NCBI RefSeq assembly: GCF_015775515.1
Contig: NZ_CP065383.1
Span: 2,976,001-3,040,000 of the forward strand
DNA length: 64,000 bases
Origin: Atribacter laminatus
GTDB taxonomy: Bacteria > Atribacterota > Atribacteria > Atribacterales > Atribacteraceae
Direction of reading: 5' to 3'
Part shown: positions 1 through 64,000 of the stretch, piece after piece
Layout: each line of letters opens with the position of its first letter
How positions within the stretch are numbered: position 1 is the stretch's first letter
Translations under genes and position numbers: made by a program
The notes under the pieces: generated by a model
Databases searched by the model: none
What the model was told of the DNA's origin: nothing
Seen by the model: the letters and a program-made list of their open reading frames with translations, nothing else

Positions 1-1
1 A

Positions 2-148
2 GGATTAAGGCAACTTATCGAGGTCACAACTAAAACCAAAGTCCCAATTTTGGGCGATATCCCACTCATTGGAGGCTTGTTTCGGAATAAAAAACAAACC
101 GTCGATGATAAAGACATCGTGATTCTGATTACACCAAAAATCATTTAG
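2..148 (+). CDS. Secretin (GspD/PilQ-type) C-terminal end, partial
   Basis: Open frame running in from the left edge, 48 residues then TAG. The peptide contains VPILGDIPLIGGLF followed by a short charged stretch and VILITPKII. This is the signature of the last part of the secretin domain of type II/III secretion and type IV pilus outer-membrane pores, just before the final strand. Only the tail is visible, so the system (type II secretion, pilus or competence) cannot be assigned. The next gene follows after 14 bp and is itself secretin-like, so the two are probably co-transcribed. The presence of a secretin implies an outer membrane. Confidence 0.85.
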   Translation, partial: GLRQLIEVTTKTKVPILGDIPLIGGLFRNKKQTVDDKDIVILITPKII

Positions 149-162
149 AAAAGAGAGGAATT

Positions 163-1998
163 ATGAGTAGAAGATGGTGCAAAAAATATTTCATCGTTCA
201 CCTCCTTCTTATTTATTTCTTGCTCTCCTTATGGCCAATTTCTGTATTTGCAATTTCTACCTCCGACCAACCGAAAATTGATCTTTTTTGCCCAGACATT
301 TCAATTAAAGAAGCCCTACTCACTGCCGCTTTTCAAGCTGATGTCGAAATTGTATTTTTTGAAGACCTATCAGGGAAAGTCAATATACGGAAAGATGGAG
401 TGACCTTTGAAAAAGCACTCGATCTCATACTGAAAAACACTGATGTCAGCTGGTATTTGATAGATGGAGTATATTATATCGGTACTCCACCAGTTGGAAG
501 TTCGGCCTATATCAAAATCAGTTCACCGGAAAAGTATCCTTTAAATTACATCAACAGTAAAGAACTCTATAAACTTCTTCCTCAATATGCTGGTAACTTG
601 ATCCTTGATGCACCTTATTCAGTAATCCTTTCCGGACCAGAAAACTTAAGAGAAGAAATTAAAAAAGAAATTGAAAAATTAGATCACCCTAAAGAACATA
701 TTCAAGTCAAGACTATTGTTGCCGAAATTAAAAATGACACCTTGAAAGATATCGGTGTAAACCTCAGTGCGGGCGACGATGAAAACCTACTAATCGGTTC
801 AACGGCTTCGATAGGAGGAAGTTTTGAAAGACTGGAAAAAATAGATGCGGTTTTGCGTGCTTTACAGGAAAGTGGCGAAGCGGTTATTCATAGCGAATCG
901 GAAATTTTAGTTTTAGAGGGAGAAGAAGGACGTGTTTGGTCAGGAAAAGATGTCTATTATTCAGTAGAGACTGAAGGGACTGCTGGAACAACCAGTAATC
1001 TTGAAATCATCGAATTAGGAGCTGGAATCAAAGTCATTCCACAATATATTGGCGAGGGAAAGATCAAGGTTGATTTAGAAGCTCAGCTTAAAAACCTCGA
1101 AGACGATAATGAAACACTTCCGGTTGTTATCAGCCGGGATACCAATTCATCGGTTACGTTAAAAGAAAAAGAACCACTTTTTATTGCTGGGGTTAATACT
1201 ACAAAAACCAGTGAAATTCGAAATAAATTGCTGGAAAAAAATCAAGACTCTGCAACAGTGAAATTAGATGAGGAGAGTCAACTGGTAATCTTTTTGGAAG
1301 CCGAAAGAAAGAGCCCTCAAGAATCTCCTCTAGTAGTTAAATTAAAAAGTGGAGATATAAAAGTAAGTCCCTCGACTATTCGTAAAACGACAACCGAGTA
1401 CCAGTTCGGGTTGGGCGCTTGGTACGGAACTCTTATCATCCCAGAATATCAGACCACTCCACAATTCTGGTATGGCCTTGAAGTGAAAGTTCTTTCAGGT
1501 GAAAATTTTGGGCTTTATGGACAGTTGTTAAAAGCTTCAGATAAAAATCTCTGGTTAGGAAAAGTGAACTTAGAGTATGCCATTCATACTGATGAAGATA
1601 CTCCCGAAACCATCAATTTAGGAATTGGTCTAAAAGGTTTTTGGGGAGACGTTCAAGAATCAGCTTTTGTTGCCTATGTAAAAGATATTCGCCAAGTTGA
1701 AGAAAATCTTCTTACTTTCTTTTCAATAGGTTTACAATTCTCTGAAAATGAAAGTCTCTATTTTGCTTCTCTTGGGGTATCTTATATAGAAAATGAATGG
1801 GTCCTTGAAGCAGAAGCGAAATATCAATGGAATAACCGAGCTTCGAATTGGACACTTGGTATCGAGGGGAAATATCGATTAGCCGATAAGACCTATCTTG
1901 TTGCTGGTTATCGGGATAATATCAGTGGTTCACCAATAGAACCTTTTGATGATTTCGATTTTCGAGGGTTGTATGCCGGAGTAACTTTTATGTTTTAA
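163..1998 (+). CDS. Secretin-domain protein with C-terminal beta-barrel-like region
   Basis: 611 aa. A signal peptide (about residues 1-30, hydrophobic run ending VFA) precedes a secretin/TonB short N-terminal (STN)-like domain at about 40-105 (ISIKEALLTAAFQADVEIVF), an N1-like domain at about 115-175 and a secretin-type core at about 178-345 (IQVKTIVAEIKNDTLKDIGV; GAGIKVIPQ; NSSVTLKEKEPLFIAGV). The family's usual VPILGDIP end is missing. Instead, after a linker, about 200 residues of alternating aromatic/polar strands end in GVTFMF, a typical C-terminal signature of outer-membrane beta-barrels. The start has a GAGAGGA ribosome site and lies 14 bp after a normal secretin gene. Likely an outer-membrane accessory or variant secretin; the exact role is unknown. 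The domain reading is by eye. Confidence 0.7.
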   Translation: MSRRWCKKYFIVHLLLIYFLLSLWPISVFAISTSDQPKIDLFCPDISIKEALLTAAFQADVEIVFFEDLSGKVNIRKDGVTFEKALDLILKNTDVSWYLIDGVYYIGTPPVGSSAYIKISSPEKYPLNYINSKELYKLLPQYAGNLILDAPYSVILSGPENLREEIKKEIEKLDHPKEHIQVKTIVAEIKNDTLKDIGVNLSAGDDENLLIGSTASIGGSFERLEKIDAVLRALQESGEAVIHSESEILVLEGEEGRVWSGKDVYYSVETEGTAGTTSNLEIIELGAGIKVIPQYIGEGKIKVDLEAQLKNLEDDNETLPVVISRDTNSSVTLKEKEPLFIAGVNTTKTSEIRNKLLEKNQDSATVKLDEESQLVIFLEAERKSPQESPLVVKLKSGDIKVSPSTIRKTTTEYQFGLGAWYGTLIIPEYQTTPQFWYGLEVKVLSGENFGLYGQLLKASDKNLWLGKVNLEYAIHTDEDTPETINLGIGLKGFWGDVQESAFVAYVKDIRQVEENLLTFFSIGLQFSENESLYFASLGVSYIENEWVLEAEAKYQWNNRASNWTLGIEGKYRLADKTYLVAGYRDNISGSPIEPFDDFDFRGLYAGVTFMF

Positions 1999-2017
1999 AT
2001 AAAATATAACATTGCTT

Positions 2018-2545
2018 ATCCCCTCACCCTGACCCTCTCCCACGGAGGTGCGAGGGAAAAACTGATCTTATCCTTTTAGCAAAAGGGGGTAAGGGGGATT
2101 TGATTTTTTCTGCTCCGTCATTGCAAGGAGCGTCTGGTGCGACGTGGCAGTCTCATTTGCCCAGTCTGTCATTCTGAGGAGTCCGGTGACTTCTTACCGG
2201 ACGACGTGAGAATCTCAACCCTTAGATTATTTAGTAAGAATAAAAAAAATTAAAAGATGAGATCCTTACGGCTTCAAAAAACGAAGCCTCAGGATGACGC
2301 GGGTGGTGTCAGATGAGATCCTCACGGCTTCAAAAGACGAACCCTCAGGATGACGCGGGTGGTGTCAGATGAGATCCTCACGGCTTCTAAATACGAAGCC
2401 TCAGGATGACACACATCACTATAGTTCCTTCTCCCTTGATGGGAGAAGGTTAGGATGAGGGTGATAGAAAAGATACGACATGCCATGGCATGTCGCTACA
2501 TTATATGAAGATCGGGCGCAATAAATTTGCGTCCCTACGGAAAAA
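2018..2545. repeat. Repeat cluster R1 (mosaic of palindromic repeats)
   Basis: This 807-bp interval (1999-2805) carries no gene and is mostly repeats. In order: a CCCTCACCCTGACCCTCTCCC-type stretch; a pyrimidine/G-run palindrome near 2068-2104 (AGCAAAAGGGGG then AGGGGGATTTGA); a REP palindrome of the TTGC class at 2117-2155; one of the TTCT class at 2168-2217; three TCCT-class palindromes in tandem (2256-2410); an AGGAG/CTCCT-type palindrome near 2426-2463; a perfect 20-bp palindrome at 2476-2495; and a GGGCGCAATAAATTTGCGTCC hairpin near 2514. All recur elsewhere in the window. From 2550 to 2790 the DNA is AT-rich and I see nothing definite before the lipoprotein ribosome site. Confidence 0.85.
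2256..2410. repeat. Three tandem copies of a 56-bp unit, each with a TCCT-class palindrome
   Basis: Copies begin at 2256, 2312 and 2368, so the period is exactly 56 bp. Each has a 43-bp palindrome starting GATGAGATCC and ending CCTCAGGATGAC, joined by the linker GCGGGTGGTGTCA. The arms GGATC..GATGAC and the inner GGCTTC/GAAGCC pairs give a stem-loop. The copies differ by a few bases mainly in the loop. The same linker sequence, inverted, recurs at about 16391-16404. Confidence 0.9.
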
Positions 2546-2805
2546 TCTTTATAGAGGCTTGATTTATCAAGCTTACAAATTTTTATTATAGGTTCTTACT
2601 ATCATGAAAAACCAAGGGGAAGATGGGGTGAGAGATCGAAAAAATAAGAATAACTATAAAAGCTAAAAAGGCGCTAATATTTTTTAATGACTTAAATATA
2701 ACGTTTTATTATTACCAAGTTTAATTAGGCTTTTTAATAAATATTACTCATTATCGAAATTTAAAATTAACCTTATGCGGGCTTTATTTAAGGAGGAGGA
2801 ACTTT

Positions 2806-3717
2806 ATGAAAAAAAAGAAAGCAATTGAAGGGATCTTGTTTACCCTTCTCATTATAATGATTACTTTTTCCGGATGTGATTGGTTTGGCAAGGGTCTATT
2901 TAATATATTAGATCCCGAAGCTGAGGTAAAAATGTATTATTCGATGAATGATTCAAGCGATGTGGGTGAGGGAGAAGAGTTTAGCTTATTAAGCAGTATG
3001 ACCTTTGATCTCATTGTTTATCCTCTCAACGAAATTGGTTTTACCATCAACAGCTTGGAATACCGTTATTATTCCGATGGTGTATTAATTCCTGAACTTT
3101 CTAAAGATTTTTCAACCAGCTATTACGTTCCTCCCAATAATCCCTATAATCCCTATCCAGATCCTGGTACCTCGGATATTATTATTCCTTCACCTGGAAA
3201 TAGCCCCTATGCTTTCACAGGAATCCCACTTATGTTTCAAGACGGCATTGATTACCTCTGGAAAAATTACGAACTAAAAAACATCACTCTTACTCTCACT
3301 GCAATTATCGAGGATGATGCCCGCCATGCTATCACCAAACCGGTGATCCAGAACTTCCCAGTCTTACAGATGGGAGAGGATTTCATACCTCCAACAGTAG
3401 TAATTCTACCAAAGGATGATGAAGAATTATCATTTCCAGCTGGTTCTACCGTGATTTTAATAGCCGAGGCATCTGACAATTATATGATTAAGAGTTATAA
3501 ATGGATGGTGAGTGGAGGTGGTGGTGGATGCAGTTTAGGAGGTTCAGGATGCGGCGGTACCAGCGTTAGCTCGGGCTCTGGTTTCAGTAGTGAGGGACAG
3601 GTCTTCACTCGAACCTTTACCGAAGCCGGAACATATTCGGTGGTGGTTGAAGTCTGTGATTATGCTGGAAACTGTTCCTATGCATCAAAAACGGTTGAAA
3701 TAACCGGTGAGATATAA
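2806..3717 (+). CDS. Putative lipoprotein with C-terminal Ig/PKD-like domain
   Basis: 303 aa, preceded by an ideal AAGGAGGAGGAAC ribosome site. The N-terminus has lysines, a hydrophobic segment and a lipobox (ITFSGC, Cys at about residue 24), so it should be lipidated and exported. The middle part is proline/tyrosine-rich (about 115-135). The last ~110 residues begin PPTVVILPKDDEELSFPAGS and end AGTYSVVVEVCDYAGNCS..KTVEITGEI, the pattern of PKD/Ig-like folds, interrupted by a Gly/Ser/Cys-rich loop (residues about 235-262, including GGGGGCSLGG). No enzyme motif is seen. A strong terminator follows, so this is probably a single-gene transcription unit or the end of one. Confidence 0.7.
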   Translation: MKKKKAIEGILFTLLIIMITFSGCDWFGKGLFNILDPEAEVKMYYSMNDSSDVGEGEEFSLLSSMTFDLIVYPLNEIGFTINSLEYRYYSDGVLIPELSKDFSTSYYVPPNNPYNPYPDPGTSDIIIPSPGNSPYAFTGIPLMFQDGIDYLWKNYELKNITLTLTAIIEDDARHAITKPVIQNFPVLQMGEDFIPPTVVILPKDDEELSFPAGSTVILIAEASDNYMIKSYKWMVSGGGGGCSLGGSGCGGTSVSSGSGFSSEGQVFTRTFTEAGTYSVVVEVCDYAGNCSYASKTVEITGEI

Positions 3718-3772
3718 ATTATATTGACCAATACGTAAAATATTAAAACCATTTGAGGAATTGTAACTTTAA

Positions 3773-3812
3773 AATAAAGGGGCGCAAACTTATTGCGTCC
3801 CTTTATTTTTTA
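3773..3812 (+). terminator. Rho-independent terminator after the lipoprotein gene
   Basis: Stem AAAGGGGCGCAA / TTGCGTCCCTTT with a 4-5 nt loop, followed by ATTTTTT, 56 bp after the stop codon. Confidence 0.8.
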
Positions 3813-3883
3813 AGATATTTATTTTGTTTACATCAACTCTGAGAAGCATATTATGCAATGCGAGAATCTTATCCATCTGCTCC

Positions 3884-3999
3884 GTCATTGCGAGGAGCGT
3901 CTGGTGCGACGTGGCAATCTCATTTAGTAAGTTATTTAAATAATTAAAAGATGACTCAAGAGATTGCCACGACCTCAAAAAACGAGGTCTCGCAATGAC
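3884..3999. repeat. Gene-less REP doublet (REPIN-like unit, 116 bp)
   Basis: Left palindrome 3884-3923 begins GTCATTGCGAGGAGCG and ends GTGGCAATCTCAT. Right palindrome 3960-3999 begins GAGATTGCCACGACCTC and ends GAGGTCTCGCAATGAC. They are in inverted orientation and 36 bp apart. The left arm matches the left arm of the second GIY-YIG unit (4685-4722), and the right arm is identical to the right arms of both GIY-YIG units (4465-4504, 5043-5082). It therefore looks like a non-autonomous version of the two nuclease-bearing units that follow in the same orientation. Confidence 0.85.
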
Positions 4000-4094
4000 G
4001 ACTAGAAGTTCCCTCTCCCACTGAGGGGCGAGGAAAAAACTGGTCTTCCCCCTTTAGCAAAGGGGGTTAGGGGGATTTGATTTTTTACTGTTTC

Positions 4095-4504
4095 GTCATT
4101 GCGAGGAGACTAAGCGTTCTTTGGTTAGTCGACGTGGCAATCTCTAATTGGATAATTTTTCATATAAATCATCCCAATGTGGATTCAAAGAATGAATGAG
4201 TTCTATTTTCTTTTTTCTCGGCCACGACTTGATTTGTTTTTCTCGATTGATAGCAGTTTCAATATCATCATATATTTCGTAATAGACTAATTTATTCAGG
4301 TTGTATCTCTTGGTAAAGCCATCAACGACTTTATTTTTATGTTCCCAGACTCTTTTTATCAAATTACTGGTGATGCCAACGTACAAAACTTTGTTGTAAC
4401 GATTACTCATGAAATAAATATATGCCTGCTTTTCCATAGTCTATTTGTTTCAAGAATTCATCAAGAGATTGCCACGACCTCAAAAAACGAGGTCTCGCAA
4501 TGAC
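4095..4504 (-). mobile_element. Candidate mobile unit 1: inverted REP palindromes enclosing a GIY-YIG gene
   Basis: 410 bp. Left palindrome 4095-4144 (GTCATTGCGAGGAG..CGTGGCAATCTC) and right palindrome 4465-4504 (GAGATTGCCACG..CTCGCAATGAC) are inverted relative to each other and enclose a single gene read leftwards. The gene stop codon overlaps the last base of the left palindrome, and the start codon is 27 bp from the right one. The unit is preceded at 4047-4080 by a CCCCCTTTAGCAAAGGGGG palindrome that also precedes unit 2. The mobile nature is inferred from architecture, the duplicate copy and the gene-less version. Confidence 0.6.
4144..4437 (-). CDS. GIY-YIG nuclease family protein, copy 1
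   Basis: 97 aa, the usual size for stand-alone GIY-YIG proteins (YhbQ/UPF0213-like). The GIY-YIG pair appears as YIY (residues 7-9) and YVG (19-21). It is followed by the conserved Arg in KRVWEHKNK and by the acidic/basic helix AINREKQIKSW that holds the metal-binding Glu. A catalytically competent single-strand or structure-specific nuclease is expected. No Shine-Dalgarno sequence precedes the ATG, so expression is probably low or depends on the adjacent palindrome. The gene fills the space between two inverted REP palindromes. Its paralogue at 4722-5015 differs by one residue (Ile26 here, Met there) and three bases in all. Confidence 0.85.
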   Translation of the reverse strand: MEKQAYIYFMSNRYNKVLYVGITSNLIKRVWEHKNKVVDGFTKRYNLNKLVYYEIYDDIETAINREKQIKSWPRKKKIELIHSLNPHWDDLYEKLSN

Positions 4505-4684
4505 GAGTAAACAATTCTCCTCCTGCGGAGTGGCTTCACGTAGTAACGAGATGTGTTAAGGTTTATTTTTAGGATAGAACTTCATGCTGCCTAGCAGCAC
4601 CAGTTAAGGATGAAAATAGGTATACAGGAATCGTTTCCCCCTTTAGCAAAGGGGGTTAGGGGGATTTGAATTTTTTCCTGCTCA
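4505..4684. repeat. Repeat-derived spacer between the two GIY-YIG units
   Basis: No gene. From about 4560 to 4625 lies an inverted copy of a module (ATAGAACTTCATGCTGC.. AGCAGCACCAG..GGATGAAAAT) that is found in plus orientation after the 20-bp palindromes at 9526 and 55359. At 4636-4669 lies the second copy of the CCCCCTTTAGCAAAGGGGG palindrome. The spacer is therefore itself a patchwork of dispersed repeats. Confidence 0.7.
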
Positions 4685-5082
4685 GTCATTGCGAGGAGCG
4701 TCTGGTGCGACGTGGCAATCTCTAATTGGATAATTTTTCATATAAATCATCCCAATGTGGATTCAAAGAATGAATGAGTTCTATCTTCTTTTTTCTCGGC
4801 CACGACTTGATTTGTTTTTCTCGATTGATAGCAGTTTCAATATCATCATATATTTCGTAATAGACTAATTTATTCAGGTTGTATCTCTTGGTAAAGCCAT
4901 CAACGACTTTATTTTTATGTTCCCAGACTCTTTTCATCAAATTACTGGTGATGCCAACGTACAAAACTTTGTTGTAACGATTGCTCATGAAATAAATATA
5001 TGCCTGCTTTTCCATAGTCTATTTGTTTCAAGAATTCATCAAGAGATTGCCACGACCTCAAAAAACGAGGTCTCGCAATGAC
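4685..5082 (-). mobile_element. Candidate mobile unit 2: inverted REP palindromes enclosing a GIY-YIG gene
   Basis: 398 bp, same structure and direction as unit 1. Left palindrome 4685-4722 has a different central part (GCGTCTGGTGCGACG) from unit 1 (4095-4144) but the same ends. The right palindrome 5043-5082 is identical to that of unit 1. From the left arm CGTGGCAATCTC through the right palindrome the two units differ at only three positions, so duplication or transposition was recent. Confidence 0.6.
4722..5015 (-). CDS. GIY-YIG nuclease family protein, copy 2
   Basis: 97 aa, identical to the copy at 4144-4437 except Met26 for Ile26. The two other nucleotide differences are synonymous (a Lys and a Ser codon). 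All catalytic-type residues (YIY, YVG, Arg in KRVWEHK, Glu in NREKQ) are kept. Flanked at its 3' end, with stop-codon overlap, and at its 5' end (27 bp) by inverted palindromes. As for copy 1, there is no recognisable ribosome-binding site. Confidence 0.85.
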   Translation of the reverse strand: MEKQAYIYFMSNRYNKVLYVGITSNLMKRVWEHKNKVVDGFTKRYNLNKLVYYEIYDDIETAINREKQIKSWPRKKKIELIHSLNPHWDDLYEKLSN

Positions 5083-5193
5083 GAAAAAGGTATGGTTTTT
5101 GGTAGATAACTTTGAAACCGATCGAATCCCTCTCCCCCTCAGTCTTTATCGATTGGAGAAAGTGAGGATGAGGGAGAAATTATTACTCCTCTC

Positions 5194-5228
5194 TGTTTAC
5201 GGTTCACGGCTCACTGATCACTGATCAC
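5194..5228. repeat. Five degenerate 7-bp tandem repeats
   Basis: Read on the plus strand the heptamers are TGTTTAC, GGTTCAC, GGCTCAC, TGATCAC and TGATCAC, a graded series with consensus xGxTCAC. The array ends 6 bp before the stop codon of the sugar ABC ATPase gene on the minus strand. Just upstream (about 5125-5180) is another CCCTCTCC..GGATGAGGGA-type dispersed repeat. Confidence 0.8.
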
Positions 5229-5234
5229 GGTTTT

Positions 5235-6002
5235 TTATTCATGTTGGACCAGTTCGGCGCCGACCATCAAGCTGACGACTTCATCGGGATTGGTTTCCTT
5301 GACCATCAACTCTCCCACTTTTTCCCCTCGACGCAAAACCACCAATCGATGGGCTACTTGGAAAACATCGTATAGCTGATGGCTGATGATGATAATCCCT
5401 ACTCCCTGGGCACTTAATGTCCTCACCAAATCAAGCACCTTCCTCTGTTCGGCAACACCCAGAGCAGCGGTCGGTTCATCCATAATCAAAAGTTTGGCAT
5501 TCCAGTAAATGGATCGTGAAATTGCCACTGATTGACGCTGACCACCAGAGAGCATTTTAATTTTATTTTTCAGTGACGGGATTTCGATCCCTAATTGATC
5601 AAGAACTTTTTTCGATTCTTGGTACATATAATCATGATCTAAAACGTCAATCAAACCTAAAGCTTTTTTGAGTTTTTCTCGTCCTAAAAAAATGTTGGAA
5701 TAAACATTAAGATTTTCCGCTAAAGCCAAGTCTTGATAGATAGTCTCAATCCCCAAACGGATAGCATCCATGGGATTTCCAATTTTTACTTCTTTCCCTT
5801 GAAATATTACCTGCCCTTCATCCTGATGATAAACTCCGGAAACAACCTTAATTAAAGTTGATTTCCCTGCTCCATTATCTCCGAGGAGTCCAACAACCTC
5901 ACCTGGGGCAACCTCCATGGAAACCTTGTTAACTGCCACTAATCCGCCAAAACGCTTCACAATATCTTTTACTTCCAAAACCGGTATCTTTTGATCGTCC
6001 AT
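5235..6002 (-). CDS. Sugar ABC transporter ATP-binding protein (FrcA/RbsA-half type)
   Basis: 255 aa, cytoplasmic ATPase that powers import by the adjacent permeases. Walker A GDNGAGKST (about 41-49), Q-loop in TIYQDLALAENL, signature LSGGQRQ (about 150), Walker B LLIMDEPTAALG and a switch His in IISHQ are all present. It has one nucleotide-binding domain instead of the two of RbsA/XylG, so it probably acts as a homodimer, as in FrcA-type systems. It is the last gene of the operon binding protein, permease, permease, ATPase. The start ATG is 5 bp after the stop of the preceding permease. Substrate: probably a pentose or hexose; not determinable here. Confidence 0.9.
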   Translation of the reverse strand: MDDQKIPVLEVKDIVKRFGGLVAVNKVSMEVAPGEVVGLLGDNGAGKSTLIKVVSGVYHQDEGQVIFQGKEVKIGNPMDAIRLGIETIYQDLALAENLNVYSNIFLGREKLKKALGLIDVLDHDYMYQESKKVLDQLGIEIPSLKNKIKMLSGGQRQSVAISRSIYWNAKLLIMDEPTAALGVAEQRKVLDLVRTLSAQGVGIIIISHQLYDVFQVAHRLVVLRRGEKVGELMVKETNPDEVVSLMVGAELVQHE

Positions 6003-6007
6003 AGTGT

Positions 6008-7096
6008 TTAATCTCCCTTTCTGACCAGTTCAGGAAAAAATTGATCGATGAGTACCGCAAAGATGAGAATCACTCCAACATAAATATATTTATTAAAGGT
6101 TGGTATTCCCAAATTGACCATTCCCGTCTCCAGCACTCCTATGATGAATGTTCCAATAATCGTTCCAATCATCCCTCCCGTTCCACCATAAAGGCTGGCA
6201 CCACCAATGACCACCGCAGCAACCGAATCGAGCATCCGGACGGAACCAGCATCAGCTCGACCATTGACAAACCGAAGGACATACATGATCCCCCCGAGAG
6301 AAGCGAAAAACGATGAAATCATGTAGATTTTCATTAAATGCCAATCGACATTGATTCCGGCTCTCTGGGCGGCATCAACATTCCCTCCAATAGCGAAGGT
6401 ATGCTGTCCAAATTGAGTTCGGTTGAGAACAAACCAAAAAACCAGAATAATCAATAGCGAGATGATGAAGATATTTGGTACCAGGGGAACCAACTCACGA
6501 ATCTCAGCTCGAGCCAGACCGGCTGGCTGCCGGAACCAGCTCAGAAATTTTCCGGGAAGATAATAGAGAAGATAGCCATTCCCAAAGTCTCCTACCCCTG
6601 GAGGAAGGTTGGTAATCGGAACATTATAACTAATGATTTCCGAAAAACCATAAGCAATACCATACATCCCAAAGGTAGCGATAAAGGGAGGGACTTTCAT
6701 TTTGGTTACTAAAAAACCATTAAGAAGCCCGGGGAGAAGCCCGATGAGTAAGGTTATTAAAACACCAAATATTATGGCAAGACCCGGTGGAAATCCTATG
6801 GCATAAAAGCTCACCATCATCTTGGCGGAAACCACCGAGGCAAATCCCATTACAAACCCAACCGACAAGTCGATTCCACCAGTAATAATAACAAAGGTTT
6901 GTCCAGCTGCCAAAAGCAGAATGGTCATGGAATTAACCATTATATTCTGAAAATTCTTGGCACTGAAAAAGCCGGTCCCCAAAAGACTAAAAATGATGAT
7001 TTCCCCGATTAAAAAAAGGTAAACCCAGCTTCGGCCTATTAATACCGCCCATTCTCGCTTGTTTCCTGATAATTTACGAATATCTTCAGCACTCAT
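6008..7096 (-). CDS. Sugar ABC transporter permease (RbsC/YjfF family), distal
   Basis: 362 aa from the chosen ATG at 7096, which has AAAGGAGAG 8 bases upstream. A longer frame to 7144 would overlap the upstream permease by 35 bp and has no ribosome site. Many hydrophobic segments, with the BPD_transp_2 family landmarks ITGGIDLSVGFVMGFASV, FGMYGIAYG, AIGGNVDAAQRAGINVDWHL and VVIGGASLYGG. Forms the membrane channel, presumably as a heterodimer with the permease at 7110-8177, to which it is clearly paralogous (same motifs in the same order). Confidence 0.9.
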   Translation of the reverse strand: MSAEDIRKLSGNKREWAVLIGRSWVYLFLIGEIIIFSLLGTGFFSAKNFQNIMVNSMTILLLAAGQTFVIITGGIDLSVGFVMGFASVVSAKMMVSFYAIGFPPGLAIIFGVLITLLIGLLPGLLNGFLVTKMKVPPFIATFGMYGIAYGFSEIISYNVPITNLPPGVGDFGNGYLLYYLPGKFLSWFRQPAGLARAEIRELVPLVPNIFIISLLIILVFWFVLNRTQFGQHTFAIGGNVDAAQRAGINVDWHLMKIYMISSFFASLGGIMYVLRFVNGRADAGSVRMLDSVAAVVIGGASLYGGTGGMIGTIIGTFIIGVLETGMVNLGIPTFNKYIYVGVILIFAVLIDQFFPELVRKGD

Positions 7097-7109
7097 GGCA
7101 TTCTCTCCT

Positions 7110-8177
7110 TTAATCGTAAATGAATTCAGGAAATGTTTGATCAATAATTACTGCTAACACCAATATACTTCCTACAGCTATATAACGATAGAAAGGAAAA
7201 ACTCCAGACATGAGAAAACCAATCTCGAGAACCGCGAGAACCATCACTCCTAAGAAAGAACCCCAGATACTTCCCTTCCCTCCTTTTAAACTGGCACCTC
7301 CTATAACCACCGCCGCCACCGCAAAGAGCTCCAAACTAGCCGAAAATTGAGTATGGGAACCGATGGAATAAACCAGGACCGACAACACACCAGCAAGAGC
7401 ACCAAAGAAGGACGAAATTGTATAAATTTTAATCAAGTGGCTGTCTACATTGATTCCTGCTCTTCGGGCAGCATCGATATTTCCGCCGATAGCGTAAGTG
7501 TGTTGGCCAAATTGGGTTCTGGTTAAAATATACCCAAAAATGGCAATGATAATACCAGAAATAAGAATTGAATTGGGTAAAATCCGAACCAAATCCCGTA
7601 GTTGAGAATCAAGAATACCCTCAGGAGGTTTGAAAAAGGAAAACCCGAGACCAGAAAAATGATAGAGGATATAACCATTTCCTATTCTTCCGGCTTGTTG
7701 GGGAAGATCAATAATGGGAAATCCATCACATAATCCAAAGGCAATTCCATTGGCTATGCCATACATTCCGAGGGTGGCAATAAAAGGAGGAACTCGAAAT
7801 TTGGCGACCAATACTCCATTGAGCAATCCGGGTAAGAGGCCAATCAATAAACCCACAATGATCCCCAATGATATGCTGAAAAAGGGAGAATATCCCATAG
7901 TAAATAAATTCCGCATAACAATTGCGGCAATAACCGATACCATGCCTTTCACAAAACCAATGGAAAGGTCAATCCCACCAGTGATGATAACAAAAGTTTC
8001 ACCGGCTGCTAAGAGTAACGAAGGAGATGAACTCATTAAAACATTGTTCAGGGTGTTATTGGCAAAAAAACCTTTTCCAGCAAAGCTAAAAATAATACAC
8101 AAAAGGAACAGAAATAAGATAACCCAATTCTTTCCTAATTTAACATACAAACCTTGTGTTGTTTTAACATTATCCAT
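7110..8177 (-). CDS. Sugar ABC transporter permease (RbsC/YtfT family), proximal
   Basis: 355 aa inner-membrane protein of the branched-chain/ribose permease family (BPD_transp_2). Motifs ITGGIDLSIGFVKGM, GMYGIANGIAFG, IGGNIDAARRAGINVDSHL and VVIGGASLKGG are conserved. It follows the binding-protein gene after a 76-bp gap holding a strong stem-loop, and precedes the second permease by 13 bp. Two different permeases plus one single-domain ATPase resembles the YtfT-YjfF arrangement rather than classic rbsABC. Confidence 0.9.
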   Translation of the reverse strand: MDNVKTTQGLYVKLGKNWVILFLFLLCIIFSFAGKGFFANNTLNNVLMSSSPSLLLAAGETFVIITGGIDLSIGFVKGMVSVIAAIVMRNLFTMGYSPFFSISLGIIVGLLIGLLPGLLNGVLVAKFRVPPFIATLGMYGIANGIAFGLCDGFPIIDLPQQAGRIGNGYILYHFSGLGFSFFKPPEGILDSQLRDLVRILPNSILISGIIIAIFGYILTRTQFGQHTYAIGGNIDAARRAGINVDSHLIKIYTISSFFGALAGVLSVLVYSIGSHTQFSASLELFAVAAVVIGGASLKGGKGSIWGSFLGVMVLAVLEIGFLMSGVFPFYRYIAVGSILVLAVIIDQTFPEFIYD

Positions 8178-8191
8178 TTTTCACCCTGGAG

Positions 8192-8237
8192 TACAGCATA
8201 CTGGAGGAAAATAATGTCTTTCCCCCAGTATGCTGTA
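8192..8237 (-). promoter_or_regulatory. Intercistronic stem-loop between sugar-binding protein and permease genes
   Basis: A perfect 13-bp inverted repeat (TACAGCATACTGG at 8192-8204, CCAGTATGCTGTA at 8225-8237) with a 20-nt loop sits in the 76-bp gap downstream of the binding-protein gene. There is no T-run, so it is probably not a simple terminator. Such hairpins commonly protect the binding-protein mRNA 3' end and cause partial attenuation so that the binding protein exceeds the permeases. That role is inferred. Confidence 0.7.
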
Positions 8238-8253
8238 GATAATTGAAGATTAT

Positions 8254-9231
8254 TTATTGATAGATATATCTCTGAGATTCCGGTAAATTAACGTTCTCTT
8301 TGGTAAAGAAGAAAAATTCAGGATTGAGTTTCTTGGGGACTTCAGCATCTTCAGTGAAGAATTTGTAACCCCACTCAACAGCCAATTGGCCCATAGCATA
8401 TGGATTTTGAGCTAAGACCAGGTCAACTTGGCCTTCTTTTAAAGCATTGATCAGGTCTACAGTAGCATCCCAAGAAGCAATTTTGACCGCTCCAGTCAAA
8501 CCAGCATTCACAACCGCTTGGTAGGCACCACGAGCACTAAAGAGGTTGGTACCAAACACACCAACGATATCGGGGTTGGCCTGGAGAGCGGCGGCAGTTT
8601 GTTGCTGGGCTTTTTCCTGATTATCCAGGTTGTATTCTACTCCAACCAATTCAATATCCGGATAATCAGAAATACCTTTTTTAAAGCCCTCTACTCGTTC
8701 CACAACGCTGGATACATCAGGATTGGTGGTTGAAACAAATACCTTTCCCTTACCTCCGATCATATCAGCAAGGCGTTTTCCGACTTCAACTCCACCTTGG
8801 AAATTATCGGTTCCAATGAAAGAAAGTGGGAAGGAATAATCGCTCTCTTTGGAATAATCTCCATCACCAAGATAGGTATCAACGGTGAGGACCTCTATAC
8901 CACTGTCATAAATTTTCTTTAATGGAGCAATTAATGAGTCTTGAGCAGCAGGACCGGTAATGAGTAGGTCAATATCTCCTCGGGCGGCAGTAGCTTCCAA
9001 AACTGGAACCTGGATTTCAGCGCCCCAAGATTTTAAATATTCAGTAACAAAGAGATCAATACCTAATTCTTCACATTTGTCGGCAATTCCTTTGCCAATC
9101 ATTCTGTAAAAAGGATCTTCAATAGTAGGGCACCAGGCAAATTTCAACTTCTTTTCTTGTGCTCCTGCTCCAGCGACTAAAGTAAATACTAGTATCCCCA
9201 CCAATAGAATAAAAATGAATGACTTTTTCAT
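8254..9231 (-). CDS. Periplasmic sugar-binding protein (Peripla_BP_4 family)
   Basis: 325 aa. Signal peptide MKKSFIFILLVGILVFTLVAG.. cleaved near AGA-QE. The mature part has the two-lobe ribose/galactose-binding fold, with motifs DLLITGPAAQDSL, VLTVDTYLG, GTDNFQGGVEVGKRLAD, VGVFGTNLFSARGAYQAV and VKIASWDAT. It captures a sugar for the downstream permeases. Ribosome site GGAGGAGGAAAA lies 4-5 bases before the ATG. First gene of the sugar operon. The exact sugar cannot be told from the sequence. Confidence 0.9.
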   Translation of the reverse strand: MKKSFIFILLVGILVFTLVAGAGAQEKKLKFAWCPTIEDPFYRMIGKGIADKCEELGIDLFVTEYLKSWGAEIQVPVLEATAARGDIDLLITGPAAQDSLIAPLKKIYDSGIEVLTVDTYLGDGDYSKESDYSFPLSFIGTDNFQGGVEVGKRLADMIGGKGKVFVSTTNPDVSSVVERVEGFKKGISDYPDIELVGVEYNLDNQEKAQQQTAAALQANPDIVGVFGTNLFSARGAYQAVVNAGLTGAVKIASWDATVDLINALKEGQVDLVLAQNPYAMGQLAVEWGYKFFTEDAEVPKKLNPEFFFFTKENVNLPESQRYIYQ

Positions 9232-9283
9232 AAATTTTCCTCCTCCAATTTTTTGCTTACGATTGGTTTATAAAAAGAATATT

Positions 9284-9305
9284 GGCTTTCTTGACTGGGA
9301 AAGCC
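9284..9305. promoter_or_regulatory. Inverted repeat upstream of the sugar operon (possible operator)
   Basis: GGCTTTC-N8-GAAAGCC, a perfect 7-bp dyad, about 55 bp upstream of the binding-protein ATG. Its position suits a repressor site or leader hairpin. No clear -35/-10 pair could be assigned around it, and no regulator gene is adjacent. Confidence 0.35.
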
Positions 9306-9489
9306 TTATCACCTCCTCGTATTTTTTTATTTCGTTTCAGTTTATTCTATCATAATTTAACATCAAATTTCATCATCTTAAGAATAAAAAAGAATTCTTA
9401 CTTCTCTTCATATATTCAGAATCTTTTATTTTGTAAATCCATCTGCGAACTTGATAAACCAAACCCTACAAAGGATTTTAAATGGTAGG

Positions 9490-9720
9490 ATGCAATTTAT
9501 TGTGCCCGGTCTTTATTTAATGTAGCGACATGCCATGGCATGTCGAATCTTGGATTTTCATCCTTATATCTGGTGCTGCCATGCAGAATGAGGGTCTATC
9601 TTGAGAAAATACTGGAATGATTAAAAAATGCTGTCATCTTGTGTCTAATTTTCTTCTCCTATTGCTCCCCCTCACCCCCTCGCGCCCTCTCCCCCTCAGC
9701 ATTTTTCATTCTCCTTATCA
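9490..9720. repeat. Repeat cluster R3 with perfect 20-bp palindrome
   Basis: Between the divergent sugar and peptide transporter operons. At 9526-9545 lies the perfect palindrome CGACATGCCATGGCATGTCG, in a longer dispersed module (TGCCCGGT..TTAATGTAG before it; AATCTTGGATTTTCATCC and GGTGCTGCCATGCAG after it). Close copies are at 12201-12220 (one mismatch) and 55359-55378; 2476-2495 is another perfect copy. A pyrimidine-rich CCCCTCACCCCCTCGCGCCCTCTCCCC stretch near 9666-9700 recurs at 12143-12173. From 9306 to 9489 I see no feature. Confidence 0.8.
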
Positions 9721-9741
9721 TATTACTGCCTCTAATTGTTA

Positions 9742-9750
9742 TGCTATAAT
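9742..9750 (+). promoter_or_regulatory. Extended -10 promoter element for the peptide-binding protein gene
   Basis: TGCTATAAT is a consensus extended -10 (TGnTATAAT). No good -35 is seen, as is usual for extended -10 promoters. Transcription would start near 9757, leaving a leader of about 150 nt before the preferred ATG at 9907. Confidence 0.55.
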
Positions 9751-9906
9751 TTTTTTACCTGTTAATCGAAAGGAGGGAAAGTGAAATCTTTATTGGGAAT
9801 GGATCAGCCTCAATTTTGGTTTCACAGTTTAAAAAGTAGAAAATATCAAAGATATAAAAGATGTTTCAATCGCTTTTTAATTTTGTTTAAAGGAGGTTTT
9901 ATTATT

Positions 9907-11505
9907 ATGAAAAAATGGATGATGTGGGGAACAATATTTATTTTAGTCATTGGATTAGTTGGTTTTGCCTCAGCGCAGGGAAGATGTGTACAAGTGGGGG
10001 GAACACTCGTTCATGGTAGTTCCGGCGATGCCTATCGTTTAGATCCTGCCGATGTTACCGATGGTATCTCCATATCGATGACCGATAATATTTTTGAAGG
10101 TTTAGTCCGTTATAAACCCGGGACTTCCGAAGTCGAACCTGCCTTAGCCGAATCATGGGAGATTTCTCCTGATGGATTAACTTTCACATTCCATCTTCGC
10201 CAAGGTGTTAAATTTCATGATGGAACCGACTTTAACGCCGACGCAGTAGTCTATTCTCTAAAGAGACAGTTTGATCCAGAACACCCCTTCTACCAAAACG
10301 GAGAATGGGCTTATTGGCAATGGATGTTTACCGATGTCCAAGACGTGGTAAAAGTCGATGACTATACAGTTAAAATTATTCTTAGTCAACCCAATTCCAC
10401 CATCATGACCAGCCTCGCTATGTTTACTGCTTCTGTAGTGAGCCCGGCTGCCTGTGAAAAATATGGTGCTGATTTCTTTAAGAATCCGGTTGGAACTGGA
10501 CCTTTTAAATTCGTCGAATGGGTAAAAGATGACCACCTCACTTTGGAAGTCAATCTCGACTACTGGGGTGGACGGGCATATGTTGACAAACTGATCTTCC
10601 GGGTCATACCCGATCCTTCAGTTCGACTTATTGAATTAGAAAAAGGATCCATTGATAGTATGGAATACCCAAATGCCGATGATTTGGAGCGGATTAAAAA
10701 CAATCCTAACCTCTATATACAAGAAGCCCCTGGGTTAAACGTTGGGTATTTAGCCATGAATATGGGTGAAGATACACCAGGTTTTGAAAAACCTTTTGGT
10801 GATGTTCGAGTCAGAAAAGCTATTGCCCATGCAATAAATAAACCGGAAATTGTTGAATACCTTTACCAAGGTACTGCAGTTCCAGCGAAGAACCCTATTC
10901 CACCGATTATGTGGAGTTACAACGATGCCATTGAAGATTATGAATACAATCCCGAAAAAGCTATCGAGCTCCTGAAAGAAGCCGGCTATCCTAATGGTTT
11001 TGAAACGACCTTCTGGGTCATGCCAGTTTCTCGCCCCTACATGTTCGATCCTCCCAAAATTGCTGAAGCTATCCAAGCTGACTTGGAAGCAGTTGGAATT
11101 AAAGCTAACATCTACTCAGTTGAATGGGGAACCTATCTCCAGGAAACCGAAGCTGGAAAGCATCCTATGTGTATGTTAGGGTGGACCGGAGATAACGGTG
11201 ATCCAGATAACTTCATCTATGTGCTGCTCGATAAGGATGCCGCTATTGTAGGCAGTGCTGGAAACGTTGCTTTTTATCGCAATGATGAATTACACGACAT
11301 CTTGATCAAGGCTCAGCGAACCTATGATATGGCTGAACGTACTGCATTTTATGAAAAAGCGCAGGAAATCATTCACGCTGATGTTCCTTGGGTACCAATC
11401 GCTCATGCTAAAGTGTTCATGGTTTTCAAGAAAAACGTTCAAGGATTTGTAATGTATCCAACCGAACGAAAATTCTTTAATACGGTTTGGATTGATCAAG
11501 AGTAA
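9907..11505 (+). CDS. Peptide/nickel-type ABC transporter substrate-binding protein (SBP_bac_5)
   Basis: 532 aa. The ATG at 9907 is chosen because AAAGGAGGT precedes it at 9889 and it opens a proper signal peptide (MKKWMMWGTIFILVIGLVGF, cleavage after ASA). The frame also stays open back to a GTG at 9781 with its own AAAGGAGGG, which would add 42 residues before the signal peptide. Family landmarks: SWEISPDGLTFTFHLRQGVKFHDG, GTGPFKFVEW, VRKAIAHAIN, LLKEAGYPNGFE and WTGDNGDPDNF. Periplasmic binding of oligopeptides or related solutes for the DppBCDF genes that follow after about 800 bp of repeats. Confidence 0.9.
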   Translation: MKKWMMWGTIFILVIGLVGFASAQGRCVQVGGTLVHGSSGDAYRLDPADVTDGISISMTDNIFEGLVRYKPGTSEVEPALAESWEISPDGLTFTFHLRQGVKFHDGTDFNADAVVYSLKRQFDPEHPFYQNGEWAYWQWMFTDVQDVVKVDDYTVKIILSQPNSTIMTSLAMFTASVVSPAACEKYGADFFKNPVGTGPFKFVEWVKDDHLTLEVNLDYWGGRAYVDKLIFRVIPDPSVRLIELEKGSIDSMEYPNADDLERIKNNPNLYIQEAPGLNVGYLAMNMGEDTPGFEKPFGDVRVRKAIAHAINKPEIVEYLYQGTAVPAKNPIPPIMWSYNDAIEDYEYNPEKAIELLKEAGYPNGFETTFWVMPVSRPYMFDPPKIAEAIQADLEAVGIKANIYSVEWGTYLQETEAGKHPMCMLGWTGDNGDPDNFIYVLLDKDAAIVGSAGNVAFYRNDELHDILIKAQRTYDMAERTAFYEKAQEIIHADVPWVPIAHAKVFMVFKKNVQGFVMYPTERKFFNTVWIDQE

Positions 11506-11527
11506 AAAAACCAATCGCAAATTTTTT

Positions 11528-11569
11528 AAAAAAGGGTCCGGAAAGAACTTCTTTCCGGACCCTTTTTTT
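11528..11569 (+). terminator. Strong rho-independent terminator after the peptide-binding protein gene
   Basis: Near-perfect stem GGGTCCGGAAAG / CTTTCCGGACCC with a short loop, flanked by an A-run and a T-run (TTTTTTT), 23 bp after the stop codon. It should separate transcription of the binding protein from that of the permease genes downstream. Confidence 0.9.
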
Positions 11570-11605
11570 ATTCTGTAAATACCATTAAATGAATTCTTTA
11601 ATCTT

Positions 11606-12260
11606 TCATCCAGAGGCTTCGCTTTATGAAGCCGTGAGGATCTCATCAACCCAATCCGTCATTGCGAAACCTGGTTTTTTGAGGTCGTGGAAATCTCATG
11701 AGTCATCTTTTATTATTTGTAGGATTGAGAAATTATGGAATTGGAATGTATGAGATTCTTATAATTTCCGGTAAAAAAACCGGACTCCTTATCATCACAG
11801 AAGAACTAAAAGAGATTGCCACGTCGCATAGGTCGCTCCTCGCAATGACGGAGTAGAAAAAAACTCAAATCCCCCTTACCCCCTTTTCTAAAGGGGGAGA
11901 TTGATCGGTATAAAGTCATTTTCATCATCTACCGGGTCTATAAATTGTCATTGCGAGACCTGGTTTTTTGAGGTCGTGGCAATCTTATGAGTTTAATCTT
12001 TTATTTGCTCTCTTGTAAACCTACGGGCATGATAAATCAAACCCCTATACAAAAGAATTAAAAAAATGCTGTCATCCTGAGCGGTGCTTTCCCGCGTGAG
12101 GATCTCATCATTTATATTTTTTTTATCCTTAAATCTTTTTCTCCCTTTCGCCCCCTCGCGCCCTCTCCCCCTCGGTCTTAACCGTGCCCGTTTAATGTAG
12201 CGACATACCATGGCATGTCGAATCTTGGGTTTTCATTCATATCTGATGCCATTGTTCGAC
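11606..12260. repeat. Repeat cluster R4 between binding protein and dppB
   Basis: No gene in 11570-12321. Palindromes in order: TCCT class near 11606-11647; TTGC class at 11660-11700; a decayed TTCT-class copy with CCGG..CCGG near 11754-11800; TTGC class at 11813-11850 (GAGATTGCCACGTCGC..CTCGCAATGAC); a CCCCCTT..AAGGGGG palindrome near 11866-11905; TTGC class at 11947-11990; TCCT class at 12071-12109; a pyrimidine stretch near 12143-12173; and the 20-bp palindrome family at 12201-12220. The 11660/11813 pair is an inverted doublet in the opposite orientation to the GIY-YIG units. Small open frames here (for example on the minus strand at 11993-12211) are read through repeats and are not genes. 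Confidence 0.85.
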
Positions 12261-12284
12261 ATATAGATCTATCCTTTTTAGATA

Positions 12285-12313
12285 TTTACACCCTTCCTAT
12301 AAATCCGTATAAT
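12285..12313 (+). promoter_or_regulatory. Sigma-70 promoter of dppB, predicting a leaderless mRNA
   Basis: -35 TTTACA at 12285-12290, 17-bp spacer, -10 TATAAT at 12308-12313. The expected start point (7-9 bp after the -10) coincides with the ATG at 12322. No Shine-Dalgarno sequence is present (AAAGCAAC precedes the ATG), so the transcript would be leaderless or nearly so. Confidence 0.7.
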
Positions 12314-12321
12314 AAAGCAAC

Positions 12322-13326
12322 ATGAAAAAATACATCTTAAAACGTCTGCTTTTACTTATACCCGTTTTAATTGGTGTTTCGATTTTGGTGTTTGTTATCG
12401 TCCGCCTCACCCCTGGAGATCCAGCACGGATTTTAGCCGGCGAACACGCTACCGAAGAATACGTTCAAGCTACCCGGGAACGGTGGGGACTTGATAAGCC
12501 AATGTACGTGCAATACTATATCTGGTTCAAAAGTCTGCTTCGAGGAGATTTAGGCCGTTCTATTACCACTCACTCTCCAGTCGTTGAAGAAATTTTTAGC
12601 CGTTTTCCTGCTACCCTTGAACTTTCCCTCTTCGCTATGCTATTGGCAATTGTTATTGGTATCTTAGCTGGAATCATTTCGGCTATCCGCCAGTATCACT
12701 TTTTTGATTATTTTTCAATGACCGTTGCTCTTTTTGGCATTTCTATGCCAGTCTTCTGGTTAGGGTTGATGTTAATGTTTGTTTTTGGGCTTTGGTTGGA
12801 CATATTACCCATTTCTGGTCGGATCAATGTCATGATTCCCCTTCTAAATATCACCGGCCTCTATGTGTTGGATTCAATTCTGACCTTGAATTTTCGAGCC
12901 CTGGGAAGCTCGCTTCTCCATCTCATTCTTCCCAGCATTGCTCTTGGAACCATTCCAATGGCGATGATCGCCCGGATCACCCGATCTTCTATGCTTGAAA
13001 TTATTCGCCAAGACTTTATTCGAACTGAACGGGCTAAGGGTCTCCCAGAAAGAATGGTTATTTTCAAACATGCTTTGAAAAATGCGCTGATTCCAATCAT
13101 TACTGTTATTGGCATGGAATTTGGTCTCCTTTTGGGAGGGGCTATCTTAACCGAAACGGTTTTTGCTTGGCCAGGATTAGGTCGATACACAGTTGATGCG
13201 GTATATGCTCGTGATTATCCGGCCATTCAGGGATCGGTTCTTTTTATTGCTTTCATATTCGTCGTAGTCAATTTGATTACTGACGTATTGTATGCCTATA
13301 TTAATCCACGGATCAGGTATCGTTGA
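12322..13326 (+). CDS. dppB: Peptide ABC transporter permease (DppB family)
   Basis: 334 aa integral membrane protein. N-terminal helix KRLLLLIPVLIGVSILVFVIVRL then TPGDPARILAGEHA, the hallmark of DppB/OppB. C-terminal binding-protein-dependent transport domain with RTERAKGLPERMVIFKHALKN (EAA-type loop that contacts the ATPase) and GAILTETVFAWPGLG. Has its own promoter just upstream. Starts the dppBCDF cluster, in which all genes are tightly spaced or overlap. Functional partner: the binding protein at 9907-11505. Confidence 0.92.
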   Translation: MKKYILKRLLLLIPVLIGVSILVFVIVRLTPGDPARILAGEHATEEYVQATRERWGLDKPMYVQYYIWFKSLLRGDLGRSITTHSPVVEEIFSRFPATLELSLFAMLLAIVIGILAGIISAIRQYHFFDYFSMTVALFGISMPVFWLGLMLMFVFGLWLDILPISGRINVMIPLLNITGLYVLDSILTLNFRALGSSLLHLILPSIALGTIPMAMIARITRSSMLEIIRQDFIRTERAKGLPERMVIFKHALKNALIPIITVIGMEFGLLLGGAILTETVFAWPGLGRYTVDAVYARDYPAIQGSVLFIAFIFVVVNLITDVLYAYINPRIRYR

Positions 13327-13327
13327 A

Positions 13328-14203
13328 ATGATGAAGATTACCAGCGGAGTTTTTTCTGACTTTTTTTATATGATTCGCAAGAACAAATCCGCCTTAATTG
13401 GGTTGATTGTGATTTTGGTTATGGTCATCGTTGCTTTATTGGCACCGATCCTTTCTCCCAATAATCCACTGCAGAGAAGCCTTGCCAATCGGCTGAAACC
13501 CGGATTCTGGGCAGGCGAAGAATATAATCAGTTCCCCTTGGGGACCGATTACTTAGGACGTTGTTTGCTGTCACGAATCATCTGGGGCGCTCGAACCTCT
13601 CTATCAGTTGGTTTTATCGCTGTTCTTATCTCCACCGTTTTTGGTCTTATTTTAGGTATAGCTGGTGGGTATTATGGAGGGTGGGTAGACACATTTTTAA
13701 TGCGTATTGTCGATGTTTTATTTGCCTTTCCAAGCATTCTTTTATCAATTACAATTATGGCTGCCTTAGGAGCAGGATTAGAAAAAGCTATGATCGCTAT
13801 TGGAATTGTTTATATTCCCCAGATGGCTCGAGTGGTTCGAAGTGCCATTTTAGTGATCAAAGAAATGGATTATATTGAAGCTGAAAAGGCTTTGGGGGCA
13901 TCCCACTTCCGGATTATTTGGCATCATATCCTTCCTAATGCCCTGGCTCCGGTTATTGTATATTCCACCCTGAGTGTTGCTGGAGCTATTCTTGATGCAG
14001 CAGCTTTAGGTTTCTTAGGGTTGGGGGCTCTTCCCCCTACGCCTGAGTGGGGATCAATGCTATCTAATAGTCGACAATTTCTAACTTCAGGAGCATGGTG
14101 GGCAGCAACCTTCCCGGGTTTAGCGATCATGTTAGCGGTTTTAGGGTTGAACCTTTTAGGAGATGGTTTACGCGATGCCCTTGATCCGCGTTTACGAGTG
14201 TGA
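13328..14203 (+). CDS. dppC: Peptide ABC transporter permease (DppC family)
   Basis: 291 aa from the ATG at 13328, one base after the dppB stop (TGAAATG). An upstream in-frame ATG at 13292 lies inside dppB and lacks a ribosome site. N-terminal OppC-type helix (RKNKSALIGLIVILVMVIVA), then LAPILSPNNP, PLGTDYLGRCLLSRIIWGAR, and the EAA-type loop EAEKALGASHFRIIWHHILPN. Ends with [14 protein letters not shown], the usual DppC terminus. Heterodimerises with DppB to form the channel. Confidence 0.92.
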   Translation: MMKITSGVFSDFFYMIRKNKSALIGLIVILVMVIVALLAPILSPNNPLQRSLANRLKPGFWAGEEYNQFPLGTDYLGRCLLSRIIWGARTSLSVGFIAVLISTVFGLILGIAGGYYGGWVDTFLMRIVDVLFAFPSILLSITIMAALGAGLEKAMIAIGIVYIPQMARVVRSAILVIKEMDYIEAEKALGASHFRIIWHHILPNALAPVIVYSTLSVAGAILDAAALGFLGLGALPPTPEWGSMLSNSRQFLTSGAWWAATFPGLAIMLAVLGLNLLGDGLRDALDPRLRV

Positions 14204-15174
14204 AAACCATGAATGATATTATTCTTCAAATTAAAAACTTAAAAACGTACCTGACCACTCCATCAGGAATTGTTCAGGCTGTTGATGGGGTTGACCTCAA
14301 TATTGCTGCCAACCAAACTCTTGGGTTGGTTGGTGAATCAGGTTGTGGGAAAAGCATGACTGCTCTCTCCATTTTGAAGCTCTACCCAAAGCCACAGGGC
14401 AAGATTGTTGACGGGCAAATCATCTTTTTAGGTGATGATCTGGCAAAAAAAACCGAAGAGGAAATGTATGCCATTCGAGGGAAAAAAATCTCTATGATTT
14501 TTCAAGAACCGATGACCTCCCTGGATCCAGTTTTTCCTATCGGAAAAGAGATTGTTGAAGTGCTGACTATCCATCAAAAACTGAGTATACCAGAAGCGGA
14601 GAAACAAACCATTGAGCTTCTAAAAAGAGTGCGCATACCAGAACCAAAAAGACGGTTCAGAGAATACCCTCATCAAATGAGTGGTGGGATGCGACAAAGA
14701 GTAATGATTGCTATGGCTTTAGCTTGCCGCCCTGCTCTTTTAATCGCTGATGAACCAACAACTGCTCTCGATGTGACAATTCAAGCTCAAATCCTCTCGC
14801 TCATTAATGACCTCAAAAGTGAATTTCAAACCGCAGTCCTTCTCATCACTCACGATTTAGGTGTTGTGGCTGAAACCTGTCAGCAAGTTGCAGTAATGTA
14901 TGCTGGAAAAATCGTTGAAAAAGCCGATGTTTATTCCATCTTTTCAAATACCCTTCACCCCTACACCGTTTCTTTGTTAAACGCTATTCCCCGAATTCAA
15001 AGAGATCGGAAACGTTTGGAATCAATCCCCGGGAGAGTCCCCAATCTATGTTTTCCACCCGGTGGATGTCGTTTCCACCCCCGTTGTTCTAAAAAGATGG
15101 CGGTTTGTTCAACCACTGAACCACTATTAAAAGAAATTGAAAAGGATCACTGGGTCGCATGTCACCTTTATTGA
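14200..15174 (+). CDS. dppD: Peptide ABC transporter ATP-binding protein (DppD family)
   Basis: 324 aa. Walker [11 protein letters not shown]-loop [13 protein letters not shown], signature MSGGMRQR, Walker [13 protein letters not shown] and His switch LITHDLG are present. The C-terminal oligopeptide-transporter extension has the [14 protein letters not shown] motif that often binds a [4Fe-4S] cluster in this family. The GTG start at 14200 gives a 4-bp GTGA overlap with the dppC stop; an ATG lies three codons further on. Confidence 0.92.
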
Positions 15175-16139
15175 TATCATTGCAACAGCTGAGTAAACAA
15201 TTTTATTTATATGACCAAACCACCAATGAAAAAGGAGTGGTAGATGCGGTCAATGATGTTGATCTCGATATATTGAGCGGAGAAACCCTTGGCTTGGTAG
15301 GAGAATCTGGTTGCGGTAAAAGTACTTTAGGGAGATGTATCCTTCGCTTAATTGAACCAACTGCGGGCAAAATTATCTATGAGGACCAAAACTTACTAGA
15401 AATTCCAGAAAAAGCTTTTAAGCCCTATCGCAAAAAGATGCAAATTGTTTTTCAAGACCCCTTTGCCTCCCTGAATCCTCGCAAGTCGATTCGGTTTATT
15501 CTTGAAGAACCTTTAATTATCCATGGAATGTCCAATTCTCAAGACCGAAAGAATCGTTTAGATGAAACTATCGACAAGGTGGGTTTGACTCAGGATGACC
15601 TCAATCGATATCCCCATGAATTTTCCGGAGGACAACGTCAAAGAATTGGAATAGCCCGGGCACTGATTTTAAAACCAGATTTTATAGTATGCGACGAACC
15701 GGTTTCGGCTCTTGATGTTTCTATTCAAGCTCAAATTTTAAATTTACTTATTGACCTTCAGCAGGAAATGAGGCTCACTTATCTCTTTATCTCTCATGAC
15801 CTCAGTGTGGTAAAGCATATTAGCAACCGAATTGCTGTCATGTATTTGGGAAGAATTGTAGAAATTGCTCCAACTGAGGAAATTTTCGAAAATCCACTTC
15901 ATCCTTACACTACGGCACTCCTCTCTTCGATACCTGCCCCCGATCCGACTATGAAAAAGGACCGCTTAATTCTTGAAGGAGACCCACCCAGTCCTCTTAA
16001 CCCACCAACTGGATGTCGATTCCATACTCGTTGTCCTCAACAGATGGATATCTGTTCCAAAAAAGTACCCGAAAGAAAAGCCATTACCTCTGAACATCAT
16101 GTTTATTGTCATTTGTATAATGATTTGGGCAATTCGTAA
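15159..16139 (+). CDS. dppF: Peptide ABC transporter ATP-binding protein (DppF family)
   Basis: 326 aa, overlapping dppD by 16 bp. Walker [11 protein letters not shown]-loop [13 protein letters not shown] (diagnostic of DppF/OppF), signature FSGGQRQR, Walker [13 protein letters not shown], His switch FISHDLS, and the C-terminal extension with [14 protein letters not shown]. Pairs with DppD to drive transport. A weak GGGA..TCCC hairpin with a T-run near 16155-16180 may end the transcript. Confidence 0.92.
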
Positions 16140-17142
16140 TAAAGAGTGTGAAACGGGAGAGCCATTTCCCTTTTTTTCCTCGCCCCCTCACTCCCTTAGT
16201 ATTTAAAGCCGTGAGGATCTCTCTTTTATCTTTCCGCCTCTCCCTTTGACTCAAGAGGATTACTGCAATTCCTCCTCAATGAGGGAATGAATTCAACAAT
16301 TCTCCTCCTTGGAGGGGTGCCGCTTCGCGCGGGGGGGTGTGCCTTTAATTTGTCATCCCGAGCGGTTCTTTCCCGCGTGAGGATCTCATCTGACACCACC
16401 AGTGTCATCCTGAGGCTTCGTTTTTCGAAGCCGTGAGGATCTCATCTTTTATATTTTTTTAAAAATACTTTATAGGATGAAATTCTTATAATGTCCGGCA
16501 AAAAACACCGGACTCCTCAGAATAACCAAATTATTTAAATAGAGATTGCCACGTCGCACAAGACGCTCCTCGCAATCAGGCTGTGTCATAATTATTCTAT
16601 AAATTTTTTACCACCACTTAGGTTAATATTTTACAGGAATATTGGGAATAGATAACCAAAAAATTGAAGATAAATAGAACGATTCCTCCACTTTCAAGCT
16701 CTTCTTGGTGTATGAAAGGGATTGTGACACAGTCTGAATGACGGAACAGTAAAAAACTCAAATCCCCCTATCCCCCTTTTCTAAAGGGGGAATTTGATCG
16801 GTATAAAGTTATTTTCATCATCTACTGGGGCTTTTCAATATAAAATAAGTTGTCATTGCGAGACCTGGTTTTCTGAGGTCGTGGCAATCTCATGATTCAT
16901 CTTTTATTATTCATAGGATTGAGAAATTATGGAATTGTGGAATCGAAGTGAATGAGATTCATAAAATGACCGGCAAAAAACACCAGATTCCTCATAATGA
17001 CGAATTGGCTAAATGAGATTGCATCATCACTGCTTTCTACATAATAACAATTTAAATTATGTGTTTTTTCCGAATCAATTTTTAATACAAAGTGGTATAG
17101 TGGTTTACAAATCAATATTGAGGTGTGGGGAGAACCGAATTT
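16140..17142. repeat. Repeat cluster R5 (about 1 kb without a gene)
   Basis: TCCT-class palindromes at 16352-16390 and 16404-16446; a TTCT-class relic with CCGG pairs near 16470-16520; a TTGC-class palindrome starting at 16542 that is split by the MITE-like insertion 16577-16736 and resumes at 16737; a CCCCCTTTT..AAAGGGGG palindrome near 16758-16800; TTGC class at 16852-16893; and a second TTCT-class relic near 16950-17000 followed by a truncated TTGC palindrome at about 17017. The stretches after 11660 and after 16852 are homologous (GGATTGAGAAATTATGGAATTG in both), showing larger composite units. 17030-17142 is AT-rich with no recognisable feature. Confidence 0.85.
16577..16736. mobile_element. 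160-bp MITE-like insertion inside a REP palindrome
   Basis: Left end CAGGCTGTGTCATAAT and right end ATTGTGACACAGTCTG are 16-bp terminal inverted repeats matching at 14 positions. AAT stands on both sides (16574-16576 and 16737-16739) as a 3-bp target duplication. Removing the insert restores the standard palindrome end CTCGCAATGACGGA. No coding capacity inside. A transposase with matching ends is expected elsewhere in the genome; none is in the window, and I cannot assign the IS family. Confidence 0.8.
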
Positions 17143-17454
17143 TTAATTCTTAAAAGGGTCGATTTCTTTGATCAAACGATAGGGTTTGGTAATGATACGG
17201 AAAGGAATGTCTTTCATAAACTTTATAAGGTCTTTTTCATATTCTTCAGTAATTCGGCGCGGTTTAGTTAACACTCGATTGACTAAGTCTTCTCCATAAC
17301 AAGCCATAAGCTTATTTTGGTCAAATCCAATTTCAATGCCACACTCTTGACAAACAATTGATGAAATCATTCCTCTGTGGTAATGTACAACGTGTTCACA
17401 ATCTTTTTGACAGCGAACACAATGTAAGATAGTTTTCATTTCTTCTGGTTCCAC
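17143..17454 (-). CDS. Small zinc-ribbon-like protein of unknown function
   Basis: 103 aa with a GTG start at 17454, supported by GGGGAGGTG 6 bases upstream. The N-terminal half carries CVRCQKDC and, 22 residues on, CQECG, a likely zinc ribbon, with two histidines between them (HVVHYH). The C-terminal half is basic and amphipathic (TKPRRITEEYEKDL, ITKPYRLIKEIDPF) with a repeated TKPxRxI motif. The gene is isolated between two repeat fields. I do not recognise the family; a nucleic-acid-binding or regulatory role is only a guess. Confidence 0.65.
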   Translation of the reverse strand: MEPEEMKTILHCVRCQKDCEHVVHYHRGMISSIVCQECGIEIGFDQNKLMACYGEDLVNRVLTKPRRITEEYEKDLIKFMKDIPFRIITKPYRLIKEIDPFKN

Positions 17455-17475
17455 CTTAACACCTCCCCTCTCCTG

Positions 17476-17718
17476 GGTAGTATCCTGATCAGTGCTTTCC
17501 CGCGTGAGGATCTGATCTTTTGTTTCTTTCTAAATAAACATTTGAAATGATGAGATTCTCACGTCGTCCGATAAAAGACACCGGACTCCTCAAAATGACG
17601 AATTGGCTAAATGAGATTGCCACGTCGTCTAACCAAAAGGCGGTTGGACTTCTCTTAATGACGGTTTGAGAAATGGATTTTCACCCTCATCCCAACCTTC
17701 TCCCATCAAGGGAGAAGG
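17476..17718. repeat. Repeat cluster R6
   Basis: Gene-free stretch between the zinc-ribbon gene and homoserine dehydrogenase. A decayed TCCT-class copy (GTGCTTTCCCGCGTGAGGATC) near 17490-17516, a complete TTCT-class palindrome at 17549-17599 (GATGAGATTCTCACGTCG..CAAAATGAC), a TTGC-class palindrome at 17613-17662, and a CTTCTCCCATCAAGGGAGAAGG repeat near 17676-17718 matching the inverted copy at 2426-2463. 17719-17830 shows nothing definite. Confidence 0.8.
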
Positions 17719-17830
17719 AGTTAAAAAACCAAAATGAGAGCTGATTGTAGTCATAAATCCTACAGAATCCTTAGATAGTAACCTCTCACTGCGCTCTTTG
17801 GGATAAACTTTGAAGAAAACACTTTGTTGC

Positions 17831-19120
17831 TTAGGATTCTCCGTCTTCCACACGGATAGCATAGACGTCTTTGACTACATCGAGATTTTGAATACTTTGA
17901 ATGGCTTTTTGTATATTTCTTTCTTGAATTCGATGGGTTAAAAAATAAATATTAGTTAGTTTGCCCGGAGTGCTAACCGGTTGTTTGACTGCTGAGAGAC
18001 TGACCCCTGAATTCCCAAACTCGCTGGCAATTTTTCCCAATACTCCAGGAACATCCAAAGCTAAAACTCGAACACAATTTTGAGAAATCAAGCTCTCCAT
18101 AGGAAGAACAGTTAAATCTCTCATACATGTACATCCCACCCTTCCTCTGGCTTCATATTTAATATTCCGGATTGCATCGATAATATCCCCAACCATGGCA
18201 CTTCCGGTTGCATCACCACCAGCACCAGGGCCCCGAAATGTCAAATCGCGAGTCCGGGAACGGACATAAATGGCATTCTCTACTCCAAACACCGTTGAGA
18301 GAGGATGAGAAAGCGGGAGGAGAACTGGTTGAACCCGAAGTTCGATGTCTTCTCCAATTCGCCGGGCAATTGCCAATAACTTAATTGTATATCCTAACTC
18401 TCGGGCGTATTCGATATCATCAGTCAAAATACGGGTGATTCCTTCCCGATATACCTTTTCAACATCTACCCGCCCATGAAAACATAAAGTTGCCAAGATG
18501 GCAATTTTGTAAGTTGAATCGTATCCTTCTACATCATTGGTTGGTATTGGCTCAGCAAATCCTTTTCTTTTTGCATCTTCCAAGGCTTTTTCAAATGAAG
18601 TCTTTCTGAGAGACATTTCAGATAGAATATAGTTCGTTGTTCCATTGACTATCCCGATAACCTCCAAGATGTCGTCACCGAGCAGTTGTTCTTTAAGGGT
18701 ATGGATTATGGGTATCCCGCCTCCGACCGCGCCCTCGAAATAAACATCGGTTTCATTCTCTGCAGACAGCTGAAATAACTCTCGACCTTTTTTCGCAATA
18801 AGCTCCTTATTGGGAGTGATAACTGTCTTTCCCCGGGCTAAAGCTTGCGAAACATAATCAAAGGCAGGATCTATTCCACCCATTGCTTCGACGACGATTT
18901 CTATTTCAGGGTCATCAATCACTTCTGATGGATCGCTGCTTTTAATATCCGGTGGAACCACCATAGGTCGACCAATCATCCACTCTTTATCAACAATTTT
19001 AACGACTTTTACCCCAACTCCCAGTTCTTTTTCGATTTCTTCTTTTTGATTCCAAAGGGCTTTTACGGTACCCATTCCCACCGTTCCAAATCCAATGACT
19101 CCAACTTTTATCTGTCTCAT
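17831..19120 (-). CDS. hom: Homoserine dehydrogenase
   Basis: 429 aa cytoplasmic enzyme reducing aspartate semialdehyde to homoserine for threonine and methionine synthesis. N-terminal Rossmann motif GVIGFGTVGMGTV (about 7-19); catalytic domain with TPNKELIAKKG, EGAVGGGIPII, GIVNGTTNYIL and EGYDSTYKIAIL; C-terminal ACT domain (about 345-420, VRVLALDVPGVLGKIASEF) for feedback control by threonine. Normal length for the monofunctional bacterial form. It follows the amino-acid ABC transporter after 41 bp and may be co-transcribed with glnQ. Confidence 0.95.
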   Translation of the reverse strand: MRQIKVGVIGFGTVGMGTVKALWNQKEEIEKELGVGVKVVKIVDKEWMIGRPMVVPPDIKSSDPSEVIDDPEIEIVVEAMGGIDPAFDYVSQALARGKTVITPNKELIAKKGRELFQLSAENETDVYFEGAVGGGIPIIHTLKEQLLGDDILEVIGIVNGTTNYILSEMSLRKTSFEKALEDAKRKGFAEPIPTNDVEGYDSTYKIAILATLCFHGRVDVEKVYREGITRILTDDIEYARELGYTIKLLAIARRIGEDIELRVQPVLLPLSHPLSTVFGVENAIYVRSRTRDLTFRGPGAGGDATGSAMVGDIIDAIRNIKYEARGRVGCTCMRDLTVLPMESLISQNCVRVLALDVPGVLGKIASEFGNSGVSLSAVKQPVSTPGKLTNIYFLTHRIQERNIQKAIQSIQNLDVVKDVYAIRVEDGES

Positions 19121-19161
19121 GTCTCTCCCTCTAATTTTTTTAGTTAGAAAGAATATCTCCT

Positions 19162-19902
19162 CTAAACATTAATAATTTTACCCAAGAAATCCCGTAATCG
19201 AGGATTCTTCGGATTATAAAAAATATCTTCCGGTTTCCCATCCTCAATAATTCTCCCCTCATCAATATATACCACCCGATCAGCAACTTCTCGTGCAAAT
19301 CCCATTTCATGAGTTACAACCACCATAGTCATTCCCTCTAATGCCAATTCTTTCATGACATCTAAAACATCATTGACAGTTTCCGGGTCTAAAGCTGAAG
19401 TTGGCTCATCAAACATCATTACTCGGGGATTCATTGCCAACGCCCGAGCAATTGCAACTCTTTGTTGTTGACCACCGGAAAGCTGTATGGGAAAAGATTC
19501 TGCTTTTTCTTCTAAACCAACTTTTTCCAATAAACGAAAAGATGCTTTTTCAGATTCTGCTTTGGACATTCTCTTCACTTTCTGGAGAGCCAGAGTAATA
19601 TTACTTAAAACTGTCATGTGAGGGAAAAGATTAAAATTCTGGAATATCATTCCAATAGATTGCCGAACAATATTTATATTAACTTTATTATCGGTAATTG
19701 CCACTCCGTTGATAATTATTTCACCACTATGTATCGTTTCGATACCATTTAAACAACGCAGAAAGGTACTTTTTCCCGAACCGGATGCACCAATTATGGA
19801 AACTACTTCACCAAAAGGAACTCGGATATCAATATTCTTTAACACATGATTGGTATTAAAAAATTTATTTAATCCATTTACCTCAATAGCCCACCTACTC
19901 AC
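19162..19902 (-). CDS. Polar amino acid ABC transporter ATP-binding protein (GlnQ-type)
   Basis: 246 aa. Walker [11 protein letters not shown]-loop [15 protein letters not shown] (typical of the PAAT family), signature LSGGQQQR, Walker [15 protein letters not shown] and switch His in VVTHEMGFA. Overlaps the permease gene upstream by 8 bp. Energises uptake of a polar amino acid (glutamine, arginine or cystine type) bound by the protein at 20844-21617. Confidence 0.93.
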
Positions 19903-20551
19903 CGTAACGCAACCTCTTCTCAGAATATTTCACAATTCTTGATATGGTGTAAGTCATGACAAAGTAAAAAAGAGCGACTCCCGACCAGATTTCAAAAGAT
20001 TTAAAGGTTCGAGTGATAATAATCTGCCCCGAACGGGTTAATTCAGCAATCGCAATGGTTGAAACCAAAGATGAATCCTTCAATAATGCGATGAATTCAT
20101 TTCCCAACGCTGGCAAAATCCGAACTAATGATTGAGGAAGAATAACATATCTCATAGCCTGCCAGTAAGTGAGACCCAAAGACCGAGCTGCTTCCATTTG
20201 GCCTTTGGCAATCGATTCGATACCACCCCGAACAATTTCACCGATATAGGCACCGCTGTTAATTCCCATTGCTATCATACCTGCGATAAAAGGATCTAAA
20301 TTTAAACCTAAGGCGGGCAAGCCAAAATAAACAATAAAAATCTGAACTAATAAAGGAGTTCCTCGAATAAGTTCGATATATAAACTCGAAATAGTACGGA
20401 ACACAACATTTGGCCAAACCCGTGCCAAGCCGGTTACAAACCCAATTACCAAACCCATAGCGATTGATAAAACTGTAATCCTTAAAGTAACCGATGCTCC
20501 ATAAAGTAAGGCAGGAATAGCTCTAACAAGTGCTGATAGGTCAAATTGCAA
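19895..20551 (-). CDS. Polar amino acid ABC transporter permease (HisM/GlnP family)
   Basis: 218 aa with about five hydrophobic segments. His/Glu/Gln/Arg/opine permease landmarks: [41 protein letters not shown] and [21 protein letters not shown] (EAA loop). A single permease gene implies a homodimeric channel. The 292-bp gap between it and the binding-protein gene contains a terminator, suggesting that permease and ATPase are expressed at a lower level than the binding protein. Confidence 0.92.
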
Positions 20552-20780
20552 CCATGGTGCCTCCTTTCGCTCCGAACATTTCTGATCGTGGTTTGAACCC
20601 CACTTGGGAAACGTTTTTTATGCTCATTATTGATAATACTTAATTTATAAATTTAAGCTTAAACTTCATCCATTTTCTGGCAACAACATTAAAAAAACCT
20701 ACTCTCTTTTTTCTTTATTCACATCAAAATGCCAAAAGGCTTCCAGACCATTTTTTTAATCTATACATTTCAAAACACGG

Positions 20781-20810
20781 AAAAAATGGGCGCTATGAAT
20801 TAGCGCCCAT
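20781..20810 (-). terminator. Terminator after the amino-acid-binding protein gene
   Basis: On the minus strand ATGGGCGCTA..TAGCGCCCAT followed by TTTTTT, 34 bp after the stop codon. Incomplete termination would let the downstream permease and ATPase genes be transcribed at a reduced level. The rest of the gap (20552-20780) shows no other clear signal. Confidence 0.8.
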
Positions 20811-20843
20811 TCATTATTTTTTATGAAAACTATTTAAACTCCC

Positions 20844-21617
20844 CTAATTTCCCGTAGTAACAAACCACTTGTCATGAATTACCTGATATTTGCCTGATTC
20901 TTTTAATTTAGCCAATGCCTCATTGATGGCTGCTAATAATTCGGTTTCACCTTTACGCATCGTTATCCCGTAAATATCTTCTCCTTCTTTGAAAGTCGCA
21001 GCAACTTTCATATTAGGAAGAAGCGTCATCCGGAATGATACCTCAGAATAATCATTAACGACGGCATCGGCTCTTTTATTCATAACTTCCATGTAGGCTT
21101 TATCGGTGGTATCAAAACGTTTAATTTCTTTTACACCTTCAATTTCGCTTACTGCAAAATCTCCAGTTGTACCAATTTGAACAGCGATTACTTTCCCAAC
21201 TAAATCTTCCGGCCCTTTTATTGAGTCATCATCTTTTCGAACTGCAATCGCTTGAGATGTTTGATAATAAGGATCGCTCATGTCTTTGGATTTTAATCGT
21301 TCTTCGGTAATTGAAGTCGAAGACATGATGATATCAAACTTTTTCGAATCCAAAGCTGGAAAAATCCCATCCCATGCTGTATCAATAAACTCCGCTTTGA
21401 CTCCCAACTCTTCGGCAATTGCATTACCAAGGTCAATATCAAAACCAATCATATTTCCTTCTTCATCGTGAAATTCCATCGGTGGATAAGTCGCATCAGT
21501 CCCAATAATGATCGTCCCCCGTTCTTTTATCTCATCCAGGGTCGATGCCGAAGCCAACGAACTCAGACCTATCATTCCAACCATAATGACTAAAAATATT
21601 ACTAAGTGTTTTTTCAA
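20844..21617 (-). CDS. Polar amino acid ABC transporter substrate-binding protein
   Basis: 257 aa from a TTG start at 21617 (Met-Lys-Lys-His signal peptide), six bases after GGGAGG. The frame also continues to another TTG at 21632, which would place the ribosome site inside the gene. Signal peptide cleaved near LASA. SBP_bac_3 landmarks: GTIIIGTDATYPPMEFHD, GFDIDLGNAIAEELG, WDGIFPALDSKKFDIIMSS and GTTGDFAV. Periplasmic capture of a polar amino acid. It has its own promoter (21642-21671). Confidence 0.92.
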   Translation of the reverse strand: MKKHLVIFLVIMVGMIGLSSLASASTLDEIKERGTIIIGTDATYPPMEFHDEEGNMIGFDIDLGNAIAEELGVKAEFIDTAWDGIFPALDSKKFDIIMSSTSITEERLKSKDMSDPYYQTSQAIAVRKDDDSIKGPEDLVGKVIAVQIGTTGDFAVSEIEGVKEIKRFDTTDKAYMEVMNKRADAVVNDYSEVSFRMTLLPNMKVAATFKEGEDIYGITMRKGETELLAAINEALAKLKESGKYQVIHDKWFVTTGN

Positions 21618-21641
21618 ATGAATCCCTCCCAATTTTTGAAA

Positions 21642-21671
21642 ATAATATCATTGATAAGAATTTTATGTCAA
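21642..21671 (-). promoter_or_regulatory. Sigma-70 promoter of the amino-acid-binding protein gene
   Basis: Minus strand -35 TTGACA (21666-21671), 18-bp spacer, -10 TATTAT (21642-21647). The start point would be about 20 nt before the TTG start codon, leaving room for the GGGAGG ribosome site. Lies in the short gap after dnaB, so it uncouples the transporter from the upstream ribosomal operon. Confidence 0.7.
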
Positions 21672-21694
21672 TGAAAAGATAACTGCCAAATACT

Positions 21695-23044
21695 TTATTC
21701 TTCTCCCCCCGAATTATAGGTTCGGCGTGATAGGCTTTCAAATTTCGTAAAAGCACTTCTGAAAAGAAGCTCTACAGCGCCAACCGGACCGTTTCTTTGT
21801 TTGGCCACAATAACTTCAGCAATATTTTTTTTACTCTGGGTGTTGGGATTATAATACTCCTCCCGATAAATAAACATAACCAAGTCGGCATCCTGTTCAA
21901 TTGCACCACTTTCACGCAGGTCGGAAAGCTGAGGTCGTTTGGGGTTTCTCTGCTCCACTGCCCTGCTTAATTGAGAAACCGCAACAACTGGTACATCAAG
22001 TTCCCGAGCCATAGCTTTTAATGACCGGGAAATTTCCGAAATTTCTTGTTGGCGATTCTCGGTTCGGATATGACCACTCATCAACTGTAAATAGTCAACG
22101 AAGACCAAACCCAAGTTTTTTTCTACTTTTAGCCTCCTTGCTTTTGCTCGCAACTCAAGAACGGTAATCCCCGGAGTATCGTCAATATATATCGAAGCGT
22201 TTGCCAACCGTCCAGCAGCTGAAGCTAAAACCGGCCAGTCTTTCTCGTTAATCTGCCCTCTTCTTACTCGAGATGCATCAATTCCAGCCTCTCCACAAAG
22301 CATTCTTTGGGCTATGTGATCTCGTGACATTTCAAGGCTGAAGAATGCTACTGGTATTTTTTTATTAATACCCACATGTTGAGCTATGTTCAGACAAAAA
22401 CTGGTTTTACCCATTCCAGGTCTAGCTGCAATAACTATGAGTTCGGAAGGATGAAACCCGGCTGTCATGTTATCCAAATCAACAAAACCGGTTGAAATAC
22501 CAGTTATATGTTCATCGCGGTGATAAAGGTCCTCAATACGATCAAAAGCCTCGTTGATAACCGTTTTTAGAGCAACAAAATCGCTTTTTATCCGGCTTTG
22601 CGATAACTGCAAAATCATATGCTGCGAACGATCGAGTAATTCGGTGGCGTCGATTTGACTTTCATAACTTTCTTTAATTATCTGGGTACAAATTTGAATT
22701 ATAAGACGAACAATAGCTTTTTCTTCAACGATGTGTGCATAATATTCAACATTTGCTGCAGTTGGAACCAAATTGGTTAAAAGTGATAAATACTCAAGAC
22801 CTCCAACCGTTTCCAGTTGATTTTTTGCTCTGAGCTTTTCAGCCAGGGTAACAATATCACAGGCTTTATCATCTTCAAACAGCTCAGTTATTGCAGAAAA
22901 AATGATCCGATGATTATCGTAATAATAATCTTCCGGCTGAAGAATTTCCAATGTTTTTAGAAGAGCATTCCTCTCCAGTAACATTGAACCCAAGGTTGCC
23001 TGTTCAGCTTCAAGGCTTTGGGGAGGTACCCTTTCTATACTCAG
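21695..23044 (-). CDS. dnaB: Replicative DNA helicase DnaB, probable CTG start
   Basis: 449 aa if started at the CTG at 23044. Family-typical N-terminal residues (SIERVPPQSLEAEQATLGSM) are encoded upstream of every ATG, GTG or TTG in frame except a TTG at 22993, which would delete them. The frame is closed by a stop 27 bp further upstream. The CTG overlaps the rplI stop as CTGA and has AGAGGTG 8 bases ahead. Walker A is ARPGMGKTS, Walker B VFVDYLQLMSG, followed by the Arg-finger and H4 region (QQEISEISRSLKAMAREL; LSDLRESGAIEQDADLV). Hexameric replication-fork helicase. Last gene of the rpsF operon. Confidence 0.92.
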   Translation of the reverse strand: MSIERVPPQSLEAEQATLGSMLLERNALLKTLEILQPEDYYYDNHRIIFSAITELFEDDKACDIVTLAEKLRAKNQLETVGGLEYLSLLTNLVPTAANVEYYAHIVEEKAIVRLIIQICTQIIKESYESQIDATELLDRSQHMILQLSQSRIKSDFVALKTVINEAFDRIEDLYHRDEHITGISTGFVDLDNMTAGFHPSELIVIAARPGMGKTSFCLNIAQHVGINKKIPVAFFSLEMSRDHIAQRMLCGEAGIDASRVRRGQINEKDWPVLASAAGRLANASIYIDDTPGITVLELRAKARRLKVEKNLGLVFVDYLQLMSGHIRTENRQQEISEISRSLKAMARELDVPVVAVSQLSRAVEQRNPKRPQLSDLRESGAIEQDADLVMFIYREEYYNPNTQSKKNIAEVIVAKQRNGPVGAVELLFRSAFTKFESLSRRTYNSGGEE

Positions 23045-23529
23045 GATTCTTTCACCTCTTTTGCATCATCCGGTTGAACACTTTCTTCAGGGACAATCTG
23101 AACTTGCACTGATCCATAAATGCCTTTCCCAAAATGGAGTTTAACTTCGGTTTCACCAATATCTTTGATTGGTTCTGGAAGATCAATAAACTTCCGATCC
23201 AATTCTAATTGCAGTTCTTCTCCAATTTTATCAGCTATTTCTTTTGAAGTTACCGAACCGTAAAGTTTTCCCTTTTCTCCAGCTTTTCTTATAAATTCAA
23301 GATGTAATCCATCTACCTTTTTCTGAAGTTGACGAATAGCGTCTAATTCTTTTTCTTCTCTTTGTTTTCTCTTGCGTTTCAAAACATCAATTTGAGTTAA
23401 ACTCCCCTTGGTCGCTTTAATTGCCAATTTTTTTGGAAGGAGATAATTTCTAGCGTATCCTTCTTTTACCTCGATAACATCGCCTTCGTCACCGAGGTTC
23501 TCTACCTTTTGTAAAAGTATAAGTTGCAT
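23041..23529 (-). CDS. rplI: 50S ribosomal protein L9
   Basis: 162 aa from the ATG at 23529, which has AAAAGGAG upstream. A longer frame to 23568 adds 13 unrelated residues. MQLILLQKVENLGDEGDVIEVKEGYARNYLLPKKLA is the classic L9 N-domain, followed by the long connecting helix (KRKRKQREEKELDAIRQLQ) and the C-domain (LYGSVTSKEIADKI). It carries a short acidic tail (PEESVQPDDAKEVKES) that most L9 proteins lack. Binds 23S rRNA domain V. Confidence 0.95.
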   Translation of the reverse strand: MQLILLQKVENLGDEGDVIEVKEGYARNYLLPKKLAIKATKGSLTQIDVLKRKRKQREEKELDAIRQLQKKVDGLHLEFIRKAGEKGKLYGSVTSKEIADKIGEELQLELDRKFIDLPEPIKDIGETEVKLHFGKGIYGSVQVQIVPEESVQPDDAKEVKES

Positions 23530-23608
23530 AGTATCACTCCTTTTCAACAATGAAACCTCTTTCCTCAAACTTACTAGTCCAACACAGCAAGAGGATTGAA
23601 CTATTGAA

Positions 23609-24517
23609 TTATCCCTTTGGTGAGCTCATTTTTCTAAAATCAAACCAGGTATCAAGAACTCCTAACCAGCTTAAAATTGTACTCAATATTGGTTGAAATA
23701 CCACGAATAAAAGTATTATAATTTTTACACCGCGAGATTGAATATAGCGACTCAGAAAATAATATACAATGGCAACTCCCTGAACGATAAATAGAGATTG
23801 GGTTACAATCTGTAAGTTAAGACCTATTCTTCCGTATATGGTTTCCCCACCAAACAAGACAAACACCCAGCTCAGGACAAACATCCAAAAAACCGAAACC
23901 GGGAATTTCCAGTTTCGAAAAGCTGGATATTCAGGAAAAGGGATTCCTATTTTCTTCCCTACCCATGACCCCAAAAAGAAATTAATTGTTGTATCAAGTA
24001 TGGAAGCTACTACCAATATTGCTGGGAGAGCAAGGTTTATTAAGGTAATTACTTGCTGAAAATTTTCCTCTCCAAACTCTCCGAAAATTTGAGAAGTCCT
24101 TTGGAAAGCTTCCTCCATGATTTGAAGGTTCTCAATAATCGGGTTGATTCCGGTGATGAGGAGTGCAAAACCGATTAATGCAATCTTGGATAAAAGCGAT
24201 ACCAAACTGCCAAAACCTATTACTTCAAAGAAAGAATATTTCTTTTTTATCGCATATCCTAAAAAAATCCCAATCAGAGTATAACTAATACAGATAAGAG
24301 CTGGAATTAAACCGGTAAAAGCGACTAAAAGAGTTGCTACACCAGCGGCTAAAGCACCAGTTCTTAAATCCCAGCGAACTACCAAAAACAATACCGGCAA
24401 TGGACAAAAAAAGCTTAAAAAGAAACCAAATAACGGCAGATAAACACTCGATAAATACAAAACAACTGTTAAGGCAGCTAAAAAAGCTCCCTCAACAGTG
24501 GGTCTAAGTTTCCTCAT
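23609..24517 (-). CDS. DUF2232 (YybS-like) integral membrane protein
   Basis: 302 aa with about eight hydrophobic segments and little soluble sequence. The pattern and its location between rpsR and rplI match the YybS/DUF2232 family of Firmicutes and relatives. That family has similarity to the S components (substrate-binding membrane subunits) of energy-coupling factor transporters; its function is not established. No signal peptide apart from the first membrane helix. Confidence 0.75.
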   Translation of the reverse strand: MRKLRPTVEGAFLAALTVVLYLSSVYLPLFGFFLSFFCPLPVLFLVVRWDLRTGALAAGVATLLVAFTGLIPALICISYTLIGIFLGYAIKKKYSFFEVIGFGSLVSLLSKIALIGFALLITGINPIIENLQIMEEAFQRTSQIFGEFGEENFQQVITLINLALPAILVVASILDTTINFFLGSWVGKKIGIPFPEYPAFRNWKFPVSVFWMFVLSWVFVLFGGETIYGRIGLNLQIVTQSLFIVQGVAIVYYFLSRYIQSRGVKIIILLFVVFQPILSTILSWLGVLDTWFDFRKMSSPKG

Positions 24518-24537
24518 TTTTTTCGATCGAGTCGAAT

Positions 24538-24783
24538 TTAGTCAAGTGAATAGGGAAGCAAACCAATTTCCCGAGCTCTTTTGATAGCTATTGAAAGTTC
24601 CCGTTGATGCCTTGCGCAAACGCTGGTCACTCTTTTTGGGATAATCTTCCCTCTCTCACTAATAAATCGGCCTAAACGATTAATATCCTTATAATCAATT
24701 GGACCTTTTTCTACACAGAAAATACAATTTTTCTTCCGTGAACGCCTAAAAAATCTTTTTCCTGAATCTCGCTCAGTTCTCAT
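24538..24783 (-). CDS. rpsR: 30S ribosomal protein S18
   Basis: 81 aa. Core sequence [47 protein letters not shown] is diagnostic. The N-terminus has CIFC, a cysteine pair found in zinc-binding (C+) S18 forms, with a third Cys in SVCARHQ. Partner of S6, encoded in the same operon. Confidence 0.95.
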
Positions 24784-24818
24784 CAGTATCTAACCTCTCT
24801 TAGCATTTTAATTTCTTA

Positions 24819-25151
24819 TTATTGTTGAAGCCGAAAAATATCTTTAAGAATCACTTCAACTGTCGTTCTTTTCTGAGCACCCATTTCGCCAAAGGTGCGT
24901 ATTTGTAATGATCCCTCACAATAAACCCAGCATCCTTTTTCAATTGACTGGTTGCAATAGAGGGCTTGATCATTCCAAGCAATAATCGGAAACACATCAT
25001 ATTCTTCTGCTTTACCGGTCGAGCTTGGATTTTCTCTGATCACTTCGACAGAAAAAGAACATATTGGAGAACCACTCGGTACATAACGAAGCTCTGGCTT
25101 ATTGGTTACTTTGCCTATCAAAATGATCCTATTCAGATGGAGTTTGTACAT
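24819..25151 (-). CDS. ssb: Short single-stranded DNA-binding protein
   Basis: 110 aa OB-fold protein. MYKLHLNRIILIGKVTNKPELRYVPSG and WNDQALYCNQSIEKGCWVYCEGSLQ fit SSB. Position between rpsF and rpsR is the canonical site for ssb. It stops after the OB-fold (DIFRLQQ) and lacks the glycine/proline-rich linker and the acidic DDDIPF-type tip that recruits replication and repair partners. Overlaps rpsF by 23 bp. Either a true tail-less SSB or one of two SSBs in the genome. Confidence 0.85.
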   Translation of the reverse strand: MYKLHLNRIILIGKVTNKPELRYVPSGSPICSFSVEVIRENPSSTGKAEEYDVFPIIAWNDQALYCNQSIEKGCWVYCEGSLQIRTFGEMGAQKRTTVEVILKDIFRLQQ

Positions 25152-25542
25152 CGTTGCTTTCAGGATCAGAGGCTTCTAATCCATCAGGTTGTGGCTCGGG
25201 ACTGGCTGTATCTTCAGTCGTTTCCACCGGTTTTTTTTCTTTTGCAGCAGTCTTTTTCTTTTCATCCTTTACCAGGATATGGCGCAGAACTGAATCGATA
25301 AATTGAATAGTTCTAACCAGTTCCTTGACTGATTGGGGAGAAAGGGAAAAGTTGAGAAAAACATAAATTCCTTCAGTTTGTTTGTTGATGGGATGAGCGA
25401 GACGTCTCTTTCCCCATACATTGGTCTCGGTACACTCTCCTCCGAGCTCTGTTATCCGAGACTTTACATTTTCAACTACCTGATTCACTTCTTCTTCGTT
25501 CAAAGTTGAACGAAGAACCATTCCTAACTCGTATTGATTCAT
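25129..25542 (-). CDS. rpsF: 30S ribosomal protein S6
   Basis: 137 aa. MNQYELGMVLRSTLNEEEVNQVVENV, then WGKRRLAHPINKQTEGIYVFLNF and IDSVLRHILVK, are characteristic. The first ~97 residues form the whole S6 fold. The remaining ~40 are a low-complexity Lys/Glu/Pro tail (DEKKKTAAKEKKPVETTEDT), longer than usual. First gene of the S6-SSB-S18-YybS-L9-DnaB operon. Confidence 0.95.
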   Translation of the reverse strand: MNQYELGMVLRSTLNEEEVNQVVENVKSRITELGGECTETNVWGKRRLAHPINKQTEGIYVFLNFSLSPQSVKELVRTIQFIDSVLRHILVKDEKKKTAAKEKKPVETTEDTASPEPQPDGLEASDPESNDVQTPSE

Positions 25543-25551
25543 TTCATGTCC

Positions 25552-25596
25552 TCCCTTCGGTCGTTTGGTTTCATCATCTTGAAGATGAAACAGGGA
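25552..25596 (-). promoter_or_regulatory. Candidate S6:S18-binding leader of rpsF
   Basis: On the minus strand the leader forms an outer stem CCCT (25592-25595) / AGGG (25553-25556) around an inner hairpin GTTTCATC..GATGAAAC. The unpaired stretch AAACGACCGA lies on one side only and contains CCG. Known rpsF leaders use a stem with a bulged CCG that mimics 16S rRNA helix 22 for feedback by the S6:S18 complex. The match is by eye, and the position just before the start codon fits translational control. Confidence 0.5.
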
Positions 25597-25656
25597 AAAA
25601 ATTCTTCATTTAATAAAAAAATTTAACTTCTGGATGATTGACTTTTATCGGATAAC

Positions 25657-26913
25657 TTAAGTTCCTTCCTCCCAAGAAGCTAAATATTTCTTTTGACGAG
25701 GAGTGAGTTCCTCAATTTTAATCGACAAAGAAGAAAGTTTTAAATGAGCAACGTTCATATCGATATCATCGGGAACTTTATACACTTGATTTTCAAGCGA
25801 AGATGCCTGTTCTTTTAAAAATTTTACCGACAAAGCTTGGTTGGCAAAACTCATATCCATAACTGTTGGGGGATGGCCTTCGGCACAAGCCAGATTCACC
25901 AGCCGTCCTTCTGCTAAAAAGAAGAGTTTTTTTCCGTTAGATAAAGTAAACTCTTCAACCAATGGTTGGGCTTCCCTCCGGTTGACGCTCACCGATTCTA
26001 AATCATCTCGATCTATTTCAACATTAAAATGACCTGAGTTGCATAGAATTGTCCCATCATTCATTTGGAGAAAATGCTCCTTCCGAATGACAGAAATATT
26101 TCCAGTCACTGTTATAAAAAGATCCCCCCAAGCTGCGGCATCTAACATAGACATTACTTCATATCCGTCCATCAATGCCTCCAAAGCTTTTACCGGGTTA
26201 ATCTCGACTATCCCGACTCTCGCACCCATTCCACGAGCTCGCATGGCAATACCTCTTCCACACCATCCATATCCGACTACCACAACTTTTTTCCCACTTA
26301 ATAGAATATGAGTAGCTCGTAGAATTCCTTCTAAAGTACTTTGGCCGGTTCCGTACCGGTTATCAAAGAGATGTTTAGTATCAGCATCATTGACGGCAAT
26401 CACTGGATATCGCAACTGCCCTGCCTTTGCCATGCTTTTTAAACGGACGACACCAGTGGTTGTTTCTTCCGTTCCACCGATAACCTGGGAAATCCGAGAA
26501 CCACCTTTTTGATGAAGAGTTGACACTAAATCCGCTCCATCATCCATCGTAATCTGAGGGTTTCTTTCTAAAACTTCGTCAATATGTTGATAATAGGTTT
26601 CACGATCTTCACCGCATATGGCAAAGACGTTTATTCCAAAATCTTTCACCAATGAGGCAGCAACTTCATCCTGAGTACTGAGGGGATTGGAAGCACAAAG
26701 GGCAACATTAGCTCCACCTTCTTTTAAGGTGATCATGAGAACGGCTGTTTCTGAAGTCACGTGCAAGCAAGCTGCAATCTGTACTCCCTCCAAGGGCTTG
26801 TCTTTCTTCCATTGAGCTGCAATTCCTGATAGGACCGGCATCTCACGGCGAACCCACTCAATTTTTTTCTTTCCTGCCGGTGCAAGTTCGATATCTTTAA
26901 TATGATGATCCAT
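25657..26913 (-). CDS. ahcY: S-adenosylhomocysteine hydrolase
   Basis: 418 aa, the shorter prokaryotic form without the ~40-residue insertion of plant and proteobacterial enzymes. Motifs: AACLHVTSETAVLMITLKEG, CASNPLSTQDEVAASL, DDGADLVSTLH, NRYGTGQSTLEGILRATH and the NAD-binding GYGWCGRGIAMRARGMGA. Splits S-adenosylhomocysteine into adenosine and homocysteine, regenerating methyl-cycle substrate. It lies 12 bp after metK on the same strand, so the two steps of the activated-methyl cycle are co-expressed. Confidence 0.96.
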   Translation of the reverse strand: MDHHIKDIELAPAGKKKIEWVRREMPVLSGIAAQWKKDKPLEGVQIAACLHVTSETAVLMITLKEGGANVALCASNPLSTQDEVAASLVKDFGINVFAICGEDRETYYQHIDEVLERNPQITMDDGADLVSTLHQKGGSRISQVIGGTEETTTGVVRLKSMAKAGQLRYPVIAVNDADTKHLFDNRYGTGQSTLEGILRATHILLSGKKVVVVGYGWCGRGIAMRARGMGARVGIVEINPVKALEALMDGYEVMSMLDAAAWGDLFITVTGNISVIRKEHFLQMNDGTILCNSGHFNVEIDRDDLESVSVNRREAQPLVEEFTLSNGKKLFFLAEGRLVNLACAEGHPPTVMDMSFANQALSVKFLKEQASSLENQVYKVPDDIDMNVAHLKLSSLSIKIEELTPRQKKYLASWEEGT

Positions 26914-26925
26914 CTTATTCTCCTC

Positions 26926-28122
26926 TTACATCCCGGCTAAATCCTGGATGATCTCAACCTTATCAGTCTGTTCCCAGGTAAAATCGGGATCATTTCTGCC
27001 AAAATGACCGTAAGCAGCAGTTTTCTTGTAGATTGGTCTTCGAAGACGAAGGTCGCGAATAATTGCCCCTGGTCTTAGATCAAAGGTCTTCTTTATAATA
27101 TCTAAAATCTCTTCATCGGTAATCCTACCAGTTCCAAAAGTTTCCACTGAAATTGAAACCGGTTTCGCCACACCGATGGCATAAGCAACCTGTATTTCAC
27201 ATCTATCGGCCAATCCAGCAGCGACAATATTTTTCGCTACATAACGAGCAGCATAACTGGCTGAACGGTCAACTTTAGTTGGATCTTTGCCGGAGAAACA
27301 CCCGCCGCCATGACGACCGATTCCTCCATAAGTATCAACGATTATTTTTCTTCCGGTTAATCCTGTATCTCCTTGAGGTCCTCCGATAACAAAACGACCG
27401 GTTGGATTAATCAAAAAACGAGTTTGACTGTTGATATATTCAGCCGGAATCACCGGACGAATAACTTCTTCTACCAGATTTGTTTCGATAGTTTGATGGT
27501 TAATATCGGGATGGTGCTGAGCAGCAATAATTATCGTATCGATATTCCGAGGGATTCCATCAACATAATTTACTGTCACTTGAGTCTTTCCGTCAGGACG
27601 AAGGTAAGTAAATATTCCTTTCTTTCTGACTTCGGCTAAACGGTAAGCCAGTCGATGTGCCATTGCGATTGGAAATGGGAGCATCTCGATAGTTTCATTG
27701 GTAGCATATCCAAACATTAACCCCTGATCGCCAGCGCCCAGAGAAAGGTCTTCGTCTTCGGTTGTTTCACCCAATTTTGATTCGAGACTTTTATTAACTC
27801 CTAAGGCAATATCAGGTGATTGTTCATCAATGGCAGTAAGAACCGAACAGGTTGCATAATCAAATCCAAATTTGGCTCGCGTATAACCAATTTCACGAAT
27901 AGTTTCTCTTGCCACTCGTGGAATATCGACATAACATGAGGTACTAATTTGACCTGCAATCATGACCATTCCTGTTGCTACTAAAGTCTCGACTGCAACA
28001 CGACCTTGAGCATCTTGTTCGTAAATAGCATCCAGGACGGCATCCGAAATTTGATCTGCCATTTTATCGGGATGGCCTTCGGTTACTGATTCCGACGTTA
28101 TTTGATATTTTTTTCCTGGCAT
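26926..28122 (-). CDS. metK: S-adenosylmethionine synthetase
   Basis: 398 aa, full length. Motifs [56 protein letters not shown] and [27 protein letters not shown] are all present. Makes SAM from methionine and ATP. Ribosome site GGGAGGTC lies upstream of the ATG. The 194-bp upstream region was inspected for a SAM riboswitch and none of the conserved SAM-I core was recognised; only a small GCTGTTGAGACAGC hairpin is visible. Confidence 0.97.
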
Positions 28123-28316
28123 TTCTTGACCTCCCTTACCATACCAACTTCATTTTTTCTTTAGCTATTTTATAAATTCGTATTCTTCCGCTGTCTCAAC
28201 AGCATTTTTTACAATTTTAATAAAAAAAACTTTCTTTGTACTTTTTTACTTAGGGATTAAACTTAAAATAAGATGAGAACCCGAAGCTGTAAAATAACAT
28301 ATTCTCCAGCACAATG

Positions 28317-28691
28317 TCAATCTATTTCGTTAAACTTATTAACCTGCAATTCTTTTGAATAAACCAAAAGGGCATTTCTCCATAACTTTTCCAACTGATA
28401 ATATTGTCTCTCTTCCTCTCGAAAAATATGAACAATAACGTCACCGTAATCCATAAGAATCCATTCGCCAGCATCGAATCCCTCAATATGAAAAGGTTGA
28501 ACTGAGTAAGAGTCCAAGGTCTTTTTTATTTCCTCAGCAATGGCTTTGGTTTGAATAAAGGTCGCTGCACTTCCAATGATCCAATAATCAGCTACAGGAA
28601 ATACATTTCTCAGATCAAGAACGACAACATCCTGCATTTTCTTTTCATCAGCAACTTCCAAAACGATTAAACATTTTTCCTTAGGATTCAT
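28317..28691 (-). CDS. rsfS: Ribosomal silencing factor RsfS
   Basis: 124 aa. DLRNVFPVADYWIIGSAATFIQTKAIAEEI and EGFDAGEWILMDYGDVIVHIF match the RsfS/YbeB/Iojap family, which binds L14 and blocks subunit joining during starvation. Overlaps the LCP gene by 11 bp. Last gene of the rplU-obg-nadD operon, its conserved location next to nadD and yqeK. Confidence 0.93.
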   Translation of the reverse strand: MNPKEKCLIVLEVADEKKMQDVVVLDLRNVFPVADYWIIGSAATFIQTKAIAEEIKKTLDSYSVQPFHIEGFDAGEWILMDYGDVIVHIFREEERQYYQLEKLWRNALLVYSKELQVNKFNEID

Positions 28692-29586
28692 TCAGCTGTT
28701 CCTCGACTTTTTCTTCTTTGAGAAAGAATTCGGCAATCAACTCTTTTGTTGTATCTAAATCTGGTTCCCAATAACTTACTCCTTCTATATAGGTAGCTTC
28801 TCCTGGCATCATATCAGTTATCATCACTCTTTCATTTAAGTCCTTAAACCAAAGGCCCAGGTTAATGAGTTCCTCATTGGAAAAATTGGTAACTAAAGCA
28901 TGCCTGAGCTCTTGGATAATTTGGGGCATTTTCGGAAGGTTTAAGGGATTATCAATCTCATTAAACAAAGCCTGAAGAAAATTTTGTTGCCTTTTGATTC
29001 GACCAATATCTCCTAACCTATCATTACGAAACCGAACATATTGTAAGGCTTTATCCCCTTTCAGGCGCTGTTTACCTGCAGAAATATCAATTACCAAATC
29101 CTGGGCTCGATCAATGTATTTCATATCACTTTCTACGTCAATTTCTACTCCACCCAATAGGTCAATAACCTTTTCAAATCCTTGATAATTGATCTCCACT
29201 GTATATGGAACAGGAATGTTTAAGTTTTTTTCAATAGTTTCCTTGAGAAGCTGGATCCCGCCCTTGGCATAAGAATGGTTGACTTTATCATAACCATTGC
29301 CCGGCACTTCAATGCGGGTATCGCGCGGAATAGAAAATAAAAGGATTTCTTCACTCTTGGTGTTTAGACAAAGTAAAATAATGGTATCACTTCGTAAAGG
29401 CTTAATACTATCTTGCCCAACAATTAAAATAGTGGTATTTTCTGGTGGAGCATAACCCATAACTGTTTGCACCAATTTATTCCGAACATTATGATTATTG
29501 AGACCAAAAAAAAGGATTCCGCCTATAATAAATCCAATGATTAAATACAAATATTTATAGCTTTTCTTTCTTCTGCGTTTTATCAT
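28681..29586 (-). CDS. LytR-CpsA-Psr family protein
   Basis: 301 aa. A basic N-terminus (KRRRKKSYK) and a single membrane anchor (about 10-30) precede an extracytoplasmic LCP domain: TILIVGQDSIKPLRSDTIILL, FSIPRDTRIEVPGNG, DKVNHSYAKGG and ALQYVRFRNDRLGDIGRIKRQQ, containing the Arg and Asp residues that bind the polyprenyl pyrophosphate substrate. LCP enzymes transfer lipid-linked glycopolymers to peptidoglycan or other acceptors. In a diderm the acceptor is uncertain. Overlaps yqeK at its start. Confidence 0.9.
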   Translation of the reverse strand: MIKRRRKKSYKYLYLIIGFIIGGILFFGLNNHNVRNKLVQTVMGYAPPENTTILIVGQDSIKPLRSDTIILLCLNTKSEEILLFSIPRDTRIEVPGNGYDKVNHSYAKGGIQLLKETIEKNLNIPVPYTVEINYQGFEKVIDLLGGVEIDVESDMKYIDRAQDLVIDISAGKQRLKGDKALQYVRFRNDRLGDIGRIKRQQNFLQALFNEIDNPLNLPKMPQIIQELRHALVTNFSNEELINLGLWFKDLNERVMITDMMPGEATYIEGVSYWEPDLDTTKELIAEFFLKEEKVEEQLNES

Positions 29587-30154
29587 TCGTTTCCTCTAAG
29601 TATATTCCAATAATTTTGTTCCAAGCTTCCATGCTAGCTGGATAAATAATCTTTTTTGTTGCAAGTAAATAATTCACTTTCATTTCTATGGCTTTTATAA
29701 AAGCTGCTTGAAGTCCTCTTTGCAAGGCTTCTCGAATTGTATCACTTTCTTTGAATCGACGTCCACTTTCGGATAAATCGGCTACAAAAAGTATTTTATC
29801 AAAATTACTCATATCTTCACAGGCAGTTGCATGCCAGCAAACAGCTCGAAGTATCGAATAGTCGGTAATATCGAACTGGCTAGCAAGAAATCGGGGACCC
29901 GCAAAAGCATGAAATATAGCTGGAATAGAATATCCAATTGGAAGAAAAAAGGGCGGGAGATATTGGACCATCTCCTTACAAGAAAGAGCTCTTGCTGAAT
30001 CATGGAGAAGACCTGCAATATAAGACTTTTCAGGATCTTCACCAAAATGAACAGCTAAATTCCTGGCTTCTTCGGCTACTCGAACTGAATGATTGAAACG
30101 TGAAGGAGAAATCATGCTTTTTAGTTGTTTAGTAATTAACTCATTCATTGACAT
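29555..30154 (-). CDS. yqeK: HD-domain hydrolase, YqeK-type (Ap4A hydrolase)
   Basis: 199 aa from the ATG at 30154 (a second ATG two codons on is equally possible); the frame extends upstream into nadD without a start site. HD signature: RFNHSVRVAEEA, GLLHDSARAL, AVCWHATACEDMSNFDKILFVADLSESGR. YqeK homologues cleave diadenosine tetraphosphate symmetrically. Sits between nadD and the LCP gene, as in Firmicutes, overlapping both. Confidence 0.88.
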   Translation of the reverse strand: MSMNELITKQLKSMISPSRFNHSVRVAEEARNLAVHFGEDPEKSYIAGLLHDSARALSCKEMVQYLPPFFLPIGYSIPAIFHAFAGPRFLASQFDITDYSILRAVCWHATACEDMSNFDKILFVADLSESGRRFKESDTIREALQRGLQAAFIKAIEMKVNYLLATKKIIYPASMEAWNKIIGIYLEETNDKTQKKEKL

Positions 30155-30728
30155 AAAGCCCGTTTTTTTTAATATAGTTTTCAACAGCCTCGGGAACCAA
30201 ATATTTAATTGATTCTCCCTTTTTAACCCGTCGCCGAATCTCTGATGAGGCAATAGCCAGAGCAGAGACCTCTATCATTTTCACCTTTTGCCGATATTTC
30301 TCTTCCATGCTCACCATTTTATAACCAGGTCGAGTTGCCGCTACAAAGGTACATAACCGGAAAAGCTCTTCAGGGTTGTTCCAGCTTGAAATCTGCGCAA
30401 AAGCGTCGGCTCCAGTTATAAAGAAGATTTCACTGTCATCTCCCCAAAATTCACGAAAATATCGCAAAGTATCAACGGCATAAGAAGGTCCAACTCGTTC
30501 CAACTCTACTCGGGAAACTCGAAAATAGGGATTAGTAATCGTCGCCAGCACCACCATTAAATAGCGATGTTCAGGGTTGGTTATCACCTGTCCAACTTTA
30601 TGGGGTGGCCGTGCCGAGGGAACAAAAACTACCTCGTCTAAATGAAAATAATCTCTCACTTCTTCAGCGGTTACTAAATGTCCTAAATGGATCGGATCAA
30701 AAGTGCCACCCATAATACCTTTTTTCAT
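30141..30728 (-). CDS. nadD: Nicotinate-nucleotide adenylyltransferase
   Basis: 195 aa from the ATG at 30728, which has AAGGAGAG upstream. The frame's upstream TTG at 30761 would put that ribosome site inside the gene. Nucleotidyltransferase motif GGTFDPIHLGHL, then VFVPSARPPHK, FITGADAF and the C-terminal SSEIRRRVKKGESIKYLVP. Converts nicotinate mononucleotide to deamido-NAD. Overlaps yqeK. Confidence 0.95.
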   Translation of the reverse strand: MKKGIMGGTFDPIHLGHLVTAEEVRDYFHLDEVVFVPSARPPHKVGQVITNPEHRYLMVVLATITNPYFRVSRVELERVGPSYAVDTLRYFREFWGDDSEIFFITGADAFAQISSWNNPEELFRLCTFVAATRPGYKMVSMEEKYRQKVKMIEVSALAIASSEIRRRVKKGESIKYLVPEAVENYIKKNGLYVNE

Positions 30729-30787
30729 AGAAACTATCTCTCCTTGGGATATCTGGTTCAAATAACCGTTATCTTATTTTAACTTTT

Positions 30788-32041
30788 CTAAGCGTTTCGA
30801 ATCTGTCCGGTTCCATAAACCACATATTTTATTGTAGTTAATTCTTGCAATCCCATAGGTCCCCGGGCATGAAGCTTCTGAGTACTAATACCAATTTCAG
30901 CTCCCAAGCCAAATTGTTCTCCATCAGTAAAACGAGTCGAAGCATTGACATAAACCGCCGCCGAGTCAATCTTATCCATAAAATTTCTGGCATTCGAATA
31001 GTTTTCAGTAATAATAGATTCTGAATGGTGTGTTCCATAAGTGTTGATGTGTTCAACAGCTTCGTTAAGGTCCTTTACCACCTTAACGGCTATAATCAAG
31101 TCGAGATATTCAATTTTCCAATCGTCATCGGTGGCTGGAACCAAATCAGGAATGATTTGACGAGCTTGTTCGCAACCTCGAATCTCAACCCCGGCTTGTT
31201 TGAGAGAACTGGTGATTTGGGGGAGAAAAACTTGGGCAATTCCCTGGTGAACTAATAATGTTTCCGCTGCATTACATACACTTGGCCGTTGAGTTTTCGC
31301 ATTCACCACAATCCTTTCTGCCATTGATAAATCAGCTTCTTCATCAACATAAACATGACAGTTCCCAACACCGGTCTCAATAACTGGTACTTGAGAATGA
31401 TTCACAACATTATGAATTAAACCTGCTCCTCCTCGGGGGATCGCGACATCAATATATTCTCTTAAAGTTAACAATTGAGCAATGTCATCATGGCTAGTAC
31501 TTTCAATCAGTTGAACCGAATTTTCTGGAAGAGAACATTGAAGGAGGGATTCACGAGCGAAAAGGGTTAGTAATCGGTTGGAATTGAGGGTGGAGCTACT
31601 TCCCCTCAAAACTAAGGCGTTTCCTGATTTAATTCCCAATCCGATGCTATCGATGGTCACATTCGGTCGAGCTTCATAAATAATCGCCAAGACTCCTAGT
31701 GGAACTCTCACTTTGGTTACCAATAAACCATTCGGTCTTTTCCAACCTGATATAACTTCCCCAACCGGATCAGCAAGTGCAGCTACTTGCCTTAAACCAT
31801 CTGCCATTCCGTGAATTCTTTTTTCATTGAGGATTAAACGATCAATATACCCGGGTTTCATATTGTTTTTTACAGCATTTTTAACATCTCTTTGATTTTC
31901 TTGTTCAATCCTCGATTGTTCTGATTCTAAACGTTGAGCCAGATCATCGAGAAAATTATTTTTTTTCTGGGTTGAAACCGTTGCCAACAACTGAGCAGCC
32001 TTTTTTGCTTTTTGAGCTTGCACTTTCATATCTTCAACCAT
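30788..32041 (-). CDS. proA: Glutamate-5-semialdehyde dehydrogenase (gamma-glutamyl phosphate reductase)
   Basis: 417 aa, aldehyde-dehydrogenase fold. VPLGVLAIIYEARPNVTIDSIGLGIKSGNALVLRGSS, VPVIETGVGNCHVYVD, and the catalytic Cys in QRPSVCNAAETLLVH are all present. Second step of proline synthesis. Overlaps proB by 16 bp. Confidence 0.96.
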   Translation of the reverse strand: MVEDMKVQAQKAKKAAQLLATVSTQKKNNFLDDLAQRLESEQSRIEQENQRDVKNAVKNNMKPGYIDRLILNEKRIHGMADGLRQVAALADPVGEVISGWKRPNGLLVTKVRVPLGVLAIIYEARPNVTIDSIGLGIKSGNALVLRGSSSTLNSNRLLTLFARESLLQCSLPENSVQLIESTSHDDIAQLLTLREYIDVAIPRGGAGLIHNVVNHSQVPVIETGVGNCHVYVDEEADLSMAERIVVNAKTQRPSVCNAAETLLVHQGIAQVFLPQITSSLKQAGVEIRGCEQARQIIPDLVPATDDDWKIEYLDLIIAVKVVKDLNEAVEHINTYGTHHSESIITENYSNARNFMDKIDSAAVYVNASTRFTDGEQFGLGAEIGISTQKLHARGPMGLQELTTIKYVVYGTGQIRNA

Positions 32042-33177
32042 CGTTTTTCTCCCCCCCGATTAAATAAAACTAAGTTATCAACATGAATCACTTCAACACT
32101 TATCTCTTGATCAAAAAAAACTTCTTGTAACTCAGTCGTATGTAAACCACGTATTTTTTTTAATTCTGTCGATGAAAAGTTTACCAAGCCCTTGGCAACT
32201 GATTGGCCTTCTTCATTGACAACTTCAATACAGTCACCTGAATCAAAAATACCTTCTACTGCCTTTATCCCCGCTGGTAATAGGCTTTTATTTCTCATCA
32301 AAGCAGAATAAGCTCCTTTGTCGATGAAGACCCGACCTCGGGCCATCATTCCAAAAGCAATCCACCGTTTCCGGTTTTTGAGGACCTTGGTCTGAGGGTA
32401 AAAAAAAGTTCCAACCTCTTCACCAGCAAATATTCTTTGAATTACTGAAAAGTCTTTTCCTAAAGCCAAGATGACTCCAATACCTGAAAAGGTCGCCATA
32501 CGACCTGCCATAATTTTGCTTTTCATCCCACCAGTCGAAATGTTACTTCCTTCCCGACCGGCCATTTTTTCAATATTATCGTCTACCCTCTCAACTTCTT
32601 TAATGAGAAGAGCCTTAGAATTTTTTTTGGGATCAGAAGTAAATAAACCCTCAATATCAGAAAGAATGATAAGCAGCTGGGCATTGATGAGCGATGCCAC
32701 TAAAGCCGATAAGCGATCATTGTCACCAAATTTTAATTCTGCTATGGCAACGGTATCGTTTTCATTAACAATCGGTAGTACATTATAATCAAGAAGGGTT
32801 TGAAAGGTATTGCGGGCATTGAGATACTTATGCCGATTATGAACATCTTCCGGTGCCAACAATATCTGGGCTACTGGAATACCAATTCGTGAAAATACCT
32901 GGCAATAATTCTGCATGAGAATGCCTTGGCCCACCGCCGCCAAGGCTTGTTTGAACGGGATATCGTTTCTTTTCCGTTTCAGCCCTAAACGACTCATACC
33001 ACAGGCCATTGCGCCTGAAGTTACTAAAATGACCTTTTTACCCCTTTGACGGAGTTGATGAATGCTTTGAGCTAATTCTTCTAATCGGGAAATTTCTAAA
33101 ATATAATTTTTAACCAACAATGAACTTCCGACTTTTATAACGACCACCTGGCTGTTTTCAATAAAATCAATTCGCTT
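32026..33177 (-). CDS. proB: Glutamate 5-kinase
   Basis: 383 aa. Amino-acid kinase domain: VVVIKVGSSLLV, VTSGAMACGMSRLG, NENDTVAIAELKFGDNDRLSALVA and TGGMKSKIMAGRMA. C-terminal PUA domain (RVFIDKGAYSALMRNKSLLPAGIKAVEG). The ATG at 33177 is chosen, 19 bp after obg ends. A TTG at 33225 would overlap obg by 29 bp. Neither has a strong ribosome site, so translational coupling to obg is likely. First step of proline synthesis. Confidence 0.94.
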   Translation of the reverse strand, partial: KRIDFIENSQVVVIKVGSSLLVKNYILEISRLEELAQSIHQLRQRGKKVILVTSGAMACGMSRLGLKRKRNDIPFKQALAAVGQGILMQNYCQVFSRIGIPVAQILLAPEDVHNRHKYLNARNTFQTLLDYNVLPIVNENDTVAIAELKFGDNDRLSALVASLINAQLLIILSDIEGLFTSDPKKNSKALLIKEVERVDDNIEKMAGREGSNISTGGMKSKIMAGRMATFSGIGVILALGKDFSVIQRIFAGEEVGTFFYPQTKVLKNRKRWIAFGMMARGRVFIDKGAYSALMRNKSLLPAGIKAVEGIFDSGDCIEVVNEEGQSVAKGLVNFSSTELKKIRGLHTTELQEVFFDQEISVEVIHVDNLVLFNRGGEKRWLKI

Positions 33178-33196
33178 CATTGGTTTATTCAGTTTT

Positions 33197-34477
33197 TCAT
33201 TGGGAATAGGTTTTATCGGTTTCAAGGTGTTTTCCAGTCCAAATAAAATTTAAATCTCCTATTTCAACTATTGATCCGGGTTTAATAGCCGAAAAATATC
33301 TTAGGAAGTCGGAATGAACTAATTTCTGATTAAATATAGAAAGCGCGTTATCGGAGTTCCAATCGATTTCAGTCATTAAACGATCAAGAAAAGGCGTTGA
33401 AAATCGATAATGCCGGGGCTGGGCGGGATTCGATCCAATATTTTTAGAATGAGAAAGAATTTCTTCGGTAATAATTTCGGGGGCATTTTTTAAAAATTCG
33501 ATAATCGCATCGAGCAGTTGATTTATCCCTTCCTTGGTCAGAGAAGATATTCCAAAAACTGGAATATCTTGCTGTTCAAGAGTTGATTTAAACTCACCAA
33601 AATTTTGAGCAGCTTGAATAAGGTCAAGCTTGGTAGCCACGACAAAAAAAGGCTTAGCTGCCAAAGAAGAGCTATGGGCCTCAAATTCATGACGAAGGGT
33701 TAAAAAATCATCGTAAGGATTATTCTTAGAATAGAATTGGGATAGATCAACACAATGGAGGATAAGGCGTGTCCTTTCTATGTGCCGTAAGAATTCTAAG
33801 CCTAAACCAACACCTCGGCTGGCTCCTTCAATAATTCCCGGAACATCGACCATAATAAACTGCTGGTCATGATGGTTCACAACGCCTAAATTTGGATGAA
33901 GAGTAGTAAACGGATAATCGGCTATTCGTGGTTTCGCAGCACTTACCACTGAGAGGAGCGTTGATTTTCCTGCATTGGGCAAACCACTAATGCCAACATC
34001 AGAAATCAACTTAAGTTCTAAACGAATCTCTCTCGCTTCACCCGTTTCTCCTTTTTCAGCAATACGGGGAGCTTGATTGGTTGGTGTTGCAAATGAACTA
34101 TTTCCTCGTCCACCTCGTCCACCTCGGGCAATTATGACTTCTTGCCTTTCTTTCGTCAAATCAGCAATGATTTGATTATCCTTTTGATCAATAATTTGAG
34201 TACCTATGGGAACAACTAAAACTGTGTCAACTCCGTCTTTTCCGTATTGGTTCTTCCCCTTGCCTGGTTGACCATCCGATGCTTCATAGACTTTCTGAAC
34301 AGCAATATCATATAAAGTTTTTTTCTGAGATGAAGCAATAGCAACTACGTTCCCTCCTTTTCCACCACTTCCACCAGCCGGCCCACCTCGAGGGACATAT
34401 TTCTCTCTTAAAAAACTGATCGCACCATCGCCACCACGACCGGCACGAACTCTTAATATAGCTTGGTCAACAAACAA
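33197..34477 (-). CDS. obg: GTPase Obg/CgtA
   Basis: 426 aa. Glycine-rich Obg fold (RAGRGGDGAISFLREKYVPRGGPAGGSGGKGG), G domain with GLPNAGKST, DYPFTTLHPN, DVPGIIEGA and ATKLDL, and a C-terminal OCT domain (about 345-420, ending with the Obg-specific FIWTG). The OCT domain marks the Firmicutes/Thermotogae-type Obg. Ribosome assembly and stress GTPase. Downstream of rplU-rpmA as in most bacteria. Confidence 0.96.
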   Translation of the reverse strand: MFVDQAILRVRAGRGGDGAISFLREKYVPRGGPAGGSGGKGGNVVAIASSQKKTLYDIAVQKVYEASDGQPGKGKNQYGKDGVDTVLVVPIGTQIIDQKDNQIIADLTKERQEVIIARGGRGGRGNSSFATPTNQAPRIAEKGETGEAREIRLELKLISDVGISGLPNAGKSTLLSVVSAAKPRIADYPFTTLHPNLGVVNHHDQQFIMVDVPGIIEGASRGVGLGLEFLRHIERTRLILHCVDLSQFYSKNNPYDDFLTLRHEFEAHSSSLAAKPFFVVATKLDLIQAAQNFGEFKSTLEQQDIPVFGISSLTKEGINQLLDAIIEFLKNAPEIITEEILSHSKNIGSNPAQPRHYRFSTPFLDRLMTEIDWNSDNALSIFNQKLVHSDFLRYFSAIKPGSIVEIGDLNFIWTGKHLETDKTYSQ

Positions 34478-34588
34478 TTAAACACTCCAAGATACTCAAT
34501 CAACTATACGGTTCTCCAATAATAGGTTACCACAAGTTGGATAATGAAAAGGAGATTTTCTTATTATCAAATCCATTGATGCCAACAA

Positions 34589-34858
34589 TTATGAATCCCG
34601 AGAAGGCATCTCAGGGAGAATCGAGACATATTTCCTTCCAGCTTTCTCTTGATAAACAACATATCCAGCTTGAAGGGCAAAAAGGGTGTAATCTTTAGCG
34701 GTCCCTACATTTGTCCCTGGCTTGATCTTGGTCCCTCGTTGTCGAATGAGAATGTTGCCAGCCAAAACGTACTGACCACTAAATTTTTTCACGCCAAGCC
34801 TTTGTGCATTGCTATCGCGTCCGTTTTTTCCGCTTCCGCCTGCTTTCTTGTGTGCCAT
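34589..34858 (-). CDS. rpmA: 50S ribosomal protein L27
   Basis: 89 aa. [48 protein letters not shown] and KDYTLFAL are diagnostic. It starts directly with MAHKKAGG, so it has no cleavable N-terminal extension of the Staphylococcus type. Lies 23 bp after rplU. Confidence 0.97.
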
Positions 34859-34881
34859 AGTTATTAAAGCCTCCTCAATGG

Positions 34882-35193
34882 TTAGGATTCAATTGATTGA
34901 ATTCTTATTAAGGTCATTGGCTGACGATGACCATTCAAACGTCGGTATTTTACCTTTGGTTTATATTTAAAAACCATTACTTTTTTGGCTTTCCCATTTC
35001 TTAATACCATACCTTTAACTTTAGCGCCTTCCACATAGGGATGACCGACAACTACTTGGTCTTGATTACGAACCAATAATACTCGCTCAAAAATTACTTC
35101 ATCTTTTAAGTTTCCTTGAAAACTATCCAGCTGAATGATTGAGCCTTCTTGTACCGGATATTGTTTTCCACTGGCTTCGATAAGGGCGAACAT
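34882..35193 (-). CDS. rplU: 50S ribosomal protein L21
   Basis: 103 aa. [23 protein letters not shown] and the C-terminal [23 protein letters not shown] are the L21 hallmarks. Ribosome site GGAGGAG precedes the ATG. First gene of the rplU-rpmA-obg-proB-proA-nadD-yqeK-LCP-rsfS run. A TCCT-class palindrome (35263-35305) lies 70 bp upstream, so transcription probably starts between the two. No convincing promoter was found there. Confidence 0.97.
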
Positions 35194-35262
35194 GAATAAT
35201 CTCCTCCATTTTTTCCTAAGTTATGATTCTATCCTGAAAACGCACTAATATTTAAAAATGCT

Positions 35263-35470
35263 GTCATCCTGAGCCCTCGCCTTTTGAGGGCGTGAGGATC
35301 TCATCTTTTTAATTCTTTTTTAAAAAAATTACTAAATGAGATTGCCACGTCACTTCGTTCCTCGCAATGACGGAGTGGGTGGATGAGATTGCCACGTCAC
35401 TTCGTTCCTCGCAATGACGGAGTGGGTAACAATTCAAATCCCCCCCCACCACCTTTGTACGAAGGGGAAG
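35263..35470. repeat. Repeat cluster R7 between RNase G gene and rplU
   Basis: The 354-bp gap holds a TCCT-class palindrome (35263-35305, GTCATCCTGAGCCC..GCGTGAGGATCTC), two tandem TTGC-class palindromes with a 47-bp period (35338-35371 and 35385-35418, each GAGATTGCCACGTCAC..CTCGCAATGAC followed by GGAGTGGGT), and a CCCCCCCCACC..GAAGGGG stretch near 35437-35470. It is the only repeat field inside the otherwise dense 17.8-55.1 kb block. Confidence 0.85.
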
Positions 35471-35547
35471 ATTGGTTTTTACCCTTCTTTTTAACGGTTA
35501 AGACTGTATCAAGATTAGAGGACTTTGTCAAACAGAACCAGTGCTGA

Positions 35548-37029
35548 TTATTCAATTTTATTGATAGATTCTCGATCCTCGTCTTCCACAACTTCAACAA
35601 TCGAATAACGACGAAGAGATAAATTTGGATCGATTTTCCAAGCTAATTCTTTGCTATAGACCCTTTTCAAATTATTTAAAAATATTTTCCCATTGTTTTT
35701 TAAATATTCCCCCAATTCTTGCCCTACTGTGAAACTAACTGTCATTGAATGAGAATGGCGGCAAATCTCTTCAACTCGTCTTAGAAAATTAATAGCAATG
35801 GTCTCTACCGAAAGAACTCTTCCCTCACCCTGACAACAATTACATGGCTCACAAAGAATCGCATCCAAATTTTTTCTAACTCTTTTTCGAGTCATTTCTA
35901 CTAAACCCAGCTCGCTCATCTGAACCAAACTGGAACGGGTTCGGTCATGAGACAGAAATTGCTCAAAAACATTCATAACCATTTTTTGATGCTCTTTCTT
36001 CCCCATGTCAATAAAATCAATTAAAATAATCCCACCAATATCTCGGAGCCGTACTTGCCGTGCAATTTCTTCCGCCGCTTCTAAGTTGGTTTTTAAGATG
36101 GTTTCTTGGAGGTCTTTCTTTCCAATATATTTCCCGGTATTAACATCAATCACTGTCATTGCTTCGGTTCGATCAAAAACCAGGTACCCTCCACTCTTTA
36201 GCCAAACTTTCCGGCATAAGGCTTTTTCTAATTCTCTATTCAAGTTAAAATGCTCGAAAATATTTTCTTTACTATCAAAGAAATGAATACGATCAACAAA
36301 ACGAGGAATGATTGAATCAATAAAATCTTTTAACTTCTGAAACCCAAAATAGGAATTAATCCAAATCTCACCTAAATTATCATCGACAACATCTCGTATG
36401 AGCGTATAAATCAGGCTTGCTTCTTCGTAAAGAACCGCTGGGGCTGAAATGAGTTCGGCTTTTTTCATAATTCGATTCCATAAACGAAGCAATGATTCGA
36501 TGTCTTCTTTTATTTCTTCATTACTTTTTCCCTCAGCAACCGTTCTCACTATGACTCCCATGTTTGCAGGCCGAATTTTATCAATTAATTTCTTCAGCTT
36601 ATCTCGTTCTTCTGAAGAAGAAATTCGATGAGAAATACCCATATTATTCATCCCGGGCATTAAAACCACATATCTTCCTGGTAAGGAAATTTTGGTCGTC
36701 ACTCGTGCTCCCTTCGTTCCCATTGGTTCTTTGGCTACTTGAACAACAATTTCCTTTCCGGTTTGAAGAAGCTGATCTATGCTATTTACTTTTCCTTTTT
36801 CATCCAGCAGGATATCTCCAATAAACAAAAAAGCATTTTTATCAAAACCAGTATTAACAAAAGCCGATTGTATGCCGGGAAGTACATTTTCTACGACCCC
36901 TTTAAAAATATTCCCTGCTAATCGTTTTTCGGCCGCTCTTTCAAAGAAAAACTCTACTACCTGTCCATTCTCTAAAAGGGCAGCGCGTACTTCGGCTTCA
37001 GACATATCTATGACGATATCTTTTTTCAA
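35548..37029 (-). CDS. rng: Ribonuclease G (RNase E/G family)
   Basis: 493 aa. N-terminal S1-like RNA-binding region (GNIFKGVVENVLPGIQSAFVN..NAFLFIGDI), RNase H-like and DNase I-like catalytic region with DRTEAMTVIDVNTGKYIG and GGIILIDFIDM (the metal-binding Asp residues), and the zinc-link cysteines as CEPCNCCQGEGR. Length matches RNase G without the E-type scaffold tail. Processes rRNA and decays mRNA. Follows the DUF2344 gene by 3 bp, the usual neighbour in Firmicutes. Confidence 0.94.
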   Translation of the reverse strand: MKKDIVIDMSEAEVRAALLENGQVVEFFFERAAEKRLAGNIFKGVVENVLPGIQSAFVNTGFDKNAFLFIGDILLDEKGKVNSIDQLLQTGKEIVVQVAKEPMGTKGARVTTKISLPGRYVVLMPGMNNMGISHRISSSEERDKLKKLIDKIRPANMGVIVRTVAEGKSNEEIKEDIESLLRLWNRIMKKAELISAPAVLYEEASLIYTLIRDVVDDNLGEIWINSYFGFQKLKDFIDSIIPRFVDRIHFFDSKENIFEHFNLNRELEKALCRKVWLKSGGYLVFDRTEAMTVIDVNTGKYIGKKDLQETILKTNLEAAEEIARQVRLRDIGGIILIDFIDMGKKEHQKMVMNVFEQFLSHDRTRSSLVQMSELGLVEMTRKRVRKNLDAILCEPCNCCQGEGRVLSVETIAINFLRRVEEICRHSHSMTVSFTVGQELGEYLKNNGKIFLNNLKRVYSKELAWKIDPNLSLRRYSIVEVVEDEDRESINKIE

Positions 37030-37032
37030 AGC

Positions 37033-37647
37033 TTAACCCTCCACTGAGTAAGACCAATGATAATTTTGCTTTATAACTTCCAGCAGGTTTTCTCGATTAA
37101 AACCCGATTCTTTGGATATAAATTCTAATGATTTATAAGGATTCATAAGTATATTTTTTTTCTTAAATAAGAATGATACCATACATTTTTGATTTTCCAG
37201 TTTTTTTCTTTCTAATTCTTCAATATCTTCTATAGAAAAAAATCCATGGTGATTGCTCATTTTACCATCATCTTTAAAAATAAAAACATATTGGACACTG
37301 TTTATCGATTTCATAATACTGGGAAAGTCGAGAGGGATCGAATTAATTTCGACAATTCTCATTGCTTCTGGAACCTGAGAATTAAGAAGGTTTTTAATTT
37401 GTTCAGGTTCTATCGATTCATAAAAGGTCATATCAAGACATTCAGTCCAACTTATCACACCAGTCACAGTAGCCGGTCCAAAGGATAACAAGGGTCGTGG
37501 ATTAAAACCCTGAGAAAAAGCTATTGGAAGCTCCGCCCGACGTAAGGCCCGGTCCCAAAAACGATTCAGGTCTAATTGGGAAAGAAGATGAAAAGGCACT
37601 AACTTAAGGTGTCGACAGCGATAACGGTAGCGATCGAGAAGATTCAT
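37033..37647 (-). CDS. DUF2344 / TIGR03936 family protein
   Basis: 204 aa from the ATG at 37647, which overlaps the stop of the radical-SAM gene as ATGA; the open frame upstream is the other gene's DNA. N-terminal RYRYRCRHLKLVPFHLLSQLDLNRFWDRALRRAELPIAFSQGFNPRPLLSFGPA is characteristic. The family nearly always stands next to, or is fused with, TIGR03960 radical-SAM proteins. Its function is unknown. Confidence 0.88.
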   Translation of the reverse strand: MNLLDRYRYRCRHLKLVPFHLLSQLDLNRFWDRALRRAELPIAFSQGFNPRPLLSFGPATVTGVISWTECLDMTFYESIEPEQIKNLLNSQVPEAMRIVEINSIPLDFPSIMKSINSVQYVFIFKDDGKMSNHHGFFSIEDIEELERKKLENQKCMVSFLFKKKNILMNPYKSLEFISKESGFNRENLLEVIKQNYHWSYSVEG

Positions 37648-39476
37648 GATGAACAAACCCCACAGCCCATACACTCCTGAAAATGAACACATCGGGGGGT
37701 AACCTCTTGACGGTGGGATTTTTCCCACTCTTTTAAGAGATATTCCTTTTTCACTCCAGAGGAGATATGATCCCAAGGAAGAATTTCTTTTGGATCCCGC
37801 CATCTTTCCGAATAAAAGCGATAATCCAAACCCGCTTCTTCAAAAGCTTGTTTCCATCTTTCAAAAGAAAAAAATTCTCTCCAACCATCCATAATTTGAC
37901 CTAATTGGTAGGCTTTTTCAATCACTGTTGATAGCCTCCGATCACCGCGGGCTAATACTGCTTCGAGAGCACTTTCTCTAAAATCCGACCAATTCATACG
38001 GATCATACGACGATCTCTGAAAAAACCAGCTTTTATCCTCTGGATTTTTTCTTCAAACTCTTCAAGACTATTCTGGCCTATCCATTGAAAAGGAGTATGC
38101 GGTTTTGGTACAAAAGCAGAAACACTTAAATGGATGCTGACTTTTTTACCGCGTATTTTTTTTCCCATCTGAAGACCTTCATTCACCAATTGCGAGATCC
38201 CTACCAAATCTGATTCTTTTTCTTCGGGAAGTCCAAACATAAAATAAAGTTTAACATCATCCCAACCACCTTCAAAGACTTTTTCCAAAGTTGAAAATAT
38301 TTCCTGATCGGTTAATCCTTTATTGATAATCCGACGAAGACGATCGGTACCTGCTTCAGGAGCAAAAGTGAGACCACTTTTCCGAACACGTTTTAAATTC
38401 TGAGCAATTTGAACTGAGAATGTATCCATTCGTATGGATGGAAGGGAAATATTAACATTTTTTGCTTCAAATAGTCGAGAGAGGCCTGAGATGATTTCTT
38501 CAATTCGAGAATGATCGGTACTACTTAAAGAAAGAAGAGATATTTCTTCATAACCGGTTGAAGCTACCAATTTTTTTGCAAGACGAAGGATATTTTCAGG
38601 CGATCGTTCTCGTTGAGGTCGATAAATCATGCCTGCTTGACAAAAACGACAACCCCGGGTGCAACCCCGTGAAATTTCAAGAGGAATTCGGTCATGAACG
38701 ATACTTATATAAGGAACTGGTATTGTCTCTGGGTAGGAAGCTCTATCCAAATCTTCAAGCCATCTTCTCTGAATCTGAGGAAATGCCCTTTTATCCATGG
38801 TTTGAATATTTGAAACAACTCCATTCTCTGAATAGTCAACCTGATAAAAACTTGGCACATAAACTCCAACAACCTTTGCCAATTCGGATAAAATGTCACC
38901 TTTTCTTTGACCTTTCATAGCCGAAACAATTTGGACGATTTCAACCAAGGCTTCTTCTCCTTCGCCAATCAAAAAAGCATCAAAAAAATCACTGATTGGC
39001 TCTGGATTACAGGTTGATGCTCCGCCGCCAATGATAATTGGAAAGTCATCTCCCCTTTCCGAGCTTCTGAAGGGTATTTGAGCTAAATCAAGAAAATAAA
39101 GGATGTTGGTATAGTTCATTTCGGTTTGCAGGCTTAACCCTACTATATCAAAAAACCGGATGGGAGTTTTATTTTCTAAGCTAAAAAGCGGGATGTCCTT
39201 TTCTTTCATAAGCTTTCCTAAATCTGGCCAAGGAACAAAAGCTCGTTCAGCGCGAACTCCGGAAAGATCATTTAATATCTGATAAAGAATTTTTAATCCT
39301 AAATGAGACATTCCTATTTCATAGATATCAGGAAATCCAAGAACAACTGAACAAGTCGTTTCGGAAGGATTTTTTATAAGAATATTCCATTCTTCTCCTA
39401 TATAACGTGCTGGCTTGGTAATCTTGAGTAATTCGTTTTTAAAAAAATTATCTTGATCTGGTATTTTTTCTACCAC
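37644..39476 (-). CDS. Radical SAM protein, TIGR03960 family
   Basis: 610 aa. A B12-binding-like N-terminal region (LGFPDIYEIGMSHLGLKILYQIL) precedes the radical-SAM [4Fe-4S] motif CTRGCRFCQAG (about residue 270) and SRGCTRG context; then LTFAPEAGTDRLRRIINKG and a C-terminal CVHFQECMGCGVCSS that could hold a further cluster. Precise substrate unknown. The neighbours DUF2344 and rng suggest a link to RNA or translation, which is not proven. Confidence 0.88.
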   Translation of the reverse strand: MVEKIPDQDNFFKNELLKITKPARYIGEEWNILIKNPSETTCSVVLGFPDIYEIGMSHLGLKILYQILNDLSGVRAERAFVPWPDLGKLMKEKDIPLFSLENKTPIRFFDIVGLSLQTEMNYTNILYFLDLAQIPFRSSERGDDFPIIIGGGASTCNPEPISDFFDAFLIGEGEEALVEIVQIVSAMKGQRKGDILSELAKVVGVYVPSFYQVDYSENGVVSNIQTMDKRAFPQIQRRWLEDLDRASYPETIPVPYISIVHDRIPLEISRGCTRGCRFCQAGMIYRPQRERSPENILRLAKKLVASTGYEEISLLSLSSTDHSRIEEIISGLSRLFEAKNVNISLPSIRMDTFSVQIAQNLKRVRKSGLTFAPEAGTDRLRRIINKGLTDQEIFSTLEKVFEGGWDDVKLYFMFGLPEEKESDLVGISQLVNEGLQMGKKIRGKKVSIHLSVSAFVPKPHTPFQWIGQNSLEEFEEKIQRIKAGFFRDRRMIRMNWSDFRESALEAVLARGDRRLSTVIEKAYQLGQIMDGWREFFSFERWKQAFEEAGLDYRFYSERWRDPKEILPWDHISSGVKKEYLLKEWEKSHRQEVTPRCVHFQECMGCGVCSS

Positions 39477-40552
39477 TATTCATTTCCTCCCGATTTGGCG
39501 ATATTCCATACCATCCCCATAGCTATCATATTGATAAATAGCGAACTCCCCCCATAACTAATAAATGGCAAGGGAATGCCGGTTACCGGCATAACACCCA
39601 AATTCATGCCAATATTAATGAACACTTGAAATACAAACATTGAACCAAATAAAGTGGTCAGTATTTTGCCCTCCAAATCAGGTGTTTCTATCCCAATTCG
39701 GAACACTGACCAAATAAGCCAGAAAAATAGACCAAGGATAACTATGCCTCCAACAAAGCCCCACTGCTCGCACCATGAAGCAAAAATAAAATCGGTATAA
39801 TGAGCGGGAAGAAAGCGAAGTTGGGATTGAGTTCCCGAAAGCCATCCCTTTCCAAAAAAACCTCCTGCTCCAATAGTAATTTGAGATTGTAGAACATTAT
39901 ATCCCGTTCCCAGGGGATCGGATTGAGGAGCAAAAAAAGCCAGCAGCCGCTTTTTTTGATAATCGTGCAAAAATAACCAAAAAAATGGAATGAAACCCCA
40001 CAAACTAGCAAAAACAGCCAAGATTTTTTTCCAATGAAACCCACAAAAAAACAATGCCGAAAACCAAAGAATGATTATGACCAGGGCGGTTCCTAAATCC
40101 GGCTCGAGGAATATCAAACCAGTTGGGATAATTGATAAAAGCGAAGCTTTTAAAAGAAGTTGCCAGCTTCCATACTCTTCAGGTTGAGCACTCAAAAACG
40201 CAGCTAAAAAAACCGCCATTCCAACCTTGGAAAACTCCGAAGGTTGAACAGAACGAAAAAATAACCAACGCCGAGCTCCTATATCATCCCCGCTTCCAAA
40301 AAGCAAAACTGCTATCAAAGAGAGTATTATAATCAAATAAAGCATCCATCCCAACTTGATAAACCAATGGTAATGGATACGACTGATTCCCCAGAAAACC
40401 AACCATCCCAACAGACACCATATCAGTTGTCTTCCAAAAAATGTCTGAAAAAAGCCAGCTTCACCACGAAGTGGATCAGTACTATATACGGCCAGAAGGC
40501 CTACTATATTAAGAGAAAGAATAATGAAGGGAAATATTTTAACCATTTTCAT
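39476..40552 (-). CDS. rodA: Rod-shape SEDS glycosyltransferase RodA
   Basis: 358 aa, about ten membrane segments. SEDS landmarks: STDPLRGEAG, QPSEFSKVGMAVFLA, FLEPDLGTALVII (the Glu/Asp in this motif is essential), NVLQSQITIGAGGFFGKGWLSGTQ, PAHYTDFIFA and GIPLPFISYGGSSLF. Polymerises lipid II with PBP2, encoded just upstream and overlapping by 14 bp. The ATG at 40552 is chosen; another ATG lies two codons later. Confidence 0.95.
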   Translation of the reverse strand: MKMVKIFPFIILSLNIVGLLAVYSTDPLRGEAGFFQTFFGRQLIWCLLGWLVFWGISRIHYHWFIKLGWMLYLIIILSLIAVLLFGSGDDIGARRWLFFRSVQPSEFSKVGMAVFLAAFLSAQPEEYGSWQLLLKASLLSIIPTGLIFLEPDLGTALVIIILWFSALFFCGFHWKKILAVFASLWGFIPFFWLFLHDYQKKRLLAFFAPQSDPLGTGYNVLQSQITIGAGGFFGKGWLSGTQSQLRFLPAHYTDFIFASWCEQWGFVGGIVILGLFFWLIWSVFRIGIETPDLEGKILTTLFGSMFVFQVFINIGMNLGVMPVTGIPLPFISYGGSSLFINMIAMGMVWNIAKSGGNE

Positions 40553-42299
40553 TAAGCGTACTCTCCCGATGCTCATAGATCCATTGAATTAAATCCTTAC
40601 TTCGATGAGCTGCTTCTCCACTTCCATCACCACCATTTTCAACTAAAACCACAAAAACATAACGGGGACTTTCAACCGGGAAAAAGCCCGCGAACCAAGA
40701 ATGATCGTTGCCATGAGGATTTTGAGCGGTTCCAGTTTTCCCAGCTATGGGGATTGGCAAGTCCCGACAAGCTCTACCAGTTCCCTCAGCGACCCCCTTC
40801 GTCATTCCTCGAATCAGTCTTTCCCAGGTATCCGGCTTTAACTCTATTCGATTTTTTACTTTTGGGAGCACTCGTTCGATTACCTCTCCCTTATCGTTTT
40901 GTATTACCTTTAAAAAATGTGGAGTATATAAAATCCCCCGGTTGGAAATTGTAACGACACTTTGGAAAATTTCAAAAGGAGTGACCAAGAGATACCCTTG
41001 CCCTATAGAAAGATTTATGGTATCTCCCGGATACCAAGGTTCTCCGATTTTCTGTCTTTTCCAACGAGAGGTAGGCAAAAAGCCGTGGTTCTCCCCCGGT
41101 AAATCAATTCCAGTACCCGCCTCAAAACCCAAACGCCTCGCCATATCAATTATTCTCTCTTGACCTAACTCCAAACCTAAGGTGTAAAATGTAACATTAC
41201 ATGATTGAGCAAGGGCATCCTCATAGGTCAATCTCCCATGACCGGATTTTCTCCAACAAGGATACCTCTGATTGTTGTATTCATAGTACCCTGGACAAAA
41301 AATTGTTCTATCTCTTGAAACGATATTCGCTTCTTGAGCAGCTAAGCCAACTATTAATTTAAAAATCGAACCGGGTGGATAGAGAGCTTGAAGAGAACGT
41401 GTTGTTAAGGGTTTTTGAGGATCTTCAATTAATTCATTCCATTCCTCTTGGCTTACCCCATCAACCAAAAGATTGGGTTCAAAAGAAGGTTGATTGGCCA
41501 TTGCCAATAATTCTCCGTTAGTTGGATCTCCAACTATAATTACACCACTTTTCCCAGCTAAGAGTTCATTGCAATATCTTTGCAATTCCATATCTAAAGT
41601 GAGGGTTAAGGTATACCGAAATCGGGGAAAGTCGGTGTCTAAAATGCGGACTATCCTTCCCAATGCATCAACCTCAATTTTTCTATACCCTTTTTCACCT
41701 CTGAGGAATTCTTCATAATTAAGTTCAATTCCACTTTTTCCGATAATGTCTTCATTGTTATAATTGGTCTGACCAAATCTTTTTAGTTCCTCACTATTAA
41801 TTTTCCCCACATATCCAACAATATGGGCAATATCTTCACCGGGTGGATAAACTCTCATTGGATAGGCTTCTATCATGACGCCAGGAAGTTCTTTTCTCGC
41901 TTCTTCAACCATTGCCACTTCCTCGATACTCATCTGTGTAGTAAGAATGATTTCTCCAGAATATCGGTCACGTAGCGGCTCTTCAATTTTCCTCTTAATA
42001 ATTTTTTCCAAAGTCTGACGGCTTTTTTCCGGATCTGCACTTCCTGGTAACAAGACGGCTGCAAACTTCGGAACATCTTGAGCGAGTATCTGACCATGTC
42101 GATCGGTTATTATACCTCGAGGTGCTTGGAGCGGGATAACTCGAATCCGATTACGTTCAGATTTTTCCTGATAGAGACCAGATTGCAATACACTCAAATA
42201 CCACAAATTAAAAAAAAGAAAGGCAAATATTCCAAACAAAATCCAGGTAAATAATTCTATTCTATGATTTACGGCTATTTTTGGTTTTTCATTCCACAT
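40539..42299 (-). CDS. mrdA: Penicillin-binding protein 2 (elongasome transpeptidase)
   Basis: 586 aa. Single N-terminal membrane anchor (about 15-37), PBP dimerisation domain with RNRIRVIPLQAPRGIITDRHG, transpeptidase active-site motifs SIFK (PPGSIFKL), SCN (AQSCNVTFY) and KTGT (IAGKTGTAQN). Crosslinks peptidoglycan during elongation with RodA and MreCD. Start overlaps mreD by 11 bp (AATGTGGAATGA). Confidence 0.95.
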   Translation of the reverse strand: MWNEKPKIAVNHRIELFTWILFGIFAFLFFNLWYLSVLQSGLYQEKSERNRIRVIPLQAPRGIITDRHGQILAQDVPKFAAVLLPGSADPEKSRQTLEKIIKRKIEEPLRDRYSGEIILTTQMSIEEVAMVEEARKELPGVMIEAYPMRVYPPGEDIAHIVGYVGKINSEELKRFGQTNYNNEDIIGKSGIELNYEEFLRGEKGYRKIEVDALGRIVRILDTDFPRFRYTLTLTLDMELQRYCNELLAGKSGVIIVGDPTNGELLAMANQPSFEPNLLVDGVSQEEWNELIEDPQKPLTTRSLQALYPPGSIFKLIVGLAAQEANIVSRDRTIFCPGYYEYNNQRYPCWRKSGHGRLTYEDALAQSCNVTFYTLGLELGQERIIDMARRLGFEAGTGIDLPGENHGFLPTSRWKRQKIGEPWYPGDTINLSIGQGYLLVTPFEIFQSVVTISNRGILYTPHFLKVIQNDKGEVIERVLPKVKNRIELKPDTWERLIRGMTKGVAEGTGRACRDLPIPIAGKTGTAQNPHGNDHSWFAGFFPVESPRYVFVVLVENGGDGSGEAAHRSKDLIQWIYEHRESTLNENG

Positions 42300-42783
42300 T
42301 ATTTAACCCCTCAGGTGGGAAGTAATACAACCAAGCAGAAAGCGCAAGGAGGTTTAAGAAAAAAGAAAGGATCAACAACTCGATCCAAAACAACCAAGAA
42401 TATTGAATGCTTCTGGTAAATAATTGTAAGATTATAATAAAAAATATTTCAACACTGGGAGCTGTCAAACAAAAACCAAAAAGTGATCCACTGGAAATCG
42501 AAAAAAAGGAAATCCAGGTCTGTGCCAGTAAAAAAAGTCCGATACTCAATAATATTTGCAAATTAAAGATAGAAAAAGAAAAAATTTCTGCTAGAAAAGC
42601 TATGAAAAGACAGGAAATCAGAGCGAGAAACCATCTTTTTTCAGAAACGCAAACCACCCATATCATAAAAGGTAAAAAGGAGAGTTGACCCAATATTGGC
42701 CAATATTGGGTCATTACATTATTTTTAAAAAAATTTAATGAAAAAAAAACTAAAATAATCAGCAGCAATTTACTGAGCGTCAT
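42289..42783 (-). CDS. mreD: Rod shape-determining protein MreD
   Basis: 164 aa from the ATG at 42783 (an in-frame GTG at 42792 is an alternative); both lie inside the 3' end of mreC. About five hydrophobic segments and little else, poor sequence conservation as usual for MreD. Identification rests on size, hydrophobicity and location between mreC and the PBP2 gene. Confidence 0.85.
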   Translation of the reverse strand: MTLSKLLLIILVFFSLNFFKNNVMTQYWPILGQLSFLPFMIWVVCVSEKRWFLALISCLFIAFLAEIFSFSIFNLQILLSIGLFLLAQTWISFFSISSGSLFGFCLTAPSVEIFFIIILQLFTRSIQYSWLFWIELLILSFFLNLLALSAWLYYFPPEGLNNVE

Positions 42784-43591
42784 TACTATCACCGTGAATA
42801 GTAGGCCGAATTATAAATAGCTGATCTAATAGAGAAAAATCACATTCCGGTTGTATGATGACATCTTTAAAAAGGCTTCCTTCAGATTCTTTAATGTCTA
42901 ACACCTTGCCAATAACAATACCTCGGGGAGTGCTAGTGCCCAAACCGGATGTTATTGCTAAATCGCCAACTTCAACCTGGGAAGCTCGATAAACATACCG
43001 CATAACGCATAGCCCTCTTCCATCCCCTTCCACTACGCCCAAATCTCGACTCTTTTGAAGGATTGCACCAGTTGCTATTTCAGGACTTAAAATCAGACGG
43101 ACAATGGAATAATTGGGATATGTTTGTTCTACTCTTCCCACCAAACCTTGATAGGTGACAACCGTTAAATCAGGAATTATCTCATCGCTGGTTCCTTTGT
43201 CGATGATCAGCTTGCCAAACCAATCATAAGGATCTCGACCAATTACTAAAGATGGAATGACATCAAAAGGTATTTGCTTTTCGATAGTTCCAGCGGTAAA
43301 TTTCATCTCTAACTCACGGATTTGTTCAGTTAAAATAGTTAGTTCGTTCTGAAGTCGGCCAACCTCTTTTTGAAGATTTTTATTTTCTTCCAGTAAAAAT
43401 CTTTTTGATGTGAAACTGGAAACCACCTGGTCTAACCCATTCTGAACAACTAGCCATCCACGATGAAAGGGAATAGCAATCCACCGGAATAATCCTAACC
43501 AACTTGATGACTCATGTTTTTGAATAGAAAAAACCACCAGTTGAAAAGAAACAATTGTAATGATGAGAATAAACAATATCTTTTTATTCAT
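42770..43591 (-). CDS. mreC: Rod shape-determining protein MreC
   Basis: 273 aa. N-terminal membrane anchor, a coiled-coil (about 60-95: LEENKNLQKEVGRLQNELTI), then the MreC beta domain: VIGRDPYDWFGKLIIDKG, VVTYQGLVGRVEQTYPNYS, GLCVMRYVYRASQVEVGDLAITSGLG and PRGIVIGKVLDIKE. Periplasmic scaffold of the elongasome. mreB, normally upstream, is absent here; apbE takes that place, so mreB must be elsewhere. Confidence 0.94.
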   Translation of the reverse strand: MNKKILFILIITIVSFQLVVFSIQKHESSSWLGLFRWIAIPFHRGWLVVQNGLDQVVSSFTSKRFLLEENKNLQKEVGRLQNELTILTEQIRELEMKFTAGTIEKQIPFDVIPSLVIGRDPYDWFGKLIIDKGTSDEIIPDLTVVTYQGLVGRVEQTYPNYSIVRLILSPEIATGAILQKSRDLGVVEGDGRGLCVMRYVYRASQVEVGDLAITSGLGTSTPRGIVIGKVLDIKESEGSLFKDVIIQPECDFSLLDQLFIIRPTIHGDSNDAQ

Positions 43592-44577
43592 GGATGAATT
43601 TTATCCGTCGAATCCTTTTGAAATATTTTTAAGGCAGCATCATTCATAACTAACTTTTCATCGGTTTGTATAGCAATAATAGCCACACCAGGAAACCGTC
43701 TTTCCACAACTGGGATCAGCTCAGGTCCACCTGCCATAACCGCTGTCGAGATAGCATCAGCATCTGCTGCGTTCGGATAAACCGCTGTCACGCTGGAAAA
43801 ATAGCTCGCGGGGTATCCGGTATAGGGATTGATTATATGATAATAGCGAATACCATCCTGTTCAAAAAAACGATAATAATCACCCGACGTTGATACCGCC
43901 TGATTTTTTACTTCGATAACTCCAACCAATGATTCTTGTCGGGGATGCATAACACCTACTCGAAAATTTTTCCCCAAAGCAAAAACTGTGCCACCCGCAT
44001 TTACCAACGCTGGTGATATTTGTTTTTTCTCTAACTCAACTATGATTTTATCTACCAGGTACCCCTTAGCTATTCCTCCCAAATCTATCTTCCCTTGTCC
44101 AGTTCTTTGAGCACTTCTTTTTTCTCTATTAATGATAATAGTAGATTCAGCAATTTGTTCAATTAGATCTTGAATCCGCTCGGAAGAAGGAAGTCGAGGA
44201 TTACTATTAAAACTCCATTCATCCATCAATGATCCAAGAAAAATGTGAAAAAAACCTTCGGTTCGATTTTGCAGCTCTTGAGCATGTAAAATCAAGTCGC
44301 AGGTTTGGCTACTAATCTCTATTAACTCTTGGCTTTGGTTTATTTTCCCTATTTCACTCTTTTGATCAAATCGATCCCATTTTTCATCCATTTCTTGGAT
44401 AATTGTTGCAATATTGTTTGAAAAACCCTGATGCCGGGCTGGAAGGTCAACTTCAATCCAAGTATCAAAACCTTCATAAATAAAATGTTGTAAAGAACTA
44501 GGCCTTATAACCATCCATATGGTAAAAACGGCTCCCAAGCCAAAAAGAAAAATCAATAAATAATGATATTGTTTCAT
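43588..44577 (-). CDS. apbE: FAD:protein FMN transferase (ApbE)
   Basis: 329 aa. N-terminal membrane anchor (LLIFLFGLGAVFTIWMVI) without a lipobox Cys, then ApbE motifs GKIDLGGIAKGYLVDKI, VNAGGTVFALG, VSTSGDYYRFF, HIINPYTGYPA and the metal-binding NAADADAISTAVMAGG. It attaches FMN covalently to a Thr of RnfG/NqrC-type or other flavoproteins outside the cytoplasmic membrane. No Rnf or Nqr subunit is in the window. Overlaps mreC and amrS by 4 bp each. Confidence 0.94.
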   Translation of the reverse strand: MKQYHYLLIFLFGLGAVFTIWMVIRPSSLQHFIYEGFDTWIEVDLPARHQGFSNNIATIIQEMDEKWDRFDQKSEIGKINQSQELIEISSQTCDLILHAQELQNRTEGFFHIFLGSLMDEWSFNSNPRLPSSERIQDLIEQIAESTIIINREKRSAQRTGQGKIDLGGIAKGYLVDKIIVELEKKQISPALVNAGGTVFALGKNFRVGVMHPRQESLVGVIEVKNQAVSTSGDYYRFFEQDGIRYYHIINPYTGYPASYFSSVTAVYPNAADADAISTAVMAGGPELIPVVERRFPGVAIIAIQTDEKLVMNDAALKIFQKDSTDKIHP

Positions 44578-45569
44578 TCATCTATCAAAGGAAATGGAGT
44601 TCCACAATTCTGACAATGACCCTTCTCCAAATGACTAAAAGAAGTCCGGTAACCCGTACGGGTGATTAAAGGTCTTCCACAATGTGAACAATAGGAGTTT
44701 TGTCCTTCGGTTCCGGAATAGTTCCCTAAATAAACATAGTGCAATTTTTCTCGAGCAATTCGATAAGCATCAAGGAGTACCTTAGGATCGGTTGCTGGTG
44801 TTTCCATCCGATGAGCTGGGAAATACCGAGAGAAATGGAGGGGGATTTCAGGACTCACTGAAGCAACAAAATCAACCAAACGCTGGATGTGTTCAGGAGT
44901 ATGATTAAGACCAGTTACTAAAAGATTGGTAATTTCAATATGTACTTTATTTCGATAACTCAATTCAATGGTCTCCAAAACCGGTGATAAAGATCCGCCA
45001 CAGTATCTTCGATAAAAGTCATCGTCCATCGCCTTTAAATCAATGTTCATCGCATCGATAAAGGGAAGGAGTTCCAGGAGTGGTTGTGAATTAACGTATC
45101 CGTTCGTTACCAAAACATTCTTCAAATGAAGCTTTTTTGCTTTTTCACTGGTTTCTCGTATAAATTCCCACCAGATAAAAGGTTCATTGTAGGTATAGGC
45201 AATTCCTATCGATCCTTGAGATTGAGCAAGTGAAATAATTCTTTGGGAGTCCATTTGAGTAAGATTATCAACAAAACCGCTTTGAGATATCTCCCAATTT
45301 TGACAAAATTGGCATTTCAAATTGCAACCAACGCTTCCAACCGAAAGAATTTCCTTTCCAGGAAAAAAATGGTATAAAGGTTTCTTCTCAATCGGATCCA
45401 TATGAACAACGGAAATCCGGTTATAGGTTAAGGCGTACAAGACCCCGGATCTGTTTTCTCGTATTTGGCAAAGTCCACGTCCTCCTGGATTAATTCGGCA
45501 CTGATGGGGACAGAGCACACATCTTACTTTCTGAGCAGACTCGGCTGTCCAATATTGAGCTTCAATCAT
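44574..45569 (-). CDS. amrS: AmmeMemoRadiSam system radical SAM enzyme
   Basis: 331 aa, radical SAM motif CNLKCQFCQNWEIS (about 78-90). N-terminal extra cysteines VRCVLCPHQCRINPGGRGLC resemble pyruvate formate-lyase activase-like enzymes, and the C-terminal YCSHCGRP..GHCQNCGTP forms a rubredoxin-like zinc or iron knuckle typical of AmrS. The reaction is unknown. Overlaps amrA by 4 bp. Confidence 0.9.
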   Translation of the reverse strand: MIEAQYWTAESAQKVRCVLCPHQCRINPGGRGLCQIRENRSGVLYALTYNRISVVHMDPIEKKPLYHFFPGKEILSVGSVGCNLKCQFCQNWEISQSGFVDNLTQMDSQRIISLAQSQGSIGIAYTYNEPFIWWEFIRETSEKAKKLHLKNVLVTNGYVNSQPLLELLPFIDAMNIDLKAMDDDFYRRYCGGSLSPVLETIELSYRNKVHIEITNLLVTGLNHTPEHIQRLVDFVASVSPEIPLHFSRYFPAHRMETPATDPKVLLDAYRIAREKLHYVYLGNYSGTEGQNSYCSHCGRPLITRTGYRTSFSHLEKGHCQNCGTPFPLIDE

Positions 45570-46135
45570 CGGTGATCATCCTCATTATTTTCTAATTCAC
45601 TATATCGTTCAACCCCAAACCGAAAGAGTTCAACTGGTTCATTGGCTCTAATCCCAGCTTTGGAACGAGCAATGCGGATTTGTTCCTGGATAGAATCAAC
45701 TCCTTCAATATCAGGAAGCAAAAGACCTCTTTGCCAACCCTTTTGAACAATAACTCCATATTTCTTTGGATCAAGTTGATCCGGAGAGGGAATAGATTCA
45801 GGAGGAGTCAGAACATCAACGGTAATATGAATATTGGGAAGATCTTTAAGAGTAACCGGAGAAAAGCGGGGATCCTCAACAGCAGCGCTTACGGCATTAT
45901 GAATAATTTCTGAAATTAAATGATCTTGCTGGGGACGAAAAGTACCGATACATCCTCGAAGTTTTCCATGAACTTTGAGACAAATAAAAATTCCCGCTTT
46001 TTGGTCGTACAACTCCCGAGGAAGATCCTTAGGTACCGGAAGATTGGTTTGGTGAATTAAATAATGTTCAATGGCCTTTCTGGCCAAATTGGTTAAAGTA
46101 GAACCAATATCATGAGGTAACATCATGGTCGTCAC
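45566..46135 (-). CDS. amrA: AmmeMemoRadiSam system protein A (AMMECR1 domain)
   Basis: 189 aa from the furthest GTG; ATGs three and four codons later are alternatives. AGIFICLKVHGKLRGCIGTFRPQ contains the invariant LRGCIG motif of AMMECR1 proteins, followed by AVSAAVEDPRFSPVT and YGVIVQKGWQRGLLLPDIEGV. Function unknown. Normally found with AmrS and a MEMO-family protein (AmrB); no MEMO gene is present beside it. Confidence 0.9.
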   Translation of the reverse strand: MTTMMLPHDIGSTLTNLARKAIEHYLIHQTNLPVPKDLPRELYDQKAGIFICLKVHGKLRGCIGTFRPQQDHLISEIIHNAVSAAVEDPRFSPVTLKDLPNIHITVDVLTPPESIPSPDQLDPKKYGVIVQKGWQRGLLLPDIEGVDSIQEQIRIARSKAGIRANEPVELFRFGVERYSELENNEDDHR

Positions 46136-46538
46136 CGTCCGATTTATTATGAAAAAGATAGCGCTGGCCGATTATTACCGCCGACCAATCATCAATCGCT
46201 ACCGAAGGGACTAAAAAACCTTTTGGTAAAAGCTTTTTAAGGCCTCGAGGTGGATTCATTTTAAAATAAAGTTTTCGAGCTTCCAAAGTACTGAGTCTTT
46301 CTTCAATAAACTCATAGTTCATTTTCATTTTTTTCATTAATTGTACTACCTTCTTGCGGCCAGTACTGTTCCCAATGATGACTTTCAAAGGTGAATATGT
46401 TTTGGATAATTTGTTTATTGAGGGTTCTAATTCGTCAACCGGCAGGATTGCCTGGTGAATCACCCCTCCTTTTTGATCTAAAAGCGCAATTCCGCACTTT
46501 TCGGTTCCAGGATCAATTGATAAAATAACCTTATCCAT
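46110..46538 (-). CDS. RNase H-fold nuclease, YqgF/RuvC-like
   Basis: 142 aa. Begins ILSIDPGTEKCGIALLDQKG, the DPG motif with the first catalytic Asp of RuvC/YqgF folds, followed by VIIGNSTGRKK and a Glu-containing FIEERLSTLEARKLYF, and ends with a DDWSAVIIGQRYL stretch with the last acidic pair. The size fits YqgF (pre-16S rRNA maturation), but sequence similarity to canonical YqgF looks low, so a divergent resolvase-like nuclease is possible. First gene of an 11-gene overlapping run down to rng. Confidence 0.75.
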   Translation of the reverse strand: MDKVILSIDPGTEKCGIALLDQKGGVIHQAILPVDELEPSINKLSKTYSPLKVIIGNSTGRKKVVQLMKKMKMNYEFIEERLSTLEARKLYFKMNPPRGLKKLLPKGFLVPSVAIDDWSAVIIGQRYLFHNKSDGDDHDVTS

Positions 46539-46609
46539 AGAAATTCATTGTACTCGAGATTCAATTTCCTTACAAGAGAGACCGGGAAGGATTAAAGCAG
46601 GAAAACACA

Positions 46610-46649
46610 CATTCCGTTCCCCTTTTATACAGTTAAGGGGAACGGAATG
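46610..46649 (-). terminator. Terminator-like hairpin after the hydrogenase operon
   Basis: Perfect 15-bp stem CATTCCGTTCCCCTT / AAGGGGAACGGAATG with a 10-nt loop, 44 bp after the hndD stop. On the minus strand it is followed by TGTGTTTTCC, a modest T-run. Confidence 0.7.
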
Positions 46650-46692
46650 ATTAGCTTAAACAAAAATTTTTAATTGTTTAAAACCTAATTCA

Positions 46693-48459
46693 TTACATTT
46701 TTTCCCGACAGGTGTAATGGGTATGTAATAGATGATGCGACTTTTCACTGTTCGGTTCGCCAAGAAATTCTTCATAGAGTTTCTTAATAGCTGGATTATC
46801 ATGAGATTTCCGAATTGGAAGGTTTCGATCAACCTCATAAATCGCTTCAATTCTCTTCATACGAATCTCCAAATTAGTTGGGATAGGTTGACCTCCTCCA
46901 CCGATACATCCTCCGGGACAAGCCATAATTTCAATAAAATGATATTTTGAGTTACCCTGATTGACTAAATCCAATACTTTCCGTGCATTTCTCAATCCAT
47001 GAGCAACGGCAACATTCACCTCTAACCCACCAACTTTAATGGTTGCTTCTTTTACTCCATCGATACCGCGGACATCGGTGAAGTCAATCCGAGGTAATGT
47101 CTCTCCAGTTAAAACCTCATATACCGTTCGCAGAGCTGCTTCCATGACTCCACCGGTAGCACCAAATACCGCTGCCGCACCGGTTGAAATACCCAGGGCT
47201 GGATCAAAGTCTTCTTCAGGCATATCCTTGAGATCAATACCCTTTTCTTTGAGCATTCGAGCTGCTTCTCGGGTAGTAAGAGAATAATCGACATCCTGGT
47301 ATCCGCTGGATTTCATTTCATCCCGTTGGCACTCATATTTTTTTGCAGTGCAAGGCATGATAGATACAACCACTATATTCTGAGGATCAATACCCATTTT
47401 TTGGGCATAATAGGTTTTTGCCATGGCACCAAACATTTGTTGAGGAGATTTACAGGTTGATACATTCTCCATTAGGTCCGGGTAAAAATGTTCCATAAAC
47501 TTGATCCAACCTGGACTACAGGAAGTAATCAAGGGTAATTTCCCACCCTTTTTCACTCGATTGATAAATTCTGTTCCTTCTTCAAGAATAGTTAAATCTG
47601 CAGCAAAATTGGTGTCAAATACAACATCAAAACCTAAACGGCGTAAGCCAGCTACCATTTTTCCGGTTGATATACTTCCAATGGGCATCCCAAATGGCTC
47701 ACCAATACTAACTCGCACCGCAGGAGCGGTTTGTAGAATAACATATTTCTCCGGATCGTCAATGGCATCCCAAACCATCTCAACATGACTTACTTCCGAA
47801 AGAGCACCGGTAGGACAAGCTAAAACACATTGACCGCAATTGATACAAACACTCTCACCCAGAGGAAGCCCCAATGAAGGACTGACATAGGTATTGAACC
47901 CACGATCGGCAAAATCAATTGCAAAAACGCTTTGAATTTCAGCGCAGGTCCGAATACATCGGCCACAAAGGATGCATCGATCAAGATCCCTTTTTACGGC
48001 CGGGCTGCTGGTATCAACCGGATGAGTTTTTCTTTCTCCCTGAAAGCGAATCTCTCGAACGCCAAATTCATAGCAAAGGCTTTGCAGTTCACAGGATTGG
48101 TTTCTATCGCAGAGCTGGCAATCTAATGGATGGTTCGATAAAATCAGTTCAAGATTAGCTTTTCGGGCTTCTCGTACTTTTTTTGAAGCCGTAAGAACTT
48201 TCATCCCTTCCCGAATTGGTGTAACACAGGAAGCAACCAAATTAGGTTGGCCTTCTACCTCAACCACACAGATTCGGCATCCACCCCAGGGCGTGAGACC
48301 ATCCATGTAACAGAGGGTTGGAATATGATATCCTTCCATTCGGCAGGCTTCTAAAAGAGTTAAATTTTCTGGGACATGACATTCTCGTCCATCAATGAAT
48401 ATCGTTACCAGCTTTTCTGGAGATTCTTTTTCATTTCTATTTTGTATGACTTTTGCCAT
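46693..48459 (-). CDS. hndD: [FeFe]-hydrogenase catalytic subunit (HndD/HydA type)
   Basis: 588 aa. N-terminal [2Fe-2S] domain (LCYMDGLTPWGGCRIC..SC), His-ligated [4Fe-4S] site HPLDCQLCDRNQSC, two ferredoxin clusters CILCGRCIRTC and CINCGQCVLACP, then the H-cluster domain: L1 TSCSPGWIKFMEHFYP, L2 MPCTAKKYECQR, L3 EIMACPGGCIGGGGQP, and a C-terminal small-subunit-like end. Makes or oxidises H2 with electrons from NADH and/or ferredoxin through HndA/HndC. The L1 motif has Ser where TSCCPxW is usual. Last gene of the operon. Confidence 0.95.
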   Translation of the reverse strand: MAKVIQNRNEKESPEKLVTIFIDGRECHVPENLTLLEACRMEGYHIPTLCYMDGLTPWGGCRICVVEVEGQPNLVASCVTPIREGMKVLTASKKVREARKANLELILSNHPLDCQLCDRNQSCELQSLCYEFGVREIRFQGERKTHPVDTSSPAVKRDLDRCILCGRCIRTCAEIQSVFAIDFADRGFNTYVSPSLGLPLGESVCINCGQCVLACPTGALSEVSHVEMVWDAIDDPEKYVILQTAPAVRVSIGEPFGMPIGSISTGKMVAGLRRLGFDVVFDTNFAADLTILEEGTEFINRVKKGGKLPLITSCSPGWIKFMEHFYPDLMENVSTCKSPQQMFGAMAKTYYAQKMGIDPQNIVVVSIMPCTAKKYECQRDEMKSSGYQDVDYSLTTREAARMLKEKGIDLKDMPEEDFDPALGISTGAAAVFGATGGVMEAALRTVYEVLTGETLPRIDFTDVRGIDGVKEATIKVGGLEVNVAVAHGLRNARKVLDLVNQGNSKYHFIEIMACPGGCIGGGGQPIPTNLEIRMKRIEAIYEVDRNLPIRKSHDNPAIKKLYEEFLGEPNSEKSHHLLHTHYTCREKM

Positions 48460-48481
48460 TCTCTTCTCTCCTTTCTCTTAA

Positions 48482-50122
48482 TCAGACCTTCAATGATTTT
48501 ATTTTTTTTGGGCTTTCCATTGGACAAACATTAAGCGGACACTGTTTTTCAATGACGTGGGACTCAAATTCCTCTCGGAAATAATCCAAGCATCGGAGTA
48601 ATGGATTTGGAGCTGCTTGACCCAATCCACAGAAGGATGTTCTTTTGATATGTTCACCTAAAAACTGAAGTTTTTCTATATCGTTTTCGGTACCTTTTCC
48701 CCAAGAAATCCGTTCTAGCATCTCAACGATTCTTTTATTTCCAATTCGGCAGGGGGTACATTTCCCACATGATTCATGAAGAAAAAACTCACAGAAATTC
48801 TTTACAACATCGACTATACAATGAGTATCATCGATCACAGTCAATGCACCAGAACCAAGCGCCGATTGGTAACGAGGAAGAGTATCAAAAGCCATAGGAA
48901 CATCAAGCAAATCGGGAGTCATTGTCCCACCAGAAGGACCTCCGGTTTGAACTAATTTAAGCCCACGGCCGTTTTTGATTCCCCCACCTGCTTGATAAAC
49001 TAATTCTCGAAGAGTGATTCCCATGGGAACTTCAATAAGTCCCAGATTGATCACATTCCCGGTTAATGTAAACACCTTGGTTCCCGGACAGGTAGGTGTC
49101 CCAATATTTTTAAACCATTCTGGTCCATTAAGAAAAATTGGTGGAATGTTGGCAAGAGTCTCGACATTATTGATAACCGTCGGCTTTCCCCATAAACCTT
49201 TTTGAGGAGGGTAAGGCGGCTTGATTCGAGGTTCTCCTCGACCACCTTCCATCGATTCCAAAAGCGCGGTTTCTTCACCACATATATAGGCTCCTGCCCC
49301 TTTTCGAATGCCAATTCGGAAAGAAAATCCCGAATTGAGTATGTTGTCACCCAAGAGGCCGTAATCCAGAGCTTGGGAAATGGCTATTTCCAAATGACGG
49401 ATACTTTCCGGGTATTCGCCTCGGACATAAATATATCCCTGATGAGCTCCCACTGCATACCCAGCAATAGCCATTGCTTCCAGGATAGAATGAGGATCTC
49501 CCTCGAGAATCAGACGATCTTTAAAGGTCCCCGGTTCACCCTCATCAGCATTACAAACTATATATTTCTCATCTCCTTGGGCTTTTAGAGTATACTCCCA
49601 TTTCAATCCGGTTGGATAACCGGCACCGCCTCTACCAAGTAATCCAGAATTCTTTACTATTTGAATTGCTTCTTCAGGAGAACCAGATAATACATTTCCT
49701 AAAGCTATATATCCGTCCCGCGCAATATAATCATCAATATTGGTTGGATCAATATAGCCACTATTCCTCAAAACCACTCGCTTCTCTTGTGCTAAAGGAG
49801 AAAGAGGTTGAAAATGTTGAGGAGCGGTTTCGGTTCGACCTGAATACATAAAGTTCTTGACCGGCCTACCCTTGAGAAGGTGGTCTTCAACAATGGTTTT
49901 AACTTGATCAAGCTTGATCGGAGCATATACAACATTATCCGGAAAAATAACCACAAAAGGAGAAGGGAGCCCTGCTCCAAATGATCCGGTATCAAGAACC
50001 CGGATTTCCTGAGAAAGACCAACCCGTTCAATTTCTTTCTCAAATTTTTCTCGGACCTGAGCAGCGCCTAACACAACCGAACTACTCGTCATTTCAACCA
50101 ATACATGTGCACGAAAAAGCAT
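48482..50122 (-). CDS. hndC: NuoF/HndC-like NADH-binding subunit with degenerate N-terminal domain
   Basis: 546 aa. FMN/NADH-binding core intact: [63 protein letters not shown]; then SLBB and the [4Fe-4S] site ESCGKCTPCRIGNKR. The N-terminal thioredoxin-like domain (about 1-95), which normally holds a [2Fe-2S] cluster, contains no cysteine at all (TGSFGAG where TGCxGxC is usual). The protein stops at about residue 546 without the 2x[4Fe-4S] ferredoxin tail of HydB/HndC. It therefore oxidises NADH with a reduced cofactor set and likely depends on partners. Confidence 0.9.
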   Translation of the reverse strand: MLFRAHVLVEMTSSSVVLGAAQVREKFEKEIERVGLSQEIRVLDTGSFGAGLPSPFVVIFPDNVVYAPIKLDQVKTIVEDHLLKGRPVKNFMYSGRTETAPQHFQPLSPLAQEKRVVLRNSGYIDPTNIDDYIARDGYIALGNVLSGSPEEAIQIVKNSGLLGRGGAGYPTGLKWEYTLKAQGDEKYIVCNADEGEPGTFKDRLILEGDPHSILEAMAIAGYAVGAHQGYIYVRGEYPESIRHLEIAISQALDYGLLGDNILNSGFSFRIGIRKGAGAYICGEETALLESMEGGRGEPRIKPPYPPQKGLWGKPTVINNVETLANIPPIFLNGPEWFKNIGTPTCPGTKVFTLTGNVINLGLIEVPMGITLRELVYQAGGGIKNGRGLKLVQTGGPSGGTMTPDLLDVPMAFDTLPRYQSALGSGALTVIDDTHCIVDVVKNFCEFFLHESCGKCTPCRIGNKRIVEMLERISWGKGTENDIEKLQFLGEHIKRTSFCGLGQAAPNPLLRCLDYFREEFESHVIEKQCPLNVCPMESPKKIKSLKV

Positions 50123-50143
50123 AGATAAAATCCCCCCTCTCGG

Positions 50144-50620
50144 TCATCGATATAGAGCAAATATTTCTCGAATACGTTCGGTATTTAAGTTTCCATAAGT
50201 AACATCATTAATCATCATTGCCGGTGCGACACCACAAACTCCTAGACAACTGGTAACTTCAAGGGTAAATAAACCATCCTTGGTGGTTTCGCCCTCTTTC
50301 ACTCCTAATTCCCTCTTTACGGTTTCTAACACATCGGTAGCGCCTAAAACATGGCAGGGAGCATTCTTACAAATTCGAATGACATACTTCCCCACTGGTT
50401 TGGTTTCAAAAAAAGAATAAAAAGTTGCCACCCCGTATATTTTACTCGAAGGAATACCGGTTTTATGGGATATTCGTTCTAAAATATCCTTGGGGAGATA
50501 ACCGTAAATTTGAGAAATATCCTCAAGTATAGCCATCAATGGGGTCTTTTCCTCTTTATATCGATCGATGATTTCATCAACCTTGGAATAGACCAATTCA
50601 GCATCTACCGTTTTGATCAT
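50144..50620 (-). CDS. hndA: NuoE/HndA-like [2Fe-2S] subunit, second copy
   Basis: 158 aa. Helical N-terminus, then thioredoxin-like fold with ligands in CKNAPCHVLGA and TSCLGVCGVAPAMMI. Electron-transfer subunit between NuoF-type FMN and the hydrogenase. Starts with a 4-bp ATGA overlap on the end of the NuoF-GltD fusion gene and precedes hndC by 21 bp. Related to the copy at 54654-55157, but clearly diverged. Confidence 0.93.
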   Translation of the reverse strand: MIKTVDAELVYSKVDEIIDRYKEEKTPLMAILEDISQIYGYLPKDILERISHKTGIPSSKIYGVATFYSFFETKPVGKYVIRICKNAPCHVLGATDVLETVKRELGVKEGETTKDGLFTLEVTSCLGVCGVAPAMMINDVTYGNLNTERIREIFALYR

Positions 50621-53600
50621 TGTTCTTCCTCCTCCACAGCAACAAGTTGATGAAGCTTTTTCATCCTCTTTTCTAAATCACATCGTAAGCACCTTTCTGC
50701 TTCTCGTTTGGCATCGGCTTCACTCATACACATTTTCACTTCAGCAAAACTACAGATCCGTTCTTTCACTGGTAATTCAGATATATAAACCCTTTTTATT
50801 TCTTGAAGAACCGGTGGTTCTTCAACAGTTCTCATTCTTTCCGGTTCAGCAATATACTCTTCATCTTCATCACCTTTTAATTCTCGGAGATATTGATGAA
50901 TACTATAGGCAGCCTTTTTCCCAAAAGCCATAGCATTAACAACGGTTGCTTCAGCTCCAATCATATCGCCTCCAGCAAAAATGCCTGGTCGGGAGGTGGA
51001 AAGAGAATAATGATTGACGGTAACATTCCCCCATCGATCGGATTGTAAACCGTCTCCAAGTTCATCAATTTCAGGCATTTGACCAACGGCTGGTATGACC
51101 ATATCACACTCGATTATCATTTCTGCACCTTCGATTGGAGTCGGTCTTTTTCTTCCGCTTCGATCAAATTCACTCAAACGCATACGCTGCAATTTAATCG
51201 CCTTGACCTTTCCATTTTCATCTCCGACTATTTCTAACGGGGCCATCAGGTAATGGAAAATAATTCCTTCTTTCTCGGCATCTTCGATTTCTTCTGGGAT
51301 GGCTGGCATTTCCGAATGGGTCCTTCGATAAACAATATTCACCTGCTCAGAACCCAGTCTTAAAAGAGTTCGAGCAGCATCCATGGCGGCATTTCCACCA
51401 CCTAAGACCACAGCATTTTTAGGAACTTCAATCGTTCCTCCTAAATTGATGGTTTTTAAGAGATCGAGCGCCGGAACAACGCCATCAAATTGCTCCCCAG
51501 GAATTCCCAGAGGGGCGCTTTTCCATGCTCCAATCCCCAAAAAGACGGCATCAAACTTTTCTTGTAATTCGTTTAGGGAAATGTCTTTACCAATAGTTGT
51601 GTTTAAATGTATTTTTACACCCATTGCCCGAATCTGATCGATATCCCAGTTGAGCGGTTCCCTTGGTAGACGATAGGCTGGAATACCGGCAGCCAACATC
51701 CCTCCTGCAACCGGTAGTGATTCATAAATGGTTACCGAATATCCTTTCCTCGCTAAATAATAAGCACAGGTTAAACCAGCTGGTCCTGACCCGACTACGG
51801 CAACAGTTTCATCCCGCTTACGGTCCATCATAACCGGCAACATGATATGATTTTTCATGGCATAATCGGCCACAAAGCGTTTTAAATCGTCAATGGCTGC
51901 TGGTTCGTCAAGCTGGCCTCGTCGGCATTTCGCTTCACAGGGTCGATGACAAACTCGCCCACAAACCGACGGCAATGGATTGGATTCACGAATGACTCGG
52001 AGAGCTTCAACATACTCACCCTCTTTAATGAGCGAAATATATCCTGGTATATCAATTTCCAAAGGACAGGCATGTTGACAGGGAGATTGGAATAAAGAAC
52101 GACAAACGACAGCTGGGCAGCGTTTTTCACGAATATGCATCTCATATTCTTCGCGGAAATACTTCAGGGTGCTTAAAACTGGATTGGGAGCGGTTTGCCC
52201 TAAACCGCAGAGTGCGGTATTTTTAATCTGAACTGCCAATTCTTCCAACAGCTCAATATCTCCTTCTCGACCTTGGCCTTCGGTGATTCGTTGTAAAATT
52301 TCTAACATTCGCTTGGTTCCAATTCGACAAGGAGTACATTTTCCACAGGATTCATCTTGGACAAACTCTAAAAAATACCGAGCCAAGTCCACCATGCAGG
52401 TGTCTTCATCCATGACAATCAAGCCACCGGAACCCATAATGGCTCCTAATTCTTTCAGAGAATCATAATCAATCTTTACATTCAGGAATTCTTTGGGAAT
52501 GCACCCACCCGACGGGCCACCAATTTGGACAGCTTTGAACTTTTTTCCATCGCGGATGCCACCACCCAGGTCATAAACAATTTCACCAAGGGTCATTCCC
52601 ATTGGAATTTCTACTAATCCGGTATTGTTAATATCGCCAGCAAGAGCAAATACCTTGGTTCCTTTGCTATTCCCGGTTCCGATGGAAGCAAACCATTCCG
52701 GACCATTATTCATTATTGATGGAATGTTCGCCCAGGTTTCAACATTGTTGATGACAGTTGGCTTATTCCATAAGCCACTTTGGGCTGGAAAAGGTGGCTT
52801 GGGTCTGGGCATTCCCCGTCGTCCTTCAACTGAAGCTATCAGTGCTGTTTCTTCTCCACAAACAAAAGCTCCAGCCCCAATACGAATTTCAACATCGAAG
52901 TCGAATCCACTGTTCATAATGTTTTTGCCAAGGAGTCCCAGCTCACGAGCTTGGTCAATTGCAATGGATAGGCGTTCAATTGCCAGCGGATACTCGGCAC
53001 GCACATAAACATACCCTTGATTCGCACCAATGGAATACCCGGCAATTGCCATGGCTTCAAGAACTGAATGGGGATCGCCTTCTAAGATGCTCCGATCCAT
53101 AAACGCTCCTGGATCACCTTCATCAGCATTGCAAATAATATACTTCGGAGTATCCTGGCTTTTTTTGGTCAATTCCCACTTTAATCCGGTTGGGAAGCCA
53201 GCTCCTCCTCGTCCGCGAAGCCCAGATTTTTTAACCATTTCGATAACTTCCTCGGGCTTCATCGACGATAAAACTTTTCCTAAAGCAAGATATCCATCTC
53301 GAGCAATGTATTCTTGGATATTCAGAGGGTTGATAAAACCACAATTCCGTAAGGCTATCTTAACCTGCTTTTGGAAAAAATCAATTTCTTCAATAAACTT
53401 CTTTCGCTCATCTTCGGGTCCTTGGAAAAGAAGCCGGTTGACCACTCTTCCTTTTAAAAGGTGTTCTTCGACAATTTCCTGAGCATCTTCGGGAACTAAC
53501 TTTTGGTAAAAAACTCCTTCTGGATAGATGATCGCCAATGGACCCATATTACAAGGCCCAACACACCCGGTTTCTACTAACCGGACTTCATTTTCTAATC

Positions 53601-53709
53601 CATTTTTCTGAATTTCACGGATAAGTGCGTCTTTGACCAGCAATGCACCTGATGAAACACATGCTGCTCCAGCACATAGCAATATCTGGCTTCTTTCCAT
53701 CTCAGCCAT
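50617..53709 (-). CDS. Fusion of NuoF/HydB with a GltD/NfnB-like NAD(P)H oxidoreductase
   Basis: 1030 aa. N-terminal thioredoxin-like [2Fe-2S] domain (CAGAAC, GCVGPC; about 12-53), NuoF FMN/NADH core (GLRGRGGAGFPTGLKW, CNADEGDPGAFMDRS), SLBB, and [4Fe-4S] site ESCGKCTPCRIGTKR (about 465). In place of the usual ferredoxin tail comes the glutamate-synthase small-subunit cluster region (CQHACPLEIDIPGYI, CGRVCHRPCEAKCRRG; about 550-610), then FAD motif VAVVGSGPAGLTCAYYLA and NAD(P)H motif AVVLGGGNAAMDAARTLLR. C-terminal CMSEADAKREAERCLRCDL adds cysteines. Such fusions occur in bifurcating Nfn-like complexes; here it probably links NADH, NADPH and the hydrogenase or ferredoxin. Confidence 0.93.
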   Translation of the reverse strand: MAEMERSQILLCAGAACVSSGALLVKDALIREIQKNGLENEVRLVETGCVGPCNMGPLAIIYPEGVFYQKLVPEDAQEIVEEHLLKGRVVNRLLFQGPEDERKKFIEEIDFFQKQVKIALRNCGFINPLNIQEYIARDGYLALGKVLSSMKPEEVIEMVKKSGLRGRGGAGFPTGLKWELTKKSQDTPKYIICNADEGDPGAFMDRSILEGDPHSVLEAMAIAGYSIGANQGYVYVRAEYPLAIERLSIAIDQARELGLLGKNIMNSGFDFDVEIRIGAGAFVCGEETALIASVEGRRGMPRPKPPFPAQSGLWNKPTVINNVETWANIPSIMNNGPEWFASIGTGNSKGTKVFALAGDINNTGLVEIPMGMTLGEIVYDLGGGIRDGKKFKAVQIGGPSGGCIPKEFLNVKIDYDSLKELGAIMGSGGLIVMDEDTCMVDLARYFLEFVQDESCGKCTPCRIGTKRMLEILQRITEGQGREGDIELLEELAVQIKNTALCGLGQTAPNPVLSTLKYFREEYEMHIREKRCPAVVCRSLFQSPCQHACPLEIDIPGYISLIKEGEYVEALRVIRESNPLPSVCGRVCHRPCEAKCRRGQLDEPAAIDDLKRFVADYAMKNHIMLPVMMDRKRDETVAVVGSGPAGLTCAYYLARKGYSVTIYESLPVAGGMLAAGIPAYRLPREPLNWDIDQIRAMGVKIHLNTTIGKDISLNELQEKFDAVFLGIGAWKSAPLGIPGEQFDGVVPALDLLKTINLGGTIEVPKNAVVLGGGNAAMDAARTLLRLGSEQVNIVYRRTHSEMPAIPEEIEDAEKEGIIFHYLMAPLEIVGDENGKVKAIKLQRMRLSEFDRSGRKRPTPIEGAEMIIECDMVIPAVGQMPEIDELGDGLQSDRWGNVTVNHYSLSTSRPGIFAGGDMIGAEATVVNAMAFGKKAAYSIHQYLRELKGDEDEEYIAEPERMRTVEEPPVLQEIKRVYISELPVKERICSFAEVKMCMSEADAKREAERCLRCDLEKRMKKLHQLVAVEEEEQ

Positions 53710-53732
53710 AATGTTTATCCTCCTATTAAGTT

Positions 53733-54101
53733 CTATCGTTCAGTATGTACGACCCATTCTCCAATGATTTGACCGTTTACCACATGGGAAGAAATGATTT
53801 GTCGCGCTTTGTCCGGTGATAAATCGCCATAATATACCTTTTCTCCGCCTTTTTCTACACTAATTAAGGGCTCCCTGTCACAGAGACCAATGCATCCGGC
53901 TTGGGTTATAATGACATTTTTTAGATTCCTTTTGGAAACTTCATCAAGAAGAGAAGACATCACTTGGCGAGCACCAGCTGCTATACCACAAGTCCCCATA
54001 CAAACGACGATCTTTATATCAGCGGTTCCTTCTCGAAGTAAGGTGTTTTTTTGAGCTTCCTCTTTGATTCTCTTTAAATCTTCAATACTGGTAATTTTCA
54101 T
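53733..54101 (-). CDS. hndB: HndB-like [2Fe-2S] ferredoxin-type protein
   Basis: 122 aa from the ATG at 54101 with AGGAGTGTAGGGG upstream; the frame continues to 54134 inside the ATPase gene. Thioredoxin-like [2Fe-2S] fold: VVCMGTCGIAAGARQV and QAGCIGLCDREPLI give the four Cys ligands. Homologous to HndB of Desulfovibrio and to the TM1420-like protein of Thermotoga hydrogenase loci. Electron carrier within the complex. Confidence 0.92.
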   Translation of the reverse strand: MKITSIEDLKRIKEEAQKNTLLREGTADIKIVVCMGTCGIAAGARQVMSSLLDEVSKRNLKNVIITQAGCIGLCDREPLISVEKGGEKVYYGDLSPDKARQIISSHVVNGQIIGEWVVHTER

Positions 54102-54105
54102 CCCC

Positions 54106-54654
54106 CTACACTCCTTCCTGAATTTGGTTTTCATGATATTGTATCCACTCTTTAATTCCCTGAAGAACTGGAAAAATATCTTGTGGTTCTTGAAGACCTA
54201 ACTCTTGAAACATTTTTTTGGTATTAAATGACCAGCGACAATTATCCTTAACATGTTCAAACTCGATTTCAACTTCTGGATGAGAGGCAAAGAGCACCAA
54301 AAGAGTTTCGGGGAGATCGCCGAGAGGTGGAAGATCGATGTGGCTCTTTTGAAAGGTAGCTTGAATCATTGTCCCTTCCCCAGGTTGGGAAACAATATCA
54401 AGTTTACCACCACACATCGAAGCCAGTTGTTCTAAAAGAGGAATACCCATGCCCACCTTCTTGTTTTGGCCTGTAAAAAAAGGATCTCTTACTCGAGCGA
54501 GGACCTCTTTATCCATACCTTTACCGTTATCTTGAATAGTGAGAATGTATTGATTTGAGCAACTATTTTCAACAAGAGAAACATATATTTTGCTTGCATT
54601 AGCTCGTATGGAATTTTCCATAATGTCAAGGATATGCAAGGCTAACTCTTTCAT
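54106..54654 (-). CDS. HATPase-domain protein of the hydrogenase locus
   Basis: 182 aa. GHKL ATP-binding fold: N-box ILDIMENSIRANAS, G1 DNGKGMDKE, G2 GMGIPLLEQLAS, then a C-terminal ~65-residue region with no known motif. No histidine phosphoacceptor (DHp) domain and no sensor or membrane segment, so it is not a complete histidine kinase. It resembles stand-alone RsbW-like ATPases. Similar genes recur between nuoE and hndB genes in hydrogenase loci of Thermotogae and Clostridia, which suggests a regulatory or assembly role; this is inferred from context. Confidence 0.85.
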   Translation of the reverse strand: MKELALHILDIMENSIRANASKIYVSLVENSCSNQYILTIQDNGKGMDKEVLARVRDPFFTGQNKKVGMGIPLLEQLASMCGGKLDIVSQPGEGTMIQATFQKSHIDLPPLGDLPETLLVLFASHPEVEIEFEHVKDNCRWSFNTKKMFQELGLQEPQDIFPVLQGIKEWIQYHENQIQEGV

Positions 54655-55157
54655 TATTGATAGTTTTTAAGAATGTTGGTTATATGAGAGGGATTGACAC
54701 GTTTATGGACATCGCTGTCGATACGAACTACAGGAGCCAAACCACAAGCCCCTGCACATCTCATGACTTCCAAAGAATAAAGTCCATCTTCAGTGACCTC
54801 TCCAACGTCTATTGAAAGTTCCTTTTGTAGTTGAGTAAGAATTTCCTGACCTCCCCGAACGTAACAAGCAGTTCCAAGACAAACCTGGATAACGTGCTTT
54901 CCCCGAGGTTTCATAGAGAAAAAATGATAAAACGTCACTACTCCATACACTTCACTTAAAGATATATCAAGCACTTTTGCTACTGTTCTTAAAACTGGGG
55001 GAGGAAGATATCCAATAAGATTTTGGGCAGCATGGAGTGCCTGGATAAGCATGCCAGGTTTTCCCTGATAGTCACCTAAGACATGCTCCAGTTCACTTAA
55101 CTGCTCCGGAGATATTTCTAACACATTTGCTTTTTCTGGTACTTCAGTTTGGGCCAC
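54654..55157 (-). CDS. NuoE/HndA-like [2Fe-2S] subunit, first copy
   Basis: 167 aa with a GTG start preceded by GAAGGAGGG. Helical N-domain, then VCLGTACYVRGGQEI and MRCAGACGLAPVV as [2Fe-2S] ligands. First gene of the operon, 1-bp overlap with the ATPase gene. Likely partner of the NuoF-GltD fusion, giving a second NuoE/NuoF pair besides hndA/hndC. Confidence 0.93.
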   Translation of the reverse strand: MAQTEVPEKANVLEISPEQLSELEHVLGDYQGKPGMLIQALHAAQNLIGYLPPPVLRTVAKVLDISLSEVYGVVTFYHFFSMKPRGKHVIQVCLGTACYVRGGQEILTQLQKELSIDVGEVTEDGLYSLEVMRCAGACGLAPVVRIDSDVHKRVNPSHITNILKNYQ

Positions 55158-55200
55158 GTGTTACCCTCCTTCGTATGGTATTCTGAAACATTCGAGCAAT

Positions 55201-55229
55201 ATTATAATTCTTTTATTTAATTTTATCAA
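55201..55229 (-). promoter_or_regulatory. Sigma-70 promoter of the hydrogenase operon
   Basis: Minus strand -35 TTGATA (55224-55229), exact 17-bp spacer, -10 TATAAT (55201-55206). Predicted start about 35 nt before the GTG at 55157. No inverted-repeat operator such as a Rex site was recognised around it. Confidence 0.75.
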
Positions 55230-55339
55230 ATAACCAAATCAAACTTTTGTTCCATAAAACCAGGAACCATTCAGGAACCAAATACCGTCCTCATCTTGAT
55301 CCAGTATTTTTAAAATCCAGTTGTAAGAATTTCAATTTA

Positions 55340-55600
55340 TCGCACCTGGTTAAAGTAGCGACATGCCATGGCATGTCGAATCCTTTCTATCATCGCTATC
55401 TAGTGATGCTATGCAGCATGAGGGTCGATCCTGGAAATACCATCAAATGAATTCCGCCATTGAAGGGAGTTTGGGAGATGTGCCTTTAATCCGTCATCCT
55501 TGATCCTCTTTTTCTCGCCCTGATATTGTGAAGTGGCATGAGGGGTTATTCTGTAAAAATCAATCGAGTTTGATGAGTCAAGCCCTTAAAAAAGATTTTA
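55340..55600. repeat. Repeat cluster R8 between Clp and hydrogenase operons
   Basis: The 462-bp gap has the perfect palindrome CGACATGCCATGGCATGTCG at 55359-55378 in the same long module as at 9526 (TAAAGTAGCG before it, AATCC and TGCTATGCAGCATGAGGG after it), a decayed TCCT-class palindrome near 55490-55515, and a GGGCGCAATTCAATGCGTCC hairpin at about 55603-55625 that overlaps the stop codon end of the Clp gene and may act as its terminator. Confidence 0.75.
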
Positions 55601-55619
55601 AAAATTGAACGGGCGCAAT

Positions 55620-58040
55620 TCAATGCGTCCGTTCACCAGAAAATTGAATTTGTTGATCAGGACCCATTTTCACCTGTATGGTTTGTCCAGGCTGGAAAGT
55701 GCAGCGGATTAATTCGCTGGCTAATGGACTTTCTATTTTTCTTTGAATCAATCGTCTCAGTGGACGCGCCCCAAAATCAGGGTCATATCCATTTTGGGCT
55801 AAAAAGTCTTTTACTTTGTTATCAAGAACAATGTTCAAGCCTTGTTCCTGAAGTCGTTTTTCCAGATGAGACATCATTAGATCGACAATTTGATGAATTT
55901 GGTCTTTCGATAAAGGTCTGAACACGATGATTTCATCAACACGATTAACAAATTCTGGTTTGAAATGTCTTTCAACTTCCGCCAGAACTGCTTGCTTCGC
56001 CTTTTCAAATTCTCCCAACTGGTCACTGGGAAGATTTCGGAACGTCTGGCTGCCTAAATTTGAAGTCATAATAATTACTGTATTGCGAAAATCGACCGTT
56101 CTCCCTTGTCCATCAGTTAATCGCCCGTCATCTAAAATTTGCAATAAGATGTTAAAAACATCAGGGTGGGCTTTCTCTATTTCATCAAGGAGAATAACCT
56201 GATAAGGACGCCTTCTCACGATCTCAGTCAGCTGACCGCCCTCTTCATATCCTATATAGCCAGGAGGTGCTCCAATTAAACGGGATACGGTATGTTTTTC
56301 CATATATTCTGACATATCAATCCTTAGCAAGGCTTCATCGCTTCCAAACATAAATTCCGCCAATGCTTTTGCCAATTCAGTTTTCCCAACACCAGTAGGC
56401 CCAAGAAAGAGAAAAGAGCCAATTGGTCTTCTTCCTTCGGTTATGCCCGCTCGGGATCGTCGAATTGCCTCAGCAACCGCATGAATTGCTTCATCCTGTC
56501 CAACTACTCGCCGATGAAGTTCATCTTCCATGCGAAGCAATCTTTCCCTTTCCTTTTCCATGAGTTGAGTCGTGGGTATTCCAGTCCAAGAAGAAACGAC
56601 CTCAGCGATATCGGAAGCTGAAACCACTTCGCTCATTTGCTGCGCTTGAAGCCACTTATCTCGTGTTTCTTGATAGCGAAGACGAAGCGCTTCGGCTTGG
56701 TCTCTCAAGGCAGCAGCTTTTTCATATTCTTGAGCCTGAACAGCTGCCATTCCTTCTTGAGCCATTTTTTGCAGCTCAAGTTCCATTTCCTTTATTTCCC
56801 GTGGAACACTTTGGATATCAATGCGTTTTTTACTGGCGGCTTCGTCTATTAAATCAATCGCTTTATCAGGAAGAAAGCGATCGCTTATAAATTTCGCCGA
56901 CAACTCGGCTGCGGCGTCTAGAGCGTCATCTCCTATTTTAACTTTGTGGTAGGCTTCATATTTATCCCTCAGTCCTTGAAGAATTTTCTTGGTTTCTTCA
57001 ATACTGGGCTCACCAACAAAAACCGGTTGAAAACGCCTCTCTAAAGCTGCATCTTTCTCTATATATTTTCGATATTCGTCAAGAGTAGTTGCACCTATGG
57101 TCTGCAGCTCCCCTCGCGCTAACAATGGTTTCAAGATGTTCGCAGCGTCAATGGCTCCTTCGGCTGCTCCTGCACCCACAACAGTGTGGAGTTCATCAAT
57201 GAATAGAATTATTTTCCCTTCCGATTTTTGAACTTCTTCTAAAACAGCCTTTAAACGTTCTTCAAATTCTCCTCGGAATTTTGCACCTGCCAGGAGAGAA
57301 CCCATATCAAGAATAACTACTCGTTTCCCCTTTAAGCTTTCTGGAACATTCCCTTGGATAATTTTTTGGGCTAATCCTTCTACGATAGCGGTTTTTCCAA
57401 CTCCAGGATCCCCAATAAGAACTGGATTATTTTTCGTCCGTCGGCTTAATATTTGAATAACTCTATTCACTTCGTTATCCCGCCCTATCACTGGGTCTAA
57501 CTTGCCATCTTGAGCATATTGAGTTAAATCCCTTCCATATTTTTCTAATGCCATATAACGTCCCTCCGCATAAGGATCGTCTACTTTTCTTTTGCCTCGA
57601 ATTTCTTGTAGAGCTCGGTATATTTTTTCAACATCAACATTATAATTTTTTAAAATCTTGTTGCTCAAACCACTTTCCTCTTTTGCCACGGCAATTAAAA
57701 GATGCTCTACGCCAACATAAGAATCTTTTAATCTCTTAGCTTCCTCAATTGCTCCGTCTATAACCGATTTTGCTCGTGGTGTTATATAGATCTGTGCTTC
57801 ACTACTTGATTGAAAATACACCGAAGATCTTTTCTCTAAAGAGGTTTCCAACTCATTTTGGATAGCTTCCGGAGAAACCTGGCAGCGTTCTAATATTTGG
57901 CCAGTAATTCCTTCCGGCTGTTTAACTAATGCTAAAAGAATATGTTCGACATCCAGCTGATTGTGATGATACTCCAATAAGATATTTTGTGCCAAATTTA
58001 TGACTTCTCTGGCTTTCTCGGTAAAGTGTTCAAAGTTCAT
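55620..58040 (-). CDS. Clp/Hsp100 AAA+ ATPase, ClpC-like with UVR motif but no ClpP loop seen
   Basis: 806 aa. Double Clp N-domain (1-145), first AAA+ ([28 protein letters not shown]), a short middle region with a UVR-like motif ([19 protein letters not shown], about 415-435) instead of the long ClpB coiled-coil, and second AAA+ ([28 protein letters not shown]). Between [12 protein letters not shown] and [12 protein letters not shown], where ClpC/ClpA carry the (I/L/V)GF loop for ClpP, the segment is short and resembles ClpB. Length and UVR motif favour ClpC, the loop favours ClpB. Overlaps hspR by 4 bp. Confidence 0.9.
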
Positions 58041-58387
58041 AACAAAATTTCACCCCCTTTAGAAACTCTCATTTCTAAATCTTTAATTCGATTTTTCATT
58101 TTTTTTCTTTCTTTTTCCCATTGATTTTGAATTATTTCTATTTGCTCGGTTAAATGAAGGATGATTTCAACTCCAGCTAAATTGACTCCCATGTCCTGAG
58201 TTAGAGCTTTAATCTGTCTCACTCTTTCAACATCTCGATGGGAATACAACCGGATATTTCCACGACTTCGATTTGGTTTAAGTATTCCCATTTTTTCATA
58301 GTATCGGAGAGTCTGAGGATGTAAGTTAGTCATTTGAGCAACCACTCCGATTACGAGATATTCATCCTTATGGTTATTTTTTGTCAT
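58037..58387 (-). CDS. hspR: MerR-family heat-shock repressor HspR
   Basis: 116 aa. MerR helix-turn-helix [50 protein letters not shown], followed by a coiled-coil. The TLRYYEK..GNIRLYS pattern and location between dnaJ and a clp gene identify HspR, which represses chaperone operons by binding HAIR inverted repeats. A HAIR-like site is present at 60085-60105. Confidence 0.9.
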
Positions 58388-58423
58388 CTTTTATACATCC
58401 TCCTTTAAATCCTTTAAGCTCCT

Positions 58424-59470
58424 CTATATAAACAGATGAGATCGTGGATTTTCTTTTCTCATTGCTGATAAGTCTAGAAATAATCTCTTTTCTTTTTCAT
58501 CAAGATGGGTAGGTAAAACAACTCGAATTTTAACTAATTGATCACCCATTAATCCAGTTTTTCTATCTTTAATCCCCAGTCCTCGAAGCCGTAAGATCAC
58601 ACCATTTTGGGTTTCAGGAGGGATTTTCATCTTTACCCTTCCTTTAATGGTCGGTACCTCAACTTCAGTTCCTAATAGAGTTTCGTATAAAGTTAATGGG
58701 AGGTCGAGATGAATATCGTTCTTTTCTCTCCTAAAAAAGGGATGGGATTGGATTTTAACTACTAAATATAAATCGCGACCATTGAGTACTCCAGGCACTC
58801 TCAATTTTCCACCATCTTGAATCCCGGCAGGAATACTGATATCAACCGTCTTTTTTCTTTTGACGATCCCCCGGCCATTACAAGTAGAACAATTCTGATT
58901 CTGACCCCCACATTGAGGACAAGATTCTTCGAATTCCAAATGAAAATTCTTCCGAGTTCCTAAAATGCTTTCCATAAAGCTAATTTCTATCGGATGGGAG
59001 GAAGATTCTGCTACATGCTCTTGAGGATATCCATTCATCCAATCATTTCTTTTGGTAGAACGAAAACGAGTCGTATGAGTTCGAGCACTGGAACCTCCAA
59101 ATAAATCGCCAAAAAATGTTCGGAAAAAGTCGCTGAAATCTGTCCCTTCAAAGTTGGAAGAATAGGTCTGCTGGTATGAGGTTCCACCTGATCCATATTT
59201 GTTATAATAGTCTTTCCAAAATTGCTCAGTATCTCTTTGACCATAGCTATTCCAAGCTGATCCCAGTTCATCGTATCTTTTTCGCTTTTCTGGATCGCCC
59301 AAGACTTCATAGGCTTCGTTTATTTCTTTGAAGCGCTTTTCTGCATCTTTGTTTCCGGGATTGAGGTCGGGATGATACTTGCGAGCCAATCGACGATAGG
59401 TTTTTTTTATTTCTTTATCATCAGCATTTCTATTTAAACCTAATATTTGGTAGTAATCTTTAAATTCCAT
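58424..59470 (-). CDS. dnaJ: DnaJ-family co-chaperone with half-size zinc finger
   Basis: 348 aa. J domain (1-70, HPD in [11 protein letters not shown]), G/F-like region with Ser/Thr/Tyr, then only two CxxCxG motifs ([18 protein letters not shown], about 180-197) instead of the four of DnaJ, and the C-terminal substrate-binding domains ([19 protein letters not shown]). Ribosome site AAGGGGGATG precedes the ATG. Works with DnaK, which is not encoded in the window. Between DnaJ and CbpA types. Confidence 0.88.
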
Positions 59471-59520
59471 GGAGTTTCATCCCCCTTACCGGAAATACTT
59501 TTTTGAAATTATTTAACACA

Positions 59521-59550
59521 AAGAAGGGATGGTTTTAACCATCCCTTCTT
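59521..59550. terminator. Terminator between hsp20 and dnaJ
   Basis: AAGAAGGGATGG-N6-CCATCCCTTCTT, a perfect stem of at least 12 bp, 43 bp after the hsp20 stop. T-richness follows on either strand (TTTGTGTT on minus, TTCT on plus). It should limit read-through from hsp20 into dnaJ. Confidence 0.75.
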
Positions 59551-59592
59551 TTCTAAGCAACTTATTCTCTCAACATAACCGATTCATTCATG

Positions 59593-60039
59593 TTATTCAG
59601 TTTGAATGGATACCTTTCTGGGTTTTAATTCCATCGGTTTTGGTAGGTGTATTTCTAAAACCCCATCTCGATAAGAAGCTGATATTTTTTCGGTTTCAAC
59701 AGGCAAATTGAGTTGAAAAGTTCTTGAAAAAGGACCTATGACTCTTTCTCTGCGCAAGTATTTTCTCTGGTTAGACTGGTCGAGCTTCTTTTCGCCCTTA
59801 AGGGTAAGTTGGTCGCCATTAATTGTGATATCAACCTCTTTTTGACTCACCCCTGGCAGATCTACCCAGAGAATAATTTCATTCTCATCTTCGGTTATAT
59901 CCACCACCGGAACCCAAGCTTCATTTGGTGATGGTTGTCTCTCTCGTTGAACCAAACTGTCATCAAACAGCCGATTTATCCGATCCTGCAAAAGAGTTAA
60001 ATCAGCAAAGGGATCAAAACGATTCACAATAATCACCAT
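59593..60039 (-). CDS. Small heat-shock protein Hsp20
   Basis: 148 aa. N-terminal arm FDPFADLTLLQDRINRLFDD, alpha-crystallin domain WVPVVDITEDENEIILWVDLPGVSQKEVDITINGDQLTLKGEKK..RRERVIGPFSRTFQLNLPVETEKISASYRDGVLEIHLPK, which includes the family A-x-x-x-(N/D)-G-V-L signature. ATP-independent holdase. Own promoter with a HAIR operator upstream, so heat-inducible by loss of HspR repression. Confidence 0.93.
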   Translation of the reverse strand: MVIIVNRFDPFADLTLLQDRINRLFDDSLVQRERQPSPNEAWVPVVDITEDENEIILWVDLPGVSQKEVDITINGDQLTLKGEKKLDQSNQRKYLRRERVIGPFSRTFQLNLPVETEKISASYRDGVLEIHLPKPMELKPRKVSIQTE

Positions 60040-60075
60040 TCCTTTCTTTGATGTTGTTTGACTTTGACATTTAAA

Positions 60076-60104
60076 AGTATAAGACTTGATAAAATGATTG
60101 TCAA
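60076..60104 (-). promoter_or_regulatory. Sigma-70 promoter of hsp20
   Basis: Minus strand -35 TTGACA (60099-60104), 17-bp spacer, -10 TATACT (60076-60081), about 35 bp upstream of the ATG. Confidence 0.75.
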
Positions 60105-60105
60105 G
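60085..60105. promoter_or_regulatory. HAIR-like HspR operator overlapping the hsp20 promoter
   Basis: CTTGATA-N7-TGTCAAG compared with the HAIR consensus CTTGAGT-N7-ACTCAAG: both CTTGA/TCAAG half-sites are perfect and the spacing is exact. It covers the -35 box and spacer of the hsp20 promoter, where a bound repressor would block RNA polymerase. The repressor gene hspR lies 1.7 kb downstream. Confidence 0.7.
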
Positions 60106-60147
60106 GGTACAAAGGAAAAAATTTAAATGCGGGATGAAAAATTTGGT

Positions 60148-60702
60148 TTATAAGCCCAGTTGAGGTGATATTTTTTGCATTGCGTGCAAGGCAATCAACA
60201 AAAAATCATTCAGGTTTAACTGTAGATCATTACAAGTTTGGATTTGGTTACGGTCGGCGCCTCGAGCAAAACTCTTTTCTTTGAAGCGGTTAAATAGAAA
60301 ATCAAGATCCAATCCACTAAGAGTCCGATTCGGATGTATCAGAGCACAGGCAACGATAAATCCACTAACCGGGTCCACCGCGTATAATGCTTTTTCTAAA
60401 ACACTATTCGGAACATGGCCAGTTGCAGGATTGTGGGAGCGTAATGCAGCAATAACGTTATCCGAAAGACCAGCTTCACTTAATATCCGTGCGCCTTCTA
60501 TACCATGGGATTCGGGGCAATCCTTAGTGATTTCATAATCTATATCGTGCAATAACCCAACCAAGGCCCACTCTTCAGGGTCTTGGTTGTAACCAGGTGC
60601 TAGATCCTTCATAATTGCTTCACAGGCTAAGCAATGTTTTAACAGATTCTGGTTCTTTAAATATTTTTTAAGCAGCGCTAAGGCATCGTTTCGATTCATC
60701 AA
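60148..60702 (-). CDS. HD-domain phosphohydrolase of unknown substrate
   Basis: 184 aa. HD metal-binding pattern: HCLACEAIM, VGLLHDIDYEI (His-Asp), SHGIEGARIL and IAALRSHNPATG. The compact HDIG-like form is common in anaerobes and Thermotogae. No added domain. Starts immediately next to the stop of the M23 peptidase gene, so translationally coupled. Nucleotide or nucleotide-derived substrate is likely but not identifiable. Confidence 0.85.
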   Translation of the reverse strand: MMNRNDALALLKKYLKNQNLLKHCLACEAIMKDLAPGYNQDPEEWALVGLLHDIDYEITKDCPESHGIEGARILSEAGLSDNVIAALRSHNPATGHVPNSVLEKALYAVDPVSGFIVACALIHPNRTLSGLDLDFLFNRFKEKSFARGADRNQIQTCNDLQLNLNDFLLIALHAMQKISPQLGL

Positions 60703-62109
60703 TTATTTTCTCAGCTGACTCATTGGGTTAATTGCAGTTCCTTTTTGGCGAATTTCAAAATGGCAATGATTCCCGGTAGCATTGCCCGTTGCACCTACTC
60801 GTGCTATCGGATCGTTTTGATTGACTCTCTGACCTCTGGTTACTAAGTTGACACTGTTATGAGCATAGACAGTTTGATCACCATTGGCATGAGTAATGAT
60901 TACCATTCGTCCATAATTTCCTCTGGTACCGGAAAAAGTAACTACTCCACTCTGGGCAGCTCGAATAATCGTTCCTGATGGAGCACAAATATCAATGCCG
61001 TTATGCATTCGCCCTCCGCGCATGCCAAAGGGTGAACTAACTCGTCCCATAACCGGCCAGATATATCCTCTTTGTGATTCGCCGTAACCATCAGAAACAT
61101 AGGTTGGAATGCGGATCTGCTGACCTATTCTCAATCGGCTTTGCTGATTTAATCCATTAACATTCATCAATAAATCCAAAGATACTCGATAACGTCGGGC
61201 TATGGACCAGAGACTATCACCCGATTGTACCTGATAGTTTTGGTATTTGTTCGAGGTGTCTCCAGGAGAAGGTCTTTTTTCACTTGACGAAACCCAGATT
61301 TTTTGATTAATCTGTAACCGGTCAGCACTCTTCAAATTATTGACTTTCATCAAAGTATTAACACTCACTCCGTGCTTCCGGGAAATATTCCATAGGGTGT
61401 CCCCTGAAACGACTGTATAATAAAATCCTTCTTCCCCTGCGGTTTGGTTTTTCTGACCATTTTGAGCGACCAAAACCTGAGGCGCTTCATTATGCTGGGT
61501 TGGAATCTTCAATTTCATACCAACTTGGAGAATCGAATCCTCAGAAAGATTATTCGCAGTCATAATGGTTTTAATGCTAACTCCAAAAACCCTGGAGATG
61601 GTCCACAAAGAATCACCTTTCTTAATTTCATAGGATTGAATAACTGTGGTTGCCGCTTGGTTCTTCGTAGATTGGGTTGTTCCTTGATGATTTTGTGATC
61701 CAGAGATTATGATCTTTTGGCCAATCCTTAATATCGAGCTCTCGGTAAGATTGTTGTCTTTAAAAATTTTTTCCTGAGAAACACCATATTTCTTAGCAAT
61801 TGACCAGATATTATCTCCGGCGCATACTGTGTGAGTAGTGGTTTCTTGGCTGCTTTCTTCCTGACTTTTATCAATTAAAATTTTTTGTCCTATTTTTAAT
61901 ATTGAATTTTTATTCAAGGCATTCATTTCCATTAAGCTTTCTAAGGAAACTTGATAATGTCTTGAAATACTCCATAAGTTATCTCCGGCTTGAACAGTGT
62001 GATATGTGGATGCCAAACCCTCTAGGGAAATCGCCATAAGAAACAGACCAATTAAAAAGATACCAAAAAACGACTTCACTAGAGTGGGTGATGATTTCTC
62101 ATTCCACAT
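60703..62109 (-). CDS. M23 peptidase with five LysM repeats
   Basis: 468 aa. N-terminal membrane or signal segment (SFFGIFLIGLFLMAISLEGLA), then five LysM domains at about 33-78, 92-137, 163-208, 227-272 and 290-335 (each with a GDxLWxI-like start and IGQKI-like end), and a C-terminal M23 endopeptidase domain with the zinc ligands in HNGIDICAP and HCHFEIR, and YAHNS. Active site looks intact. Cuts or binds peptidoglycan crosslinks in the periplasm. 4 bp after ileS, so co-transcribed with it. Confidence 0.93.
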   Translation of the reverse strand: MWNEKSSPTLVKSFFGIFLIGLFLMAISLEGLASTYHTVQAGDNLWSISRHYQVSLESLMEMNALNKNSILKIGQKILIDKSQEESSQETTTHTVCAGDNIWSIAKKYGVSQEKIFKDNNLTESSILRIGQKIIISGSQNHQGTTQSTKNQAATTVIQSYEIKKGDSLWTISRVFGVSIKTIMTANNLSEDSILQVGMKLKIPTQHNEAPQVLVAQNGQKNQTAGEEGFYYTVVSGDTLWNISRKHGVSVNTLMKVNNLKSADRLQINQKIWVSSSEKRPSPGDTSNKYQNYQVQSGDSLWSIARRYRVSLDLLMNVNGLNQQSRLRIGQQIRIPTYVSDGYGESQRGYIWPVMGRVSSPFGMRGGRMHNGIDICAPSGTIIRAAQSGVVTFSGTRGNYGRMVIITHANGDQTVYAHNSVNLVTRGQRVNQNDPIARVGATGNATGNHCHFEIRQKGTAINPMSQLRK

Positions 62110-62113
62110 TTTT

Positions 62114-64000
62114 TCACCTCTCCAAAGTCAGATTAAAAGAATATTCACCAAAGGAAAATTCACGAGTAAAAACATTTTGGAGTGAATTTTCATATAAAAT
62201 TTCATAAGCTAAAGTTTCATCTTGTATAAACTGCTCATTCTCTTGAATGAGAATCCTGGCTATTTGATTGGTCCCATCATTCACTCCAATTCGGATTCGA
62301 TCCTCAACTTCAAACCCAGCTTCTTTTCTTAATAACTGAATTTGATGAACTAAATCTCGAAGATATCCTTCTCTCAAGAGAAAATCATTTAATTGAGTAT
62401 CAAGAACGACTGCATACCCCTCCATGCTTTCCACCGAAACCGAACCACTCGCTTTCAATAGGATATCAACTTCTTGTCGTTCAATCAACACTTTTTCCCC
62501 AGAAACGAAAATAAATAAATGTCCTTCTTCCAAAAGCTGAAGAGCAGTTTGTCGATCAACCTGAGACAGAGCGCGTGCAACCTCCTTTACCTTAGAACCA
62601 TGTTTAGGGCCTAAAACCGAAAAACGAGGTTTTAAAATTAGTTCTATTCCTTCAGGAAGCGTCGCTGTCCACTGTGCTTCTTTGACATTTAACTCTTCCT
62701 GGATAATATCTTCAAATTGTATTGCTCCTTCTCGCTCTTTTTGATTCGGAATCACCAAAATCGCCTTAGACAAAGGCTGTCTAATTTTGATATTCACTTT
62801 ATTCCGAACCGAACGTCCCAATATGGTAATTTTTCGAGCAACTTCCATAAAAAGAAGTAAATCGGAATCGACCCGTAAGGAATTAGATGATGGATAATCT
62901 TCAAGGTGGACGCTCTCTTTTCGATGACTATTATTTTTATTTAAACTATCATAAACCATTTCTGCAACAAAAGGGATAAAGGGAGCGACCGCTTTCGCCA
63001 ATTCAGACAATATTTCATATAGGGTATAATAGGCAGCTCGTTTGTCATCGTCCCATTCAGATTTCCAAAATCTCCTTCGAGATCGGCGAATATACCAATT
63101 GCTTAAATCTTCAATTACAAAATTTTCAATCGCCTTAGCGGCTCGTGATACTTCGTAATCATCCAGCCAATCCCGAACTTGTTGAACCATGGTTTCAAAA
63201 CGAGAAATTATCCATCGGTCGAGTACATTACGGTTCTTGAATTCAGTGACAACATCTGCTTTCGGTTCAAAACCATCAGCGTTAGCGTAAAGAACAAAGA
63301 AATGAAAAACATTCCAGAAAGTCGTAAAAAATTTACTATAAACTTCTCCAAGCGTTTGTTTGCCAAATCGTTTTGGCACCCATGGTGGTGATACAGAAAA
63401 AACGTACCAGCGAAGGACATCGGCGCCATAGGAAGATACCAACTCCCAAGGGCTAACCACATTCCCGATATGTTTACTCATTTTCTGCCCCTTTTCATCC
63501 AGTCCCAGTTCGGTTACTAAACAATTTTTAAAAGCTGGGCTTTGGAAAAGGATGCTGGCTAAAACATGGAGACTATAAAACCAACCCCGGGTCTGATCGA
63601 TAGCTTCACAAATAAAATCAGCTGGAAAAAGACTGGAAAAACGCTCCTGATTTTCAAAAGGATAGTGATTTTGGGCAACAAACATCGCTCCCGAGTCAAA
63701 CCAGCAATCAAGAACCTCTGGAGTTCTTCTCATCTCTCCTCCACACTGAGAACAGGTTAAAGTTATGGCATCGACATACGGCCGATGAAGTTCAATTTGA
63801 TCTATTTGCTGATTCGCACGCTGGTTAAGTTCTTGTCTTGATCCTATAGCTTCTTGATAACCGCAGCTTTCACATTTCCAAATATTAAGAGGAGTACCCC
63901 AATATCGTTCCCGGCTTAAAGCCCAATCTACTACGTTCTCCAAGAAATTTCCAAACCTACCGCTTTGAATGTGTTCTGGATGCCAATGAACTTTAAGGTT
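62114..64000 (-). CDS. ileS: Isoleucyl-tRNA synthetase, 3' part (partial at right edge)
   Basis: About 628 C-terminal residues; the frame is still open at 64000, so the true start is outside the window. Residues HWHPEHIQSGRFGNF and VVDWALSRERYWGTPLNIW lead into the catalytic domain, with CWFDSGAM, DFICEAIDQTRGWFYSL and the KMSKS loop as KMSKHIGN. The anticodon-binding domain (TTFWNVFHFFVLYANADG..NVLDRWIISRFE) follows, without the C-terminal zinc finger of type 1. DQTRGWFY and this ending mark the type-2 (IleS2) enzyme. Charges tRNA-Ile. Confidence 0.94.
   Translation of the reverse strand, partial: NLKVHWHPEHIQSGRFGNFLENVVDWALSRERYWGTPLNIWKCESCGYQEAIGSRQELNQRANQQIDQIELHRPYVDAITLTCSQCGGEMRRTPEVLDCWFDSGAMFVAQNHYPFENQERFSSLFPADFICEAIDQTRGWFYSLHVLASILFQSPAFKNCLVTELGLDEKGQKMSKHIGNVVSPWELVSSYGADVLRWYVFSVSPPWVPKRFGKQTLGEVYSKFFTTFWNVFHFFVLYANADGFEPKADVVTEFKNRNVLDRWIISRFETMVQQVRDWLDDYEVSRAAKAIENFVIEDLSNWYIRRSRRRFWKSEWDDDKRAAYYTLYEILSELAKAVAPFIPFVAEMVYDSLNKNNSHRKESVHLEDYPSSNSLRVDSDLLLFMEVARKITILGRSVRNKVNIKIRQPLSKAILVIPNQKEREGAIQFEDIIQEELNVKEAQWTATLPEGIELILKPRFSVLGPKHGSKVKEVARALSQVDRQTALQLLEEGHLFIFVSGEKVLIERQEVDILLKASGSVSVESMEGYAVVLDTQLNDFLLREGYLRDLVHQIQLLRKEAGFEVEDRIRIGVNDGTNQIARILIQENEQFIQDETLAYEILYENSLQNVFTREFSFGEYSFNLTLER

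Follow-up and report, generated by a model that had tools for sequence, protein, structure and literature searches.

The 160-bp insert at 16577-16736 of the window (the whole 64,000-nucleotide stretch of Atribacter laminatus DNA that was analysed) is a genuine MITE, one of 24 copies in the genome. We consider it likely that our observations are jointly explained by the MITE, a resident full-length IS of the IS1182 family, and insertion into C-AWT-G cores, with CGTC-tagged palindromes strongly preferred.

The MITE and Its Genomic Copies

The insert lies between CTCGCAAT and GACGG and has the terminal inverted repeats CAGGCTGTGTCATAAT / ATTGTGACACAGTCTG (14/16 matching), the left one at 16577-16592 (+ strand) and the right one at 16721-16736 (- strand, CAGACTGTGTCACAAT). 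An AAT triplet stands on either side, at 16574-16576 and again at 16737-16739, as a 3-bp target duplication whose left copy also supplies, in the predicted fold, the outermost three stem bases of the adjoining palindrome. No ORF of at least 80 aa was found over the MITE, and there was no Rfam match close to the curated cut-off that would indicate a known RNA. The 3.10 Mb single-contig genome contains 23 further copies that are 74-98% identical to the window copy, and a search with the end motif CAGNCTGTGTCA gave 46 hits in the genome, as opposed to 0 for the reversed control, which rules out a chance likeness of the ends. The element is thus short, non-coding and multicopy, with terminal inverted repeats and a target duplication, as is characteristic of a MITE. 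All 24 copies are situated between larger predicted ORFs, with three overlapped only by short, spurious-looking ORFs.

An earlier note on this DNA had described the 160-bp insert, its 14/16 repeats and its AAT duplication, all of which were confirmed by the sequence. It had also proposed searches for other copies with these ends and for a full-length IS sharing them, along with checks on whether the copies sit inside palindromes and on empty sites in relatives. Each of these was fruitful: the first yielded the 24 MITEs, and the others are described below.

The Resident IS and Its Transposase

Four ISs of 1,751 bp with the same ends as the MITE are present in the genome (C1:59401, 1183538, 1444426, and 1498688). 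Each encodes one intact transposase ORF of 490 aa, and these are 98-100% identical among the four copies. We assigned the transposase to the IS1182 family based on its match to NF033551 (381.8 bits, cut-off 270) and on the family-like terminal inverted repeats: the IS ends are CAG[AG]CTGTGT, and IS1182 members from plasmids and Atribacterota have CAGACTGTGT / CAGACCGTGT / GAGGCTGTGT. At the domain level, the Pfam matches of the protein are DDE_Tnp_1_6, DUF772, and DDE_Tnp_1. A fifth, decayed IS copy (C1:155.7k), which is 76% identical and common to this genome and the congener G003, starts directly after the palindrome end GCAAT in this genome.

The MITE is most likely moved by the resident IS1182-family transposase, as judged from the shared ends. 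Only the ends are common to the MITE and the IS, the interior of the MITE being unrelated, and a deletion derivative of the IS is consequently an unsupported origin for the MITE. That unrelated interior would also suit a different source of mobility, namely another transposase, lost or unseen, with the resident IS sharing its ends by common descent. The decayed copy shared with G003 is in keeping with such a history, as is the fact that no full-length transposase gene was detected in the congeners G005 and G002, which have many MITEs, although their fragmented assemblies may explain this. We think another transposase unlikely, however, given that this genome has four intact ISs that match the MITE in both ends and target.

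The Insertion Point at the Foot of a REP-Like Palindrome

The stem-loop part of the palindrome at the insertion site (16542-16576, - strand) is intact beside the insert. In the predicted fold, its outer stem is formed by ATTGC (16545-16549) pairing with GCAAT (16572-16576), and the CGTC end is unpaired. The displaced tag, GACGG at 16740-16744 (CCGTC on the - strand), was recognized from the sequence, the fold and the tag definition of PMC3733652. The fold places the insertion point where the unpaired CGTC tag meets the stem rather than in the paired part, and the stem persists in the prediction when the MITE end is attached; many similar palindromes are present in the window. Because the element would enter at this boundary, and its ATT/AAT duplication copies the three outermost positions of the stem, none of the pairing in the adjacent hairpin would be lost. 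The insert therefore appears to move only the CGTC tag away and to leave the hairpin whole. The earlier statement that the MITE interrupts the palindrome is correct in that the element sits at the conserved palindrome end, but the paired part is unbroken in the predicted fold.

The predicted stem of the palindrome at the insertion site comprises 5 + 4 bp with internal loops, and because this fold is weak, with a stability no better than that of shuffles, we use the label "REP-like." It shares with CGTC-tagged REP families 1-4 the unpaired CGTC tag and a stem starting with AT, but lacks their 8-9 bp stem and 4-5 nt loop. A separate dispersed repeat in the window is built on the palindrome CGACATGCCATGGCATGTCG, with copies at 2469-2495, 9519-9545, 12194-12220, and 55352-55378, one of them with a mismatch.

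Target Position Across the Genome

Twenty-four of the 27 two-ended insertions in this genome (4/4 ISs and 20/23 MITEs) are inside palindromes at the identical position. With the tag to the left, this target reads GTC (once CTC)-AWT / element / AWT-GCGAGG, that is, GTC-ATT/GCGAGG with a 3-bp ATT/AAT duplication. By the standard of PMC1525189, which lists ISs with >45% of copies in REPs and at least four copies, this is a strong REP association for both kinds of element. The core C-AWT-G is present in all 27 insertions and CAWTGC in 25 of them. The three exceptions to the common position are L015, which has tag sequence on both sides and is likely a recombinant; L021, at CATTGTG, within the loop of a palindrome that belongs to another class; and L023, at CAATGC outside any palindrome. 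No fixed orientation of the element relative to the palindrome was seen: the MITE is forward in 13 cases and reversed in eight, with two lacking a call, and the ISs are divided three and one.

Two irregularities of the flanks were observed. Tag sequence is also present on both sides of the MITEs at L087 and L118, and these loci, together with L015, probably arose when copies, or palindromes in opposite orientations, recombined with each other. In addition, the duplication is unequal, with a mismatch in its central base (ATT vs. AAT), in about half of the congener MITEs (L083, L088, L092, L096, L111, L113, and L114 in G005 and G002), as opposed to one of 27 insertions in this genome (L014), and it is nearly always the stem-side copy that is altered. 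Point mutation seems an unlikely source of so many unequal duplications, for which gene conversion among copies and carry-over of donor flanks are candidate causes.

Congeners and Other Phyla

MITEs, mostly at the same position, were found in the congeners G001, G002, G003, and G005, and G004 and the remaining genomes of the family yielded none. Related ISs were identified in Aminicenantes (65% identity), a MAG (61%) and Aerophobetes (62%), all flanked by ATT / element / ATTGCGA in REP-like sequence, and in the transposase tree these copies join those of the Atribacteria in a single clade (bootstrap 93). This cross-phylum sample is small and its members are 60-65% identical to the IS studied here. 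The IS from Spirochaetales (57% identity) lies just outside the clade and uses another target. More distant IS1182 members (31-37% identity), including ISPa7, have other targets and duplications; for example, a different palindrome (inverted CTGACTGCAAT / ATTGCAGTCAG) harbors a Polaromonas copy in its loop. No further close transposase was found outside the phylum in a wider sample of 386 genomes, and viral contigs had no relatives of the element. In the Aminicenantes locus L068 (~2865-2885), one ATT separates two element ends that point toward each other (CTGATTCAG), an arrangement that would arise if the triplet duplicated by one element had later served as the target of another.

Empty Sites and the Order of Events

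The earlier note had held that the host palindrome can be rebuilt by removing the insert, and the sequence agrees: without the insert and one AAT, the site reads CTCGCAATGACGG, which is the state both of an intact palindrome in the window (11808-11857, - strand) and of the corresponding palindrome in the congener G005. The window copy is of the same palindrome kind and has the same tag (repeat families D13 and D15), and its right flank is ~90% identical over 96 bp to the flank of the MITE site (family D15). Empty sites were found in G005 for two of our loci. At L016, contig C93 of G005 matches both sides and has an uninterrupted CTCGCAATGACG, while at the window locus itself contig C225 has the left flank together with a MITE-free palindrome, CTTGCAATGACGG, after which the right flank differs. 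Within the same genome, the tandem array L065 (1-1001; C1:1091200-1092200) has intact 47-bp palindrome units beside two MITE-occupied units.

Based on the other copies, the palindromic sites, and the empty sites in the relative and in the same genome, the order in which the palindrome came first and the MITE second is well supported for the window site by these sequence comparisons. The earlier note had the same order, which it considered certain. A rival reading is that the MITE and the palindrome were amplified together as a composite repeat, so that the shared position reflects a single insertion. Several copies do share REP-associated flanks such as AAAACTCAAATCCCCCT, but the loops and outer flanks vary widely among occupied sites and the MITE is found in both orientations, which disfavors co-amplification; moreover, the same point is used by full ISs, including those of other phyla, and empty sites exist. 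We regard a composite repeat as very improbable.

The intergenic region around the insert (16140-17142), ~1 kb of palindromes and boxes, is represented by 47 bp in G003 (C186) and by ~430 bp in G005 (C225), and based on these lengths this repeat block grew or shrank fast.

REP Preference or Short-Core Preference

The reading that the element targets REPs is upheld by the 24/27 insertions at one REP position, but a preference for a 6-bp core could explain much of this, and the phrase needs a caveat because such a preference, together with the loss of genic insertions, could mimic the pattern. The transposase would then read only CAWTGC, REPs would be hit as the main intergenic source of that motif, and the palindrome and tag would be irrelevant. 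Of the intergenic sites sampled (59 CAWTG sites, the same sites amounting to 118 when counted on both strands), 28/59 CAWTG sites and 28/34 CAWTGC sites (~82%) are in REPs. The observed 24/27 differs strongly from the expectation for a preference for CAWTG only (P = 8e-6), but not from that for a CAWTGC preference with loss of genic hits (P = 0.27). The occurrence of CAWTG at 27/27 sites and of CAWTGC at 25/27, the non-palindromic L023 being CAATGC, is likewise what a short-core preference would produce. Against it, 204 of the 264 intact GTCATTGCGAG copies in the genome continue with G, while all 24 of the occupied repeats do so (the GAGG kind; P about 0.002), a difference that hints that recognition reaches further into the stem. 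The recurrence of the pattern in other phyla also speaks against a bare CAWTGC preference, which we therefore view as possible but rather doubtful. For the palindrome preference that we favor, the data are compatible with recognition of either sequence or structure, and we infer that this preference is borne by the transposase, beyond an effect of survival alone.

Discussion

IS1182 members and REP-targeting ISs are already known kinds of element; what is new here is their pairing, with a geometry that would preserve the hairpin. The resident IS resembles the IS1182 family in its NF033551 transposase, its single ORF of ~490 aa, its length of ~1.75 kb, and its ends of the CAGACTGTGT type found in plasmid members. 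It differs in its fixed insertion site, the base of CGTC-tagged palindromes, and in its 3-bp AWT duplication; the distant members compared have other targets and duplications. Targeting of palindromes by IS1182 members has been mentioned in the literature (PMC5678879, PMC4923244). IS1272 and TnSha1, which belong to the same transposase family, also insert at hairpins; IS1272, however, deletes the stem-loop, with no duplication and no sequence preference (PMC5678879, PMC4923244), whereas here the hairpin is kept in the predicted fold, ATT is duplicated, and the CAWTG core is invariant in this genome, so that this is not a stem-loop replacement of the IS1272 type.

In their high REP selectivity, intergenic location, and many copies at one type of site, the elements described here resemble the known REP-targeting ISs, which include IS1397, ISKpn1, and ISPsy8 (IS3), IS621, ISPa11, and ISPpu9/10 (IS110), and ISRm22 (IS4) (PMC1525189). 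That 2006 survey covered five REP-targeting IS families (IS3, IS110, IS4, IS256, and IS5) and IS1182 was unmentioned. Published CGTC REPs have an unpaired tag and stems beginning with AT, and were reported without a dedicated transposase (PMC3733652). The palindromes here share the tag and the AT start, but they exceed the four published families in length and pair less perfectly. The IS in this genome uses such repeats as targets and does not move them. Neisseria dRS3, also a CGTC REP, is where phage Nf1 integrates (PMC3898611). We found no report in the open-access literature of an IS1182 element with a CGTC-palindrome target.

We infer the following reaction. The MITE would be non-autonomous, having only its terminal repeats in common with the 1,751-bp IS, and would be moved by the predicted DDE-type transposase of the latter. 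The transposase would make insertions with a 3-nt stagger at C-AWT-G cores, strongly preferring CGTC-tagged REP-like palindromes at the unpaired tag/stem junction. Repair of the stagger would duplicate the ATT with which the stem begins, so that the hairpin beside the element would retain every pair and the tag alone would be shifted. Because insertions at intergenic hairpins would spare genes, copies could survive and spread in repeat-rich hosts.

A broader proposal, that an IS1182 clade spanning several phyla is specialized on CGTC-tagged palindromes as safe landing sites, with the 3-bp duplication rebuilding the stem, is quite possible but is offered tentatively. If true, this clade would recognize the tag/stem junction and the host would not lose the function of its hairpin, and a REP superfamily previously without a known associated transposase would gain a linked IS lineage. 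Comparison with IS1272 could reveal how IS1182 transposases choose sequence or structure. As CGTC-tagged REPs are widespread, a cross-phylum clade recognizing the same point would be a handle on how proteins recognize these repeats, and a transposon may be able to land at a conserved host hairpin and leave it undamaged, in contrast to the removal of the hairpin by IS1272.
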